NCBI GenBank assembly: GCA_913054135.1
Contig: CAJXJK010000003.1
Span: 124,001 to 188,000, forward strand
Source: an uncultured Flavobacteriales bacterium
GTDB taxonomy: Bacteria > Bacteroidota > Bacteroidia > Flavobacteriales_D > Crocinitomicaceae
DNA length: 64,000 bases
Direction: 5' to 3'
The notes below the pieces were generated by a model that worked only from the letters and a program-made list of their open reading frames with translations, searched no databases and had not been told where the DNA came from. Positions 1 to 64,000 of the stretch are shown here, piece after piece. The position numbers and the translations under genes were made by a program. Positions within the stretch are counted from its first letter, which is position 1. Each line of letters begins with the position of its first letter.

Positions 1-776
1 ATTTTTCTACCTGTTAAACCAGTATCTCCGTGAGGACCACCAATAACAAATTTACCTGTTGGGTTAATGTGGTAAGTGATTTGATCATTAAACAATGATT
101 GAATGTTTGCCGGTAATTTTGCAATAACTCTTGGCATTAACTTCTCTACAATGTCAGATTTGATTTTTGCTAACATTACCTCATCACTTGAATCAAAATC
201 GTCATGTTGTGTTGAAACAACAATCGCATCAATTCTTTGCGGTACGTTATCATCAGAATATTCTATAGTTACTTGAGATTTTGCATCTGGACGTAAATAA
301 GGAATATCAGTCATCTCTCTTCTCATATCTGCAAGTTCTTGCAAGATTCTATGAGAAAGATCTAAGGCCAAAGGCATGTAATTTTCAGTTTCAGTAGTTG
401 CGTAACCGAACATCATTCCTTGATCACCAGCTCCTTGTTCCATAGGGTCAGAACGATCAACACCTCTGTTAATATCATCTGACTGCTCATGAATGGCAGA
501 AATCACTGCACAAGATTTAGCATCAAATTGATACTCTGACTTTGTGTATCCAATTTTAGCAATAGTATCTCTTGCAATTTGTTGCACATCAAGGTATGCG
601 TTTGATTTTACCTCACCAGCTAATGTCACCAAGCCAGTTGTTACCAATGTCTCACACGCTACTTTTGACTGTGGGTCAAAGGCCATGAAATAATCAATTA
701 ATGCGTCTGAAATTTGGTCGGATACTTTATCCGGGTGTCCTTCTGAAACAGATTCAGATGTAAATAAATATGACAT
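1..776 (-). CDS. metK: S-adenosylmethionine synthetase (partial, C-terminus outside window)
   Basis: Methionine adenosyltransferase makes S-adenosylmethionine from ATP and methionine in the cytoplasm. The reverse strand reads [20 protein letters not shown] at the N-terminus, containing the family ATP-binding motif [15 protein letters not shown], then [12 protein letters not shown] near residue 120 and [12 protein letters not shown] at the window edge. About 258 codons are present, so roughly the last third of the usual 390-430 residue protein is missing because the window ends, not because the gene is broken. The start is the ATG at 774-776. A promoter-like TATTTTTG lies 31 bases upstream. 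No SAM riboswitch is visible in the short leader. Confidence 0.95.
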
Positions 777-806
777 AGTTAAATTGTTTTCTTCTAATTA
801 GAACGC

Positions 807-814
807 CAAAAATA
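807..814 (-). promoter_or_regulatory. -7 promoter box for metK
   Basis: The reverse strand reads TATTTTTG, a perfect match to the Bacteroidota -7 element TAnnTTTG, about 30 bases before the metK ATG. I see no clear TTG -33 element at 17-23 bases upstream, so the call rests on the -7 box and its position. Confidence 0.5.
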
Positions 815-852
815 ACTATTTTCTATTTGCCTTGAACTAAATAAGTCGAATA

Positions 853-1512
853 TTAACTAGTGAGGCCGTTTTTGAAAGCGAATCGAATTAATCCAGCCAC
901 ATTTTTAACTTCCAATTTCTTCATCAAATTTGTTCTATGAGTATCTACTGTTCTATGGCTAATGAATAAAGTATCTCCGATCTCTTTGTTTGTTTTACCT
1001 TCAGCTACATTCTTGAGAATCTCAATTTCACGTTCTGTTAGGTGACTCAGAATAGATATGTCTGAAGAAGTCTCAATTTCACTTGATTTCTCACCTGCCA
1101 AAGACTCTTTTACATCCACCGAGAAATACGTCTCACCATTTAGCACCTGCTCTGCGGCTGAGAGAACCTCTATTTGACTGGAGTTCTTTAATAAATAACC
1201 ATCAATACCATAAGAAATAAGCTTTTTGATTAACTCTTTCTCTTTGTGCATAGAAACGATTATGATTTTTGTGTTGGGAAGTAATTTCTTAATCTCTTGG
1301 CTGGCTTGCATACCAGTCATTCCCGGCATTTCAATGTCCATTAAAATGAGGTTCGGCTCAAAAACGGTTGCCAATTTAATCGCATCCGCACCATTGTTTG
1401 CCTCTCCGACAATTTTATACTTAGGTTCAGTGTTTAAAAACCCTCTTAAGCCATCAATAATTAATTGATGATCATCTACCAATAAAACTTTAAGTGTTTG
1501 AGACTTAGTCAT
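853..1512 (-). CDS. NarL/LuxR-family response regulator
   Basis: A 219-residue two-component response regulator. The receiver domain spans residues about 7-125, with acidic residues DD at 13-14, the phospho-acceptor Asp59 in LILMDIEMPG, and the conserved Lys109 in GYLLKN. A LuxR-type helix-turn-helix occupies about 153-215 (LTEREIEIL...NKEIGDTLFISHRTVDTHRTN). It should bind DNA as a phosphorylated dimer and regulate transcription. No histidine kinase lies next to it, so it is an orphan here. The large kinase at 9.3-12.9 kb is a different subtype (NtrY-like), so a pairing is not implied. Starts with ATG; no clear promoter box was seen upstream. Confidence 0.93.
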   Translation of the reverse strand: MTKSQTLKVLLVDDHQLIIDGLRGFLNTEPKYKIVGEANNGADAIKLATVFEPNLILMDIEMPGMTGMQASQEIKKLLPNTKIIIVSMHKEKELIKKLISYGIDGYLLKNSSQIEVLSAAEQVLNGETYFSVDVKESLAGEKSSEIETSSDISILSHLTEREIEILKNVAEGKTNKEIGDTLFISHRTVDTHRTNLMKKLEVKNVAGLIRFAFKNGLTS

Positions 1513-1660
1513 GTTGTAAATTTATTGATTTTCACTTACTTAAATTGATTCAGATAGCAGCAATTGTTCCGTTTTCGTAAACATTTAAATTCAGAAACTC
1601 TTAATGGTTGAGAATGTCAGAATCCAAATCAGTTATGAAAGACTTCAGGAGGTGAATATA

Positions 1661-2512
1661 CTAGAAATCACCAAATTGAGTGTTGTCGATTAGTCTCACT
1701 TCTCCACAATAAGCCGCAATACAAACTGTGCAGTCTTCGTTTACGGTTGTTACTTCTTGCAGGCTCTTATTGTCAATTATAGAAAGGTACTCAAGCTCCA
1801 AATTTCCTTTGTTAAAAAAAGCCTCCATATCTGATTTTAAAGATATAGTGCTCATTCCGTCTTTATAAATAGACTTACCAAAAGTCATGGTTTCATGAAT
1901 TATTAGAGCATCCTTCAATTCTTGATCAGAAAGCAGTGAGTTTCGTGATGACAATGCTAAGCCCTCAATGGATCGTTGAATGTCAATTCCGATAATTTGA
2001 ATTTCCCATTCTAAGACCTCAACCATTCGGTTAATTATGGCTAATTGTTGAAAGTCTTTTTTACCAAAAAAAGCTTTAGTTGGTTGTACGATTTCAAAAA
2101 ACCTATTGACGACAGTGACCACTCCATCAAAATGTCCAGGCCTAAAAGCACCCTCCATAACTAGATCAAGGCCATTTAAATCAATTTTTTTTGAATCTAG
2201 AGAATCGGGATAGACATCCTTAATTGAAGGTAAGAATAAGAGGTCACAACCAAGACTTCTCAGCAACTCAATATCAGCCTCTTCGGTACGTGGGTAATTT
2301 TCTAAATCAGCTTCTTTATTAAATTGGGTTGGGTTCACAAAGACGCTAACAACAACAAAATCAGACTGTTCTATTGCCTTCTTAATTAATTGCGCATGTC
2401 CGTGGTGAAGGGCTCCCATAGTAGGAACGAATCCAACAATTAAATCTTTATTCTCAGATTTTATGCGGTCAAGTTCTTCTCGAAGATCAAGTTCGGTTCT
2501 TTTAATATTCAC
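1661..2512 (-). CDS. panC: pantothenate synthetase
   Basis: Condenses pantoate and beta-alanine with ATP to give pantothenate, the precursor of coenzyme A. The protein is 283 residues, the normal length. The class-I-like nucleotidyltransferase motif HHGH is at residues 36-39 in VPTMGALHHGH. FVNPTQF, GAFRPGHFDGV and the KMSKS-equivalent LALSSRNSLLS are all present. The start is a GTG; an AAAGGA-like ribosome binding site lies just upstream, and the next Met is inside the catalytic motif, so GTG is the best choice. It is divergent from the GT5-like gene, an arrangement I recall as common in Flavobacteriia. Confidence 0.95.
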   Translation of the reverse strand: MNIKRTELDLREELDRIKSENKDLIVGFVPTMGALHHGHAQLIKKAIEQSDFVVVSVFVNPTQFNKEADLENYPRTEEADIELLRSLGCDLLFLPSIKDVYPDSLDSKKIDLNGLDLVMEGAFRPGHFDGVVTVVNRFFEIVQPTKAFFGKKDFQQLAIINRMVEVLEWEIQIIGIDIQRSIEGLALSSRNSLLSDQELKDALIIHETMTFGKSIYKDGMSTISLKSDMEAFFNKGNLELEYLSIIDNKSLQEVTTVNEDCTVCIAAYCGEVRLIDNTQFGDF

Positions 2513-2586
2513 CCTAATCCTTTAAATTTATTGGCTTTGAAGGGAGCAAATCTATCGTTTTCAGTGAATATTTCGCATTTTTTTCG

Positions 2587-2594
2587 TACTTTTG
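2587..2594 (+). promoter_or_regulatory. -7 promoter box for the GT5-like / DUF4270 / glmS run
   Basis: TACTTTTG fits TAnnTTTG exactly and sits 28 bases before the ATG at 2623, in the panC-GT5 divergent region. The -33 element is not obvious. It probably drives at least the coupled pair 2623-4826, and perhaps glmS, which follows after 12 bases. Confidence 0.5.
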
Positions 2595-2622
2595 TCCACA
2601 CTTAATAAGTTTAACTTACTTT

Positions 2623-3444
2623 ATGGAAAAGAAAAGAGTACTATTTATTTCGCAAGAAATCACTCCATTTTTACCACCATCAGATATAGCAAATACAGCT
2701 CGCAAGTTACCGCAGGGGATTCAAGAGGGGGGAAAAGAAATTAGAGCATTCATGCCGAGATTCGGCTGCATCAATGAAAGAAGACATCAATTACACGAAG
2801 TAATTAGACTTTCTGGTATGAACCTTATCATTAATGATATTGATCACCCATTGATTATAAAAGTGGCTTCTGTGCCTCAAGCAAAAATTCAAGTTTATTT
2901 CATTGATAATGAAGACTTTTTCAAGAGAAAAGCTACATTAACTGATGCTAACGGAGAGTTTTTTGAAGACAATGACGAAAGATCAATGTTCTTTGGAAGA
3001 GGAGTATTAGAAACAGTAAAAAAATTAGGTTGGAAACCGGATATCATTCACTGTCACGGATGGATGACCGCTTTAACACCTTTATATCTTAAGAAATTGT
3101 ACCAAGATGATCCTCATTTTCATGACGCTAAGATTGTGTACTCTCTATATGATAGTTCTTTTAACAAAAATTGGGACGCCAACTTTATTGAAAAACTTAA
3201 ATTTGACGGATTCAAAGACGAAGATATCGCAGGCCTTAAAGACCTAGATTATGAAACTTTGAATAAAATGGCAATAAACGTTTCGGACGGAGTTATTCAA
3301 GGAAGTGAAAACATCAATGAAAACCTAAGTTCAGAAATTAAATCTTCTGGCACACCTTTCTTGGAATACTATCCTGAAGAAAGTTGCGTTAAACCAGTAG
3401 ATGAGTTTTACGACCAAATAATTGGAGAACTAGTAGAGAATTAA
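2623..3444 (+). CDS. GT5-like 'glycogen/starch synthase' N-terminal domain protein
   Basis: A 273-residue protein resembling only the N-terminal half of GlgA-type synthases (Glycos_transf_5). Matching stretches are VLFISQEITPF at the start, the acidic segment around YFIDNEDFF, and the DIIHCHGWMTALTPLYLK segment near residue 145. True GlgA is about 470-500 residues with a second Rossmann domain, which is absent here. The N-terminal K-x-G-G-L nucleotide-sugar motif is replaced by PPSDIANTARKLP. ADP-glucose glucosyltransferase activity is therefore doubtful. The gene ends in TAATG, overlapping the DUF4270 start by one base, so the two are probably co-translated. The panC/GT5/DUF4270/glmS order suggests a role tied to envelope or sugar metabolism; this is inference. 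Confidence 0.8.
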   Translation: MEKKRVLFISQEITPFLPPSDIANTARKLPQGIQEGGKEIRAFMPRFGCINERRHQLHEVIRLSGMNLIINDIDHPLIIKVASVPQAKIQVYFIDNEDFFKRKATLTDANGEFFEDNDERSMFFGRGVLETVKKLGWKPDIIHCHGWMTALTPLYLKKLYQDDPHFHDAKIVYSLYDSSFNKNWDANFIEKLKFDGFKDEDIAGLKDLDYETLNKMAINVSDGVIQGSENINENLSSEIKSSGTPFLEYYPEESCVKPVDEFYDQIIGELVEN

Positions 3445-4826
3445 TGACATCATTTTTTAATCAAATATTAAGTAAGCGGACGGTTCAAAAACTTTCCGCT
3501 ACTTTTTTTATAGGCTTATTGCTAACGATTGCTAGCTGTGAAAAAGAAGAATCTAATGTAGGAGATTCACTTCAAGGGGATGCCTTAAACGTTATCACCT
3601 CTGATACTTTTAGTCTCATAACTTATTCTGAGGTTTTTGATTCTCTTGAGTCAGATGAGACTTCTATTAATATGTTGGGATATTACAATGACCCTGTGTT
3701 TGGAACAGTTGATTGCGGAATGGTTAGTCAAGTGAGACTTTCTTCAGCCAACCCTTCATTTGCGGCTGACATTTCAGATGTGATTGTTGACTCGGTTGTT
3801 CTTGGATTATCATTTTCTGGAATCAAATATTATGGAAATCTAACTGACCCGGTAACCATTGAAGTTCATAGAATATCAGATAATTTAATAAGAGATGATC
3901 AGGATTATTATTCTCACACTGATCCAACATTAGAAGGTGCTGATCTAGTTCTAGCTGGAACTTCAGAACAAGTGCCCGATTTTGTCGCAGAGCAAATAGT
4001 TGGAGACGACACATTGTCTGCGCATTTGAGAATTAATTTAGATCCTACAACTATTGGTCAAGATTTAGTGGACATCAATGGGGATGGAAACATGGATACG
4101 GACGAAGCATTTGTTTCTGTTTTTAAAGGATTGTATGTGAAGGCGACTGTAGGTTCACTGGCTGGGAATCAAGGAGTCGTTTGGTACTACGGTTTAGAGC
4201 AGTCACTTTCTAAATTGACATTGTATTTTCACGAAACAGGAAGCACTGAATCAAAAGAGTATTCGTTTAATATAAATAGCTCGGCAGCAAGGTATAACAA
4301 AGTAGACTTTGACAGAACGGGAACTAAAGTTGAGGCGGCTCTAGCAGATGTAAGCCTAGGGCAAGAAGAGTTTTATACTCAAGCAAGTGGTATTTGGTCG
4401 GTGATTGAAATCCCTCATATCACTGAACTCTATAAAGATGCAGACGGGAACGAAGACAGAAAAATCATTAACAAAGCAGAACTAGTTTTGCCAGTCCAAG
4501 ATTTTACTGCTGATTATTTTGATCCATCAGCAAGCCTGTTCCTTGCTAAAATTGTTGACAATAAGACTTCAGATTTCACTCTTGACTACAGCCTTACATC
4601 CACCCTGTCTGGAAACACAGTGAATTATGACCAAACCAACAAGGAGTATAGGTTTCTCATGACTCAAGAAATTCAAGGTATTTTGAATGGATCAAGAGAA
4701 AATACTGGTTTTAGAATTTATTCGCCGAGTTTCTTCGGTTCATCAATTGAAAGAGTTATTTTTAATGGCCCGAATAGTCCTCTTAAAGACAGGGCCAGAT
4801 TAGAAATTACTTATACAGACTACTAA
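3444..4826 (+). CDS. DUF4270 lipoprotein
   Basis: A 460-residue secreted lipoprotein. The signal peptide (about residues 10-32, FFIGLLLTIASC) ends in a lipobox with Cys before EKEE. The rest is beta-rich with the pattern of DUF4270 proteins of Bacteroidota: an early GYYNDPVFGTVDCGMVSQ segment, long alternating beta strands, and a final PNSPLKDRARLEITYTDY. The function of this family is not known. It is coupled by a one-base TAATG overlap to the GT5-like gene and followed after 12 bases by glmS. It probably sits in the outer membrane, since the residues after Cys are acidic, which in Bacteroidota favours surface export of lipoproteins. Confidence 0.85.
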   Translation: MTSFFNQILSKRTVQKLSATFFIGLLLTIASCEKEESNVGDSLQGDALNVITSDTFSLITYSEVFDSLESDETSINMLGYYNDPVFGTVDCGMVSQVRLSSANPSFAADISDVIVDSVVLGLSFSGIKYYGNLTDPVTIEVHRISDNLIRDDQDYYSHTDPTLEGADLVLAGTSEQVPDFVAEQIVGDDTLSAHLRINLDPTTIGQDLVDINGDGNMDTDEAFVSVFKGLYVKATVGSLAGNQGVVWYYGLEQSLSKLTLYFHETGSTESKEYSFNINSSAARYNKVDFDRTGTKVEAALADVSLGQEEFYTQASGIWSVIEIPHITELYKDADGNEDRKIINKAELVLPVQDFTADYFDPSASLFLAKIVDNKTSDFTLDYSLTSTLSGNTVNYDQTNKEYRFLMTQEIQGILNGSRENTGFRIYSPSFFGSSIERVIFNGPNSPLKDRARLEITYTDY

Positions 4827-4838
4827 AATTACTTTCAT

Positions 4839-6683
4839 ATGTGTGGTATCGTTGGATATATAGGAAATAAAAAAGCATATCCTGTATTAATAAAAGGGTT
4901 AAGCAGATTGGAATATCGAGGATATGACAGTGCTGGAATCGCACTTCTCGAAAACCAAGACAAACTTAATGTTTACAAGAGAGCTGGTAAAGTTCAAGAT
5001 CTTGTTGACTACATTGGAGATTCTTCAACAGAAGGAAATGTAGGTATTGGACATACCCGTTGGGCTACCCACGGATTACCGAATGATACCAACGCACACC
5101 CACACTTTAGCAGTGATGGTAATATAATGTTGGTTCACAATGGTATCATTGAGAACTACGATATCATCAAAAAAGAGCTAACAAAAAGAGGCCATAGCTT
5201 TCAAACTGAAACAGACACTGAAGTACTTGTTCATTTAATTGAAGAAGTGTATAAAAAAAGTGGTGTATCAATTGAAGAGGCGGTAAGAACTTCGCTTAAT
5301 GAGGTTCATGGTGCTTACGCCATTGCCGTTATTTGCAAAGACACTCCTGATAAAATCATTTGTGCTAGAAAAAGTTCTCCATTGGTAATCGGAGTTGGTG
5401 AAGACGAGTATTATGTTGCTTCTGACGCTACTCCTATAGTTGAGTACACTAAAAACGTGGTTTACCTAGAAGATGAGCAAATCGCAATTGTAGATAAGAA
5501 CAATGGTCTTAGAATTATTAGCATAGCTAATGTTGAGGTTTCACCATATATTCAAGAACTTGAGCTACAACTTGAAGAGCTTGAAAAAGGTGGATATGAA
5601 CACTTCATGCTCAAAGAGATATATGAGCAACCTAGAGCTATACACGACAGTTTTAGAGGAAGATTAAATGCCTCAGAAGGTTGGATTTCATTAGGTGGAA
5701 TCAAAGACTACGAAGAACAAATAGCCAATGCCGACAGAATTATTATCATTGCTTGTGGTACTTCATGGCATGCTGGTTTAGTTGGCGAATATTACTTTGA
5801 AGATTTAGCTAGGATTCCTGTTGAAGTTGAATACGCTTCTGAGTTTAGATATAGAAATCCGGTAATTAGAAAGAATGATGTTGTTATTGCAGTTTCGCAA
5901 TCAGGAGAAACAGCTGATACAATGGCTGCTCTTAAAATGGCAAAAGCTGAAGGAGCTACCTTATTAGGAATTGTAAATGTTGTAGGGTCATCTATCTCAA
6001 GAATTACTGATGCTGGCTCATATACACATGCTGGACCTGAAATCGGGGTTGCTTCAACAAAAGCGTTTACAACTCAAGTTACGGTATTAGCTATGATGGC
6101 AATGGCCATTGGTAAAAAGAGAGGGACTATTTCTGATAAAAGATTCAATAATCTCTTGATTGAGATGGAAGCTCTTCCGACAAAAATTGAAAAACTACTT
6201 AAGAGTAACGACTACATTCAAGGAATTGCAGAGATATATAAAGACGCTTCTAACGCTTTGTTCTTAGGAAGGGGAAGTGCATTCCCTATTGCTCTTGAAG
6301 GCGCCTTAAAGCTTAAAGAAATATCATACATTCATGCTGAAGGATATCCTGCCGCAGAGATGAAACATGGGCCTATTGCACTAATTGACGAAGAAATGCC
6401 CGTTTTTGTAATTGCCACAAAGGGGCCACATTACGAAAAGGTAGTTTCAAACATTCAAGAAGTTAAGGCAAGAAAAGGTAAAATAATCGCGGTAGTAACA
6501 AAAGGTGATACAGCAGTTCGTGAAATTGCAGATCATTTTATTGAGATTCCTGATACTGATGATGTACTTGTGCCAATTTTGGCAACAGTTCCATTTCAAT
6601 TAATTTCTTATCACATTGCAGTGATGAGAGAGTGTAACGTAGATCAACCGAGAAATTTAGCGAAGTCTGTAACTGTAGAATAA
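4839..6683 (+). CDS. glmS: glutamine--fructose-6-phosphate aminotransferase (isomerizing)
   Basis: Makes glucosamine-6-phosphate from fructose-6-phosphate and glutamine, the first step to UDP-GlcNAc for peptidoglycan and LPS. It has 614 residues, the normal length. The glutaminase domain begins MCGIVGYIG with the N-terminal nucleophile Cys2, and the HTRWATHG and NGIIENY motifs are present. Two SIS domains follow (CGTSWHAG, SQSGETADT, STKAFTTQ, LGRGSAFPIALEGALKLKEISYIHAEGY). The C-terminus ends DQPRNLAKSVTVE, as in the family. No glmS ribozyme is seen upstream (only 12 bases separate it from the DUF4270 gene). Confidence 0.98.
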   Translation: MCGIVGYIGNKKAYPVLIKGLSRLEYRGYDSAGIALLENQDKLNVYKRAGKVQDLVDYIGDSSTEGNVGIGHTRWATHGLPNDTNAHPHFSSDGNIMLVHNGIIENYDIIKKELTKRGHSFQTETDTEVLVHLIEEVYKKSGVSIEEAVRTSLNEVHGAYAIAVICKDTPDKIICARKSSPLVIGVGEDEYYVASDATPIVEYTKNVVYLEDEQIAIVDKNNGLRIISIANVEVSPYIQELELQLEELEKGGYEHFMLKEIYEQPRAIHDSFRGRLNASEGWISLGGIKDYEEQIANADRIIIIACGTSWHAGLVGEYYFEDLARIPVEVEYASEFRYRNPVIRKNDVVIAVSQSGETADTMAALKMAKAEGATLLGIVNVVGSSISRITDAGSYTHAGPEIGVASTKAFTTQVTVLAMMAMAIGKKRGTISDKRFNNLLIEMEALPTKIEKLLKSNDYIQGIAEIYKDASNALFLGRGSAFPIALEGALKLKEISYIHAEGYPAAEMKHGPIALIDEEMPVFVIATKGPHYEKVVSNIQEVKARKGKIIAVVTKGDTAVREIADHFIEIPDTDDVLVPILATVPFQLISYHIAVMRECNVDQPRNLAKSVTVE

Positions 6684-6690
6684 GCCTATT

Positions 6691-6739
6691 TCTGACTTCT
6701 TGTCAGGTTTTTCGTAACGGCTTGGTCTTTGCTCCAAGC
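6691..6739 (+). promoter_or_regulatory. two hairpins between glmS and the rhomboid gene
   Basis: CTGAC...GTCAG with a 5-base loop followed by GTTTTT looks like a weak intrinsic terminator for glmS. Just after it, GCTTGG and CCAAGC (6720-6739) form a second hairpin ending five bases before the rhomboid ATG, where it could hinder ribosome access. Both stems are short, so folding in vivo is uncertain. Confidence 0.35.
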
Positions 6740-6744
6740 TTATC

Positions 6745-7497
6745 ATGTTTGAACGTAAAATCACAAAAATTTCATTTGGTATCGCCACTTTTTTGGTTGC
6801 CATAATGTGGATCGTGTTCTTTATCGATTATAACTTCCCAGTAGATCTTTATAAGTTTGGATTATATCCGTTAAAAGCGTCTGGACTAATCGGCATTTTC
6901 ACATCACCGTTTATTCATAGCACCCAAGATTTTTCTCACATATTGAATAATTCAATACCCATGTTTATCTTAAGCTGGCTGCTCTTTTATCATTATAGAA
7001 CGATCGCCACTAGATCCTTTTTATTCATCTACTTTTTTACGGGAATTAGCATGTGGTTTTTAGCTCGCGACTCTTATCACATTGGAATGAGTGGCGTTAT
7101 TTATGGATTAACTTCTTTTTTAGTTGTAAGTGGTTTTATTCGTAAAAACATGAAGGTTGCAGCCATCTCACTAATTGTAATTTTTCTCTACGGAAGTATG
7201 GTTTGGGGGATTTTCCCAACCAAAGTTGGCGTCTCATGGGAGGCACATGCAATGGGCTTACTGAGTGGAATCTTAATCGCAATTTTCTTTAGACAGGACG
7301 GCCCTCAGCCAGCAAAACTCTGGTATGAAGTAGAAGAAGAAATGGGAGTCGAACCTGAAGAGGAATATTGGAAAGAAGGCTATCAGCCTCCGGTACAAAA
7401 TGAACCAAAAATAATTGTGAAGTACACGGTGATTCCGAACAAGCCTGAGATTGTCAACCCTCCTTCAAATATCATTGACATCTCTGAGGAGGAATAA
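6745..7497 (+). CDS. rhomboid-family intramembrane serine protease
   Basis: A 250-residue polytopic membrane protein. The catalytic Ser116 is in GMSGVIYG, the catalytic His168 is in EAHAMGLLSG, and the oxyanion-hole HxxxN is at 65-69 (HILNN). Six membrane segments are predictable between about 8 and 182. Rhomboids cleave membrane proteins within or near the bilayer; the substrate here is unknown. A roughly 65-residue cytoplasmic tail follows (acidic, then rich in Pro, Asn and Ile), which is longer than in minimal rhomboids. It lies 61 bases after glmS, with two hairpins between them, so separate transcription is likely. Confidence 0.93.
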   Translation: MFERKITKISFGIATFLVAIMWIVFFIDYNFPVDLYKFGLYPLKASGLIGIFTSPFIHSTQDFSHILNNSIPMFILSWLLFYHYRTIATRSFLFIYFFTGISMWFLARDSYHIGMSGVIYGLTSFLVVSGFIRKNMKVAAISLIVIFLYGSMVWGIFPTKVGVSWEAHAMGLLSGILIAIFFRQDGPQPAKLWYEVEEEMGVEPEEEYWKEGYQPPVQNEPKIIVKYTVIPNKPEIVNPPSNIIDISEEE

Positions 7498-7504
7498 AAA
7501 AGCC

Positions 7505-7957
7505 TTAATATCCTTTCTTTAAGCAGTTTAATAGAAATCCACCATGAACACTTCTTTCTAAGATGATGGATTCTAACTCTTCAAAATCATTGTACATCTT
7601 TGAACTTACAGGATACTTTTTTCCTGAAATGGTGAATTCAAAATAAGTAGAATTCTTAAATTGAGTTCTAGATTTGAGCTGGATTTCTCCTTCAATGACT
7701 TGCTTCTTTTTCTCAAGCAAGTCATTGTTCAGGTGTTTACCGCTCTTAAAAGCAATAAACAATAATACTCCTGCGACTATTGGTCCTACGATTGCATAAC
7801 CCAGCATTTCGTTAGTTGGCACAAAGGCAAACAAGCTCCATAATATCACATTCAATCCAACTGATACCCAAATTGAAGTCTTCATCCTAGTTTTCTGACG
7901 AAGTTTTTCAGGTTCTAATCTTTTCAGATCATCTGATGTCATGTCCATGACCTGCAT
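7505..7957 (-). CDS. small two-TM membrane protein of unknown function
   Basis: 150 residues that I do not recognise. The N-terminus is a charged helix (DDLKRLEPEKLRQKTRMK) followed by two membrane segments at about 29-47 and 54-70. A roughly 75-residue cytoplasmic-looking beta-rich domain follows, with KKYPVSSKMYNDFEELESI. It is separated from the antiporter stop by a single base, so it is almost certainly co-transcribed and possibly translationally coupled with it. A role as accessory or regulator of that antiporter is an inference from position only. Confidence 0.7.
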   Translation of the reverse strand: MQVMDMTSDDLKRLEPEKLRQKTRMKTSIWVSVGLNVILWSLFAFVPTNEMLGYAIVGPIVAGVLLFIAFKSGKHLNNDLLEKKKQVIEGEIQLKSRTQFKNSTYFEFTISGKKYPVSSKMYNDFEELESIILERSVHGGFLLNCLKKGY

Positions 7958-7958
7958 T

Positions 7959-9281
7959 CTAAAAATTATTAAAGTCTTGCTGCTCTACATTGTCTTCAAC
8001 AATATCTTCATGTTTGTCATCAATTCCATCACCATCTTTATCAATACGTCTTTTTGGCAATTGAGAAAGTAGGACTTCTGAAACCTTTTCTCCTCTAAAC
8101 CTGATCAAAGCAATCGTCATCACAGTTGATGAAATGAGAATTACGAAAAGTAATATACCGGGATCAAATTGCGGAATTTCAAAGTGAGGATGAGCTCCTA
8201 TCACAAAGAATAATAGTATAGTAATCAACCCTCTTGGAGCAATGTACAGCTGAGGAACAATGTCAGTCTTTACAATCAACTTTAGGGTTAGTAATCTAAC
8301 TGTATACAGAATGGCGATAATTGCCGCAGAAACCATTGCAACATTCAAATTGAATATGGAATCTATCGTAATAAACATACCAAAGATTACGAAAAAGAAA
8401 GTTCGAATTACAAAGGCAGATTCAAGCGTTAAAATATGAAAGTCGTGCATGATGGGCTTCGTCTTTTCTTCATCAATATATTTGCTCAACCTTCCCTTAA
8501 AAAACAGTTTCGTGTTGTTCAAAACGAGCCCAAAAGCAAGAATTATGAGTAATGAAGAAAGGTGCATTTTCTTTCCTAATGCGAATACAAACATCAAAAG
8601 TGATATCACCAGAAACAGTTTTACTTGAGAGGTGAGCCTTTGAAAAATGTATACCATGATATAAGCCAAAATTATTGACGCTATAATCGTCACTACAATA
8701 TTGATCCCAATATCGATAGCTATGTCAACACCTCCAGTTGAGTGCTCTGAACCAATTAAAAAATAGAAAACCATAATTCCCAAAATATCTGAGAATGTAC
8801 TTTCGTAAACCATGAACTCCTTTTTGGCACCAGTAAGACCACCTACTGAAGGAATTATAATTGCTGAACTCATAATGGAAAGTGGCACTGCATAAACAAG
8901 ACAACTAACAAAATTATCAGCTCCCGGAACTAAAAAGTGAATGATAAATGCAATTGCAGCCGAGGATACAATGAGAGCAATCAGGGCAACAAAGAAGGAG
9001 TTTATAATTAATTTTGTTTTCTCCTTTTCTAGTTTTAGATCTAATGCTGCTTCAAGCACAATCATAACTAAACCAATATTCCCAACTATCTCAAGGGTAC
9101 TAAGTTTAGCGAATTTTTCTATGTCAAATTTTCCATTGTCAGCAGCCAGTTCTTGAATGACTACACCTAATGCAATAAGCATAAGTACTGAAGGAATGTT
9201 CGTTTTCTTGGCAAAAATATTGAAGAAAAAGGAAATAATAATTATTCCTGAAATGGCGATAATAAGTTCGTAAGTATCCAA
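7959..9281 (-). CDS. Na+/H+ antiporter (CPA family) with EF-hand-like C-terminal tail
   Basis: A 440-residue polytopic transporter with about 12 membrane segments of the NhaP/CPA1 type (VLMLIALGVVIQEL, LVMIVLEAALDLKLE, SAIIIPSVGGLTGAKKEF, YIAPRGLITILLFFVIG). It should exchange protons for Na+ or K+ at the inner membrane. The start is a TTG one base after the kinase stop; the next Met would delete the first membrane helix. The C-terminal tail after the last helix contains DKDGDGIDDKHE at residues 414-425, which fits an EF-hand loop (Asp at 1, 3 and 5, Gly at 6, Asp at 9, Glu at 12). That is unusual for this family and suggests divalent-cation sensing. Confidence 0.9.
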   Translation of the reverse strand: MDTYELIIAISGIIIISFFFNIFAKKTNIPSVLMLIALGVVIQELAADNGKFDIEKFAKLSTLEIVGNIGLVMIVLEAALDLKLEKEKTKLIINSFFVALIALIVSSAAIAFIIHFLVPGADNFVSCLVYAVPLSIMSSAIIIPSVGGLTGAKKEFMVYESTFSDILGIMVFYFLIGSEHSTGGVDIAIDIGINIVVTIIASIILAYIMVYIFQRLTSQVKLFLVISLLMFVFALGKKMHLSSLLIILAFGLVLNNTKLFFKGRLSKYIDEEKTKPIMHDFHILTLESAFVIRTFFFVIFGMFITIDSIFNLNVAMVSAAIIAILYTVRLLTLKLIVKTDIVPQLYIAPRGLITILLFFVIGAHPHFEIPQFDPGILLFVILISSTVMTIALIRFRGEKVSEVLLSQLPKRRIDKDGDGIDDKHEDIVEDNVEQQDFNNF

Positions 9282-9282
9282 T

Positions 9283-12200
9283 TTAGTTTGTTTTATATTT
9301 AGGGAACGTCACATAAAATGAGGTTCCTTTGTTCAGTTCTGATTCAAACCAGATGCTACCTTTCATGTTCTCCACTATTTGTTTCGACATGGCAAGCCCT
9401 AGTCCTGTTCCTTTTGATTTTGTAGTAAAATAAGGCACAAAAATTCTTTCTTTTGCCTCCTCATCTATCCCAATTCCATTATCTCTAACTTCAACCTGGT
9501 AGGTGTCAGCCGATTCAGTTATTTCAACCACAACTACAGCAGATTCATCAACAGCAGCTGCTTGTATTGCATTCTTTATCAGGTTATTAAACACCCTTAG
9601 CAAGAGGTCTTTGTCTGCCCAGATGACTGCCTGTTCGCTCAACTGGTTTTTTAGTTCAATAGTGTGTTCGTCATATTCTGAGAAGGTTTCAACAACACTC
9701 TTAACAATCTCTGAAAGGTAAAGTTCGCTTTCGTTTGCCTTTGGCATTTTAGCAAAGTTAGAAAACTCATTTGCAATTTTAGTCAAAGCGTCAATTTGCT
9801 CAATCAGAGATTTCGAAACCCTATCCAACTTATCAGCAGATTCATCATCAGCAACTTTCACAGACCTTTTCAAATGTTGAATTGAAAGTTTCATTGGAGT
9901 AAGCGGATTCTTAATCTCATGTGCAACTTGTTTTGCCATTTCACGCCAAGCACTCTCTCTTTCACTCTTGGCCAATGTTTCGGCATTTTTTTGCAGCTCC
10001 CCCACCTTCAAATTGTATTCCTTGACTAAGGCTCCAATCTCATCTGTTCCTTCATATTCAATAGGTTTATTTGTTGCACCAATTTGCACATTTCTCAAGC
10101 TCTCTTGAATATATTTAAGAGGTCTCGTAAGTCTATTTGAAACAGTAATTGCCAAGATTGTGCTTACAGCTAACATCAGAACCATAATATTAATAATGGC
10201 TAATAAGAATGAAGAGATTTGATCTTCAAACTCATCTTGTCGCGAAAAGTATTGAACATTTAAATAGGCCAAGAACTCACCTTTCTTATTGAAAAATGGA
10301 GCATAGGCAGATAGGTACTTTAACTCTCCAATTTGCTCACTATGCACAAATTCACTCTTGTTTTGAAGGTGAATCTCTTGGTAAGCCACTTCATTTATTT
10401 TGCCTGACAGTAAACCTTTCGTATATATTTTTGGCTGTGAAGAAGCTAGTAAATCGCCTTCACTATTGAAGACATTTATATCCGTAACAAAGACCTTAGA
10501 GAATTTTTTAAGCAGGTATTCCATGTACTCTTGCATGTCTGACTTGAGAACAGAATCATCTTTCAATTTGGATTCTAATTCAGTTTTAACTGAGCCCAGC
10601 TTCTCTGTAATAAAGCCTCTGTTGTTTTCAAGATGTTGATCTTTAACGAACGTTCCCGCACCCACTGCAAAGGCAACTAAGGTGACAAGGATTAATCCAA
10701 TCAAAACGGTTTGAATCTTCACATTTAGCTTTATGTTTTTAAAAGAAATTCCGGTCTCTAATTGCTTAAAGCCCAGAGGAATTAACAATAGCGCTCCGTA
10801 AATAATCAACAAATAGGAGAAGGAAGTAAAAAGAGATAAGCTCGACTTTATCTTTTTTGAAACGATCGTTTTATAACCTTCTTCTTCTGAGTAGACATAG
10901 TGGTTAAAACTTGAGTAATTAACGAAGCCTTTAGTTTCATCCCATCTGTCCCCGACTGTTGGATAAGCAAAGTCTCCTTTTTTACTCACCAGCTTACCGT
11001 CAACATACTTTGCGATTGAATAGTGCTTGAGTTTGTTAAAAGTATTTGAACCTTCATCCAAAAGCAAAGAAGGCAAACCAATGTCCTCAGGGAATTTTTT
11101 AGATCTCATTTCAGTAATCAAATATCCCTTTAGGCTGTCGGCTTCGTTTACTGGAAATTTACAAATGTAGGTGAGCTTGTCTGTGTAGTCTTTGACAAAG
11201 TACATGTTCTTGTTCACGACAGACTTTGTTGAACTATTCTCAATGATATCTGTGAACGAGATGAAATCTTTTTGATTAAAGTTTCCAAAATCAACCATTT
11301 GATCATCTGCCTTATCATACAAGAAAAACTTCAGGTCAAAATCATTCTTCAGTTTGGTGAAGAAGTTGGTTTCAAGATACTCACTGAACTCATTTTGATT
11401 AAAATCACCCGAAAAATACTCGAGCAATCCATCTGATTTTTTTAAGTCCTTTTCAACGTCATCATAATCATACTCCGAAAAGATATCCTTGTCTTTGGCA
11501 ATCAATTCGGCCTGAGCCATTCTTAATTCCCTTTCATTGATATCCGAATAACCTTGTAAAATATAGGCGGCATAAAATGCAATAAAGGCAACAATGCTAA
11601 TAACATGAACGAACTTGTAGTCTTTTTCTTTGAATTGAAACCAAAGTAATGATGCGCTCAAAATAATGGGCCAAAGTGATGTTAAAAAAGCATGCTGAAA
11701 GTAAATGAGATCTAGTGTAATGTAAACTCCTGAGGTGAGCGCCCATAAAAAGGCCAACTTATTCCATTCAAAATCATTCTTTTTTAACTGGATAATGATG
11801 TATTGCACCAGTTTGAAATAAGCATAAAAGCTCGCGCCAATAATCATGATACTAATGAAAGAGTAGATGCTAAAATCAAAAAGCCGCTCTAAATCAAAAG
11901 ACATCTTTGAGTCATAAACTAGCGAGTAAATGACATCATTAATTTCAGATGCTGCATAGAAGCTTACCAAAAATAGTGGAACAACAAAAACAACCAGTTT
12001 TAGCTTTTTATTGCCTTCTTTGAACCAATTTCGCGTCCTTTTTTGCAAAAAATGGACTAAAAAGTAAAAAATCGTCACATTTATGATAAGGTCTCCCAAG
12101 GAGGGAATGAACTCAGATGAGGCAAATAATTCAGGATTAAACAATTCAAAATCTGCCATGAAACCCGTAAACTCAAGATGCAACCACAAATACCTCAAGA

Positions 12201-12942
12201 CGACTATACCAACAGGGAAAACAATTAAAAATATTGGCTTCTTAATTAGAAGCTTTTGGGTGGCATTAATGAGTAATTGAAGTAGAATTATAAAGCCAAG
12301 CAGATAACAGAAAAAGATGGTGATTTCTAGGTTTTCATTTTGAGCCAAATCTTCTTTTGGCACAACTGAAAACACTGTGTTTCCTTGGGCATCATGAACC
12401 GGAAACCCCTGCTCCTCAAGAGCTAAATCGGCCGGATAATCCTTTAAGATTTCAGAATCAAAGAAATTCTGAAGGTCTTCGTTTTCGTGTTTGAACTGAT
12501 TTTTAATCTTGAAAGCCCCAACAAACAAAGTGTCTTCAATCTCAAGTTTCTCAAGGTGGTACCATCCATTATCAAGGAGGGTAACTCCTTCAGGAATGTC
12601 TTCAGGAGAAGAAAAATGTTTGAAAGGTATGCGGTTGTTTGTCCAAAGTTTTAGACTTCCATTGCCATAAACATAGAACTCATTCTTAGTTCCTTTTGCC
12701 CTGTCAACTCCAATTTGAAATCGCTCCTTTTCAGTTTTAGCCGTTCGAATTTCATCTTGGTATGACTCCAAGTTTTTAGCTAAGGCCGCAGTATTTTCTT
12801 GGTATTCAATTTCAAACTCTTCAACTGTTGATGCATCAATAGTCGCATTCAGATTAAAATGAAAAAGGATGGAGCCTAGCAACCAAAATAAAAAGCCTAA
12901 TAAGGCTCCGTACAAAAATCGTTTTTTGGTGACTAACTTCAT
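9283..12942 (-). CDS. giant NtrY-like membrane sensor histidine kinase
   Basis: About 1219 residues. The N-terminal half carries a first membrane anchor (about 10-30), a periplasmic segment, and a cluster of about eight membrane helices (about 200-465). A large sensor segment follows, then a further helix pair around 700-760. A second extracellular domain precedes a helix leading into HAMP (NRLTRPLKYIQESL). The kinase core has His1008 in VAHEIKNPLTPMKLS, the N-box NNLIKNAIQAA, and G-boxes DNGIGI and GTGLGLAMSK. HEIKNPLTPM is the NtrY subtype signature. ATG at 12942 is chosen; an in-frame TTG at 12960 is possible. It sits in an operon with udk and an antiporter and has no adjacent response regulator. 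Confidence 0.93.
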   Translation of the reverse strand: MKLVTKKRFLYGALLGFLFWLLGSILFHFNLNATIDASTVEEFEIEYQENTAALAKNLESYQDEIRTAKTEKERFQIGVDRAKGTKNEFYVYGNGSLKLWTNNRIPFKHFSSPEDIPEGVTLLDNGWYHLEKLEIEDTLFVGAFKIKNQFKHENEDLQNFFDSEILKDYPADLALEEQGFPVHDAQGNTVFSVVPKEDLAQNENLEITIFFCYLLGFIILLQLLINATQKLLIKKPIFLIVFPVGIVVLRYLWLHLEFTGFMADFELFNPELFASSEFIPSLGDLIINVTIFYFLVHFLQKRTRNWFKEGNKKLKLVVFVVPLFLVSFYAASEINDVIYSLVYDSKMSFDLERLFDFSIYSFISIMIIGASFYAYFKLVQYIIIQLKKNDFEWNKLAFLWALTSGVYITLDLIYFQHAFLTSLWPIILSASLLWFQFKEKDYKFVHVISIVAFIAFYAAYILQGYSDINERELRMAQAELIAKDKDIFSEYDYDDVEKDLKKSDGLLEYFSGDFNQNEFSEYLETNFFTKLKNDFDLKFFLYDKADDQMVDFGNFNQKDFISFTDIIENSSTKSVVNKNMYFVKDYTDKLTYICKFPVNEADSLKGYLITEMRSKKFPEDIGLPSLLLDEGSNTFNKLKHYSIAKYVDGKLVSKKGDFAYPTVGDRWDETKGFVNYSSFNHYVYSEEEGYKTIVSKKIKSSLSLFTSFSYLLIIYGALLLIPLGFKQLETGISFKNIKLNVKIQTVLIGLILVTLVAFAVGAGTFVKDQHLENNRGFITEKLGSVKTELESKLKDDSVLKSDMQEYMEYLLKKFSKVFVTDINVFNSEGDLLASSQPKIYTKGLLSGKINEVAYQEIHLQNKSEFVHSEQIGELKYLSAYAPFFNKKGEFLAYLNVQYFSRQDEFEDQISSFLLAIINIMVLMLAVSTILAITVSNRLTRPLKYIQESLRNVQIGATNKPIEYEGTDEIGALVKEYNLKVGELQKNAETLAKSERESAWREMAKQVAHEIKNPLTPMKLSIQHLKRSVKVADDESADKLDRVSKSLIEQIDALTKIANEFSNFAKMPKANESELYLSEIVKSVVETFSEYDEHTIELKNQLSEQAVIWADKDLLLRVFNNLIKNAIQAAAVDESAVVVVEITESADTYQVEVRDNGIGIDEEAKERIFVPYFTTKSKGTGLGLAMSKQIVENMKGSIWFESELNKGTSFYVTFPKYKTN

Positions 12943-12976
12943 TGAACTGCTGTCAGCCAATCTAAAAGAAAAGCTG

Positions 12977-13594
12977 TTAAACTATTTTATCGTGAATTAC
13001 TGACGTCAAGATATGAATATTTTCATCAAATTTATCATTGTTTGTGATAATCAAATCAGCCTCTTCTTTGTAAGGTTTTACGAAGTTTTCGTATGAAGGA
13101 ACAACATGATTTTCCCATTGATACATGACATCTTTTTCAGAGTAGTTTCTTTCTTGAACATCTCTCAAAAGTCTTCGTTCTAATTGCAGCTTTCTATCAA
13201 CTGACAAGTACACTGAATAATCTAATAGATCTTTGATGAACTCATAATGCATTACGAACAAGCCTTCTACAATCAGCAAATTTGCAGGCTCGATTTTTAA
13301 AAATGAGTCTTCATTAGACGGATTATTAAACTGATAAATCTTTTGCTTGATTGGGTTACCTGCCTTAAGCTCAATTAAATCGGCCCTCATTCTGTCAATA
13401 TCAAGAGCGCTTGGTAGATCAAAATTCACCACCCCGTTTTCGTCTTTGGCTTGTTGATCTTTTGAAAGATAGTAGTTGTCAAGTGAAAAGGTAGAAACCT
13501 TCCCTTCAAATTCATTTTTCAAGCCGTCAATAAGAGTAGTTTTACCCACTCCACTGCCTCCGGTGATTCCGACTATAAATTTGATTTTATCCAT
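12977..13594 (-). CDS. udk: uridine kinase
   Basis: Phosphorylates uridine and cytidine to UMP/CMP in pyrimidine salvage. It is 205 residues, typical for the family. The P-loop GITGGSGVGKTTLI lies at residues 9-22, followed by SLDNYYL, the NFDLPSALD substrate segment, and LLIVEGLFVMHYEF for Walker B. The R-rich lid ERRLLRDVQERN follows. It is first in an apparent operon with the histidine kinase (34-base gap), antiporter and small membrane protein. No functional link between pyrimidine salvage and the kinase is obvious; gene order may simply be by chance. Confidence 0.95.
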   Translation of the reverse strand: MDKIKFIVGITGGSGVGKTTLIDGLKNEFEGKVSTFSLDNYYLSKDQQAKDENGVVNFDLPSALDIDRMRADLIELKAGNPIKQKIYQFNNPSNEDSFLKIEPANLLIVEGLFVMHYEFIKDLLDYSVYLSVDRKLQLERRLLRDVQERNYSEKDVMYQWENHVVPSYENFVKPYKEEADLIITNNDKFDENIHILTSVIHDKIV

Positions 13595-13759
13595 TCTTTT
13601 TTCAAGTAGCTGCCTACAAAAATAGCAATTCTTTATACATATTTTTTTTCTTTAGACGAAACGCATGATTATATCCATAAAGCGTATAATAAGAAGCTGT
13701 TGTGAATAAGATTTTGACCACTTAGAAATTCGTGAAGTATCTTAACTTAATTTCGGGCT

Positions 13760-15511
13760 ATGGAATTATCTGCCTTAGATTGGGGAATCATATTTGCCTT
13801 TTTTGCAATCACTCTACTCATTGGAATTTTGGTGGCCAAAAAATCAGGTAAAAACACTTCAGAGTTTTTCTTGTCTGGTAGAAACATGCCTTGGTGGCTG
13901 CTGGGTGTTTCAATGGTTGCTACAACTTTTGGTGCCGACACGCCAAATTTAGTTGCAGGAATTGTTAGAAAAGATGGTATAGCTGGAAACTGGGTGTGGT
14001 GGGCATTTCTTCTAACGGGTATGGTGACCGTGTTTATTTATGCAAGGCTTTGGCGAAGACTTGGAATTTCGACTGATTTAGAGTTTTATGAAATAAGATA
14101 TAAAGGAAAGGCAGCTGGTTTTTTAAGAGGATTTAGGGCCATTTATTTAGGCGTCTTTTTCAATATAGTAGTAATGGCCACTGTTTGTTTGGCCGGAATC
14201 AAGATTGGAAATGTGATGCTAGGTTTGACCTGGTTTGAAACATTGGGGATTACCGGTTTGATTACAATCGTCTATTCAATGTTTGGTGGATTAAGAGGAG
14301 TGATATTCACAGATTTCTTTCAGTTCATTGTTGCTATGATTGGTTCAATTTGGGCAGCCTATTTCATTGTTAATCTACCTGAGATTGGAGGCATGTCAAA
14401 TCTTATTAGTCATGAGGCTGTTCAAACTAAACTCAACTTTGTTCCAGATTCAATTTCAAATAGAGAACTTTGGTTAGGCGCATTTATTATTCCGCTTGCC
14501 GTTCAGTGGTGGAGCGTTTGGTATCCTGGAGCTGAACCAGGCGGAGGAGGATATGTAGCTCAAAGAATGCTATCTGCAAAAGATGAAAAGCACGCAACTC
14601 TAGCCACTTTGTTTTTCAACTTCGCTCATTACGCATTGCGACCTTGGCCATGGATAATTATCGGATTGGCATCACTAATTATTTTTCCTGACTTAGCAGT
14701 TCTAGGCGAACAATATCCAGATTTACCGGCAGATATGGTCAAAGATGATTTAGCATATCCTGCTATGCTGACTTATTTACCAGCCGGGCTTTTAGGACTT
14801 GTTTTAGCTTCATTAATATCTGCCTTTATGTCTACTATTTCAACCCACCTAAATTGGGGGTCTTCTTATGTAGTAAATGACTTTTATAAGAGGTTCGTAA
14901 AAAAAGATGCAAGCGAAAAAAGACTTGTTCTGGTTGCTCGAATCTCAACTGTTATCATGATGTTGCTAGCGGCCGCATTGTCTCTTGTACTTGAGCAAGC
15001 AAAAGATGCATTTGATCTCATTCTTCAAATTGGAGCAGGAACAGGTCTATTGTTCATTTTAAGATGGTTTTGGAAAGCAATTAATCCTTATTCTGAAATT
15101 ACCGCAATGGTTGTCAGTTTCTTGGTTGCGGCGTTTTTCTTTATCATGGAGAGAGCTGAAATATATGTTTTTGATGGTTCTGTAAAACTCATTTCAGGTG
15201 TGCTAATTACCACGGCCGCATGGGTCATAGTTACTTTGCTCACTAACAATGAGAAATACTTAAATCCCGAATTTGAAAAAAGAGCCTTCTCTGATGAAGG
15301 TAAGTTTCATAACATGGGATACAAAGTCTTGAGTATCTTTTTAAGTGTTTTTGGAGTCTATGCAGCTCTGTTTGGTTTAGGTTCTTATTTGGTTGGTGAC
15401 CCAACTGAGGCTATTTACTTCTTGATTGCATTTGTCATTTGCGCAATCGCATTGTACTTATGTTGGAGAAAATTATTCGAAAAAGTAGTAAGTAAAACAG
15501 GGTTTCGTTGA
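13760..15511 (+). CDS. sodium:solute symporter (SSS family)
   Basis: A 583-residue inner-membrane transporter with about 13-14 helices of the SSS fold. It shows SEFFLSGRNMPWWLLGVSMV, ATTFGADTP near the Na+-site helix 1, FNIVVMATVCLAGIKIG, and LASLISAFMSTISTHLNWGSSYVVNDFYKRF, the family signature around residue 360. The substrate cannot be told from the sequence; in Bacteroidota relatives are often annotated as sugar or unspecified symporters. ATG start, with a likely -7 box TAATTTCG at 13748-13755. It stands alone upstream of the CAP-domain gene. Confidence 0.93.
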   Translation: MELSALDWGIIFAFFAITLLIGILVAKKSGKNTSEFFLSGRNMPWWLLGVSMVATTFGADTPNLVAGIVRKDGIAGNWVWWAFLLTGMVTVFIYARLWRRLGISTDLEFYEIRYKGKAAGFLRGFRAIYLGVFFNIVVMATVCLAGIKIGNVMLGLTWFETLGITGLITIVYSMFGGLRGVIFTDFFQFIVAMIGSIWAAYFIVNLPEIGGMSNLISHEAVQTKLNFVPDSISNRELWLGAFIIPLAVQWWSVWYPGAEPGGGGYVAQRMLSAKDEKHATLATLFFNFAHYALRPWPWIIIGLASLIIFPDLAVLGEQYPDLPADMVKDDLAYPAMLTYLPAGLLGLVLASLISAFMSTISTHLNWGSSYVVNDFYKRFVKKDASEKRLVLVARISTVIMMLLAAALSLVLEQAKDAFDLILQIGAGTGLLFILRWFWKAINPYSEITAMVVSFLVAAFFFIMERAEIYVFDGSVKLISGVLITTAAWVIVTLLTNNEKYLNPEFEKRAFSDEGKFHNMGYKVLSIFLSVFGVYAALFGLGSYLVGDPTEAIYFLIAFVICAIALYLCWRKLFEKVVSKTGFR

Positions 15512-15556
15512 AAATCTCACCGCCGTTTGGTTTTCAATGTTTATGTTTGAGTAGAG

Positions 15557-17893
15557 ATGTTATCCAACAATAAAATCAAACTCGTTTTCATAATGTGCTT
15601 CAGCATGCTGTCAAGCAATTCGTTTGGACAAATTACACTGAATACCAGGACGATTTCAAATGAGATTTTGAACAAAGTGAACCTCTTAAGAGATTCTGCT
15701 GATTTAAAGCCTCTCAAGCAAAATAAGACGCTAGAAAAAGCGGCTATAGATCAGTCGGATTATTTGCAATACACCAAAAAACTAGGTCACTCTCAAGTTA
15801 CGCTTAACAAACAAAACCCCTCAGAACGAGTGTTTTATTATGGGGGAAACTACAACTATATTGGGGAAAATGTTGCTTACGTTTCGCTCAAAACGACCGG
15901 AGGACAAATTAAATCTGAAGAGAAAATTGCCGAAGACCTTTATCAAGCCTGGTTGCACTCTCCGCCTCATAAGGAGAACATGCTGGGCAAAAATTATTAT
16001 CAAATCGGAATCGGTTTTGCTGTTGACACGATTTTAAATCGAGTTTATGGAACCCAGGTTTTTTCAGCCCTTGGCTATCGTTTTGCGAGTAAAGTGAAGA
16101 CGCCGGCAAAGGCCTACGGAGTGCAAACCTATGATACTTCGGCTTGCGAAGGAATGAAGAATTTTAAATACGGAACCCTGTCACTAGCAAATGGCTTATA
16201 TATGAAAGGGGATTCTGTTTTCATAAAATACCATGACCTTGATTATTTCAACAGATTAATTCCCGACATGAATGATGGTTATGCATTAGACATAGTTTTT
16301 AGAGATCAAATGCCCTGCAAATCTCCTAATTTGTTTCACGGCTCTGAAATATTTGATGGGTATATGTTAGAACCTGTTTTTAGATATGAATTATTGAAAA
16401 GTAACTCATCCAAAAACCCAAGAAAAGTCATTGCGTTCATTGCAAAGGTGCCACAGAACATTAAACAGCATGAACTTAATCTAATATTGATCAGGGACAA
16501 TCATCAATGTGATTATTCATACCCTGTACATGTTCCGGCTGATGACATTCCGCCATTTCATATAGAGCCAAAGTTCTTAGACTCTTCATACTCCTTTAAC
16601 CCAATAAATATTGATACCACTATTGATTTAAACTTCTCTTTTGAAAGAGGCTCAACTAACTGGAATGAGCAATACACTCTTGACCTTTACAACATTCTTT
16701 ATGGTTATTCTCCATATGTCAATAGCATGGACATTAAAACCTTCAGCTCTGTTGAGGGCAAAGAATGGCTGAATATTGAGTTGCAAGAAAAACGGTCAGA
16801 AAAAATAAAGATGCTAATGTCTCAATTCATTAATCCGGAAACTAAGGTTTCAGAGAATATCCAAGAAAATTGGCCAAAATTTCAAGAACAAATAAAGGAG
16901 CTTTCTCTAACTCAATTTGATGGTTTAGACGAAAAAGGAATGAAGAGAGAACTCTTAAAACAGAAAGGAAACCCATTGTTTGATTCCCTATTGTTTGATC
17001 AAAGGATTGCCAGTGTTCAACTAAAAGTAAAGGGGCGAATTGATTCCATATCAACTGGACTAAATGAATATTTGATACTCAAATACACCTCAAAAGAAAT
17101 GCAAAACGCTCTAATTGCCCATATGCTTTTTGAATCTCATAGACTTGGGCGTTATTCAATGATGCCTGATATTGATTCCTCATCTTATTCATCACTTTAT
17201 TTGGCAAATAACGTTTATGCAGCAGCTGTTGAACAAAAGTATAAGTCGATTCCAGTGGGGCCTCCAACACCAAACCTTGAGAATTTAAATGCCAATGATT
17301 CAGTTGGAAGTTATTGTGCGCTAAACTGGATTAATCTATACTTCCATACAGTATATCAAAAGTCAAGAATGTATTATTACAATCCTGAAAAAATGAACTT
17401 GCCGATTAAGCCTGACGAAGCACTAGAGGTAATTCAAGGACTTGAAGATGATGGATTTCAAGACACCATTATGCTGAGCAAATTAAAACTCAATTATGCA
17501 CTGTCAAGCATTCAATATTATTCGGCTACTAATCAATGGAGCAGGTCTACTCACTTGTTTAAAATCATTTTTGACTATTTCTACTCAGCTAACCTCAGCA
17601 TAGAAGAACTTACAGACCTTGCTCTTTTTTGCAATTGGTATCATAAGTATGACAAAACTGTTGAGATGCTTGGTCACGCATATGACGAAAACTATTTGGA
17701 TGAAAATGCAGCTTTCGTTTTGGCGCAAACTGCGACTTTAATATATACAGAGCTAGATGAAGAAACCTACTTGAGTTATATGCAAACAGCTTATGACGCC
17801 AACCCAAAAAGATGGTGCACTTGGTTGAATACTAACTTTCAAGTGAATCGAAACGAAGACGTCAAAAAGATCTTTTGCGAAAAGTGTCAATAG
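15557..17893 (+). CDS. secreted CAP (SCP/PR1)-domain protein with long uncharacterised C-terminal region
   Basis: 778 residues with a signal peptide (about 1-26, ending NSFGQ). The CAP domain is at about 35-172: LRDSADLKPL, LGHSQ, GENVAYVS, and AWLHSPPHKENMLGKNYYQIGIGF carry the usual His/Glu cavity residues. The remaining roughly 600 residues match nothing I recognise. They contain beta-rich segments at about 185-340 and helix-rich, TPR-like segments from about 600 on (YYSATNQWSRSTHLFKIIFDYFY). CAP proteins are secreted, some binding lipids or acting as proteases; the role here is unknown. No T9SS sorting domain is visible, so the final location is probably periplasm or outer membrane. Confidence 0.82.
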   Translation: MLSNNKIKLVFIMCFSMLSSNSFGQITLNTRTISNEILNKVNLLRDSADLKPLKQNKTLEKAAIDQSDYLQYTKKLGHSQVTLNKQNPSERVFYYGGNYNYIGENVAYVSLKTTGGQIKSEEKIAEDLYQAWLHSPPHKENMLGKNYYQIGIGFAVDTILNRVYGTQVFSALGYRFASKVKTPAKAYGVQTYDTSACEGMKNFKYGTLSLANGLYMKGDSVFIKYHDLDYFNRLIPDMNDGYALDIVFRDQMPCKSPNLFHGSEIFDGYMLEPVFRYELLKSNSSKNPRKVIAFIAKVPQNIKQHELNLILIRDNHQCDYSYPVHVPADDIPPFHIEPKFLDSSYSFNPINIDTTIDLNFSFERGSTNWNEQYTLDLYNILYGYSPYVNSMDIKTFSSVEGKEWLNIELQEKRSEKIKMLMSQFINPETKVSENIQENWPKFQEQIKELSLTQFDGLDEKGMKRELLKQKGNPLFDSLLFDQRIASVQLKVKGRIDSISTGLNEYLILKYTSKEMQNALIAHMLFESHRLGRYSMMPDIDSSSYSSLYLANNVYAAAVEQKYKSIPVGPPTPNLENLNANDSVGSYCALNWINLYFHTVYQKSRMYYYNPEKMNLPIKPDEALEVIQGLEDDGFQDTIMLSKLKLNYALSSIQYYSATNQWSRSTHLFKIIFDYFYSANLSIEELTDLALFCNWYHKYDKTVEMLGHAYDENYLDENAAFVLAQTATLIYTELDEETYLSYMQTAYDANPKRWCTWLNTNFQVNRNEDVKKIFCEKCQ

Positions 17894-17916
17894 CCCTATT
17901 ATTCTAACAAAGATGC

Positions 17917-17924
17917 TAACTTTG
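17917..17924 (+). promoter_or_regulatory. -7 promoter box for asnS
   Basis: TAACTTTG is an exact TAnnTTTG match, ending 25 bases before the asnS ATG at 17950, with a normal leader length. No TTG was found at the expected 17-23 base spacing upstream. Confidence 0.5.
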
Positions 17925-17949
17925 TTTCCTGAATTATTGATTATTACCA

Positions 17950-19404
17950 ATGAAAAGAATTGAAATTAAACAACTGCTGGCCGACGAGAATGTTGGTGCC
18001 GAAGTGAACGTTAAAGGATGGGTCAAAGCATTCCGTCAAAATAGATTTATCCAATTAAATGACGGGTCTACCATAAATAACATTCAAGCCGTAGTTGACA
18101 CTGAGAATACAGATGAGGCATTAGTGAAAAGAATCACAGTTGCTTCAGCAGTTAGTATTACTGGTAAAGTTGTTGCGTCTCAAGGTAGTGGTCAAAAAAT
18201 TGAAATCGAAGTTTCGAATGTTGAGATTTTAGGAGATGCTGACCCTGAAGAAGTAAGCAAGACAATCATGCAGCCTAAAAAACACTCTCTTGAATTACTG
18301 AGAGAGCAAGCTCATTTAAGATTCAGAACAAACTTGTTTGGTGCTGTTTTTAGAATCAGACATGCCACTGCATATGCCATCCATAAATATTTTAATGATA
18401 AAGGATATTACTATATCCACACTCCAATTGTAACAGGTTCTGATGCCGAAGGAGCTGGTGAGATGTTTAGAGTATCTACTCTTGATCCTCAAAACCCTCC
18501 AAAAAATGAAGAGGGTGGAGTTGATTGGTCAGAAGACTTTTTTGGAAAAGAAACAAACCTAACCGTTTCAGGTCAATTAGAAGCTGAATTGGCAGCAATG
18601 GCTTTAGGTAAAGTTTACACATTTGGACCAACATTTAGAGCTGAAAACTCTAACACGGCACGTCACCTTGCTGAATTTTGGATGATTGAACCTGAAGTAG
18701 CTTTCAATGACATCATTGACAACATGGATTTAGCTGAAGACTTTTTGAGTTATATCTGTAAACATGTGATGGAGCATAATGCTGATGACTTAGCATTTTT
18801 GAATGAAAGAGAAATTAAAGAGGATAGTCAAAAACCAACGGCAGAAAGAAATTCAATGCCTTTAATCGACAGACTAAACTTTGTAATTGACAATGATTTT
18901 GAGCGTGTGACTTATACTGATGCGATAAACATCCTTCAAAACTCTAAGCCTTACAAAAAGAAAAAATTCAAATACCCGGTTGAATGGGGGTCAGATTTAC
19001 AATCAGAGCATGAACGCTTCTTGGTTGAAAAACACTTCAAGAAACCAGTAATAATCATTGATTATCCCGCATCATTCAAGGCCTTTTATATGAGGTTGAA
19101 TGAGCCAAAAGAAGGAGTTCCTGGTGATACAGTTGCCGCAATGGATATTCTATTCCCTGGAATCGGCGAGATTATAGGAGGTTCGCAGAGAGAAGAACGT
19201 TATGACGTTCTAAAACAGAAAGTTGAAGAGTTCGGAATTGACGAAGAAGAATTGTGGTGGTATTTAGAAACTAGAAAATTCGGAACAGCTCCTCATGCTG
19301 GATTTGGATTAGGTTTTGAAAGAATGGTAATGTTCACGACGGGAATGTCAAACATAAGAGACGTAATTCCTTTCCCTAGAACTCCGAAAAAAGCTGAATT
19401 TTAA
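17950..19404 (+). CDS. asnS: asparagine--tRNA ligase
   Basis: Charges tRNA-Asn with asparagine. It is 484 residues. The N-terminal OB-fold anticodon-binding domain covers about 1-110 ([21 protein letters not shown]). The class II core has [11 protein letters not shown], motif 2 [21 protein letters not shown], and motif 3 [12 protein letters not shown] near the C-terminus. The presence of AsnS implies direct Asn-tRNA charging. The stop overlaps the start of the ArsC-like gene as TAATG, giving translational coupling. Confidence 0.97.
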
Positions 19405-19751
19405 TGAAGAAGGTTTATTATTTAAAGACTTGTTCTACTTGCCAACGCATTTTAAAAGAATGGGATTTGGGAGATGATGTTGAATTGCAAAACATCAAAA
19501 CAGATCAGATGACTGCAGAGCAGGTGGATGCCATGATTGCTCTTGCTGGATCAGCAGAAGCTTTGTTTTCAAGAAAAGCAATGAAGTACAGGGCAATGGG
19601 TTTGAATGAAAAAACACTTTCAGAGAAAGATTATCGCCAGCTTATTATTGATGAGTACACTTTCTTAAAGCGTCCTATCTTAATATTAGACAATCAAATT
19701 TTTATTGGAAATTCTAAAGCAGTAGTAGCAGAAGCTAAAGCCGCACTCTAA
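19404..19751 (+). CDS. ArsC/Spx-family thioredoxin-fold protein
   Basis: 115 residues, the normal size for the ArsC/Spx/YffB fold. The redox motif CSTC is at residues 10-13 (YLKTCSTCQRIL), and FLKRPILILDNQIFIGNS near the end is the conserved cis-Pro region. Members are glutaredoxin-like arsenate reductases or regulators. The CxxC form is more like Spx or YffB proteins than a dedicated arsenate reductase, and no ars genes are near. It overlaps asnS by one base (TAATG), which is context for shared expression but not for function. Confidence 0.85.
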   Translation: MKKVYYLKTCSTCQRILKEWDLGDDVELQNIKTDQMTAEQVDAMIALAGSAEALFSRKAMKYRAMGLNEKTLSEKDYRQLIIDEYTFLKRPILILDNQIFIGNSKAVVAEAKAAL

Positions 19752-19755
19752 GGCC

Positions 19756-20673
19756 ATGCAGGGTCTTTTAAAATTTCACGTAGCGCTTTTTGTTGTTCAA
19801 TTAATGTACGGCGCTAACTATGTTGTGGCCAAAGGTTTAATGCCTGATGTTGTAGGGCCTAATGGGTTTATTCTTTTAAGAGTTCTTGGAGCTGTCAGTT
19901 TGTTTTGGGCAATTATGTCTTTTAGAAGAGAGAAAATCAGCCGTAAAGATTTCGGAAGACTTGCTCTTTGTGGTTTGTTTGGCGTGGCATTAAACCAACT
20001 CATGTTTTTTAATGGATTGATGCGAACCTCACCGGTTAATGCTCCAGTCATCATGACCATGACTCCAATCATTGTTTTGGTGCTGTCATCATTTCTTTTG
20101 AAGGATAAAATACGTACACTTCAAGTTTTGGGAGTTATCATTGGAGCAATAGGATCGGTTCTTTTCATTCTTCTTAATCAAGATGGTGGATTTGCTTCAG
20201 GAGCAGGAGATATTCTTATTCTTGCGAACGCGACATCATACTCCTTTTATTTGATTCTTGTTAAGCCACTAATGTCAAAATATAGTCCGCTTACTGTGAT
20301 AAGCTGGGTGTTTACTTTTGGTTTGCTATATGTACTAATTTGGGTGCCAAGCAGCTTAGAGGTTAGTGAAATTGATTGGAGCATGATTTCATGGGCCGAA
20401 ATCGCTCAAATAATATTTGTCATTGTCGGAGTCACCTTTGTTCCATACCTTTTGAACGTCTTCGCAATGAAGAAGTTAAGCCCATCTATTGCAGCCGTAT
20501 ATATTTATTTGCAGCCAATATTAGCCACGGCTTTTGTTTATCTCTTTGCTTATTTGGGATTGAAAGATTTCTCAGGACAAATGAGTTGGGAACAAGTTGC
20601 TTGTGCACTGGCTGTATTTGTAGGAGTCTACTTTGTGATTAAGCCACAAAAAAAGGGTCAGCTCAAAGAGTGA
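19756..20673 (+). CDS. EamA/DMT-family transporter
   Basis: A 305-residue inner-membrane protein with 10 hydrophobic helices in two EamA repeats (about 5-140 and 155-297). The repeat motif PVNAPVIMTMTPIIVLVLSS in the first half is matched by SPSIAAVYIYLQPILATAFVY in the second. Family members export amino acids or other small metabolites; the substrate is not predictable here. It is four bases after the ArsC-like gene, so the same operon. Its stop codon lies within the 3' arm of a terminator hairpin. Confidence 0.92.
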   Translation: MQGLLKFHVALFVVQLMYGANYVVAKGLMPDVVGPNGFILLRVLGAVSLFWAIMSFRREKISRKDFGRLALCGLFGVALNQLMFFNGLMRTSPVNAPVIMTMTPIIVLVLSSFLLKDKIRTLQVLGVIIGAIGSVLFILLNQDGGFASGAGDILILANATSYSFYLILVKPLMSKYSPLTVISWVFTFGLLYVLIWVPSSLEVSEIDWSMISWAEIAQIIFVIVGVTFVPYLLNVFAMKKLSPSIAAVYIYLQPILATAFVYLFAYLGLKDFSGQMSWEQVACALAVFVGVYFVIKPQKKGQLKE

Positions 20674-20680
20674 CCCTTTT
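20648..20680. terminator. bidirectional intrinsic terminator
   Basis: AAAAGGGTCA and TGACCCTTTT form a perfect 10-bp stem with a 10-base loop. Seven A residues flank the left side. On the minus strand it is therefore a strong terminator with a T7 tail, for the SprB-repeat gene whose stop is just upstream. On the plus strand it terminates the EamA gene, whose TGA stop is inside the stem. Confidence 0.85.
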
Positions 20681-20697
20681 AATTCTTATCATATGAC

Positions 20698-23600
20698 TTA
20701 CTCTGTAATGATCAATTTCACAGTTCGACTTTGTTCTGATGAATTGAAGTTCAAGAAGTAAATTCCCGCTCTGTATTCTTCAATATTTATTGTCAACATT
20801 CCATTCTTGTCTTGCATGATGTTCTCATAAACTTTTGCTCCGAGCATATTAGTCATGGTCAATACCACTTTGTCTTCAATTAAGAAGTCGTATGCAATAT
20901 TTACCTCAACTCTTGAAGGGTTCGGATAAACATCTAAATTCCATTCTGGAGATTGCGTTAATCCTACATCATCATTATCGCCCACGACAAATGTTGTATC
21001 AACTGCACAACCAGAAGCGCCAGTCACAGTGATTGAGTAGGTGCCTGGAGTCAAATTAGTAAGATCTTCAGTTGTTTCTCCGCCTGGAGTCCACGCAAAT
21101 GTATAAGGACCATCAGATGTTGTTTCATTCACTGAGACATCAATTGCCCCTGTGGTACAAGTTGCACAAGATGAATTGGTAACTACACCTGAAATTGTGA
21201 AGTTGGTCGTGTTAATGATGTCAAAATCCATTGATACTGAACAACCATCATTGTCGTCAGTCACAGTCACAGAATAAGTCCCCTCAGACAATCCTGATAA
21301 GTCTTCAGTTGTTTCTCCTCCTGGTGTCCATAAGTATGAATACGGACCAACTCCGCCAACTACGTCAATATCAATTGAGCCTGTTCCATCATTACAGTTT
21401 TCATTGCTTAATGCAAATCCTGGAATGGCTACACCTGTAGTTATGTTATCAATTGTTATCGATACAGATTGAACACATCCTGAAGTGTTATTTGTTACAT
21501 CACAATCGTAGGTCCCTGCAGATAATCCTGATAAGTCTTCAGTTACTTCTCCATTAGGAGACCAATCAAACGACAAGTCTGTTGAACCTGAAACAGTCAA
21601 ATCGATAAATCCTGTAGCATCACCACAATTCTCATCTCCAAATGCTGAAAGAACAGTGATGTCGGCATCAAGATCTACATCAACATCCATTGTCATTGTA
21701 CAACCAAAGTTGTTTGTAACTTCAACACTGTATGCTCCTGCTGTCAATCCAGTAATGTCCTCAGTATTTTCACCGTTTGGTGACCAAACAATGGTTGTAT
21801 TGAATGTTCCTGGTCCACTTACATCAATATCGATCTCACCATCTGATCCCGCACAACTCTCATTGGTTACAGAAATAAGATCTAGGTTGAAAACACCATC
21901 ACTTAAAATTGTCACGGTCTCAATAAATTGACATCCGTCATTGTCGTCTGTAACTGTTACACTGTAATCACCAGGTGTTAAGCCATTCAAATCTTCAGTT
22001 GTTTCTCCGCCAGGAGACCATAAATATGAGAATGGACCGACACCTCCTGAAACAGTCACATCAATTGTTCCGTCTGCGTTTCCACAATCTTCATCTGTTG
22101 ATGTGATGTCAACAACCATTCCGGTAGTTGAATTGGTAACCGTAAATGTTTCTTCAACAACACATCCGCTTGTATTGTTAATTATAGTCACTGTGTAATC
22201 ACCAGCATTAAGGCCAGAAATATCCTCAGTAGACTCTCCGTTAGACCAAGCAATCGTTATGTCAGTTGAACCAGTCACTGTCAGATCAATTGATCCTGAA
22301 CCATCAGAACAGTTTTCGTCAGTTATTACAGATGTAAGGGTTAAGTCAACAATATTTACAACATCAAAAGTTTGAACATCTTCACATCCATCAAAGTTGT
22401 CAATTATCGTTACTTCGTATGTACCTTCTGATAAACCTGACAGGTCTTCAGTGATTTCACCGTTGTCCCAATCAAAGTCATAATTTCCAGAACCGCCAGC
22501 AACTGTCAAATCAATTGCTCCCGTACCGTCAGCACAGTTTTCGTCAGTCACCATTCCCGTAGCAGTGAAGGTTGCGGTATTGATTATTGGCACAACTAAA
22601 GTGTCAGTACATCCATTGTCGTCTGTTGTAATAATCTCCCAGTCATCAGCAAATAGATTAGATAATACACCAACAGGAGGTCCGTCGTTAAACCCATTAG
22701 CCGTAGTTGCAAAAGGAGCCGTTCCTCCACTAATATTGTAAACAATTTCACCATTGTTATTAGCACAGGTTTCGTCAGTTGTAGAAGTAACATTAATTGA
22801 AATATCAGATGCTTGATCTCCTACAGTATAAACCTCTGTAATCTCGCAACCAACATTATCAGTAATAGTTAATGTGTAAGTGCCCGCAGAAAGGCCAGAT
22901 ACTTCTGTTTGATTTCCTGGACCAGCAGGACATGAAGCGGTTGTACTAAACAATGGTCCCGCAGTTGGTCCACCACCCTGAGCAAAAATAACGTTCAGGT
23001 CTGGATCTATTAAGTCAAATGCGATCTCATTATCAAATCCACCAGCATTCCAAATCAATTCAATTAAGTCTCCTGTACAAGCAGTAAAGGTCTCTGTATT
23101 TGCACCACCGCCAGGAACCGTGAAATCACCTATAGATGTTCCATTAATTTGAACTGTAATAGATGCTCCATTCCAGCTGTTTCCTTGATCGGTCATGTCT
23201 AATGTATATTCACAACATGTCGCAGGTGTTGCGCCTGTCCAAGAGTATGTGTATAGCGCAATTCCACCAGAAACATCAACAGTAATTGATCCTTCGCCAT
23301 TACCACATTGTTCATTTTGAACCGTCTCGGTGGCCGTTAGTGCTCCTCCAGTGTTTAACACTTCACCTGAATAATTGATGACACACCCTGCGTTATCGGT
23401 TATAACACATGTGTAGATTCCAGGAGCTAATCCTGATATATCTTCAGTAGTTTCACCACCTGGTGACCACAAGTAAGTATATGGTAATGACCCTCCTGTA
23501 AACCCTAAATCAATAAAGCCATTCAATGAAGAGCAAGAAGCGTCTCCGATAACTTCATTACTGATGGCAAATCCGCCAGTGTTGTTGTTCACCGTTCCTG

Positions 23601-26600
23601 ATAAAACAATTGAACAGCCATTATTATCAGTAACTGTTAATTCATAGTCACCTCCATTCAATCCTGAAATGTCTTCAGTGGTTGCGGCATTGTCCCATGC
23701 AAAAGTATAAGGTGTTGCTCCACCCGATACATCTATATCGATTGCCCCAGTTCCGTCACCACAATTTTCATCTGTAATTGTGTTTATAGAAGCCGTAAAG
23801 CCAGCTGAGTTATTGATCACGGTTTCACTTGCGTTCACTGAACATCCATTAACGTCTTCAATTATTACCGAATATGAACCAGCAACTAAATTTGTTAAGT
23901 CTTCAGTTGTAGCTCCGTTTGACCAATCAAAAGAAATTGGTAATGCTCCGCCCGAAATCGTAAGGTCAATTGCACCCGCGGCATCACCACAATTTTCATC
24001 TGTTACTGCAGTAGATACTACTGTTAATCCGTTGGTGTTATTACCCACAGTATAAGATTCATTTGCCGTACATCCACCAGTTCCTGTTATTGTTACGTCA
24101 TAGGTGCCAGAGCCCAAACTTGAAATATCTTCGGTTGTAGCACCATTTGACCAAGTGAAAATAAACGGACTAACGCCTCCAGTAAAAGTAATGTCGATAG
24201 ATCCTGAAAGGTCTCCACAAATCTCATCTGAAATCAAAGAAGATGAAATGTCAATTCCTCCACCCGCAATTGAAGCTGAAGTACTTACGACACATCCATT
24301 GTTATCAGTTGCTGTTACAGAATATGTACCCGCAGAAAGTCCAGAAGCAACTGCAGTAGTCTGGCCATCTGACCATAAATAGGTAATTGGTGCCGTGCCT
24401 CCAGTTAAGCTCGTAGTAATTGACCCTGATGCATCTCCACAAACTTCATCCGTTGAGCCCGCTATTGCGATACTAAATCCAGGAGACGAATTTGAAATAG
24501 ATTCAACATAATCAATTGTACATCCATTATTATCAGTGACTGTTACAGAATAAGATCCGGCCGATAAACCGATAATATCTTCGCTTGTTGCAGCATTAGA
24601 CCATAAATAAGTATAAGGCATTGTTCCGCCTGCTACGTCAATATCAATTTGTCCACTTCCGTCAGTACAAACCTCATCAGTAGTACTGTTCGTTGAAACC
24701 GCCAAGTTTCCGCCCTGGTTGAAGAGAATTAGGTTTCCTGTTGTAACAGAACAACCATTAAAGTCAGTCACTGTGCAACTATAGTCACCAGCAGAAAGTC
24801 CTGAAATGTCTTCAGTTGTTTCTAAACCAGGCATCCATAAATAAGTATAAGGCGCAGTACCGTTTATTACATTAATATCAATTGAACCGGCGCCATCTCC
24901 ACAATTTTCATTCGTAATGGTGGTGGATAGTATTTCTAAGTCACTTGCTGTGTTTACTACCGTATAGCCTTGAGACAACAAAGTACATCCTACATCATCA
25001 GTAATTGTTACAGAATAAGTTCCGGCAGATAATGCAGATAAGTCTTGGTTTGTTGAAGCATTACTCCATAAGTAAGTATAAGGTCCTACTCCACCAGAGA
25101 CAGTTAAGTTTACACTTCCTCCATTATTACCACAAATTTCAGGTGAAACAGTTGCGCTTTCAGAAAGTGTTCCCGTGTTATTTCCAACACTGTAATTGAC
25201 CGTTAAATCGCAACCGCCATTATCAGTAATTGTTACTGAATATGCTCCGGCTGAAAGTCCACTAATGTCTTCAGTCGTTTCGAGGTTAGACCATGCAAAA
25301 GTGTAAGGAGGTGTTCCTCCACTCACGCTTATGTCAATTGATCCATCTCCATTTCCGCAGTTTTCATTGGATACAGATACGGCATCAATGTTTAATGTTC
25401 CCACATCATTTCCTACAACAAAATCTTGAATCAATTCACACTGATTGGCGTCAACAATAGTTGCAGTATACGTACCCGCAGAAAGTCCTGATTGATCATC
25501 AGTTGTTGGACCATTACTCCAACTTATTACATATGGCATTGTTGCATCCATCACCGTGATGTCAATTGCTCCCGTACCATCTCCACAATTTTCATCAAGT
25601 AATGATTCTGTGACAATGTTTGTATAGCAATAGCCAGAACAATTTGAAACATTATTAATAACAGAGAAATTGTCTTGTGCTGTACATCCATTTCCATCAA
25701 CAACAGTTAAGTAGTATGTCCCAACCCCGAGCGAAGTAATATCTTCTGTTGTGGCACCATTATCCCAACTGAATCCGTACGAACCTGTTCCACCACTTAC
25801 TGTTACATCAATTGCACCAGTGTTTTGGCTACATTCATCATTTGTCAATGATGCAAGTGTGATATCAATAGCTGGAAGAGCTCCAACAACAACATCTTCA
25901 GTGTAAATACATCCGTTATCATCAGTAATAGTTAGCGTGTAAGTCCCTTCAGATAATGCCGATATGTCTTCAGTTGTTGGACCATTTGACCAACTATAAG
26001 TATATGGCGCAGTACCTCCAGAGGTAACGACATCAATTGCTCCATCTGTTCCTCCAGAACAAGTAACTGGCGTTACTGTAACGACTGTATTCATACTTGA
26101 AATATTATTCAAGTTGAAAGTCATTGAATCCATACATCCGTTACCGTCAGTAGCATAAACTGTATAGGTGCCTGCAGTAATTCCAACCAAATCTTCAGTT
26201 GTTTGACCAGAAGACCAGTTGAAGGTATAGGGAGGGAAGTCACCTGTCACTGAAACGTCAATTGCACCATCTGCTCCACCGCATTGAGCTTGTGTCACAA
26301 ATCCAGCAACTTCTATTTCTTCAGGTTCATTGATCGTTACTAAAGTGTCTGGTAATTCAGACTGTAAGCTGATGTTCCAATTAAATATGTATCCATTATC
26401 AAGATTAAATTGGTCAGACACTTCCATTGTCCAATCTCCATTAAGGTCAGAACCAACAAGACCGTCGAGCTGTTCAAATGATTCGTAAGCTCCGGCAGGC
26501 AAATAATTATCCGTGTAGGTTCCGCCTACAGAAGCAGGGATTGTGTGAGTGTAATTATTAGACTCCCCGACCATTGTACCATAGTTTGGGGTAGCATTCC

Positions 26601-28854
26601 AGCAATATTCAAACCCAACACCCGGATCAGTGAGGTTAGAGTTTTGTCCATCAACCGGACCAGAAGCATATGGCTCACCAAGGTCACAAGAACCGCCTCC
26701 GTTAAACTCTTTTAAGATTACTTCTTCACCTGAAGGTGAAATAATTTTAATTTGTAAGTCTCCTAAGTAAGAGTGCTCCATTGTTGCACAAACTTGTTGA
26801 AGTTGTGTGATATTGTCAAGAGTTTGTCCTGGTTGAAATCCTTGGATGTTTAATATCGCATCATATGACACACCCGTTCCGTCTGGCAAGAAAGTAGTGT
26901 CTGCATCAAAAATTCCACCAATCAAAAGGGCTTCTGCTTTACATCCATAAATGTCATAAACTTGAACTGAATAGGTGTCAGCATCAAGACCAGCAATAGG
27001 GTTTGTGCTGTATTGAATTGTTGTTCCAGTTCCACTATTATCGGTCACATGAAATGTATAAGGAGGGAAACCACCACTCGCATTTACATTGATTTCTCCC
27101 GTACTGTTTTCAAAACAAGTTAAATCTGTACCGTCTAATGTAAACTCAATTGGTTGAGCATCATCAATAAACAAAATTGCTGTGTCAAGAGGTGAGCATA
27201 AATCTGGCTGATAAATGATATAAACCGTTTCTTGCCCCTCAGGCAATGCATCAGCAAAAGTGTTAATGAAAATAGTTCCCTCAGTTTGACCAGCAGGAAT
27301 CGTCAACACAGTATCAATGAATTCGTAATCTACTCCGTTAGTTGCAGACCCCAAAACTTGATATGTGATTTGAGTATCATCAGTTGAGGGAGCGTCAATT
27401 CCGAAAGTGAAACTTGCCGGGATACACCCTTCTAAAGCTATGTTGTCGGCATTTACTGTGTTGGTTTGAACTGTGATATCCTTTGTAAAACCGGAAAAAT
27501 AGCCAGCTGCACCAACGTTACCACTAAGATTGATTAATGATACTCTCGTCAAATCATCTGATGTAATCAAGATATCACCTGTATAAGCATTTGCTAATTT
27601 ATAGGTCACGTAACTTCCCGTCCCTGTTACGGCATCCCCGGCACCTAGGGGAGTTCCATCAACTACAACTGCTGCGCCAGTATTTGCAATAATGTTAATT
27701 TGAGCAGTCCCAATGAAGTCAACATCAGGTAATTGCACAGATTTTGAACCTGAACATCCAATTGGAGGCAGAAAATTTAAACCACATTGGCGTTCATTAT
27801 CATCAGTAGTTCCATCTCCTGAATTCTCTGTTTGATAAACATAAACGTCTTGAGAGCTTTCAATGAACATGTTTTCATTTCCTGTGAAATCAGTATCAAC
27901 ATAGGTATAAAACTCACCTGCATTAAGAGTGGTTGTTGGAACCGCGCTTCCGTTTAGGAATATTTCTGTTCCGTCAACGGTTGCAATTACAATAACTTTT
28001 TCATTATCAATTCCCTCTCCTTTGATTACAACATATTCATCTCCAATTAGGTCAATTGGCACAATTTGATCTATTCCTAAATCACGACCTGTTGCCGGAA
28101 CTCCCCCAATAAGGGCATTTCCACCTAACCATGAACCTGTACTTACTACAATGTCTTTATCAGAAGTAATGTGTGTTCCATTCACCCCATTTGTGTTGTT
28201 TGTTGAGCCCGGCTCATCTAAATAAGCGGCAACAACATATGATTCTCCTTCATTCAAAACAACAATGATATCGTCTGAGGTCCCAGCTGTTTGAGGTGCG
28301 TCTTTGAATATTACTCCCGTACTTATATCCGTAACGTTGACAGTTGTATTGTCTTCTGTGGCCATGATCCCGAACACATTGGCTTTACGATAATCTTCTC
28401 CAGTGTTATTGAAGAGGTGACCAGTTCTAAAATCTGTACCTAGTGCCGCCTTAGCTCCTTTAGAGGTGAGCGAACCAGCTTGAGGGTCTGCAAGAACTCT
28501 AATATTCACATAGAAAGGAAAGTTCCCTGTTAAGATAAGTCCCTCATCAGTCATTACCGTGTTCAATTCACTTTCTTGAACCAAAAACTGTGTTGCGGTA
28601 CCTGCGCCCAATAAATAACTGCTTGAAGAAACATTCGAAATGTTTTGGGTTGTAATGACTGTTCCTGACCCGTCTGTTATAGTCACATCAAAAGGAGTTG
28701 TTGATGGGGTGCTCAAAACAATGTAATGAGTTCCTTCATCTTCTCGCCCAAACATAGGCGGGATGTAGTGTTTTGTGTCAAGCTGTGCGAATAAGCTTGG
28801 GGCACTAAAAAATATCGCAATTGTTAAGAGTAGTAGGCGGGTTAAGTTTTTCAT
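20698..28854 (-). CDS. giant SprB-repeat surface protein with T9SS type A sorting domain
   Basis: 2718 residues, secreted and probably cell-surface. The signal peptide ends at FAQ (about 1-24). An IgGFc-binding-like N-terminal domain covers about 28-460 (HYIPPMFGREDEGTHYIVLS; ATEDNTTVNVTD). A Calx-beta-like domain is at about 475-570, a degenerate SprB unit at about 578, and a P-domain (proprotein-convertase type, MEHSYLGDLQIKIISPSGEE) at about 655-835. From about 850 to 2625 there are about 22 SprB repeats with the core PYTYLWSNGATTEDISGLSAG. The final 80 residues are a type A sorting domain (NLDVYPNPS...). SprB repeats occur in the gliding adhesin SprB of Flavobacterium. It may act in adhesion or gliding; no gld/spr genes are in the window. 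Confidence 0.93.
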   Translation of the reverse strand: MKNLTRLLLLTIAIFFSAPSLFAQLDTKHYIPPMFGREDEGTHYIVLSTPSTTPFDVTITDGSGTVITTQNISNVSSSSYLLGAGTATQFLVQESELNTVMTDEGLILTGNFPFYVNIRVLADPQAGSLTSKGAKAALGTDFRTGHLFNNTGEDYRKANVFGIMATEDNTTVNVTDISTGVIFKDAPQTAGTSDDIIVVLNEGESYVVAAYLDEPGSTNNTNGVNGTHITSDKDIVVSTGSWLGGNALIGGVPATGRDLGIDQIVPIDLIGDEYVVIKGEGIDNEKVIVIATVDGTEIFLNGSAVPTTTLNAGEFYTYVDTDFTGNENMFIESSQDVYVYQTENSGDGTTDDNERQCGLNFLPPIGCSGSKSVQLPDVDFIGTAQINIIANTGAAVVVDGTPLGAGDAVTGTGSYVTYKLANAYTGDILITSDDLTRVSLINLSGNVGAAGYFSGFTKDITVQTNTVNADNIALEGCIPASFTFGIDAPSTDDTQITYQVLGSATNGVDYEFIDTVLTIPAGQTEGTIFINTFADALPEGQETVYIIYQPDLCSPLDTAILFIDDAQPIEFTLDGTDLTCFENSTGEINVNASGGFPPYTFHVTDNSGTGTTIQYSTNPIAGLDADTYSVQVYDIYGCKAEALLIGGIFDADTTFLPDGTGVSYDAILNIQGFQPGQTLDNITQLQQVCATMEHSYLGDLQIKIISPSGEEVILKEFNGGGSCDLGEPYASGPVDGQNSNLTDPGVGFEYCWNATPNYGTMVGESNNYTHTIPASVGGTYTDNYLPAGAYESFEQLDGLVGSDLNGDWTMEVSDQFNLDNGYIFNWNISLQSELPDTLVTINEPEEIEVAGFVTQAQCGGADGAIDVSVTGDFPPYTFNWSSGQTTEDLVGITAGTYTVYATDGNGCMDSMTFNLNNISSMNTVVTVTPVTCSGGTDGAIDVVTSGGTAPYTYSWSNGPTTEDISALSEGTYTLTITDDNGCIYTEDVVVGALPAIDITLASLTNDECSQNTGAIDVTVSGGTGSYGFSWDNGATTEDITSLGVGTYYLTVVDGNGCTAQDNFSVINNVSNCSGYCYTNIVTESLLDENCGDGTGAIDITVMDATMPYVISWSNGPTTDDQSGLSAGTYTATIVDANQCELIQDFVVGNDVGTLNIDAVSVSNENCGNGDGSIDISVSGGTPPYTFAWSNLETTEDISGLSAGAYSVTITDNGGCDLTVNYSVGNNTGTLSESATVSPEICGNNGGSVNLTVSGGVGPYTYLWSNASTNQDLSALSAGTYSVTITDDVGCTLLSQGYTVVNTASDLEILSTTITNENCGDGAGSIDINVINGTAPYTYLWMPGLETTEDISGLSAGDYSCTVTDFNGCSVTTGNLILFNQGGNLAVSTNSTTDEVCTDGSGQIDIDVAGGTMPYTYLWSNAATSEDIIGLSAGSYSVTVTDNNGCTIDYVESISNSSPGFSIAIAGSTDEVCGDASGSITTSLTGGTAPITYLWSDGQTTAVASGLSAGTYSVTATDNNGCVVSTSASIAGGGIDISSSLISDEICGDLSGSIDITFTGGVSPFIFTWSNGATTEDISSLGSGTYDVTITGTGGCTANESYTVGNNTNGLTVVSTAVTDENCGDAAGAIDLTISGGALPISFDWSNGATTEDLTNLVAGSYSVIIEDVNGCSVNASETVINNSAGFTASINTITDENCGDGTGAIDIDVSGGATPYTFAWDNAATTEDISGLNGGDYELTVTDNNGCSIVLSGTVNNNTGGFAISNEVIGDASCSSLNGFIDLGFTGGSLPYTYLWSPGGETTEDISGLAPGIYTCVITDNAGCVINYSGEVLNTGGALTATETVQNEQCGNGEGSITVDVSGGIALYTYSWTGATPATCCEYTLDMTDQGNSWNGASITVQINGTSIGDFTVPGGGANTETFTACTGDLIELIWNAGGFDNEIAFDLIDPDLNVIFAQGGGPTAGPLFSTTASCPAGPGNQTEVSGLSAGTYTLTITDNVGCEITEVYTVGDQASDISINVTSTTDETCANNNGEIVYNISGGTAPFATTANGFNDGPPVGVLSNLFADDWEIITTDDNGCTDTLVVPIINTATFTATGMVTDENCADGTGAIDLTVAGGSGNYDFDWDNGEITEDLSGLSEGTYEVTIIDNFDGCEDVQTFDVVNIVDLTLTSVITDENCSDGSGSIDLTVTGSTDITIAWSNGESTEDISGLNAGDYTVTIINNTSGCVVEETFTVTNSTTGMVVDITSTDEDCGNADGTIDVTVSGGVGPFSYLWSPGGETTEDLNGLTPGDYSVTVTDDNDGCQFIETVTILSDGVFNLDLISVTNESCAGSDGEIDIDVSGPGTFNTTIVWSPNGENTEDITGLTAGAYSVEVTNNFGCTMTMDVDVDLDADITVLSAFGDENCGDATGFIDLTVSGSTDLSFDWSPNGEVTEDLSGLSAGTYDCDVTNNTSGCVQSVSITIDNITTGVAIPGFALSNENCNDGTGSIDIDVVGGVGPYSYLWTPGGETTEDLSGLSEGTYSVTVTDDNDGCSVSMDFDIINTTNFTISGVVTNSSCATCTTGAIDVSVNETTSDGPYTFAWTPGGETTEDLTNLTPGTYSITVTGASGCAVDTTFVVGDNDDVGLTQSPEWNLDVYPNPSRVEVNIAYDFLIEDKVVLTMTNMLGAKVYENIMQDKNGMLTINIEEYRAGIYFLNFNSSEQSRTVKLIITE
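20970..26310 (-). repeat. tandem SprB repeats (about 22 units plus one upstream)
   Basis: By eye I count 22 units after the P-domain, each of about 70-80 residues, plus one degenerate unit near residue 578. Each unit runs from a DENCGDGTGAIDI-like start, through GGTxPYTYxWSNG and TTEDISGLSAGTYSVTVTD, to NNGC. The two cysteines at the two ends are kept in nearly all units, which suggests a disulfide per unit. Units differ enough that the DNA is not a perfect repeat. Confidence 0.9.
22915..23240 (-). other. domain inserted inside one SprB repeat
   Basis: In the unit beginning VQNEQCGNGEG, the strand YSWTG is followed by about 105 foreign residues (about 1873-1980: CCEYTLDMTDQGNSWNGA, FTACTGDLIELIWNAGGFDNE) before the repeat resumes with TEVSGLSAGTYTLTITDN. 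The insert has its own Cys residues and a beta-sandwich-like pattern. It replaces the short TTED loop of the repeat and leaves the flanking repeat halves intact. Confidence 0.75.
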
Positions 28855-28916
28855 GTCAATAATTTTTTCAATCGATTGAGGAACCGTAATTTACCTAAAA
28901 TATTAACTTTTATCGT

Positions 28917-28924
28917 TAATTTAG
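28917..28924 (+). promoter_or_regulatory. -7 promoter box for the biotin carrier gene
   Basis: TAATTTAG is one base off TAnnTTTG, 20 bases before the ATG at 28945. The same octamer followed by a G(T/C)-rich stretch and TACCAAA occurs before the saccharopine-dehydrogenase-like gene at 31778. Its position downstream of an in-frame TTG argues for the ATG start. Confidence 0.5.
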
Positions 28925-28944
28925 CGTTACCAAAATCAGACATT

Positions 28945-29412
28945 ATGGAAAACCTAATCAACACATTCGAGCTCACTACAGACTTTTCAGATATGCAAAT
29001 TGAAGATTTGGGAAAAAGTGTTTACCGTATTAATACGAAAACTTCTTCTGAAATAATTGAAGTTCTTGGTGTCGATTATGCCAATAAGTCTATGACCATT
29101 AGACACAACCACAACACCCATGATCTGGTTTTTAAAAACAAATTAGATTTGGTGTTAGATAGCATGGGTATTAAGAGGGCTGTTGAGAATCTTAATTCAG
29201 ATGTTAAAGCTCCAATGCCTGGTAAAGTATTAGATGTTGTTGTTAGCGAGGGAGATTCAATTGCCAAAGGGGATGCGATTTTAATTCTTGAGGCCATGAA
29301 AATGGAAAACGTCTTGAAGGCCGAAAACGACTGCATCATCAAAAAGATTCTTATCGCTTCATCTGAAAACGTTGAGAAAAATCAAATTCTTGTTGAGTTA
29401 GACCCTGCCTAA
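28945..29412 (+). CDS. biotin/lipoyl carrier protein (BCCP-like)
   Basis: 155 residues from the ATG. The C-terminal biotinyl domain covers about 85-155 (APMPGKVLDVVVSEGD, then EAMKM with the biotin-accepting Lys119). Such carriers serve acetyl-/propionyl-CoA or other biotin carboxylases, shuttling CO2 to the carboxyltransferase. The N-terminal half (about 1-80, MTIRHNHNTHDLVF) is a small beta domain I do not recognise by name. Biotin carboxylase and carboxyltransferase genes are not nearby, so the partners must be elsewhere. An upstream in-frame TTG is rejected because a promoter box lies between it and the ATG. Its stop overlaps the stop of the convergent gene. Confidence 0.88.
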   Translation: MENLINTFELTTDFSDMQIEDLGKSVYRINTKTSSEIIEVLGVDYANKSMTIRHNHNTHDLVFKNKLDLVLDSMGIKRAVENLNSDVKAPMPGKVLDVVVSEGDSIAKGDAILILEAMKMENVLKAENDCIIKKILIASSENVEKNQILVELDPA

Positions 29413-30101
29413 GAAGCAGTAGCTTTGATGTCAAATATGCGCCTTACGTTCTTTATGAAGTAAGTGAATATTGGATGTGGCATATCTGAGGTTGATAGAA
29501 CCTGAGGGCAAAACATTGTGAAAAGAAAAAATGCGTGTTCTTTTGATTTCAGTATCTCTGGATCAAAGTATTGATTTCTTGCTCCTATTTCAAAACCTTC
29601 GGCCAAAACATCTGAGTATTGCGGGAGGATTGAATATCTAGAAGAACTATACTCAACATTTCCTTTTGTCAAATAGAGCTTTGAGAACTCATCAGACAAT
29701 TTTTCTAGTGTGATTCCAGTAAATTGGTTTCCGTCAATTAGATTATCAGAAATAATTTTTTCTCTTGATAAATCAAATCCCTTTTGAGTGAAGTAAGTCT
29801 CAACCAAAAGTCTAAAACAATCTCCAGTACCTAAAACAGGAACGTCTTTTTCTAATAATTTTGAAATGATTGAATTGAAGTAGAAAGGCTGACGATAAGG
29901 GCCAGGAGCAATAATGACACCATCATAATTCTCATAGAAATCTTCGTTTTGCTCACAGCACTCCTTCTCATTGAGCCAATAAAAATTTAACGGCTGGTCA
30001 AGTACTTTTTCAACATGCTGCAAAGCTTGGTTTGTAGCATTGTGTGAGTTGTATGCAAAATTAAAGTCACCAATGATAGCAATCCTTAGTACTTCTTCCA
30101 T
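29409..30101 (-). CDS. CTP-synthase C-terminal-region-related class I amidotransferase-like protein
   Basis: 230 residues resembling the stand-alone glutaminase-like family 'CTP synthase C-terminal region-related (seleno)protein': RIAIIGDFNFAYNSHNATNQAL at the start, YDGVIIAPGPYRQPF in the middle, and MPHPIFTYFIKNV near the end. In that family the nucleophile elbow is GTCGGFQ, or has Sec in place of Cys. Here it is GTGDCFR, so the nucleophile position is Gly and a Cys is two residues later. Glutaminase activity is thus doubtful, or the elbow is rearranged. No in-frame TGA is present, so it is not a selenoprotein. Its TAG stop overlaps the TAA stop of the biotin carrier gene. Confidence 0.72.
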   Translation of the reverse strand: MEEVLRIAIIGDFNFAYNSHNATNQALQHVEKVLDQPLNFYWLNEKECCEQNEDFYENYDGVIIAPGPYRQPFYFNSIISKLLEKDVPVLGTGDCFRLLVETYFTQKGFDLSREKIISDNLIDGNQFTGITLEKLSDEFSKLYLTKGNVEYSSSRYSILPQYSDVLAEGFEIGARNQYFDPEILKSKEHAFFLFTMFCPQVLSTSDMPHPIFTYFIKNVRRIFDIKATAS

Positions 30102-30133
30102 TTCTTTTTTCTAAAAGCCTTTTTACCAAGTTA

Positions 30134-30168
30134 ATAAAAAAAAGGGAGATTCTAAAGAACCTCCCTTT
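30134..30168 (-). terminator. intrinsic terminator after the lipoprotein gene
   Basis: On the minus strand AAAGGGAG-G-TTC and GAA-T-CTCCCTTT form a long stem with a short loop, followed by eight T residues. It lies just past the stop of the 30193-30822 gene and before the 30101 start of the next minus-strand gene. Confidence 0.85.
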
Positions 30169-30192
30169 CAGTATTATATAGTTAATCTCTTA

Positions 30193-30822
30193 TTAATCTA
30201 GTCTAAATGCTGATTTCATGTGTGCATTTGTTAAACATCTGGCACTATCAATAACTCCGTAATCAGAGTTGATCATTCTACAGTTAAAAACAGCATCAAA
30301 TTCCATATACTCACCAGTTGTATCTGAATCATATGTGAAAAGATTATATGTGAAGTTTGAAATACAATCAATAGTTGTATCACTTACCCATACTTTGTTG
30401 TTTTGATCAGTCCATCTAATAACTACACCATCATCAACCGGATTTGTTGAATAGTTTGGAGAATTAGTAACTGCATTATTAAAAAACGCTTGCCAATCTG
30501 TAGATGTTGGTTGGTTAGAACCTTCATCAGTCCAATATAGGTTACGCATTTCAATTTCAAAACCTTCATTCATTCCTGAATTCAACATTTGAGTTTGGTA
30601 TTGCGCATCAGATAATGTCGTTGTACTAATAGTCTTAGTAGACGAATAAGTACAAGTGTCATCATAAGTAAATGTTGAGTCACCTGTTAAAGTCTCAATT
30701 GACCCTTCACATAAACACTCAATATCTACCAAAGGTACTGGTGGTGGAATGATTTCGTGATCCGTACAAGCAGTTATCCCTAAAATGGCAACTAAACTCC
30801 CAGAAAGTAATGTCTTTTTCAT
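30193..30822 (-). CDS. hypothetical lipoprotein
   Basis: 209 residues. The signal peptide ends in a lipobox, LGITAC (Cys at about residue 19), followed by TDHEIIPPPVPL. The mature part has several Cys (ECLCEG, DDTC, DCIS, NCRM, RCLT), many Ser/Thr/Asp, and little recognisable structure. I do not recognise a family. It is followed by a strong terminator, so it is probably a single-gene unit. Location is likely the outer membrane or the periplasmic side of it. Confidence 0.75.
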   Translation of the reverse strand: MKKTLLSGSLVAILGITACTDHEIIPPPVPLVDIECLCEGSIETLTGDSTFTYDDTCTYSSTKTISTTTLSDAQYQTQMLNSGMNEGFEIEMRNLYWTDEGSNQPTSTDWQAFFNNAVTNSPNYSTNPVDDGVVIRWTDQNNKVWVSDTTIDCISNFTYNLFTYDSDTTGEYMEFDAVFNCRMINSDYGVIDSARCLTNAHMKSAFRLD

Positions 30823-30986
30823 TTTTCAAAGTTTCGTTCGTACTAATTAAACAATCATTGCACCCAAATAGTTACATCTGAGCTCATAAAAGTTTCCCTA
30901 GTTCTGTAAATATATCACTTTTTTACAACATACGGAAGTTAAAGCCCTTTGGTTGTCTGGGATGATGAGAAAAATGAACTTAAATT

Positions 30987-31340
30987 TTATCCTGCTTTTC
31001 TAATTGATTGCACGCCTAGTTGAATATCCAATTTATTAATAGGCAAATACTTGTCTTTAGAAACAGCCGAAATCTCAGCAAACACAGATTGCTCTCCCAC
31101 ATAAAAAGATTTCATAATTCCAGTGACAGCAACCGTTCCGAGCAAGAAGGTTTTGTAGAACACATTGAAAATTGGATCTCCTTGCATATTTTCTGAGTGT
31201 CTTTTAAGTTCAACTTCAGTGCCTTCATTCAAATGATGATAAACATATATCATGTCATGATTCATTAATTCAGAAACTGAAAGATTCGCTTTGATCTTAA
31301 ACTGTTCGTTAAATCCGAGTTGGTTAATTAAATTTTTCAT
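30987..31340 (-). CDS. small protein of unknown function
   Basis: 117 residues, not recognised. No signal peptide or membrane segment is visible. The centre reads FYKTFLLGTVAVTGI, then AEISAVSKDKYLPINKLDIQL. This beta-strand-rich pattern with KYLPI is vaguely like small HIRAN-type folds, but I do not assign it. It is one base downstream of its partner at 31342, so the two form a pair, which argues for a joint function. Confidence 0.6.
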   Translation of the reverse strand: MKNLINQLGFNEQFKIKANLSVSELMNHDMIYVYHHLNEGTEVELKRHSENMQGDPIFNVFYKTFLLGTVAVTGIMKSFYVGEQSVFAEISAVSKDKYLPINKLDIQLGVQSIRKAG

Positions 31341-31341
31341 T

Positions 31342-31668
31342 TTACGCTCTTATTTGTTTAATTGCTTGATTGAATTGAAAGTTTTCTAGCACTATGTTTT
31401 CGCCAAAAACATTGTCAAACTTATAATCAATAATTTCTGTTCCATCTTGAAAATCTAAACGGCTCATGTTGTCAATATTGAACTCATGACCCATAGCGAC
31501 AATCTTCGCAATGATTCGGTTTAAGTCAGAATGTGAGATAATCAACTGAGTATTAATTGTCTCATCTGGCATGATGATTTCACAGTAGGCAGTTACAAAA
31601 TTATCTCCCGTTTCATATGAGACTTCATTAACTTTGATTTTGTTGTAGATTGAAAAAATTGTATTCAT
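31342..31668 (-). CDS. small protein of unknown function, partner of the next gene
   Basis: 108 residues, not recognised. It is soluble-looking: an N-terminal beta region with ETGDNFVTAYCEIIMPDETINTQLIISHSDLNRIIAK, then short acidic segments (DFQDGTEIIDYKFDNVFGENI). It is followed after a single base by a 117-residue gene on the same strand, and is transcribed divergently from a saccharopine-dehydrogenase-like gene. A perfect dyad lies between the two promoters. Confidence 0.6.
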   Translation of the reverse strand: MNTIFSIYNKIKVNEVSYETGDNFVTAYCEIIMPDETINTQLIISHSDLNRIIAKIVAMGHEFNIDNMSRLDFQDGTEIIDYKFDNVFGENIVLENFQFNQAIKQIRA

Positions 31669-31700
31669 AGCTGTAATGTTTGATACAATATTCCGACAAC

Positions 31701-31723
31701 AGAACGTAAACTAAATACGTTCT
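31701..31723. promoter_or_regulatory. inverted repeat, likely operator in a divergent promoter
   Basis: AGAACGTA and TACGTTCT are perfect 8-bp complementary arms separated by 7 AT-rich bases (AACTAAA). It is not followed by a T-run on either strand, so it is not a terminator. It lies about 33 bases upstream of the 31668 start and about 55 bases upstream of the -7 box at 31778. The shape is that of a dimeric regulator site. Confidence 0.55.
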
Positions 31724-31777
31724 AAAAAACAGTGGATAAATTCACAAATATTTTCTCAAATGTGATTTCTTTTCTGC

Positions 31778-31785
31778 TAATTTAG
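31778..31785 (+). promoter_or_regulatory. -7 promoter box for the saccharopine-dehydrogenase-like gene
   Basis: TAATTTAG, one base off TAnnTTTG, lies 20 bases before the ATG at 31806, the same spacing and octamer as upstream of the biotin carrier gene. The in-frame GTG at 31785 lies at the box itself and is therefore an unlikely start. Confidence 0.5.
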
Positions 31786-31805
31786 TGCTACCAAATTATT
31801 TCATC

Positions 31806-33179
31806 ATGAAAAACATTCTTGTAATAGGTGCTGGCTTGTCTGCATCTTCAATGCTGCGTTACTTTACACGAAATGCTGAAAAAGAAGATTGGCAAATTAA
31901 AGTGGTAGATAGAGATGCCGCTTTAGCTCAATCAAAAGTTGAAGGTTGCTCAAGAGCAGAAGGTTTTTCAATTAATGCACTTGACCCTGTAGAGAGAGCG
32001 CCACTAATCGAATGGGCTGATATTGTCATTTCAATGTTGCCAGCTAGGTTTCATATTGATATAGCTGTTGATTGTGTCAAATTCAAAACCAATCTAATTA
32101 CGCCTTCATACATTTCAAAAGAGATGAAAGCCTTAAGTGCAGAGGCCGAAGCGGCAGGAATCATCATCATGAATGAAATTGGTGTTGACCCAGGTATTGA
32201 CCACATGTCAGCCAAGAAAATATTAGATGAAATAGAAGATAGAGGTGGTAAATTGCACATTTTTGAATCATTCACTGGTGGATTGATTGCTCCTGAAAGT
32301 GACGACAACCCTTGGAATTATAAATTCACTTGGAACCCGAGAAATGTTGTTTTAGCTGGACAAGGAAGTGCAGCAAAATTCATTCAAGAAGGACAATACA
32401 AATACATTCCTTACAATAAACTTTTCAGAAGAACAGAGATTATCAAAATTGATGGCTATGGTGATTTTGAAGGATATGCAAATCGTGACTCTCTTAAATA
32501 TAGAGCCAAATATGGTCTTGAAGATATTCCAACAATTTATAGAGGAACATTCAGAAGGAAAGGGTTTTCTAAAGCCTGGGATACTTTCGTTCAAATAGGA
32601 GCAACAGATGACTCTTATGTTCTTGAGGGAAGTAAGGATATGACAAAAAGAGATTTTATCAACTCTTTTTTACCCTATAATCAGCATGATTCAGTTGAAC
32701 TTAAACTCAGACATTATCTAAAAATTGACATGGACGATATCATCTGGGATAAACTTGTTTGGCTCGGAATCTTCGATAAACAAAAAATGGATTTCACTGA
32801 AGACGTAACTCCTGCTTTCTTCCTTCAAAAAATTCTTGAAGAGAAATGGGGACTTGGTTCTGATGACAAAGACATGATCGTGATGTGGCACAAGTTTGTT
32901 TACAGCATCAACGGAGGAAGCTTCAAAGAGATCAATTCAAGTATGGTTGCAATTGGCGAAGACCAGACTTATACAGCCATGAGTAATACTGTAGGTTTAC
33001 CATGTGCAATTTGTGCGAAACTCATTATGAACGGATCTATTCAAATGAAGGGTGTTCGTCTTCCGATTCATAAAGAAATTTATGAGCCGATATTGAATGA
33101 ACTAGAAATGTTTGATATTAAATTTAAAGACGAGGACATTGAAGAACCTGTTCTTTATCATGAGCCTGCAACCGTTTAA
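31806..33179 (+). CDS. saccharopine dehydrogenase family protein
   Basis: 457 residues from the ATG. The N-terminal Rossmann fold begins MKNILVIGAGLSASSMLRYF, and DVVISMLPARFH-like (DIVISMLPARFH) and NEIGVDPGIDHMSAKK motifs follow, as in saccharopine dehydrogenase/lysine-ketoglutarate reductase-like proteins. These oxidoreductases act on saccharopine or related amino-acid intermediates. The C-terminal substrate domain holds AMSNTVGLPCAICAKL. The exact substrate is uncertain because no lysine-pathway genes lie nearby. The stop shares two bases with the stop of the convergent NifU gene inside the palindrome GTTTAAAC. Confidence 0.88.
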   Translation: MKNILVIGAGLSASSMLRYFTRNAEKEDWQIKVVDRDAALAQSKVEGCSRAEGFSINALDPVERAPLIEWADIVISMLPARFHIDIAVDCVKFKTNLITPSYISKEMKALSAEAEAAGIIIMNEIGVDPGIDHMSAKKILDEIEDRGGKLHIFESFTGGLIAPESDDNPWNYKFTWNPRNVVLAGQGSAAKFIQEGQYKYIPYNKLFRRTEIIKIDGYGDFEGYANRDSLKYRAKYGLEDIPTIYRGTFRRKGFSKAWDTFVQIGATDDSYVLEGSKDMTKRDFINSFLPYNQHDSVELKLRHYLKIDMDDIIWDKLVWLGIFDKQKMDFTEDVTPAFFLQKILEEKWGLGSDDKDMIVMWHKFVYSINGGSFKEINSSMVAIGEDQTYTAMSNTVGLPCAICAKLIMNGSIQMKGVRLPIHKEIYEPILNELEMFDIKFKDEDIEEPVLYHEPATV

Positions 33180-33781
33180 ACTGAAAGTGCAACCACTTCA
33201 GTTACGGCTTCAATATTAGCTTTTAATAATTGTTCAATTCCGCCCTTTAATGTGGCAGTTGATGAGGGACATCCTGAACATGCTCCCTTTAGTTCTACGG
33301 TAACAACCCCTTCGTCAAATCCGACGTACTCTATAGCTCCACCGTCATTTTCAACAGCTGGTTGAACATATTGAGCCAACAAATCCAAAATAGTTTCGTC
33401 ATATTCTGATGGCGAAAAAGCCTTTCTTACAGCCTGTTCTTCTTCACTTTTGGCCTCAATTGTAGGCATAAGAATTAATACTTCTTTTCCTTCAGCAATC
33501 CATTCTCTAATGAAATCACGGACTTCCATCATAATGAAATCCCAATCTACATTATCAGTTTTGGTCACCGTAATAAAGTTTCCAGAAATAAAAACTGAAT
33601 CTACAAATGGGAACTGAAACATAGCCTCAGCTAGTGGTGAGTGCCCTTTTGCTTCAGCTAATGAGTTAAACTCAACAGTTGCATTATCAATCAACAAATA
33701 CTTATTCGCCACGAACTTCATGGTTAAAGGATTTGGCGTCATCTCTGCATATAATGTAACTGGAACTCTTGCTTCACTCAT
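33176..33781 (-). CDS. Nfu/NifU-family iron-sulfur scaffold protein
   Basis: 201 residues from the ATG. The N-terminal Nfu domain is at about 5-95 (MTPNPLTMKFVANKYL, AMFQFPFVDSVFISGNFITVTK). The C-terminal NifU domain at about 125-195 has the cluster-binding motif CSGC in GACSGCPSSTATLKGGIE. It should assemble and hand over Fe-S clusters to apo-proteins. No other isc or suf genes are in the window. ATG at 33781 is chosen because the -7 box overlaps the in-frame TTG at 33799. Confidence 0.92.
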   Translation of the reverse strand: MSEARVPVTLYAEMTPNPLTMKFVANKYLLIDNATVEFNSLAEAKGHSPLAEAMFQFPFVDSVFISGNFITVTKTDNVDWDFIMMEVRDFIREWIAEGKEVLILMPTIEAKSEEEQAVRKAFSPSEYDETILDLLAQYVQPAVENDGGAIEYVGFDEGVVTVELKGACSGCPSSTATLKGGIEQLLKANIEAVTEVVALSV

Positions 33782-33796
33782 CTTCTTAATTTTGTA

Positions 33797-33804
33797 CAAA
33801 ATTA
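33797..33804 (-). promoter_or_regulatory. -7 promoter box for the Nfu/NifU gene
   Basis: The minus strand reads TAATTTTG, an exact TAnnTTTG match, ending 15 bases before the ATG at 33781. An upstream in-frame TTG lies inside the box, which decides the start. Confidence 0.55.
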
Positions 33805-33860
33805 GTTCAATTTATTATCTGTTAGACTATTTCTGGTATAGATTTCGTTAATTTAACCAT

Positions 33861-34877
33861 ATGAAAAGAAGAAAGTTCATTAAGAATTCTGCAGGATTGG
33901 CTATTGGCGCTTATGCGCTATCTTCATTTCAAGACAAAATTGAGAGCCCTTCTAAAAAACCAAAAGGGCTCATAAAAGGAGATCTGATCGGAATCACTGC
34001 TCCCGCTGGATCAATCTGGAATAAAGCCCATGTGACAAAAATCGAGAGAATTTTAGCGGATTTAGGCTTCAGGACAATTGTGGGTGAAAGTAATTATTTG
34101 CAAGAAGGATTTTTGGCGGGCTCTGATGAAATTAGGGCGAAAGAATTAATGGGAATGTTTCAAGACAAGTCTATCAGAGCGATTTTAACCATGAGAGGAG
34201 GCTGGGGATGTGCAAGAATCCTTGATTTATTAGACTATAAAGTCATTGCTGCCAACCCTAAAGTTGTTATGGGATTCAGTGACATTACGTCACTTGTCAA
34301 TGCCATCTATACAAAAACTGGTCTTGTCACTTATCATGGTCCTTGCGGATATTCTTCTTGGGGAGATTTTTCAACCCAACAAGTGGTCAATTGTCTAGTG
34401 AAAGGACAACCCTACACAATGAAAAACCCGACTAACAATCTTGAAGACTTGAAGACATGGAATTCAGGCACAGCACAAGGAAAGTTAGTAGGAGGGAATC
34501 TCACTGTTATTTCTTCAATGATTGGAACTTCTTTTGAGCCGAACTGGAATGACAAAATCTTATTTCTTGAAGAAATTAAAGAAGAACCATATAGAGTGGA
34601 CAGAATGTTATGGCAGCTAAAGCAGGCTGAAGTATTTCATAAAATCAACGGCGTGGTGCTGGGTTCGTTTAGAAAATGTGAGCCCGAAGAACCTGAGAAA
34701 TCGTTCAGTTTAGATGAAATATTCAAACAACATTTTACGACAGTACCGTTTCCAGTATATCAAGGTGCAAGTTTTGGTCATATTGCGCCAAAGTTTACAC
34801 TACCAATTGGCGTCAATGTTGAAATGGATGCCGACAACTTTACGATTAGAACACTAGAAAAGTCCGTTGTCGTTTAA
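33861..34877 (+). CDS. LD-carboxypeptidase (S66 family), Tat-signal-bearing
   Basis: 338 residues. It begins MKRRKFIKNSAGLAIGAYALSS, a twin-arginine-like signal (RRKFIK), so it should be exported. S66 motifs follow: ITAPAGS, TMRGGWGCARIL, the Ser motif GFSDITSLV, LFLEEIKEEPYRVDRMLWQLK with the catalytic Glu, and GHIAPKFTLPIG with the catalytic His. LD-carboxypeptidases cut the L-Lys/mDAP-D-Ala bond of peptidoglycan tetrapeptides, usually in cytoplasmic recycling, so the export signal is notable. A -7-like TAATTTAA precedes the gene. It is followed after 18 bases by a polytopic membrane gene, with a second S66 gene across a convergent pair. Confidence 0.9.
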   Translation: MKRRKFIKNSAGLAIGAYALSSFQDKIESPSKKPKGLIKGDLIGITAPAGSIWNKAHVTKIERILADLGFRTIVGESNYLQEGFLAGSDEIRAKELMGMFQDKSIRAILTMRGGWGCARILDLLDYKVIAANPKVVMGFSDITSLVNAIYTKTGLVTYHGPCGYSSWGDFSTQQVVNCLVKGQPYTMKNPTNNLEDLKTWNSGTAQGKLVGGNLTVISSMIGTSFEPNWNDKILFLEEIKEEPYRVDRMLWQLKQAEVFHKINGVVLGSFRKCEPEEPEKSFSLDEIFKQHFTTVPFPVYQGASFGHIAPKFTLPIGVNVEMDADNFTIRTLEKSVVV

Positions 34878-34895
34878 CCTTAGCTTTAACAGCAA

Positions 34896-37199
34896 ATGGC
34901 TACATTTGTGCGCATGAAATTCTTCAACTTTGAAAGATTGAAATACCCTCTATTGACATTCGTCTTGTCATTTTTAGTGCTGTTTTTCTTTTTTCATGAA
35001 GTCTTGATTTCACCTAATTCATATCTCTTCGCTTCAGGAGGAGATGGCATAAAGAACTATTACACCTACATGTTTCATGCGAAACATGACACCACATTCT
35101 GGGATTTTACCGGCATGAATTACCCTTATTTTGAAAATGTTGTTTACACAGATGGTCACCCGCTATTGTCTTACATCATTAGCACTTTGGGGCTTCAAGA
35201 ATATGGAGTGGGAATTCTGAATTATCTAATGCTGCTTTCTTACCCGCTCGCTTCTTTATTCTTATTTCTCATTCTAAGAAATTATAAAGTAGAAACAGTT
35301 TGGGCCATTGCCTCAGCCATAGCGATAACTTTTCTCAGTCCTCAAATATTTAGATTAACCGGGCATCTCTCTTTGAGTTATGTCTTTGCGATACCCGGCA
35401 TGTGGTGGTTATTGATTAGGTGTAATAATGCTACTCATCCGACAAGATGGGCAATTGTAAGTTTCATTTATGTATTCAGCTTCTTCTTAACCCACCCATA
35501 CTTAGGAGTTATATTGAGTTTCTTTAGCCTAGCTTTCTGGTTCATTGTATACATCAATAACCGAGGACAATGGAAGAACGCAATAGGCTACATTTTTGTA
35601 CAATTAATTCTCCCTTTTACGCTCTTAAGGCTTTTAATTTTTTCAACGGACACCCACTACAATAGAATGGATGTTCCGGCCGGTTTTTACTACTACTATT
35701 CAGGTTGGGGAAGTATTTTATCTCCTCACCATGGCCCTAATGCAGAAGTCAGAAAAATGATTGGGGTCAACTTAAACAATTGGGAAACCTGGTCATATAT
35801 TGGCTTTACGACTATCGTCTTTTTTATAGTCTTAATGGTGTTTTCATACCTCAAACGAAAAGAGCTTTCATTTAAGCTCATAGCTAAGCATGAACTCTTC
35901 ATGTTCTTTTTGGCCTCTGTGTTAATACTCATTTTCTCATTTTGTTGGCCATTTAAGTTTTCTTGGTTCAGATGGATTACTGATTCTATAACTCCGCTAA
36001 AACAATTCAGAGTTCTTGGAAGATTCACCTGGGTATTCTTCTACGTGTTTACCATTTCAACCTTAATTGCCTTCTTCCATTTCTATAAACGCCAGGGCAA
36101 AACACTTACACTATCAATCGTATTCGGATGCGGAATCTTCTACCATTTTGTTGAATCATATGGTGCAGTCTCAGTTATATCTGATGTAATTAGCAAGAGT
36201 GAAAACGTCTTTCTAAAAGAAAAAGCGCCGGCCAACAACCTAGATATAGCTGATTATTTAGTTGAAAATGATTATGATGCTTTCATGTTCTTACCCTTTA
36301 CTCATATGTCAAGTGAAAACATGGTGATTCTTGGTGAAGATGAAGCGAACTATGACGCTTTTGTGTTGTCATATCACACTGGTCTACCCATGCTAAATTC
36401 AGTTTCTTCAAGGCTTTCGCAGGATGAAGCAATAAAATTCAACAACTTTTTTGGGCCCGAGTTTGTTGAGAAAGAGTTGGTTTATGACCTTCCTGAAAAC
36501 TCCAAAATCGCCATTGTTCTCAACCAGCAATTCCTCTCAAAGGATGAATTAAGAATGCTTTACAGCCATGAATATGTTTACCAAAATGACGACTTTTATG
36601 TCTGTACATTTGATAGAGAAAAATGGAACACACGCTTTTACTATGATCAAGTTCTAGAGAAAGAAATGGCTGCCCAAAAAGATGTTTCTTCGGGCTGGAA
36701 ATCAACTGCAGATTCATGGTTTTATTATGAAAGCTGGGATGATATGAAGGGTGAAAGTATAAAAGGTAAGGGAGCATTTTCGAACACAAAAGGAAACTAT
36801 CCAATTCTTGCTCAATTCCCAACTGATTCATTGCCTGTAGGTAATTACACGGCATCTTTTTGGTACAATCATAAAGTAGATCGAGCCGATATTGTAGGCG
36901 TCACTGCATTAGAGTTTGACGGCGATAGCAGCTATTGGGCGGCTTCATCAATTATAAGTCAAAGCAACCACATTGTAGGTCATTGGATGCTTGCCACAAT
37001 GAGTTTTGATTTGACGGCTGATGTAGATACCGTAAAAATTTTTCTCTCAGGGATAGATAGCGGAGAGCCTTATATTGTTGACGAACTTCTGATTAAAAAA
37101 ACGGATGGGCCTGATCTTTTCAGCAAAGGAAAAATGGGTGGAACTAACTATACGATTTACAATAATTATTGGCTTAGAGAAGATTCATTTTCTGAATAG
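34896..37199 (+). CDS. polytopic membrane protein, GT-C glycosyltransferase-like
   Basis: 767 residues. About 11-12 membrane helices lie in the first roughly 430 residues. The first large extracellular loop contains ASGGDGIKNYYTYMFHAKHD, the acidic loop motif style of GT-C glycosyltransferases (PMT/YfhO-like), and TDGHPLLSYI follows. A soluble C-terminal region of about 330 residues ends the protein. GT-C enzymes use polyprenyl-phosphate sugars; the sugar and target are unknown. An ATG at 34914 also exists, and a perfect TACATTTG box lies between the two ATGs, so the start is ambiguous. It overlaps the convergent GT2 gene by 15 bases. Confidence 0.78.
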   Translation: MATFVRMKFFNFERLKYPLLTFVLSFLVLFFFFHEVLISPNSYLFASGGDGIKNYYTYMFHAKHDTTFWDFTGMNYPYFENVVYTDGHPLLSYIISTLGLQEYGVGILNYLMLLSYPLASLFLFLILRNYKVETVWAIASAIAITFLSPQIFRLTGHLSLSYVFAIPGMWWLLIRCNNATHPTRWAIVSFIYVFSFFLTHPYLGVILSFFSLAFWFIVYINNRGQWKNAIGYIFVQLILPFTLLRLLIFSTDTHYNRMDVPAGFYYYYSGWGSILSPHHGPNAEVRKMIGVNLNNWETWSYIGFTTIVFFIVLMVFSYLKRKELSFKLIAKHELFMFFLASVLILIFSFCWPFKFSWFRWITDSITPLKQFRVLGRFTWVFFYVFTISTLIAFFHFYKRQGKTLTLSIVFGCGIFYHFVESYGAVSVISDVISKSENVFLKEKAPANNLDIADYLVENDYDAFMFLPFTHMSSENMVILGEDEANYDAFVLSYHTGLPMLNSVSSRLSQDEAIKFNNFFGPEFVEKELVYDLPENSKIAIVLNQQFLSKDELRMLYSHEYVYQNDDFYVCTFDREKWNTRFYYDQVLEKEMAAQKDVSSGWKSTADSWFYYESWDDMKGESIKGKGAFSNTKGNYPILAQFPTDSLPVGNYTASFWYNHKVDRADIVGVTALEFDGDSSYWAASSIISQSNHIVGHWMLATMSFDLTADVDTVKIFLSGIDSGEPYIVDELLIKKTDGPDLFSKGKMGGTNYTIYNNYWLREDSFSE

Positions 37200-37901
37200 C
37201 ACTTTAACAAAGTTTCCGAACTCTCTCAATAATACTCCTGTGTTCACCTTTGAAAACACGACATTAGGTTTAAGATTAACACTTACTTTTTCTATTTTCA
37301 GTTTCTTTCGTGAAGCGAGTTTTATAAACTCAAGATCAAACAAAAATCGGTCGATTCTAGTTGTAAGAAAAACTTGAGCGCCATTTTTATTATATCCCTT
37401 TAGCCCACATTGAGAATCATCTGTTGGTAATCTTAAGAATGTTTTGAGCACCCATCTCAATGTTTTTGAAATAACCTTTCTAAACCATGGGGTTTTGTCA
37501 TAATAGTCCTTGCCTCTGTGGCCCAAAGCAACATCAGCGCCATTTAATAATGAGTCAGCTATTTGCAAAACACTTTCTTCTTGATAAGGGAAATCAATAT
37601 CAGTGTATACTATGAGTTCAGTTTGAACTTCTTTTACCCCTTGTCTCAAAGCATATCCTTTACCTCTGTTCTCGTCATAATTGACAAACTGAGAATTCGT
37701 GACATTTGTCAAAACATGATCTTGTTGGCTTGACGAACAGTTTTTTGACGAGCCATCATTCACGATAACAAGATGAACTTCTTCAGCTTTTTCTTTGAGT
37801 GCCTTTTTAAGAATGTCCATTGAGTTTACAACTTGTTCTTCCCAGCCCTCAGGCGGGTTATAACAAGGCAACAGAATAGTTATGCTAGAAAGAGTAGACA
37901 T
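37185..37901 (-). CDS. family 2 glycosyltransferase (dolichyl-phosphate-sugar-synthase-like)
   Basis: 238 residues. The GT-A fold shows ILLPCYNPPEGWEEQV, VIVNDGSS, NRGKGYALRQGV, YTDIDFPYQEES with the DxD metal site, and DSQCGLKGYN. Such enzymes transfer a sugar from a nucleotide to a polyprenyl phosphate. No C-terminal membrane segment is visible. ATG at 37901 is chosen over the in-frame TTG at 37910. It is 19 bases downstream of the second LD-carboxypeptidase gene and convergent with the GT-C-like gene, which could use its product; this pairing is inference. Confidence 0.88.
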   Translation of the reverse strand: MSTLSSITILLPCYNPPEGWEEQVVNSMDILKKALKEKAEEVHLVIVNDGSSKNCSSSQQDHVLTNVTNSQFVNYDENRGKGYALRQGVKEVQTELIVYTDIDFPYQEESVLQIADSLLNGADVALGHRGKDYYDKTPWFRKVISKTLRWVLKTFLRLPTDDSQCGLKGYNKNGAQVFLTTRIDRFLFDLEFIKLASRKKLKIEKVSVNLKPNVVFSKVNTGVLLREFGNFVKVLFRK

Positions 37902-37920
37902 TTTTGTCAAAAGTAATCAA

Positions 37921-38802
37921 TTAAAACCCTTCTGAAACTTGGGTGAAAATTGCACCATCACCTGAAACTTCTAAACGTGCTTTTTTTCCAAATATGATTG
38001 CTCGATTATCATCAACATGTCCAGCAGGAAAATTAAAACATACGGGGTATTCGTATTCTGCCACACATTCTGAAATAACTTCTTCTACTGTTTTTCCGAA
38101 AGGCACTTCGGAGTCTTTCATCCCAGTCATTCCTCCTATCATTAAGCCTTCTAACTTCGACAAATGACCCGCTTTCTTAAGTTGCCACATCATTCTATCT
38201 ACCGCATAAATAGCTTCACCAACATCTTCAATAAATAATATTTTGCCATCTGTGTCTAGCTCATCATTGGTTCCACAAAGTGTCGCTAATATGGCTAAGT
38301 TCCCACCAACAACCTTGTCTTCAGCTTCACCAATTCTATTGAGCTCATGCCCTTTAAAATCATATGAATTTGTTCCGCCAGAAATCGCAACATTCAAAGA
38401 GGTCAATGATTCAGGAGTGTTTTCTCTAAAATTGAGTGGAGCTGTACAGTGAATTGAAGGATACCCCATTCGATTCATTCGATTGTGAAAAACGGTCACA
38501 TCTGAATATCCACAAATTACTTTTGGATAACGCACAAATTGCGACCAATTCACTTCATCCACTATTCGAACAGATCCATAACCCCCTCTTGAGCAAACTA
38601 CAGCTCCGTTATGTTGTTGATTTATAGCGGTTTGAAAGTCAGACAATCTCTCCTCATCCGTGCCTGAGAAATAGTTAAAAGTACCGCCCGCATGTTTGCC
38701 AATCGTTACGTCATATGTCGCGTCCGCGAACCAATTTTTTGCAAAATCTAATTTTTCAGAATCTATTGATTTGGCTGGGGAAACAATTTGAATTTTCTTC
38801 AC
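37921..38802 (-). CDS. LD-carboxypeptidase (S66 family), cytoplasmic type
   Basis: 293 residues, the normal length without a signal peptide, starting MKKIQIVSPAKS from a GTG. S66 motifs: SRGGYGSVRI, GYSDVTVFHN (Ser), LFIEDVGEAIYAVDRMMWQLKK (Glu), and FNFPAGHVDDNRA (His). It should trim murein tetrapeptides during cell-wall recycling in the cytoplasm. It is a clear but divergent paralogue of the exported S66 enzyme about 4 kb away; the two flank a glycosyltransferase pair. Confidence 0.9.
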   Translation of the reverse strand: MKKIQIVSPAKSIDSEKLDFAKNWFADATYDVTIGKHAGGTFNYFSGTDEERLSDFQTAINQQHNGAVVCSRGGYGSVRIVDEVNWSQFVRYPKVICGYSDVTVFHNRMNRMGYPSIHCTAPLNFRENTPESLTSLNVAISGGTNSYDFKGHELNRIGEAEDKVVGGNLAILATLCGTNDELDTDGKILFIEDVGEAIYAVDRMMWQLKKAGHLSKLEGLMIGGMTGMKDSEVPFGKTVEEVISECVAEYEYPVCFNFPAGHVDDNRAIIFGKKARLEVSGDGAIFTQVSEGF

Positions 38803-38846
38803 GACCTTATTTTGTTCAATTAAAAAACGAATATAGAAACAAAACG

Positions 38847-38854
38847 TATCTTTG
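38847..38854 (+). promoter_or_regulatory. -7 promoter box for metG
   Basis: TATCTTTG is an exact TAnnTTTG match, ending 19 bases before the metG ATG at 38874. No well-spaced TTG -33 element was found. Confidence 0.5.
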
Positions 38855-38873
38855 CTGAACTTTTAAAAGTACA

Positions 38874-40931
38874 ATGTCAGAGAATAAATATACAATCACA
38901 GCCGCATTACCTTATGCAAACGGACCCCTCCATTTAGGGCATGTTGCGGGAGTTTACTTACCAGCAGATATCTTCGTGCGTTTTCTTCGCATGAATAAAG
39001 AAGAAGTTTTATTTGTTTGCGGAAGTGACGAGCATGGAGCAGCAATAACTTTGCGCGCCAAAAAAGAAGGGACAACTCCTAAGGCAATCGTTGATATGTA
39101 TCATGAAATCAACTCAAAAGCATTTGCTGATTTTGACATCTCTTTTGACATCTATTCAAGAACTTCAAACCAAGTTCATCACGACACGGCTCAAGAGTAT
39201 TTTAAAAAGTTGAATGATAACGGAAGCTTCATTCAAAAAACGACTGAGCAATATTATGATGAAGAATACAAGCAGTTCTTAGCTGATAGATACATCACGG
39301 GTACTTGCCCAAATTGTGATAGTGAAAACGCATATGGCGATCAGTGTGAAAAGTGTGGTTCGGCTTTGAGTCCAACAGACCTCATCAATCCTATTTCAAC
39401 TTTGAGTGGCAAGGTGCCAACTTTAAAAGAAACATCTCACTGGTTTTTACCTCTTGACCAACATGAAGATTGGTTAAGAACTTGGATTAAAGAAGGTTCT
39501 TTAGACGGCGTACAACAACACAACCCTAAAGATTGGAGAAACCAGGTCAATGGTCAATGTATGAGCTGGATTGACGGCGGACTTCATCCAAGAGCAATGA
39601 CTCGTGATTTAGATTGGGGAGTAAAAGTTCCCGTTGAAGGAGCGGATGGCAAAGTACTTTATGTATGGTTAGATGCACCTATTGGATACATCTCGGCAAC
39701 TAAAGAATGGGCAAGCGCTAACAACAAAGACTGGAAAGATTATTGGACCGGTGACCGTAAACTAGTTCACTTCATTGGAAAAGATAACATTGTTTTTCAT
39801 GCAATCATTTTCCCTGTTCTATTAAAGGAACATGGCGGATTAGTGTTGCCTGACAATGTTCCTGCATATGAATTTTTAAATCTAGAAGGAGACAAGTTTT
39901 CAACTTCTAGAAACTGGGCCGTTTGGCTTCATGAATTCATCAATGAGAACCCAGATAAGGTAGATGAGATGAAATACGTTCTTACATCTATTGCTCCTGA
40001 AAGTAAAGACAGTGAATTTACTTGGAAAGAATTTCAAGCAAGAATAAATAATGAGTTAGCAGATATCTTAGGGAACTTTGTGAACAGGGCTGTTGTGCTT
40101 ACCAATAAATATTACGAAGGCAAAGTGCCGGCTCTTGGAGAGCTGACAGATATTGATAAAGATGTATTAAATCAAATTGGAGAATTCCCTGATAGAATTG
40201 CTGGCTTGATTAAGAAATATAAGCTACGTGAAGCGCAAGCTGAAGCAATGAATTTGGCAAGGTTGGGTAATAAATATTTAGCTGAAACTGAACCGTGGAA
40301 GTTGGCGAAAACTGATATGTCAAGAGTTAACACAATCATGAATATTGCACTTCAAATTACCGCGAATCTAACTATCGTGTTTTCACCATTTTTACCAAAA
40401 AAAGCGCAAAAAATTGCTGAATTCTTGAATTTTGACCAAAAATCGTGGGGTTTTGCTGGAAAAACTGATTTATTAGCTTCAAACCATCAGTTGAGTCAAG
40501 CGTCAATTTTGATCTCTAAAGTAGATGATGCGTTTGTGGAAGCTCAAGTAGAAAAATTAAAAGAAAGTTCGGCTATGAATGATAATAATTTCCCTCCTCA
40601 AAAAGATGAAGTTGCATTTGATGATTTCATGAAAATGGACATTAGAGTGGGTGAAATATTAGCTGCTGAAAAAGTTCCAAAAGCAGATAAACTTTTGAAG
40701 CTCACAGTCAATACTGGTTTGGACACAAGAACCGTGGTTTCAGGTATCGCAGAGCACTATAATCCTGAAGATATTATCGGAACTAAAGTGAGCGTCTTAA
40801 TGAATCTTGCTCCAAGAAAAATTAGAGGTGTTGAAAGCCAAGGAATGATTTTGATGGCTGAAAACGAAGAAGGAAAATTGAGCTTTGTATCTCCTGAAGA
40901 TGGATTTGAAGCAGGTGGAGAAGTAAGATAA
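38874..40931 (+). CDS. metG: methionine--tRNA ligase
   Basis: 685 residues. The class I HIGH-type motif PLHLGHVAG is near the N-terminus. The zinc-binding segment CPNCDSENAYGDQCEKCG carries four Cys at about 144-163, and KFSTSRN serves as KMSKS at about residue 340. The C-terminal EMAPII-like tRNA-binding domain covers about 585-685 (FMKMDIRVGEILAAEKVPKA). This is the long, dimer-forming MetG1 type. The following hydrolase gene starts 51 bases later, so a shared transcript is possible. Confidence 0.97.
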   Translation: MSENKYTITAALPYANGPLHLGHVAGVYLPADIFVRFLRMNKEEVLFVCGSDEHGAAITLRAKKEGTTPKAIVDMYHEINSKAFADFDISFDIYSRTSNQVHHDTAQEYFKKLNDNGSFIQKTTEQYYDEEYKQFLADRYITGTCPNCDSENAYGDQCEKCGSALSPTDLINPISTLSGKVPTLKETSHWFLPLDQHEDWLRTWIKEGSLDGVQQHNPKDWRNQVNGQCMSWIDGGLHPRAMTRDLDWGVKVPVEGADGKVLYVWLDAPIGYISATKEWASANNKDWKDYWTGDRKLVHFIGKDNIVFHAIIFPVLLKEHGGLVLPDNVPAYEFLNLEGDKFSTSRNWAVWLHEFINENPDKVDEMKYVLTSIAPESKDSEFTWKEFQARINNELADILGNFVNRAVVLTNKYYEGKVPALGELTDIDKDVLNQIGEFPDRIAGLIKKYKLREAQAEAMNLARLGNKYLAETEPWKLAKTDMSRVNTIMNIALQITANLTIVFSPFLPKKAQKIAEFLNFDQKSWGFAGKTDLLASNHQLSQASILISKVDDAFVEAQVEKLKESSAMNDNNFPPQKDEVAFDDFMKMDIRVGEILAAEKVPKADKLLKLTVNTGLDTRTVVSGIAEHYNPEDIIGTKVSVLMNLAPRKIRGVESQGMILMAENEEGKLSFVSPEDGFEAGGEVR

Positions 40932-40982
40932 ACAGACTCTTCTTCTTCTTTCTCTTATATTAGTATTCACAAAAGTGACATT

Positions 40983-41936
40983 ATGAAATCTTTGCTACTG
41001 CCAATTCTTTTATTTGTCAGCATTGCATCTTTTTCTCAAAAAGAAGAAGAAGTAGAGTTGACAAACGGAATCTGTACTTTAAAAGGAACATTGAGTTCTC
41101 CTGAAGGCGGATTTGAATCAACCGATTTAGTTATTCTCATTGCGGGTTCAGGACCAACTGATAGAAACGGGAATAACTCTCAAATGACTAACAACTCTTT
41201 GAAAATGTTATCGGATGTTCTGGTTAATACTTACGGAAATTGTGTTTTGAGGTATGATAAGAGAGGAATCGAAGAGAGTAAAATCGAAAACTTTAAACAA
41301 GAAGATCTGTCATTTGATGACTTCATTTCAGATGCCTCTGCTTGGGTTGATAAATATGCCGATAATGGTCTTTACAACAACATCATTTTGGCAGGGCACA
41401 GCCAGGGTTCGTTAGTGGCAATTTCTGCCGCCAATCAAAATAAAAATGTAGACGCCGTGATTTCATTGGCGGGTCCAGGACAGCCAATTCACTCGATCTT
41501 GAAGAAACAATTGGCCGCAACTCTCACAATAGAAATGCAAGGTTTGGTGAACGCCAAGCTAGACACATTGGCTTCGGGTCAAATGCTGAAAGAAACGCCA
41601 AAAATGCTTCACAGCCTAATGCATCCAACCATTCAACCTTTCTTAATTTCTTGGATGAAGTATGATCCGGCAAGGGAAATAGCAAAACTTAAAATTCCAG
41701 TGCTGCTTGTCAATGGAACTACAGATATTCAAGTCGCAGTTTCAGAAATGGATTTGTTACAAGCGTCAAAACCAGATGCAGTTAAGGTTAAAATCAAGAA
41801 CATGAATCACGTTTTGAAAACTATTAAAACGAAAGATATGGGCTTGCAATTAGAACTTTATGGTAAGCCAGATGTTCCTTTAGCTAAAAAACTACCGAAA
41901 GTGATTTCTAAATTTTTGGGAACAGTAGGAGCATAA
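40983..41936 (+). CDS. secreted alpha/beta hydrolase
   Basis: 317 residues with a signal peptide (about 1-19, IASFSQ). The hydrolase fold shows the oxyanion region IAGSGPTDRNGN, YDKRGI, the nucleophile elbow GHSQGS (Ser at about 142), the acid Asp in NGTTDIQV, and the His in MNHVLK. The family includes esterases and peptidase-like hydrolases. No substrate can be assigned. The ispG TTG start is one base after its stop, so ispG may depend on it for translation. Confidence 0.88.
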   Translation: MKSLLLPILLFVSIASFSQKEEEVELTNGICTLKGTLSSPEGGFESTDLVILIAGSGPTDRNGNNSQMTNNSLKMLSDVLVNTYGNCVLRYDKRGIEESKIENFKQEDLSFDDFISDASAWVDKYADNGLYNNIILAGHSQGSLVAISAANQNKNVDAVISLAGPGQPIHSILKKQLAATLTIEMQGLVNAKLDTLASGQMLKETPKMLHSLMHPTIQPFLISWMKYDPAREIAKLKIPVLLVNGTTDIQVAVSEMDLLQASKPDAVKVKIKNMNHVLKTIKTKDMGLQLELYGKPDVPLAKKLPKVISKFLGTVGA

Positions 41937-41937
41937 T

Positions 41938-43863
41938 TTGTCAACGAACAAAAAATATAACAACAGTCTATCAACTTATAGCCGCATTGAAACGCTTGAA
42001 GTTTTCGTAGGTAATGTTGGATTAGGCGGCAACAACCCCATTAGGCTGCAGTCAATGACTACAACCGACACCATGGACACGGCCGGCTCAGTTGAACAAT
42101 CTATAAGAATGATTGAGGCCGGTTGTGAAATTATTCGCTTCACCGCTCCGTCTATCAAAGAGGCAGAAAACTTGGCTCCCATTAAAAAGATTTTGAATGA
42201 CTTAGGTTACGACACACCACTTGTGGCCGATATTCATTTCACTCCCAATGCAGCCGAGGTTGCGGCTCATCATGTTGAAAAAGTTAGAGTTAACCCAGGC
42301 AATTATTCAGACAAAAAAAAGTTCGAAGACCTTGAGTATACAGATGAAGAATACGAGCAGCAGTTAAAAAGGGTGGGCAACAAATTCACCCCTTTAGTTC
42401 TTCTATGTAAAGAGAAAAAGAGATCTATGCGAATAGGAACGAACCATGGGTCTTTATCTGATAGGATCATGAGTAGGTTTGGTGATAGTCCATTAGGCAT
42501 GGTTGAGTCAGCTCTTGAATTCATTGACATTTGTGAAGACAATGACTATTATGATTTAGTTATTTCAATGAAGTCTTCAAACCCCATTGTGATGGTTCAG
42601 GCTTATCGTTTACTCATGGCTCGAATGATTGAAAGAGGAAATGTTTATCCCTTGCACTTAGGAGTAACAGAGGCGGGCGAAGGAGAAGACGGACGCATAA
42701 AATCAGCAATCGGAATTGGATCTTTATTAGAAGATGGATTAGGAGATACGATTAGAGTTTCTTTAACTGAGGAGCCAGAAGCTGAGATTCCGGTAGCAAA
42801 AATGTTGGCGGACAGATATATTAATAGGTCTATTGAAGTTGATGACTTTGATTTTGATTTACCGTACAATCCTTTCGATTACTCAAGAAGAAAAACAAGA
42901 TCAACTTTGAATATTGGCGGTAAAAATGTGCCTGTGGTAATTGCTGATCTTAGCCATCTTCATACCATCAAGCCTTCCCACCTATTCGCTTATGGTTATG
43001 TTTATCATGTTCAAGAAGATAAATGGACAATTAAGGATCAGGCGGTAGATTATATTTATACCGGTAAAATTGTACCAGATTTTGCACTTCCTGGAACATT
43101 GAGGGTGATTTGTAATGCATCAAAATTTGATTCTCAGAGCCAAACACATCCAATTCATTCTTCTTCAAACTACCAAAACGCTTCAAAAAAGAGCTCAACA
43201 CTTAATTTTATTGAGGTTAACGCCCTTGATTTGGGAAAAATAAAAGAACTTAAAAGCGTTTTAAACACGGATGAGACAGCTGTTTTGTTCGTTCATGCTA
43301 AGGCCGCAAACACCATATTTGGTATGAGAAGGTTCTTCATTGAACTCATGCATCAAGGAATTGATGTTCCGGTAATAATGAACTACCATTATTCTCAAAT
43401 CAACCACGAACAGTTTCAACTCTTTTCATCTACTGACTTTGGGTCTCACTTAATTGATGGTAAAGGAGATGGACTAATGATATCTGCACACAGTATAGAG
43501 TCTCCGATTCAAATCACCTCAACGGCCTTTGGAATATTACAAGCTACGAGAACGAGAATCTCAAAAACCGAATACATATCTTGTCCTTCATGTGGTAGAA
43601 CTTTGTTCGACCTTCAAGAGACCACTGCAAAAATTAGAGCCAAAACTAATCACCTAAAAGGTCTCAAAATTGGGATTATGGGGTGCATTGTAAATGGGCC
43701 AGGCGAAATGGCAGATGCTGACTACGGCTATGTTGGCGTTGGAAAAGGAAAGATCAACCTCTACAAAGAAAAGGAAGTTGTTAAGAGAAACATTCCCGAA
43801 AGTGATGCCCTTGAAGAACTCGTTTCCCTAATAAAGGAGAACGGTGAATGGGTGGAAGCATAG
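41938..43863 (+). CDS. ispG: (E)-4-hydroxy-3-methylbut-2-enyl-diphosphate synthase (flavodoxin/ferredoxin), long type
   Basis: Converts MEcPP to HMBPP in the MEP isoprenoid pathway using a [4Fe-4S] cluster. 641 residues, well above the roughly 370 of E. coli IspG because of an inserted middle domain, as in plants and Bacteroidota. The TIM-barrel part has RLQSMTTTDTMDTAG and VEKVRVNPGNY. The cluster domain has SCPSCGRTLFDLQE and GIMGCIVNGPGEMADADYGYVG, with three cluster Cys. The start is a TTG one base after the hydrolase stop; the next Met is inside the conserved SMTTTDT motif. Confidence 0.95.
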   Translation: MSTNKKYNNSLSTYSRIETLEVFVGNVGLGGNNPIRLQSMTTTDTMDTAGSVEQSIRMIEAGCEIIRFTAPSIKEAENLAPIKKILNDLGYDTPLVADIHFTPNAAEVAAHHVEKVRVNPGNYSDKKKFEDLEYTDEEYEQQLKRVGNKFTPLVLLCKEKKRSMRIGTNHGSLSDRIMSRFGDSPLGMVESALEFIDICEDNDYYDLVISMKSSNPIVMVQAYRLLMARMIERGNVYPLHLGVTEAGEGEDGRIKSAIGIGSLLEDGLGDTIRVSLTEEPEAEIPVAKMLADRYINRSIEVDDFDFDLPYNPFDYSRRKTRSTLNIGGKNVPVVIADLSHLHTIKPSHLFAYGYVYHVQEDKWTIKDQAVDYIYTGKIVPDFALPGTLRVICNASKFDSQSQTHPIHSSSNYQNASKKSSTLNFIEVNALDLGKIKELKSVLNTDETAVLFVHAKAANTIFGMRRFFIELMHQGIDVPVIMNYHYSQINHEQFQLFSSTDFGSHLIDGKGDGLMISAHSIESPIQITSTAFGILQATRTRISKTEYISCPSCGRTLFDLQETTAKIRAKTNHLKGLKIGIMGCIVNGPGEMADADYGYVGVGKGKINLYKEKEVVKRNIPESDALEELVSLIKENGEWVEA

Positions 43864-43903
43864 CGTATTGAGCTTCTACACCTCAGACAGCTCTATTATC
43901 AGC

Positions 43904-44740
43904 CTACTCGCTCCCTGAACTAACAATTGCTTCACATTGCGCCATTTTCTCTTTCGGATATACTTCATACGGCATCACACCCGAAGCCAATTCAAAATAT
44001 CCTCTTGCCTCTTCGTAGCGCTTATTATCTAGCAATTGATCTGCAATTTGAATGTACTTATCATAAAAGATTTGATTGCTCTCTGTCATTGTTTGAGCGA
44101 TATCACAATCCTTCAAGGCAGTTTTTATTTCAGGATTGTCATTAAACTCTTGTGCCTTTTTAAATGCTTCACGAGCTTCATCAAAGTTCCCGTCTTCTAA
44201 TAATGTAATTCCTTCGTTTCTAGGCGCTACATAATTTTCAACCTCTTCTATCGTCCACCCTTCTTGACATTTCACAACTTTCTCAAGCATTTTTGAAGTA
44301 TAATCATCATCCCATGCCTGCTCTCCAAGTGAATCAATGTAGAACTCAATCATTGGCTGCTCAGATAAAAAAGTGTAATCTTCTCTTTCAGTCGGTTTTA
44401 CCAAACCAACAACCATAGGGAACTTAATAGTTCCTGAAGCATATCGCGTGTTAGCCGAAGAAGTGGTGATCGTTCCAAACTTTAAAGCATAACCTTCTTT
44501 ATCAACTTTAATGGCGTAAAACCCTTGCATTGGAATCACTATTTTATCAATAGTGCCAGTTGAATCTGATAGAGCTTCTGAAATAACTTTTCCTTCTTGA
44601 ATTACTCGTACTCGAGCATTTTCTAAGAAAACATTCTTTTGATCGTCATCTCTCACCTTTATATCAAGTGCGAGTGTTTCTTTTTGTGAAAATGAAGAAA
44701 TTGAAACGAGGGTAATTAGTGTGTAAATTAGACTTTTCAT
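43904..44740 (-). CDS. secreted TPR-containing protein of unknown function
   Basis: 278 residues. The signal peptide is about 1-18 (ISSFSQ). A carboxypeptidase-regulatory-like beta domain follows at about 25-95, with IVIPMQGFYAIKVDKEGYALKFGTI. Helical TPR-like pairs lie at about 185-265 (GITLLEDGNFDEAREAFKKA, LLDNKRYEEARGYFELA). TPRs mediate protein contacts. No family function is known to me. It is separated by 76 bases from the divergent VOC gene. Confidence 0.75.
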   Translation of the reverse strand: MKSLIYTLITLVSISSFSQKETLALDIKVRDDDQKNVFLENARVRVIQEGKVISEALSDSTGTIDKIVIPMQGFYAIKVDKEGYALKFGTITTSSANTRYASGTIKFPMVVGLVKPTEREDYTFLSEQPMIEFYIDSLGEQAWDDDYTSKMLEKVVKCQEGWTIEEVENYVAPRNEGITLLEDGNFDEAREAFKKAQEFNDNPEIKTALKDCDIAQTMTESNQIFYDKYIQIADQLLDNKRYEEARGYFELASGVMPYEVYPKEKMAQCEAIVSSGSE

Positions 44741-44816
44741 AGTTTGAATTTTTTGAGGGTTTGGATCTTGTCTTTATAATTTACTACATTTCATAGCTCA
44801 AGTCAATTACTTTTAG

Positions 44817-45245
44817 ATGAAGACGATTTCTCCTTTCCATGTGGCAGTGCCCATTTACGATCTAAATGAAGCCAAAGAATTTTACCTAAAATGTTTTAAA
44901 TGTGATGTTGGCAGAACATCTGACAAATGGATTGATCTAAACTTATATGGACATCAATTTGTGCTACATCTTCGACCAAAGCCAAATTCAGAAGACGAGC
45001 ACCATTATAATCAGGTAGATGGAAAATCAGTCCCGGTTCCGCACTATGGGGTAGTTTTAGAGTGGAATCAATGGGAAGAACTCTCGGTTAGATTAAAGTC
45101 TTTACAAATCAAATTCCTAATTGAACCATACATACGTTTTCAAGGCGAAGTGGGTGAACAAGCAACTATGTTTTTTCTTGATCCATCCGGAAACGCCTTA
45201 GAGTTCAAAGCTTTTAAAAATATTGATCAATTGTTTGCTAAGTAG
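44817..45245 (+). CDS. VOC-family (glyoxalase/dioxygenase fold) protein
   Basis: 142 residues, one glyoxalase-fold unit pair. [21 protein letters not shown] opens the protein and [16 protein letters not shown] closes it. A His near residue 8, a His in HQFVLHL and a Glu in ALEFKAF can be metal ligands. Members range from glyoxalases to antibiotic-resistance proteins. The long loop [22 protein letters not shown] is a feature of one VOC subgroup. The substrate is unknown. A -7-like TACATTTC with an upstream TTG at suitable spacing precedes it. It faces the broken kelch gene with 10 bases between the stops. Confidence 0.85.
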
Positions 45246-45255
45246 GGGATACTCA

Positions 45256-46416
45256 TTATCGCACCATAAATTTATAAGACTGGTCAAAAACATTGATGAC
45301 ATACACACCTTTTGACCAAGTTGAAGTGCTCACTTGATAATGGTCTTTTTGGTCATTGAGTTCCGTCATTAATTTTCCGTGAACACTAAAGATTCTTACT
45401 ACTGACGTAAATGGCAATTCGGTAATAAATACACTTTCTAAATCTGAATTATAAAATACATTTACTTCGGAGTTAAGACTAATTCTAATAGTGTACCTAG
45501 AAATAGTAGCCATTCTATTAAAACTGTCATCCAAACCAGAAACCCAATAAATCCCTTTAAATGGAATCACGCAAGATGCCACACCACGCCTTGCTGGTAA
45601 AGGGACGCTTTCAGCTTGGTCCCAAATATCTTTGGAAGGGTCGTATCGCCAAAAATCAGATTTCATCTCTCCGCTTTCATTTTCTCCTGAGCCTACAAAA
45701 GCCCATCCATTCAAGACTTCAGCTTGCGCATACCATCTTACACCACCAGGAAAATCTGCTTTCTGTGACCAAGAGTTTGTTTCTGGATTATATTACCAAA
45801 TATCCTCTTGTAAGTTTTCAAAACTGTCTTTTCCTAGCCCACAATATCCTTTATCGTAAAGTGAAAAACCAACCGTTTCAAACCTTGGGGCTAAAGGAAA
45901 GCTTGCAACTTCTGCCCAACTATCTGTTGTTGGATTATACCTCCAAAAATCATTGAAATAATCAATCGTGTCACGTCCTGTACCGACATAGATTTGACCA
46001 TTAATTATAAAAGAGGCTGTTGCCCACCTGGCAGCAAAAGGAAAACTGTTTTTTTGAGTCCAAATTTGCTCATCCATATTAAATTCCCACACTTCATTGA
46101 GCGGATTCAAGCTTGGATCCACACCTCCTATTATATAAGCCTTTTCATCAATAGATTGAACTGTTGCATATTGTCTTGGGGTTCCTGGAAATGCTGTAAC
46201 ATCAATCCATTCATTTAATCTAATGTTATAACCGTAAAAATCATTTCACTGCGAAAAGCCTGCATGATTGCCCATGCCCAAATAAATGACACTCCTATGT
46301 GTAAAAGCAACTGCATCATCTCTCCCCACACCTTCAATATCTACATTAGAGGTCCATCCATATTCTTGTGAAAATGTCATTTGACCAAAAAAGATTAAAA
46401 ATATGAGGAGCCGCAT
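45256..46416 (-). pseudogene. kelch-repeat T9SS protein interrupted by two in-frame stop codons
   Basis: Reading from an ATG at 46416, the frame begins MRLLIFLIFFGQMTFSQEYG, a signal peptide. It stays in one frame to a TAA at 45256, 386 codons in all. Two stops interrupt it: TGA at 46246-46248 (codon 57) and TAA at 45793-45795 (codon 208). Both sit inside otherwise intact kelch units: NDFYGYN, EVWEFN, DFWRYN, DIW-stop-YNPETNSW and DFWRYDP. At the second stop the sibling units carry Glu or Arg, so a single substitution (for example GAA to TAA) explains it. There is no frameshift. The last roughly 75 residues are a T9SS type A sorting domain (ending KFMVR). Confidence 0.85.
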
Positions 46417-46505
46417 CTGCTCTAATTTAACGTTACTATTTAATTATTAGTGCATGACAAGAATAAGGAGAACAATTCTTACTTTTAAATCAAAAACAAA
46501 CAAAA

Positions 46506-47267
46506 ATGAAATTCAGCCCCTACTTATTAATCCCATTTATCGCAATCAATGCGTGTAGTGATTCAGAAGAACAAAGTGAAAACACAAGCGCCGACGAAGT
46601 GAATCAAACTATTGATAGTTCAATTGTAATAGAAGATATTGGCGACCTAACGATAATTGACTCTACCACCTTGCCAAAAAGAATGCAAGATGAGGCCAAT
46701 ATGATTTTGAGCTGGGCTGATGGTGACCTTGATAAGGATGGAGTTAGTGAGAAGGTGGTTGTCTATTCCCGTGATTTAGAATGGGAAAGTTCAGCTCCTA
46801 GAGACTTGGTGATTTATAAGCAAACTGATGGCGAATGGGAAGAATGGGTTAATACAGACAATACAATCGGAAGAGCAGATGAAGGTGGAATGATGGGAGA
46901 CCCTTTTGGTGGAATCGCAATTAAGAATGGAATCTTAGAGATTAATCATTCAGGCGGTTCAAGCTGGAAATGGGGAAATACGCATAAGTATAGGTTCCAA
47001 GATGGTGACTTTTATTTGATCGGCTATACAGGCGTCTATGGTAAACCTTGTTTATATTGGGAAGATAGAGATTACAACCTATCAACTGGAGACTGCACCT
47101 TTACTTTTGAAGCAGAGGAATGTGAAGAATATGCCGCAGAGGAAGATTATGGCCCAAAAAGAGAAGAATCTTTTAATCATAAAATGAAAAATCTTCCTAC
47201 TCTCATTGACATGAGAGAATACAGTTATACATTCCAGTCGCCTAATGGTGAAGACTTCTATTTGTAA
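46506..47267 (+). CDS. hypothetical lipoprotein
   Basis: 253 residues. The signal peptide ends with a lipobox, AINAC, before SDSEEQSENTS, an acidic Ser-rich spacer suggesting surface or outer-membrane sorting. The mature part has an FG-GAP-like segment, GDLDKDGVSEKVVVYSRD, and a Cys-containing region near the end (LSTGDCTFTFEAEECEEY). No family was recognised. An inverted repeat (AAGAAT, then 10 bases, then ATTCTT, at 46459-46480) lies next to a TACTTTTA -7-like box upstream. It is three bases before the dehydratase gene. Confidence 0.78.
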   Translation: MKFSPYLLIPFIAINACSDSEEQSENTSADEVNQTIDSSIVIEDIGDLTIIDSTTLPKRMQDEANMILSWADGDLDKDGVSEKVVVYSRDLEWESSAPRDLVIYKQTDGEWEEWVNTDNTIGRADEGGMMGDPFGGIAIKNGILEINHSGGSSWKWGNTHKYRFQDGDFYLIGYTGVYGKPCLYWEDRDYNLSTGDCTFTFEAEECEEYAAEEDYGPKREESFNHKMKNLPTLIDMREYSYTFQSPNGEDFYL

Positions 47268-47270
47268 AAT

Positions 47271-48206
47271 ATGACCAAACAATCCTACCTCAACATTTGC
47301 GAAAAAATAGCTCCTTTCATTCACAGAACACCTGTGATGTCTTCACAATTGATTAATGATATTGCAGGATGTGAAGTGTTTTTTAAATGTGAGAACTTTC
47401 AAAAAATGGGTGCATTCAAAATGCGCGGAGCTACTAATGCAATTCTAAATTTGTCAGAGGAACAAAGGGCTAAAGGAGTCGTAACACACTCATCAGGAAA
47501 CTTTGCACAAGCACTTTCATTGGCAGCAAGGAGCTTAGGAGTAACAGCCTATATCGTCATGCCCTCTTCGGCGCCTCAAGTCAAAATTGACGCGGTAAAA
47601 GGATATGGTGGAATCGTTTCAATTTGCCCTCCGACTTTGAAAGACAGAGAAGAAAGTGCAAAAGCAATTGAAAATGAAAAAGGCGCCTCCTTTCTACATC
47701 CATCAAATGATGATGATGTGATTCATGGACAAGGAACAGCTGCAATTGAATTATTAGAAGATTACCCTAACCTTAATGCCATCTTCACCCCAGTTGGTGG
47801 TGGTGGACTTTTAGGCGGAACAGCTTTGGCCGCCAGTCTTTTTGCCCCTGATTGTAATGTTTATGCCGGTGAGCCTGAAGAGGCTGATGATGCCTATCGG
47901 TCTTTGAAATCTGGAAAAATAGAAACTAATGATTCAGCCAATACAATTGCTGATGGACTTAAAACTCAATTGGGTGATCGCAACTTTCCAATTATTCAAG
48001 AGCACGTAAAAGAGATTTTTTTAGTGAGTGAAGAAGAAATATTAGAAGCCTTAAAACTGATTTGGACTCGAATGAAAATAATCGTTGAGCCAAGCTCTGC
48101 TGTAGCTTTTGCGGCACTGTTGAAAAACAAAGAGGCTCTCAAAAATCAAAAAGTAGGAATTATCATATCTGGCGGAAATGTTGATTTAGACAATCTTCCT
48201 TTTTAA
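47271..48206 (+). CDS. PLP-dependent threonine/serine dehydratase or racemase
   Basis: 311 residues, fold type II. The PLP lysine is in GAFKMRGATNAI (about 44), the phosphate/substrate loop SSGNFAQAL has Phe where many enzymes have His, and the glycine loop is GGGGLLGG. No ACT domain is present, so the protein is short. Family members deaminate threonine/serine or racemize serine; the exact reaction is uncertain. The gene is followed by GH20 with a one-base TAATG overlap, so it is in the glycan operon by position, which is unusual for an amino-acid enzyme. Confidence 0.88.
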   Translation: MTKQSYLNICEKIAPFIHRTPVMSSQLINDIAGCEVFFKCENFQKMGAFKMRGATNAILNLSEEQRAKGVVTHSSGNFAQALSLAARSLGVTAYIVMPSSAPQVKIDAVKGYGGIVSICPPTLKDREESAKAIENEKGASFLHPSNDDDVIHGQGTAAIELLEDYPNLNAIFTPVGGGGLLGGTALAASLFAPDCNVYAGEPEEADDAYRSLKSGKIETNDSANTIADGLKTQLGDRNFPIIQEHVKEIFLVSEEEILEALKLIWTRMKIIVEPSSAVAFAALLKNKEALKNQKVGIIISGGNVDLDNLPF

Positions 48207-50449
48207 TGATCCGGCTCATTACATATCTACTTTTTGTTTGCATCAGCTTTTCAGTGTTTGGCCAAAAAGTTGACTTAATTCCTGCCGTTAATAATCAACA
48301 AACTTTTGCAGGGTCCTTTCAATTGAATAGTGAAACTGGCATCTCCTTCAAACATTCTGATTCACTCAAGAACGAAGCCGAATACTTGAAAAGTGTTATT
48401 GGTGTCGCTTCTAATTTTAACACACAGTTGAGACCTCCTCCCGGACGCAAAGGGAATAACATTTTACTCTCTGTTAACTCTGAATTACTTGAAAAAGGAA
48501 AAGAAACTTATCTATTGTCAATCAAAGAAGATGGAATCAAAATACAAGGCGCCACGAGAACTGGAGTAATGCGAGGAATTCAAACTCTTAGACAGCTCTT
48601 TCATCCAAAATTTCATGCGCCATGGAATGTGAACGCCTGGACTTTACCCCTTGTCGAAATTGCTGATTATCCTCATTATGAACATAGAGGGTTTATGTTG
48701 GATGTGTGCCGACATTACTTTGATGCCGCAGTTGTCAAAGAATACATTGACTTACTTGCTTTTTACCGCATGAACGTGCTTCACCTTCATTTGACTGAAG
48801 ACCAAGGTTGGCGTTTTGCTTCTGAAAAATATCCGCTACTCAACACTATCAGCTCTACAAGAACAGAATTGAATGGGGAGCAATATGGCGGATTGTTCAC
48901 CAAAGAAGAATTAAAAGAGATTGTGGCCTATGCATCTGAAAGACATATCACAGTAATTCCCGAAATTGAAATGCCAGGCCATTCTCAAGCTGCCTTAGCG
49001 GCTTATCCACATCTGTCATGCACGGGCGAAGATGTCGAAGTAGCAAATGATTGGGGTGTTTTCAAAGAAATATATTGCGCAGGAAATGACTCTACTTTCA
49101 TCTTTTTAGAAACAATATTGGACGAAGTAATGGAAATATTTCCGTCTAAATACATTCACATTGGTGGAGATGAAGCCCCTAAACAAAGATGGGAGCAATG
49201 TGACAAGTGTCAAAAAAGAATTAAGGATGAAGGCCTTGAAAACGAACAAGAATTGCAGAGCTATTTTATAAAAAGAATTGACGAATACTTGGCGGATCAC
49301 GGAAAGTCAATAATCGGTTGGGATGAAATTTTAGAGGGCGGACTCTGTGATGGGGCCACTGTGCAATCTTGGCGAGGATACGAGGGCGGAATTGAAGCTG
49401 CTAATCAAGAACATAAGGTTATTATGTCTCCAACCTCTCATTGCTATTTAGATTATGGACTTTCTTCCATTGATGTTCAAAAAATCTATTCATTTAACCC
49501 CGAACCTGCCGACCCAAATTTCACTAATTCGGAATTCATTATTGGAGGCGAATGTAATATGTGGACAGAACATGTACCCGACAGAAAAACCTTGGATAAA
49601 ATGGTTTTTCCAAGACTGATTGCTTTTTCAGAAGCCCTTTGGACATCTCCTTCTGAAAGTATGTACCCTTCCTTCTACGAGCGACTTCAAACTCATTATC
49701 CCGTATTGGATAAATTCGGAATTCAGTATGGTCTTGAAATGGTTCCGGTAAAATTAAAAGACAGTATTATTAATGAAAAAACTCACATAGCTATCGAACA
49801 TGCAATGCCCGAATTCAAAAGCATGTATAAGTGGAGAAACGAGAACACGATTGAAGAATATGAAAACTACACTTCGCCTATCACCCTTAATCAAAGCGGA
49901 ATTTTTGTGGTTCAACCTTTAAAAAATGGACAGTTTTATGGAGAAGAAATATTACAGTCTTATGAATTTCACAGAGCCATAAACTCCAAGGCTACATATA
50001 AGAGCATAATCAATAAATGGTATACTGCTGGCGGTGAAAAAGCTTTAATTAATGGTAAGCTTGGGTCGTTAGATTTTAGAGACGGCAACTGGCAAGGATT
50101 CTGGGGCAAAGACCTTATGACCGAAATTGAACTTGAAAAGTCTACAGAAATCGTGTCTGTAGAAATGAACTTCTACCATTATGCGAACGCCTGGATTGTG
50201 CAACCTAAAGAAGTCATTATTCAAACTTCAGAAGATGGAAAGAAATGGACAAAACCCAAGGTCGTTAAACTTGACAAACCAGCTTATGACAACCAAAAAA
50301 AGATTATCTCTGCTAGAGTTGATTTGAAAAAGCCGACACAATCAAAACACATTCGCATCAGTGCAATTAACTCAGGAAAAATGCCTGAACATCATGATGC
50401 GGCAGGAGAGCCATCTTGGATATTTATTGATGAAATAATTGTGAAATAA
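48206..50449 (+). CDS. beta-N-acetylhexosaminidase (GH20)
   Basis: 747 residues with signal peptide (about 1-20, FSVFG). An N-terminal GH20b-type domain precedes the TIM barrel, which begins EIADYPHYEHRGFMLDVCRHYF. The catalytic pair Asp322-Glu323 is in HIGGDEAP, and the WDEILEGG and QSWRGYEGG motifs are present. The C-terminal roughly 130 residues look like a discoidin (F5/8-type) sugar-binding domain (FWGKDLMTEIELEKSTEIVSVEM). It removes terminal beta-GlcNAc or GalNAc from chitin fragments, N-glycans or peptidoglycan. It is coupled on both sides by TAATG to the dehydratase and to CutC. Confidence 0.95.
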   Translation: MIRLITYLLFVCISFSVFGQKVDLIPAVNNQQTFAGSFQLNSETGISFKHSDSLKNEAEYLKSVIGVASNFNTQLRPPPGRKGNNILLSVNSELLEKGKETYLLSIKEDGIKIQGATRTGVMRGIQTLRQLFHPKFHAPWNVNAWTLPLVEIADYPHYEHRGFMLDVCRHYFDAAVVKEYIDLLAFYRMNVLHLHLTEDQGWRFASEKYPLLNTISSTRTELNGEQYGGLFTKEELKEIVAYASERHITVIPEIEMPGHSQAALAAYPHLSCTGEDVEVANDWGVFKEIYCAGNDSTFIFLETILDEVMEIFPSKYIHIGGDEAPKQRWEQCDKCQKRIKDEGLENEQELQSYFIKRIDEYLADHGKSIIGWDEILEGGLCDGATVQSWRGYEGGIEAANQEHKVIMSPTSHCYLDYGLSSIDVQKIYSFNPEPADPNFTNSEFIIGGECNMWTEHVPDRKTLDKMVFPRLIAFSEALWTSPSESMYPSFYERLQTHYPVLDKFGIQYGLEMVPVKLKDSIINEKTHIAIEHAMPEFKSMYKWRNENTIEEYENYTSPITLNQSGIFVVQPLKNGQFYGEEILQSYEFHRAINSKATYKSIINKWYTAGGEKALINGKLGSLDFRDGNWQGFWGKDLMTEIELEKSTEIVSVEMNFYHYANAWIVQPKEVIIQTSEDGKKWTKPKVVKLDKPAYDNQKKIISARVDLKKPTQSKHIRISAINSGKMPEHHDAAGEPSWIFIDEIIVK

Positions 50450-51144
50450 TGGATTTTGAACTCTGCATTGATAGCTTGAAAGAGGCATTGGTAGCCAAAC
50501 AAATGGGTCTTAAAAGAGTTGAGCTTTGTTCAGGATTAGAAGTGGGAGGTTTAACACCTTCTTACGGATTGATTTCGTCTTGTGTTGAAGTTGGTGGTGT
50601 AGAGGTACATGTCATGATAAGACCAAATGGAGGGAGCTTCGTTTATTCGGATGAAGATTTTCAAATAATGCAAAAAGACATTCTAGGCGCAGGCACAGCA
50701 AAGGCAGCTGGCGTGGTGTTTGGAGTTTTAACAAAAGACAATCGGCTAGACTATCAAAAAAATGCGGGCATGGTTCATTTTGCGAAAACTCAAAACCTTG
50801 AATGTACTTTTCACCGGGCTATTGATTTATCTTCTAATTGGGAGTTAGACCTTGAAGACCTAATAGAAATTGGTTTTGATAGAGTGCTCACTTCAGGCGG
50901 AGCTTCAAAGGCAATTGACGGAATTGATCAGATCGCCAAAATGAAAAAAAAAGCTGCTGGCCGGATAGAAATAATGGCGGGATCTGGTGTAAACCCAAAC
51001 AATGCCTTGATGCTATCAAAGGTGAAAGTTGATGCACTTCATTTTACAGCTCGCAAAACAATTGATAAGAATGATGATTTCTGCTTTGGAACAGACATAG
51101 AAGTTGACCAAACCAAAATTGAAGAAATCCTGAAGCACTTTTAA
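50449..51144 (+). CDS. cutC: CutC-family protein (PF03932)
   Basis: 231 residues. A TIM-barrel CutC fold: ELCIDSLKEALVAKQMGLKRVELCS at the start, IRPNGGSFVYSDEDF, TFHRAIDLS, DRVLTSGGAS, and MAGSGVN near the end. The name 'copper homeostasis' comes from E. coli phenotypes that have since been attributed to the sRNA MicL encoded within cutC, so the protein's function is not established. Here it overlaps GH20 upstream and a GH2 mannosidase downstream, each as TAATG, which argues for a carbohydrate-related reaction. No signal peptide, so cytoplasmic. Confidence 0.93.
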   Translation: MDFELCIDSLKEALVAKQMGLKRVELCSGLEVGGLTPSYGLISSCVEVGGVEVHVMIRPNGGSFVYSDEDFQIMQKDILGAGTAKAAGVVFGVLTKDNRLDYQKNAGMVHFAKTQNLECTFHRAIDLSSNWELDLEDLIEIGFDRVLTSGGASKAIDGIDQIAKMKKKAAGRIEIMAGSGVNPNNALMLSKVKVDALHFTARKTIDKNDDFCFGTDIEVDQTKIEEILKHF

Positions 51145-53441
51145 TGAAGGCTGGTTTACTCATATTCAAAGTGCTATTTGCGTTTTTAGCTTTTTCTCAA
51201 CCAAATACAGATTACTTAGATAAATGGACTTTAGAACTTGGCAAACATGATTTCCAAACCACAATTCCTTCTGAGGTTCATTTAGATCTTTATCAATCAG
51301 GTACAACAACTCATCCTTTTAATTGGAATGATTCCTTTTCAGAAAACATGATTGAAAAAGGGTCATTTACCTATTACACCTCATTTTTAGGAGAAAATTA
51401 TTTAGAAAAAGACAATATTGAATTAGTATTCGAAGGTCTTGACACTTACGCAGATGTCTACCTAAACGACTCTTGTATACTGAAGGCCAATAATATGTTT
51501 AGAAGCTGGGAGGTAGACATTAAGAATCTCATCAAAACTGGCCAAAACTCTCTTAGGGTTGAATTCACAAACCCTACCATCTTTAATGAAGAGCACGTAA
51601 AATCTGCTAAATACCAATTGCCCTCGGGGAATGAGACAGTTGACTTGAAAGTTTCTAATTACACTAGAAAAGCTGCTTATCAATTTGGATGGGATTGGAC
51701 GGAAAGGTATGTGGGCTGTGGGATATGGCGGCCAGTATATATCAGGAGTTGGGATATGGCAAGAATTTCTGACTATTATGTAGAGACTCTTTGTGTCTCA
51801 GAAGAGGAAGCTGAAATTGCTTATCACATTGAAATAGAAAGTGATTCTAAGAAAAAGAAAAAAACCTTCGTCAAGATAGATGGAAGAAGTTATGCTGTTA
51901 AACTCAAAGAAGGCACTAACAGCTTTCGATTTGAAAGAGAGATAAAGAACCCAAAATTATGGATGCCTAATGGTTATGGAGAGCCCAATATGAATCTATC
52001 TAAGATTGAGCTCTTCGAAAAAAAGAAATTGATTGATGCATCTGCCGTGCATTACGGAATAAGAACTGTAGAACTCGTAAATGAAGCAGACAGTATTGGA
52101 ACTTCATTTTATTTTAAGATCAACGGACAAGCAATATTTGCAAAAGGGGCTAACTATGTTCCTATGTCAACCTTCCCCTCAGAAGTTGATGCTCTTGATT
52201 ACAAAAAAATGATCTCTGAAGTTAGAGAAGCTAATATGAATATGCTTCGCGTTTGGGGTGGCGGAATTTATGAGGACGAACTCTTTTACAAATTTTGTGA
52301 CCAGAACGGAATACTAGTTTGGCAAGATTTCATGTTCGCCAATTCTATGTATCCTTCAGATGCAGCCTTTCATTCAAATATCAAAGAAGAAGTAAAAGAT
52401 AATATACGAAGACTAAGAAAGCACCCCTGTTTGGCTTTGTGGTGTGGTAATAATGAAATTGAAGTAGGGTGGAATAATTGGGGGTGGCAGGATGCATTCG
52501 GTTGGTCAGAAAATGATTCAACTGAAATCTGGAATAACTACCTCAACATCTTTCACACAGAGATTCCTGCCATTGTATCTCAAGAATCATCTTCAATTCC
52601 TTATGTTTCAACAAGCCCATTGAGCAATTGGGGTACAAAAGAAAACTTTAACCACAGTAGTATGCATTACTGGGGTGTATGGCATGGTGAAGATGACTTT
52701 ACTCAATTCAAAAACAATGTTGGTCGTTTTATGGTCGAATACGGATTTCAATCTTATCCAAAATATGATCAGCTATTAAAACACTCTAGAGGGGATGTAA
52801 GCTTTGAATCTGATTATTTAAAAAACAGGCAAAAAAGTTATGTGGGAGATAAGTGGATAAACAGAGAAATTGAAAAACGATATGACCGTGTTTCAGACAT
52901 TAAAGCGTGGCTTCAATTATCACAGCACATTCAGGCCAACGCTTTGAAGGCCGCTATTCAATCTCACCGCCTAAACGGTAAATGTAAGGGGACATTATTT
53001 TGGCAACTAAACGACAGTTGGCCTGGTCCATCTTGGTCCGTAATCAATTACGATCAAACGGAGAAAGTCGGTTTTGAAGAAGTCAGGAATCTTTATAGTC
53101 CGCAGGCAATATTCGTAGACACTACGGAAGAAAAGGTCTCGTTTTGGGCGGTTTCTGACTCACCTGACACTATCAATGTGAGCTTAAAAATTAATGTGAT
53201 TCAAGGCTTCAACACCTTGCTCGAAAAATCTATTCCGGCTGATCTCTCTTTTTTAAAATCGAAGAAAATCTATTCATTTGACAGAAAGATATTGGAAACT
53301 GGTAAATCTTTAGCTCCCTACATCATCATCAAATTAAAAAGTCGGATTACAGGTGAGACACTTTTTGAAGACACCTTCTTTTTTGGGCTAAGCCCAGATG
53401 AAAAATCTATCCTGTTTAATTCTCAGAAAAGTCGTCCTTAA
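51144..53441 (+). CDS. beta-mannosidase (GH2)
   Basis: 765 residues with a signal peptide (about 1-19). GH2 jelly-roll, Ig-like and barrel domains follow. The GH2 mannosidase signature is WCGNNEIEVGW (acid/base Glu438) and RFMVEYGFQSYP (nucleophile Glu532). LWQLNDSWPGPSWSVINYD is typical of mannosidases. It should cleave Man-beta-1,4-GlcNAc or mannan, fitting the neighbouring GH20. It overlaps cutC by one base and the convergent ATPase gene by 26 bases. Confidence 0.95.
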   Translation: MKAGLLIFKVLFAFLAFSQPNTDYLDKWTLELGKHDFQTTIPSEVHLDLYQSGTTTHPFNWNDSFSENMIEKGSFTYYTSFLGENYLEKDNIELVFEGLDTYADVYLNDSCILKANNMFRSWEVDIKNLIKTGQNSLRVEFTNPTIFNEEHVKSAKYQLPSGNETVDLKVSNYTRKAAYQFGWDWTERYVGCGIWRPVYIRSWDMARISDYYVETLCVSEEEAEIAYHIEIESDSKKKKKTFVKIDGRSYAVKLKEGTNSFRFEREIKNPKLWMPNGYGEPNMNLSKIELFEKKKLIDASAVHYGIRTVELVNEADSIGTSFYFKINGQAIFAKGANYVPMSTFPSEVDALDYKKMISEVREANMNMLRVWGGGIYEDELFYKFCDQNGILVWQDFMFANSMYPSDAAFHSNIKEEVKDNIRRLRKHPCLALWCGNNEIEVGWNNWGWQDAFGWSENDSTEIWNNYLNIFHTEIPAIVSQESSSIPYVSTSPLSNWGTKENFNHSSMHYWGVWHGEDDFTQFKNNVGRFMVEYGFQSYPKYDQLLKHSRGDVSFESDYLKNRQKSYVGDKWINREIEKRYDRVSDIKAWLQLSQHIQANALKAAIQSHRLNGKCKGTLFWQLNDSWPGPSWSVINYDQTEKVGFEEVRNLYSPQAIFVDTTEEKVSFWAVSDSPDTINVSLKINVIQGFNTLLEKSIPADLSFLKSKKIYSFDRKILETGKSLAPYIIIKLKSRITGETLFEDTFFFGLSPDEKSILFNSQKSRP

Positions 53442-54888
53442 TGCCAGACAAGAGCGTGTCTTCAAAATCAAAACGTTCTTGATACTTTTGCTTATCTAGC
53501 ATCTTGTGCTCTACCATTCCCCAAAGAACAAACTCTTTATAAAACAGCTTTTCACTTTCATCAATGCTCGGTTGATACTTCTCTAATATCTTATCTAGAG
53601 CCGGAATCGCATTTAAAGTTGCGGTATACTCATCATTGGTTGCATTCGTTTCCAATTGAAACTTTCCTCCTCTTGCAAACCACTCTACTACCTCATCAAA
53701 TTCGTCATAGTCAGTTGACTTTCTCAGTTTCTTGATCTCTTTAAACTTGATTGAGAATAAATCTTTCACGGCTTCACCAATCAATATTTTCGCCACTGAT
53801 TCTGCTCCTTCTTGCTCTCCTTCGTAAACCAATTCTAACTTACCTGTCATAGCGGGAATGATTCCTAAGATATCAGATACTCTCAAGACAGTAGATTTGT
53901 CTTTACTCATCAACAATCGCAACTCAGCTGTGCTCATCAAGTTCTCAAATGCCGTGATGCTCATTCTGGCCGAAACGCCACTTTTTGCATCTACATAGTC
54001 ATTTTCTCTTGCTTCAAAACTGATATGCTCAATGAGGTCTCTCGCCAATTCAGGAACAACAACATTCTTCTCTGCATTCTCTGAAATCTTTGCCTCTTGT
54101 GTGGTAATTTGTTTTGCTAAAACCACATCTTTTGGATAATGAGTCAGGATTTGTGATCCGATTCTATCCTTTAGTGGCGTTACAATACTTCCTCTATTAG
54201 TATAATCTTCAGGATTAGCAGTAAAGATAAATTGTAGGTCAAGCGGAAGTCTTAATTGAAAACCTCTAATTTGTATGTCTCCTTCTTGTAAGATGTTGAA
54301 CAATGAAACCTGAATTCTTGCTTGTAAATCAGGTAATTCATTAATTACAAAAATGCATCTATTTGCTCTTGGAATCATTCCGTAATGAATTACGCGATCA
54401 TCTGCGTATGATAGTTTTAAGTTGGCTGCTTTTATAGGGTCAACATCTCCAATTAGGTCAGCAACAGTAACATCTGGCGTAGCCAACTTCTCAAAAAATC
54501 TTCTATCTCTATGCACCCAAGAAATTGGTGTGTCATCTCCTTTTTCTTCAATTAGTTCGGATGCGAATCTTGACATAGGTTGCAAAGGATCGTCATTTAT
54601 TTCAGAGCCTCCAACAATCGGCATCCATTCATCTAATAATTGAACCAATGAACGAGCAATTTTAGTTTTTGCTTGGCCTCTAAGTCCTAACAAATTTATG
54701 TTGTGTTTAGATAAAATCGCAGAGAACAATTGTGGTAAGACAGTGTTTTCGTAACCCACGATTCCCTCAAAGGTTGTGTTACCAGATTCAAGGTGTTTCA
54801 TCAAATTATCTCTCAATTCGTCCTTAATTGACTTTGATTGATATCCTGACTTTTTTAATTCACCTAAGTTTTTAATTGATGGAGTCAT
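53416..54888 (-). CDS. MoxR/Mg-chelatase-like AAA+ ATPase
   Basis: 490 residues. The Walker A is GLRGQAKTK, with Ala in place of the usual last Gly before Lys. Walker B is RCIFVINELPDL, and the sensor/arginine regions lie around FIFTANPEDYTNRGSIVTPLKDRIGS. The overall form is that of the Mg-chelatase subunit I/MoxR group. These ATPases pair with VWA-domain proteins as chaperone-like remodellers. The VWA partner lies immediately upstream on the same strand (three bases between). The target is unknown. Confidence 0.92.
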   Translation of the reverse strand: MTPSIKNLGELKKSGYQSKSIKDELRDNLMKHLESGNTTFEGIVGYENTVLPQLFSAILSKHNINLLGLRGQAKTKIARSLVQLLDEWMPIVGGSEINDDPLQPMSRFASELIEEKGDDTPISWVHRDRRFFEKLATPDVTVADLIGDVDPIKAANLKLSYADDRVIHYGMIPRANRCIFVINELPDLQARIQVSLFNILQEGDIQIRGFQLRLPLDLQFIFTANPEDYTNRGSIVTPLKDRIGSQILTHYPKDVVLAKQITTQEAKISENAEKNVVVPELARDLIEHISFEARENDYVDAKSGVSARMSITAFENLMSTAELRLLMSKDKSTVLRVSDILGIIPAMTGKLELVYEGEQEGAESVAKILIGEAVKDLFSIKFKEIKKLRKSTDYDEFDEVVEWFARGGKFQLETNATNDEYTATLNAIPALDKILEKYQPSIDESEKLFYKEFVLWGMVEHKMLDKQKYQERFDFEDTLLSGIKDDFSEN

Positions 54889-54891
54889 ATC

Positions 54892-56013
54892 TTATCCTTT
54901 AATTCGCTTTTTTCTATTTGTTTCGTAATCCTCAAAGATCATTTCACCCAAACCTTTTAGTCCAGTGTAAAACGCTTTTCCTTGATTCTCTTCAGTGAAC
55001 TTGCTCACGAACTCCATTAGGTATTCGTCTTGAGCAATCATGAAAGTTGTGATTGGTATTTTCAGTTTTCTTGCTTGACGGGCCATATTGTAACATTTGT
55101 CTACAATAAAGTCATCTAAACCAAAGCTGTTTTTATAGTAATCTCCATCAGACATGCGTAAGCAACTTGGCTTGCCATCAGTGATCATGAATATTTGTTT
55201 GTTCGTATGTCTTTTCCTTCTAAGAATATCCATTGCCAATTGAATTCCTGCCACTGTATTCGTGTGATAGGGACCAACCTGAAGATACGGTAAGTCTTTC
55301 AACTTAACCGGCCAGGCATCATTCCCGAATACGATAATATCTAAAGAGTCTTTAGGATATCTTGTTTGAATTAATTCTGCAAGTGCCATTGCAACTTTCT
55401 TTGCTGGCGTGATTCTGTCTTCGCCATATAAGATCATTGAATGTGAAATGTCAATCATCAAGACGGTAGACATTTGAGCTTTATGATGAGTGTCGTTCAC
55501 CACCAAATCTCTTTCGTTAAGTGTGAAGTCCATCATTCCGTTATTGACTTGAGCATTCTTGATGCTTTCAGTCATTGAAATGTTCTCTAAACTATCTCCA
55601 AATTGATAATCTCGAAGCTCGCCTGTGTGCTCATCACCTTTACCAAGATGCTTCGTCTTATGATTGCCGCTTCCTGATTTTCTGAGGTTTCCAAATATTT
55701 GGTTCAAAGCATTTTGACGAATTGCACGCTCTGTCTTTGCAGTAATGACTGGGCCTCCTCCTTGTTGATCATCAGGGTCTCTTAAAAACCCTTTTTTCTT
55801 AAGGTCTTCAATAAAATCCTCCATTGTATACTCGGGAGAAGTCAAATTATACTCTTTATCTAAATGACGCATCCAATCAATCGTCTCTTCTACATCACCA
55901 GAAGTATAGGTAATCAGCTCCATAAAAATATCAAACAAGCGTTCAAAAGGAGTTTTGCTCTCTTCTTCATGCTGTTTTATTATGATTCCGGTTTTTCCTA
56001 AATCTCTTTTCAT
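54892..56013 (-). CDS. VWA-domain protein, partner of the MoxR-like ATPase
   Basis: 373 residues. The VWA domain is at about 180-365, with the MIDAS motif DISHS in VLMIDISHSMILYG, then DIIVFGNDAWPVKL and FMITDGKPS. The N-terminal roughly 170 residues are polar with a KSGSGNHKTKHLGKGDEHTGEL-type basic stretch. It presents a metal-dependent adhesion site to a partner or substrate, and usually acts with the ATPase encoded three bases downstream. No signal peptide or membrane segment is visible, so the complex is cytoplasmic. Confidence 0.9.
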   Translation of the reverse strand: MKRDLGKTGIIIKQHEEESKTPFERLFDIFMELITYTSGDVEETIDWMRHLDKEYNLTSPEYTMEDFIEDLKKKGFLRDPDDQQGGGPVITAKTERAIRQNALNQIFGNLRKSGSGNHKTKHLGKGDEHTGELRDYQFGDSLENISMTESIKNAQVNNGMMDFTLNERDLVVNDTHHKAQMSTVLMIDISHSMILYGEDRITPAKKVAMALAELIQTRYPKDSLDIIVFGNDAWPVKLKDLPYLQVGPYHTNTVAGIQLAMDILRRKRHTNKQIFMITDGKPSCLRMSDGDYYKNSFGLDDFIVDKCYNMARQARKLKIPITTFMIAQDEYLMEFVSKFTEENQGKAFYTGLKGLGEMIFEDYETNRKKRIKG

Positions 56014-56196
56014 TGATGCTTGGACGAATTGAATATTGCGTGCTTACTAATTTAACAAAGTAATGGGACAAATGTTCTTCGTGTTGACGATAGAGGCTGA
56101 ATGATATTTTAGAAGAGGTCTTTGAATTGGTCTATCAAGCAGAAAGCGTGTTGTTGATACAATTGCAAACAAAGCCGCTTTAATTTTGATGTTAAA

Positions 56197-57828
56197 TTAT
56201 TTTCGAATTCTATTCTTCCAAATAGACCTCAAAAAGAGAAGTGAAGTGAAGCCGGCAAAATAGAGCCAAAACTCATTGGTCGTTCTCATTTGATAAAAGA
56301 AAACAAAGGCCAAAGTTAGCAGCACCCAAATGAATTGTTGCCCTAAGGCGTAGAGTTGCTTGGTGTCATTTTTGACTTCAATCTCTAGCTCTCCATTATT
56401 TGCTTTTGACAAAAATGTGTTTAGCTGACCAGGTAAAGCCAATAAGTTTTTGAGCTGTCCCTTAATCGCATCCATTAACATGCTCTTGATGTTTTCGAAA
56501 GTGAGCATTTGAGATTTGAGGTAAGGTTTGACGACTGATACCGGGTCTAGCTCTGGGGCTATTTGAGCTGAGATTCCACCAACCAACACTAATGTCCTAT
56601 TTAATAAAACCCAATCTTTTGGCACCTGAATTGTTTTGGTAAGTTCGGCGATACTGAGTTCTTTCATCAAGCCTTCAATACTTGATCCTTTTATGTCTTC
56701 AATTGAAATGTCATTCATTTTGAAGCCACTCATTTCAACTTCATTATTCAAAAAATTACTGAAGGCATCAACAATTTTTTTGGCAACTTTTCGAGCGTCA
56801 GTGTTGTCTCCAATGAATCCCATTCTTTGAAGCGAAGTCAATACTTTATCATAATCTTGAGCCAAGGCCGCTTGCAATAAAACCGGAATCTCCTTTCGCA
56901 TCTTTTCACTCAGAACTGCGATAGCGCCAAAATCCAAGAGGATTATTTCTCCTTCTTTGTTGACTAAAATATTTCCGGGGTGAGGGTCGGCATGATATAA
57001 ACCATCCTCCAAAACCATTTTGCAATATGCTAGAATTAGTCTTTTTGAGATGTCTTCTCCACTAAGGCTCCACTCTTTTAACTGTTCAACATTCGTGATT
57101 TTAACGCCTTCTTCAAAGGATGTCGTCAACACTCTACTAGACGAAAATTCAGTGTACACATTCGGCACTCGAATTCCTTCAGACTCCTCAAGGTTGTCAC
57201 CAATCACTTGCATTGATGCTCTTTCTTTGTTGAAATCAAGTTCATCAATAATCATTTTAGAAATTTGCTCGTACACAAAATCCATCCCATTTATTTTAAT
57301 GAAAAAGGAAATTCTGTTTAGCATTTTCTTGATGATTTGAAGGTCTGCTTTCGCTAACTCTTCAATGTTTTTATGCTGCACTTTTACTGCAACTTTCTCG
57401 CCTGATTTAAGAGTGGCTTTATAAACTTGACCTATTGACGCAGACGCAATTGGTTTTTCAGGAATATCTTGGAAAAGGTTTTCAAGGGGCTCTCCTAAGT
57501 CTTCTTCTAATGTTTGTTTGGTGTTTTCAAAAGGACTTTCGGGAGCGTGGTCTTGCAATGACTCTAACAAATCCCCGTATGACTTTGGCATCACATTAGA
57601 CATGATTGAAAGCAATTGGCCGAACTTTATGAAAAGGCCTTTTAATTCAAGAATGCCTTCTTTAAGGTCTTGCGCATTTTTAAGCTCTACCCTGCCAACT
57701 CTTCTGTCATAGTACTTTTTACCAAAAAATTTTTTGCTGATATAAAGCCGAACGTATCTCCAAATTAGGCGATTAACAATTCGAATTGCTTTACGTGTTC
57801 TTCTTTTGTAAGAGATTTTGGCCTCCAT
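56197..57828 (-). CDS. ABC1/UbiB/AarF-family atypical kinase
   Basis: 543 residues. It contains the KxGQ motif in FIKFGQLLSIMSNVMP, the Ala-rich loop ASIGQVYKA, the VAVKVQH lysine, HADPHPGNILVN for the catalytic loop, and LLDFGAI for the metal site. Two C-terminal membrane helices cover about 495-535. UbiB proteins assist ubiquinone, menaquinone or other prenyl-lipid metabolism; since most Bacteroidota use menaquinone, a quinone or lipid role is likely but unproven. Upstream there is a TACCTTTA -7-like box with a TTG at about 16 bases. Confidence 0.93.
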   Translation of the reverse strand: MEAKISYKRRTRKAIRIVNRLIWRYVRLYISKKFFGKKYYDRRVGRVELKNAQDLKEGILELKGLFIKFGQLLSIMSNVMPKSYGDLLESLQDHAPESPFENTKQTLEEDLGEPLENLFQDIPEKPIASASIGQVYKATLKSGEKVAVKVQHKNIEELAKADLQIIKKMLNRISFFIKINGMDFVYEQISKMIIDELDFNKERASMQVIGDNLEESEGIRVPNVYTEFSSSRVLTTSFEEGVKITNVEQLKEWSLSGEDISKRLILAYCKMVLEDGLYHADPHPGNILVNKEGEIILLDFGAIAVLSEKMRKEIPVLLQAALAQDYDKVLTSLQRMGFIGDNTDARKVAKKIVDAFSNFLNNEVEMSGFKMNDISIEDIKGSSIEGLMKELSIAELTKTIQVPKDWVLLNRTLVLVGGISAQIAPELDPVSVVKPYLKSQMLTFENIKSMLMDAIKGQLKNLLALPGQLNTFLSKANNGELEIEVKNDTKQLYALGQQFIWVLLTLAFVFFYQMRTTNEFWLYFAGFTSLLFLRSIWKNRIRK

Positions 57829-57878
57829 AATCTTATTGACGAATTATAAAGGTAGATGTTTTAACTCAACCAAAGTAT

Positions 57879-59651
57879 TTATCTGACTATTTGAACCCAA
57901 ATCACATAGGGCTCAACTCCACTGTCAAAATTCACCACGATATAGTAGGTTCCAGCAGCTAGTGCTTTCCCATTAAAACTCTCACCTCTCCAAACGACCT
58001 CTTCGTTATCGTAATTGTTGTAATTATTGACAGCATCACCCCATCTATTAAAAACGGCAACAATATTGTTTCCCGCATTTTCTAATCCTTCAATAAAAAG
58101 GAAATCATTTACACCATCATTATTTGGTGAAAAGGCATTCATGTTAGCACAGGAGGTAAATTCGATCAAAATAGAGTCTTGAAATTGGCAGTAAGCTTGT
58201 TTGATCAGCACAAAATAATAATCTTGGGCCCTAAGCTCTATGTCAATTTCAGAATCGGCCGAGATATCCCCTCCGTCTTCGCCAGCCTGATACCACAAAT
58301 AACTAAGCCCGCCAGAGGCCTCAAGGGTAATTGTTTCCCCAACGCAGCCAGAGACCGGCGAAACAACACTTACTGTTTCATCTGAAATATAATTGAAGAC
58401 GTGCTCTACTCTATTATTATAGGTAACAGTATCACCATTTACTTCGACTTTCAATGTTGAGAATGACGAAATTGTAATGGTATCTAATGGAATCGATTCA
58501 ATTTGAGTGGAAGTTAAGTTTCCAGACCATGGATACGACCCAAAAAGGACATCATCAATATAGATGTCGAAGTTTAAATCATTGATGGTATAATCGCCTT
58601 GGTTCTCAATCTCAGCCATAATTGGCACTCTTGTTTCACCACAAATGGTGTCTTGAAGATTTGAAACTCCAAGTTTTGCATCAGATGGTGTTACTTGGCC
58701 TCTATAAATTTTTCCATTTGTTGCACTCAACCACATGCTTGACGAATGCTCAATCCAAATTCCGTAAATATCTTCTCCACCCGTAACTCCATTTACCAAA
58801 TTCCAAGTAGAGCCATTATAAAACCATAAATTGTCCATTTCTCCAACTGCGACACCAAAATTCGAGTTTAACATTTCAACTTGTTCAACCTTATCGTTGG
58901 CCGTTAAATCAACATAACCCCATGTTGTTCCGTCTGACGTAAAATTAACTTCGCCTGAATCAGTTGGTGCCCAAGCATTATCCATGTCGAGAATGTCAAC
59001 CCATTCGTAAGCTTCACCTGAACCTGTGATTGACTGTGTCCAGTTATCCCCTCCGTCAGTAGTGTAGGCAAGTGTGCCAGATGAGCCCAGCCAGCCATGG
59101 TCTTCATCAATAAAATCAAAGTTGTGAATAATGGCGCCACCCAGATTATAAGTCGTTAAGTCCCAATTTTCACCTCCATCTACAGTTTTATGGACGGCCA
59201 AATATGGAGTTGATGCACCATTAAACACTCCAACATATCCTACCAAAGAATCTAAAAAGAAAACGGCGTCATATTGATTGTTTACGTCCCCAAAAGAAAT
59301 ATCCTCCCAGGTTTCTCCACCATCTGTAGTTCTAATAAAGGTTTCAATTCCGCCAGCAAACCCATGATTTTCATCCGCCCAATGCATACCCCAAAACGAA
59401 CTGCTAGGGTCGTCATATACCACTTCCCAACTTAGGCCTTCGGTCTCTGACTTTAATAGCTTTCCGTTAGCCGTGTATGTCCAACCGACCTCATCATTGA
59501 CAAAATATACTTTTTCTAAAAAATCTGAGACAGGAGTTTGAACCTCTGTCCAGGTCATTTGACCATAAGAGTTGTTCAGCAGAGCCAGCAATACCACTAG
59601 CAACAAACTATTTTTATAAAGCTTTGAGAGTGTAAGCTTTTCCGTTTTCAT
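57879..59651 (-). CDS. T9SS-secreted YCF48/BNR-like propeller protein with type B sorting domain
   Basis: 590 residues with a signal peptide (about 1-30). The first roughly 310 residues form a Ycf48/BNR-type propeller with TTDGGETWEDI, TVDGGENWDLT and TTDGGDNWTQS repeats. A CARDB-like domain (about 330-420) and an Ig-like segment (about 430-490) follow. The end is a gliding-motility-associated CHU_C type B sorting domain: FSPNNDGVNDFLFIEG and VFNRWGDAV. It is a T9SS cargo, secreted or cell-attached. Its substrate is unknown. Confidence 0.92.
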   Translation of the reverse strand: MKTEKLTLSKLYKNSLLLVVLLALLNNSYGQMTWTEVQTPVSDFLEKVYFVNDEVGWTYTANGKLLKSETEGLSWEVVYDDPSSSFWGMHWADENHGFAGGIETFIRTTDGGETWEDISFGDVNNQYDAVFFLDSLVGYVGVFNGASTPYLAVHKTVDGGENWDLTTYNLGGAIIHNFDFIDEDHGWLGSSGTLAYTTDGGDNWTQSITGSGEAYEWVDILDMDNAWAPTDSGEVNFTSDGTTWGYVDLTANDKVEQVEMLNSNFGVAVGEMDNLWFYNGSTWNLVNGVTGGEDIYGIWIEHSSSMWLSATNGKIYRGQVTPSDAKLGVSNLQDTICGETRVPIMAEIENQGDYTINDLNFDIYIDDVLFGSYPWSGNLTSTQIESIPLDTITISSFSTLKVEVNGDTVTYNNRVEHVFNYISDETVSVVSPVSGCVGETITLEASGGLSYLWYQAGEDGGDISADSEIDIELRAQDYYFVLIKQAYCQFQDSILIEFTSCANMNAFSPNNDGVNDFLFIEGLENAGNNIVAVFNRWGDAVNNYNNYDNEEVVWRGESFNGKALAAGTYYIVVNFDSGVEPYVIWVQIVR

Positions 59652-59690
59652 TTCACTGTAAGCTACTAAAAATATGTGACTTACAAAAGC

Positions 59691-60470
59691 CTAAGGCTTA
59701 TTAAGTGATTTGATATCCACCAATTCAACTCTAGAAACTTCTTGCAAGCTGTCTAGTTCAAACAAATTCGGTAAATCTTTCAATGGCGTTCCAACTTCAG
59801 CAGAATAATTAATGTAGTCTTGAAAAGTGATGCCTTCAACTACCCTTTGGTTGTACGCGACCCTAAATCTCACTCCTCCGCCATTGACCTTATAATTATA
59901 AGCGAAATAGTCCACCAACTTTGTTTGCTGATTGATCCAATAGAAGTACTCATCTTCAAAATCTTCGCCTCCACCTTCTTGGCTAAACGTTACTTTGACT
60001 GACTCATATGACACTGAATCAATTTCGACAACACCTATGTAGTTAGAGTTCACAGAAGCATCTGAAAGCTTATGAGGCAAGGTTGCGAAATAAACGACAG
60101 AATTCAAAGACTCTCCATATTTGCCCGCATCCTCTTCTGAAAGACTTAGTTTTTCACCATCAATAAAACGCATAAAATCGCCGTTTTCAAGAATATCCTT
60201 TTGCCAACCCTCATCACTTTGATACTCTGAAGTATATGAATAATTCGCTCCATCATTTTTAAAGACATACTTCTTCTCTCTAAAAGTGAACTGATAGTTT
60301 GCCTGATCATAAAGTTCGCCTCCATGGGCTTCAATAGTTTGGTTAATTAGGCTGTCTGATTGTGAAACCTCTTGTGTTTGAGCTTCCGGATTTAGGGTGG
60401 GCTCCGAACCATCCTCGCTAACACAGGAAAGAAAAACACCACTCAAAAAAATGGCCATTAAATACTTCAT
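59691..60470 (-). CDS. DUF6503-like lipoprotein
   Basis: 259 residues. The lipobox is VFLSC before VSEDGSEP. The body reads LINQTIEAHGGELYDQANYQFTFREKKY and TFQDYINYSAE, which I associate with the DUF6503 family of Bacteroidota, whose function is unknown. The fold is likely LolA/B-like (a half-barrel of long strands), as suggested by the alternating aromatic and polar residues. The gene ends near the AAGCC-TAA-GGCTT palindrome. Confidence 0.72.
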   Translation of the reverse strand: MKYLMAIFLSGVFLSCVSEDGSEPTLNPEAQTQEVSQSDSLINQTIEAHGGELYDQANYQFTFREKKYVFKNDGANYSYTSEYQSDEGWQKDILENGDFMRFIDGEKLSLSEEDAGKYGESLNSVVYFATLPHKLSDASVNSNYIGVVEIDSVSYESVKVTFSQEGGGEDFEDEYFYWINQQTKLVDYFAYNYKVNGGGVRFRVAYNQRVVEGITFQDYINYSAEVGTPLKDLPNLFELDSLQEVSRVELVDIKSLNKP

Positions 60471-60525
60471 CTTTCTTTGACGGCTGAATTTAGGATTGAT
60501 TACAGGCGGAAAAAGCCCGCTTTAC

Positions 60526-60642
60526 TTAACTTGAACATTTGCCTATCCCGAAAAAGATGGCCAACCAAATTAATCCCTTAACTAAGAAGAATAAGAATCC
60601 TAAAATTCCAATTCTTTTGAGCCAAAGTTTAGTTTTGTTCAT
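60526..60642 (-). CDS. 38-residue single-span membrane protein
   Basis: A short gene in the 328-base gap between the lipoprotein gene and the TonB receptor gene. It reads MNKTKLWLKRIGILGFLFFL..., a basic N-terminus followed by one hydrophobic helix (about 11-34) and a short CSS tail. Positive-inside topology predicts the N-terminus in the cytoplasm. A perfect TAACTTTG -7 box ends four bases before the ATG. I do not assign a function. The rest of the gap holds only the promoters of the receptor gene and a weak hairpin (GCGG/CCGC) on the far side of the stop. Confidence 0.7.
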   Translation of the reverse strand: MNKTKLWLKRIGILGFLFFLVKGLIWLAIFFGIGKCSS

Positions 60643-60646
60643 ATTG

Positions 60647-60654
60647 CAAAGTTA
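60647..60654 (-). promoter_or_regulatory. -7 promoter box abutting the 38-residue gene start
   Basis: The minus strand reads TAACTTTG, an exact TAnnTTTG match, with only four bases before the ATG. In Bacteroidota the transcript begins just after this box, so the mRNA would start at or next to the ATG. Confidence 0.5.
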
Positions 60655-60709
60655 TTGAATTGAACTTTTCTATTTGCGCTTTGTTCTGGAAATTACCAAT
60701 TAAGTGGTA

Positions 60710-60790
60710 TTGCCGATAGCCAATCTGCCTTCTATTTTTGCAGAGATTTTTACAATCGTTGCTTGAATAAATAAATCGGACGTAAATTTG
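60710..60790 (+). promoter_or_regulatory. tandem promoters for the TonB-dependent receptor
   Basis: Two full promoters in tandem: TTG (60710-60712) with TATTTTTG (60733-60740), spacing 20; and TTG (60763-60765) with TAAATTTG (60783-60790), spacing 17. Both match the Bacteroidota -33/-7 pattern. The downstream one leaves only seven bases before the ATG at 60798, so its mRNA would be nearly leaderless. Confidence 0.65.
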
Positions 60791-60797
60791 CGCTCAA

Positions 60798-63149
60798 ATG
60801 ATTAAAAACCTACTCATATTTCTTCTTCTTTCTCAGGCCGTTTCTGCTAGTTCGCAGCAATTTGCACAAACAGTTAGAGGGGTTGTAAATGATGCTGAAA
60901 ATAAGACAGGAGTGCCCGGAGTTAAGATTGTTGTGCAAGACACTCAAAACGACAGCACGCTTGCTATCGGTATGTCAGATGAAAACGGTAAGTATGAAAT
61001 TAAGAATGTCGCCGTAGGCCGTGTTCGCGTTTTATTTAGTTCTATTGGTTTTAAAACTACTGTGATTGAAGATGCAGGATTGTCATCTGCGCAAGAATTA
61101 ATTCTTAACATCAACCTTGTGCCAAATGTGGCAACTCTTGAAGCAGTTGAAGTGCTAGGAAACGGAATGCGAGGAGAGCCCATCAATAGATTGGCGATTG
61201 CAAGTACCGTAACCATCACGCCGGAACAAATCTCAAAGTATGCTGGAAGTATAGACGACCCTTTAAGGGTTGTAACTGCCTACCCAGGTGTAATTGCACA
61301 AAACTCAGGTTTCAACTACATTTCTGTAAGAGGTAATTCACCAGTTGGAATGTTGTATCGCTTAGAAGGAGTTCCAGTTGCAAATCCAAATCACTTTGGA
61401 GAAATTGGAACCAATGGAGGTTTTGTTACTCAATTCAGTTCGGCATTATTAAGTAACAGTGATTTCTATTCTGGAGTGGCTCCAGCTGAGTTTGGAAACG
61501 CTACCTCAGCAGTCTTTGATTTTAGATTTAGAAATGGTAATAACAGAAAAAGAGAACACGCTTTTAAGGCGAGTGTCTTAGGGTTGGATTTGGCAACCGA
61601 AGGACCTTTTTCAAAGAACTCTAAAGCCTCTTACTTGATTAACTATCGCTACTCTACTCTCGGAATCTTGTCAAAAGTGATTTATTTGGGAGGTGTAGAA
61701 CCTTCATATCAAGATTTGTCGTTCAGTATCAATTTACCAACCAAAAAGGCAGGTACATTTAAGATTTTTGGAGTGGGTGGATTGAGTAACTTTTTGTTGG
61801 ATGCAAAACGTGATTCGGCAGATTGGGAGTTTGATGGCGATAGAGTTAGAAGAGTTTACGGAACAAAATCAGGTACAGGCGGGATTTCATACTATCTGCC
61901 AGTAAAAGGAAATGGGTTTTTTCATGCCGCCGCAGCATATTCATACGGCAGAAACTTTGATAATTCAGATTATTTAGAAGATGACTTTGAGTGGGATTTA
62001 AGAGACCAATCAAGCTATGATGATGCAAGATTAACAGTGACTGCAGATTATAATCACAAATTCGGCAAGCGTCATTCTAATAAAAGCGGAGTCATTTATA
62101 CTTTAAGTCGTCATAGCTATTATGCTCAACGGTATGACAAAAATGTAGATGGCTTATTTCAGTGGGCTAGCACAGACGGAAACGGACAACAAATTCAAGC
62201 CTTTAGTCAATCTAAATTTTCGTTATCAGATAGGTGGACATTGAATGCGGGGGTTCATTACATTCATTTTTTACTGAACAACAAGTTTAATGTTGAGCCA
62301 AGAGTAGGCCTTCAGTTTGAGCCCAATTTGAAATCTAAATTCACCTTGTCTTATGGACTTCATTCAAGAATTGAAAACCTGAACTTTTACTATGTAGAAG
62401 ATCAAAATAACCCTGGCAATATGCTAAACCAAGATTTAGACTTAATGAAGTCACATCATTCTGCGATAGGATATACAGTGATGTTGACAAAATCATTGAA
62501 ACTGAAAACGGAGGCTTACTTTCAATATCACTATGATGTGCCGGCAATTGACGGAGGAACCTATTCTGTTCAAAATCTATTTAACAGCTTACCGCAAGTT
62601 GACCTCTCAAATGTTGGTTCAGGCAAGAACTTTGGGGTTGAATTGTTGCTTCAACAGTTTACCCACAAAGGCTATTACTACATGTTCTCTTTAGCCGTGT
62701 TTGATGCTCAATACAGAGCCGGTGATGGCGTTTGGCGAAATAACGAATTGAACCAACGCTATTCATACAATGTAATCGCCGGGAAAGAGTTTAAATTAAA
62801 AGACAAACCAAAAAAGTCTAGACTCCTTTCAGTTAACATGAATTTCAGACATTCAGGTGGCGCTTGGAAAACGCCGATTGACTTAGACGCATCAGAATTA
62901 GCAGGCTGGACCGTGTTTGATGAAACCGTTCCGTTTAGTGTTCAACAACCTAACCTAATGGGGCTTGACATTTCAATGAACTACAGGTCAAGCAAGAAAA
63001 AAGTATCTTCAGAATGTTCAATTACATTGAAAAACATCTACAGTAATAATGCCGTTCTTTTTGAATTGTATGACACAGACACCAAGTCAATTCGTCAAAG
63101 AGAAGATTACGGATTAATTCCAGTAATTAGCTATACCGTTCACTTTTAA
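60798..63149 (+). CDS. TonB-dependent outer-membrane receptor with CarboxypepD_reg-like domain
   Basis: 783 residues. The signal peptide is about 1-19. A carboxypeptidase-regulatory-like domain follows at about 25-110 (VRGVVNDAENKTGVPGVKIVVQDT). The plug is at about 130-250, with SVRGNSPVGMLYRLEGVPVANPNHFGEIGTNGG, and a roughly 500-residue beta barrel follows, with alternating strands and a C-terminal aromatic ending YTVHF. It imports large or scarce nutrients using TonB energy. There is no SusD gene beside it, so it is not a SusCD-type polysaccharide importer. It is convergent with the patatin gene, sharing stop bases. Confidence 0.93.
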   Translation: MIKNLLIFLLLSQAVSASSQQFAQTVRGVVNDAENKTGVPGVKIVVQDTQNDSTLAIGMSDENGKYEIKNVAVGRVRVLFSSIGFKTTVIEDAGLSSAQELILNINLVPNVATLEAVEVLGNGMRGEPINRLAIASTVTITPEQISKYAGSIDDPLRVVTAYPGVIAQNSGFNYISVRGNSPVGMLYRLEGVPVANPNHFGEIGTNGGFVTQFSSALLSNSDFYSGVAPAEFGNATSAVFDFRFRNGNNRKREHAFKASVLGLDLATEGPFSKNSKASYLINYRYSTLGILSKVIYLGGVEPSYQDLSFSINLPTKKAGTFKIFGVGGLSNFLLDAKRDSADWEFDGDRVRRVYGTKSGTGGISYYLPVKGNGFFHAAAAYSYGRNFDNSDYLEDDFEWDLRDQSSYDDARLTVTADYNHKFGKRHSNKSGVIYTLSRHSYYAQRYDKNVDGLFQWASTDGNGQQIQAFSQSKFSLSDRWTLNAGVHYIHFLLNNKFNVEPRVGLQFEPNLKSKFTLSYGLHSRIENLNFYYVEDQNNPGNMLNQDLDLMKSHHSAIGYTVMLTKSLKLKTEAYFQYHYDVPAIDGGTYSVQNLFNSLPQVDLSNVGSGKNFGVELLLQQFTHKGYYYMFSLAVFDAQYRAGDGVWRNNELNQRYSYNVIAGKEFKLKDKPKKSRLLSVNMNFRHSGGAWKTPIDLDASELAGWTVFDETVPFSVQQPNLMGLDISMNYRSSKKKVSSECSITLKNIYSNNAVLFELYDTDTKSIRQREDYGLIPVISYTVHF

Positions 63150-63910
63150 GCAAACAACTCAGAACTGAATTCATACATCAACTGTGCGTCTTTCTTTTTG
63201 AACGCCGAAAACGAATTCAGATTATGAACAATTGAAATATCTGGCTTGAGCAACTTCTCTCTTTCAATTTCTTGTCGTTGAAGTATGATTGATCTCTTAA
63301 TCACCTTTCTAGTGCTGCTCAAATCTTTACGAGAAATGCTAATTGGTGCTCTCAAAAAACTGCCCACCATTGTTGTTGAATCATCTGCAAAAGGTTGAAT
63401 TGGAAAGTTATCTAAAACCGCTCCATCTGAATAGAGGTCGCCATCAAGCTCAACAGGCCTGAAGATCCCCGGAACAGCACAAGAAGCCAGCAGTTTATGA
63501 TACAACTCACCTTCAGAAAAATAAAATGACTTACTTTTTTGCATGTTGGTGGCGCACACAAACAAAGGAATGTCTAGCTCTTCAAATGTTGGCCTAATCT
63601 TACCGGTAAAGAACTTTTCATATTTCATTGAGTTGAACATGCCGTTTGAAAAGGGTGACAGCCATGCATATTTAAAAAGAGGGGTTTCTAAAAAGAATTT
63701 CAAGATCTCTTTTGGGGAATTACCCGAAGCATAAAGAGCCCCAACTAAAGCACCAGCACTGGTGCCAGAGATTGCCTTAATTTCAATGTTTTTCTTTTCT
63801 AGATACTCTAAAAGGGGAACATGTGCGGCACCTTTAAGGGCTCCACCGCCGAGCACAAGATTGATTCCTTTTTCAGGATCGAGCGCATCTATTTGTTCCT
63901 TGATAGTCAT
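63146..63910 (-). CDS. patatin-like phospholipase
   Basis: 254 residues from the ATG (an in-frame TTG lies immediately upstream). The oxyanion loop is LGGGALKGAAHV, the nucleophile Ser51 is in GTSAGALVGALYASG, and the catalytic Asp is in SDGAVLDNFP. It is the bacterial patatin type (RssA-like), an intracellular lipase or acyl hydrolase acting on phospholipids. No signal peptide. Its stop overlaps that of the TonB receptor gene in the shared TTAA. Confidence 0.93.
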   Translation of the reverse strand: MTIKEQIDALDPEKGINLVLGGGALKGAAHVPLLEYLEKKNIEIKAISGTSAGALVGALYASGNSPKEILKFFLETPLFKYAWLSPFSNGMFNSMKYEKFFTGKIRPTFEELDIPLFVCATNMQKSKSFYFSEGELYHKLLASCAVPGIFRPVELDGDLYSDGAVLDNFPIQPFADDSTTMVGSFLRAPISISRKDLSSTRKVIKRSIILQRQEIEREKLLKPDISIVHNLNSFSAFKKKDAQLMYEFSSELFA

Positions 63911-63933
63911 CAAACTATCACAAAGCTAATGAT

Positions 63934-64000
63934 TTACTCTTCAAACCAAGAGGCATACATGCGGTAGTTTTTTGCAATTCGCATCACTTCTCCTTTGAAC
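63934..64000 (-). CDS. 3' end of an unidentified gene (cut by window edge)
   Basis: On the minus strand the last 21 codons before a TAA at 63934 read ...KGEVMRIAKNYRMYASWFEE. The start is outside the window. The frame is open to the edge and the composition is protein-like, but the fragment is too short to name a family. It is the next upstream gene of the patatin, on the same strand with a 23-base gap, so the two may share an operon. Confidence 0.5.
   Translation of the reverse strand, partial: FKGEVMRIAKNYRMYASWFEE

Follow-up and report, generated by a model that had tools for sequence, protein, structure and literature searches.

A secreted kelch-propeller gene with two in-frame nonsense codons is very probably a young unitary pseudogene

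Secreted kelch-repeat proteins of Bacteroidota, bearing the TIGR04183 domain, consist of a signal peptide, a kelch propeller, and a C-terminal sorting domain. The gene described here has the same layout but, unlike these proteins, is interrupted twice. Other six-bladed kelch structures, namely SAKe6, KLHL12, and KEAP1, are designed or eukaryotic adaptor domains and, in contrast to the kelch gene here, have no T9SS domain. For the interruptions, comparison can be made with pseudogenes of Salmonella. Among those with a single lesion, 131 of 346 have a premature stop; multiple lesions, whatever their type, occur in 32 of 378 pseudogenes (PMC2916853). Hence, a nonsense point mutation is a common first lesion. 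The Salmonella nonsense pseudogenes resemble the present locus in having a premature stop made by point mutation, an intact syntenic orthologue, and little drift. They differ in that two nonsense codons, rather than one, are found here, and in that the nearest relative compared here is far more distant. Our search for literature on pseudogenes of kelch and T9SS proteins found nothing relevant.

The gene is located in a 64,000 nucleotide stretch of DNA, which was analysed as a whole and is called the window below. The assembly to which the window belongs comprises 4.05 Mb, in 24 contigs, and is 98.5% complete. An earlier note, made from the letters of the window, described a continuous frame, with a signal peptide at its start and a type A sorting domain at its end, that two stops interrupt, and gave no strand. 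Translation and family matches agree with this description, and the gene lies on the minus strand. Here, positions 46416 to 45256 form a single frame of 386 codons, plus a terminal TAA, with two internal stops. The translation begins MRLLIFLIFFGQMTFSQE and the N-terminal signal peptide reads MRLLIFLIFFGQMTFSQ. Read on the plus strand, the same interval has many stops. The frame contains no frameshift, and is broken only by TGA at codon 57 and TAA at codon 208. Matches to the Pfam families Kelch_1, Kelch_3, and Kelch_4 have E-values between 1e-20 and 1e-23. At residues 329-384, the sorting domain TIGR04183 scores 25.2 bits, passing the NCBIfam cut-off of 23, while Pfam Por_Secre_tail (PF18962) scores 23.8, under its cut-off of 27. 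The features of the gene are as follows.

45256-46416, minus strand: interrupted gene, very probably a pseudogene, with signal peptide, six-bladed kelch propeller, and T9SS type A C-terminal domain (translation, families, orthologue model)
46363-46416, minus strand: hydrophobic signal peptide at the N terminus, about codons 1-18 (seen in the translation; cleavage site putative)
46246-46248, minus strand: premature stop 1, TGA, codon 57, in a loop of blade 1 (translation, orthologue alignment, model)
45793-45795, minus strand: premature stop 2, TAA, codon 208, in a strand of blade 4 (translation, orthologue alignment, model)
45259-45483, minus strand: C-terminal region with the sorting domain, spanning about codons 312-386 and rich in beta structure in the model (TIGR04183; orthologue strands 319-385)

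A natural guess is that the product was a secreted, propeller-based binding protein. The remaining kelch matches of the host genome are reported open. Several open kelch genes form a tandem cluster at C6:154008-158491, and more copies are at C8:15660 and C3:102958. A candidate for a second interrupted kelch gene, at C8:73037, was rejected; the gene is open and the flagged stops are upstream of its start. Separately, the longest open frame in the window, of 2718 residues, is on the minus strand at 20698-28854.

The earlier note had suggested that close relatives be searched for an uninterrupted version of the gene. A single protein, used to query a named collection, returned no match, and an alignment query recovered orthologues from Crocinitomicaceae MAGs and from Crocinitomix. 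Hence, the host genome probably belongs in or near the Crocinitomicaceae. Among 200 family genomes, the best matches come from the congeners G042 (50% identity) and G026 (48% identity), where the gene runs its whole length with no interruption. Further intact orthologues, with about 40% identity, are in Crocinitomix and other genera. The interrupted frame aligns end to end with the intact orthologues, which excludes a chance open frame. On contig C335 of G042, the orthologue has the same neighbours as in the window, in the same order and orientation. These are a TPR protein, a glyoxalase-family gene, the counterpart of the gene at 46506, and a PALP enzyme. In the window, three of these neighbours are as follows.

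44817-45245, plus strand: flanking intact gene of the glyoxalase superfamily, syntenic with G042
46506-47267, plus strand: intact divergent neighbour, whose N terminus is lipoprotein-like and which matches no Pfam family, syntenic with G042
47271-48206, plus strand: intact neighbour, a PALP-family enzyme with 87% identity to its syntenic counterpart in G042

Thus, the frame is broken relative to intact orthologues, and G042 has an orthologue at the same locus, as is expected of a unitary pseudogene. The arrangement around the G026 orthologue differs from that in the window. In the complete genome of a third congener, G004, we found distant kelch paralogues only, and no close orthologue. Hence, the gene was either lost or never gained there, and seems dispensable. 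The glyoxalase-family neighbour in G042 (G042:C335:1870-2294) matches as two segments that lie in different frames, and a stop is located close to its end; a frameshift in this MAG may be the cause. In a promoter comparison, the intergenic stretch between the divergent genes was too diverged from G042 for its conservation to be judged.

For the intact G026 orthologue, the AlphaFold model has a mean pLDDT of 91.5. By our reading of the strand list, the model appears to contain six four-stranded blades, of which the sixth is completed by a strand from the N terminus, and then a beta domain. The TM-score of this model, by target length, is about 0.8 with the six-bladed kelch structures of SAKe6, KLHL12, and KEAP1. 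Among solved structures, such designed and human kelch domains are the nearest to the model. With the stops in blades 1 and 4, the propeller of a product ending at either one could not close and the sorting domain would be absent.

Neither position is a stop codon in any of the orthologues aligned. All 15 orthologues examined have Ser at the residue matching codon 57, encoded by AGY in 14 of these and by TCA in one. Conversely, the position of codon 208 is variable among orthologues, and can be E, K, R, S, or Q. The earlier note placed codon 208 in a motif where other kelch units of the protein have Glu or Arg. This is correct; these units read EVWEF, DFWRY, and DFWRY. It also remarked that a single substitution separates each stop from a sense codon. 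While true, this holds for any stop codon and so carries no information. For codon 57 the remark is also incomplete, since the AGY Ser codon of the 14 orthologues is two changes from TGA. Hence, either a TCN codon in the ancestor or one more change must be assumed, which counts against the pseudogene reading.

The note further listed four readings, namely very recent loss, population polymorphism, consensus error, and readthrough. Of these, recent loss is supported: orthologues in relatives are uninterrupted, neither site is a stop in them, and the window copy has not drifted. Using ten close orthologues, including the window copy, we counted 64 alignment columns that are invariant in the other nine. 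The window copy retains 62 of these, departing only through the stop at codon 57 and through V201N. In intact orthologues, between 0 and 4 such columns differ, and so the window copy is not unusual. Its maximum-likelihood branch is 0.60, compared to 0.58 for the intact sister. Differences between the window copy and G042, at codon positions 1, 2, and 3, number 151, 122, and 216. For the intact pair, G042 and G026, the counts are 155, 120, and 233. Relaxed selection is not visible in the window copy, which fits a very recent loss, and also a gene that still works. If no more than one additional change is allowed in the columns retained, neutral divergence since the loss is less than about 3% per site, and one extra stop is expected, on average, at about 1.8% per-site divergence, where both figures are rough and ignore indels and mutation bias. 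The two values agree. Hence, the loss would be recent, and it is unsurprising that no frameshift accompanies the two stops. Note that, with orthologues at about 50% identity, the age of the loss is bounded rather than dated.

We conclude that the locus, which would once have encoded a secreted kelch-propeller protein, is very probably a unitary pseudogene of very young age, made by nonsense mutations. The main alternative, less likely than a young pseudogene, is an intact gene that looks broken through incorrect bases in the assembly. Assembly errors are well documented as a source of apparent pseudogenes, with false internal stops known in public genomes (PMC11017572), and the conserved residues of the window copy are otherwise kept. 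Yet two independent nonsense errors within one 1.2 kb gene, with no frameshift, argue against random error. We also scanned about 1.24 Mb of the genome, containing 727 long ORFs, by codon usage, for stops with coding signal on both sides. By inspection, nearly all of the 18 candidates were junctions of adjacent genes, or shadows. Convincing in-frame stops were present in two genes, the kelch gene and an LRR lipoprotein gene, though the scan has limited sensitivity and did not flag codon 57. With just one other such gene in 1.24 Mb, errors of this type would be rare in the assembly. Furthermore, were three stops to fall at random in the sampled coding sequence, the chance of two being in one gene is, by a rough estimate, about 1% at most. 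We consider consensus error unlikely. The LRR lipoprotein gene (C3:104084-105121) has one in-frame TGA, at 104849-104851, with coding signal either side. It adjoins a kelch T9SS gene, and the LRR orthologue in G042, at 43% identity, is open. A different possibility, compatible with the pseudogene reading, is that intact and broken alleles coexist in the species, and that the sequenced strain has the broken one. The very small amount of drift since loss fits a recent, perhaps unfixed, allele. However, two stops on one haplotype suggest slightly more age than a fresh single mutation, and the comparison, which covers one genome per species, gave no positive evidence of polymorphism. Such polymorphism is possible, if somewhat doubtful.

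Programmed or tolerated stop readthrough, also raised in the note, would yield the full protein. The frame downstream of the stops is well conserved, TGA is the rarest terminator (12% of the 727 long ORFs), and the tRNA-Trp has features linked to UGA readthrough (PMC13092985). We found a single tRNA-Trp(CCA), at C5:171568-171639, with a U11-A24 pair. The host tRNA-Trp is, in this respect, like the Hirsh suppressor. In the anticodon stem, the topmost pair is a C27.U43 mismatch, which shortens the stem to 4 pairs. The A24 and mismatch states are common to G004, G026, and G008, and a variant form is present in G011. Features of this sort have been tied to both UGA readthrough and lower UGA use (PMC13092985). 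Consistent with the latter, the 12% of terminators that are TGA compares with a 28% share among random nonsense changes, but terminator use has other causes too. The note would turn to readthrough if relatives had stops at the same places; instead, the stops are absent from all orthologues, and the proposal falls on this point. In addition, the stops are of two kinds, and tRNA-Trp does not read TAA. At codon 57, it would insert Trp in place of the invariant Ser. Hence, a leaky tRNA-Trp does not rescue the kelch gene, and readthrough to the full protein is highly improbable. Selenocysteine insertion at the TGA was rejected; SelB is absent, with only other translation GTPases matched, none over the cut-off. 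Similarly, no suppressor with a stop anticodon is among the 29 tRNAs found, a list that is incomplete (Ala, Ile, and some Arg are missing). A narrower proposal is that the tRNA-Trp of this lineage would read UGA often enough to partly suppress premature TGA codons in dispensable exported genes (such as codon 57 and the LRR lipoprotein gene), which would then persist longer than other stops. We think this quite improbable. The pieces of the kelch gene might also be translated separately, as split genes, from internal starts, and ORFs starting with GTG or TTG do exist (45793-46122 and 45256-45714). However, these cut across propeller blades and have no signal peptide, no relative has a split version, and there is no ATG in the 30 codons after the TAA. 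This explanation is scarcely tenable.

If the locus is a very young unitary pseudogene, a gene working until recently would have taken one nonsense mutation, with the second following in the absence of selection. Translation would end after 56 residues, producing the signal peptide and part of blade 1. The truncated product would have neither the propeller nor the T9SS sorting domain, and the protein would be lost. From the assembled sequence and its comparison with relatives, we infer the loss of function, the order of the stops, and the real presence of the stops in the sequenced cells.

The locus would thus represent the early decay of one dispensable secreted propeller gene, an ordinary event of little import alone. 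It is a clean case for weighing assembly errors against real young pseudogenes. In the family, the lack of a close copy in G004, and the broken copy here, suggest that kelch T9SS proteins turn over quickly.
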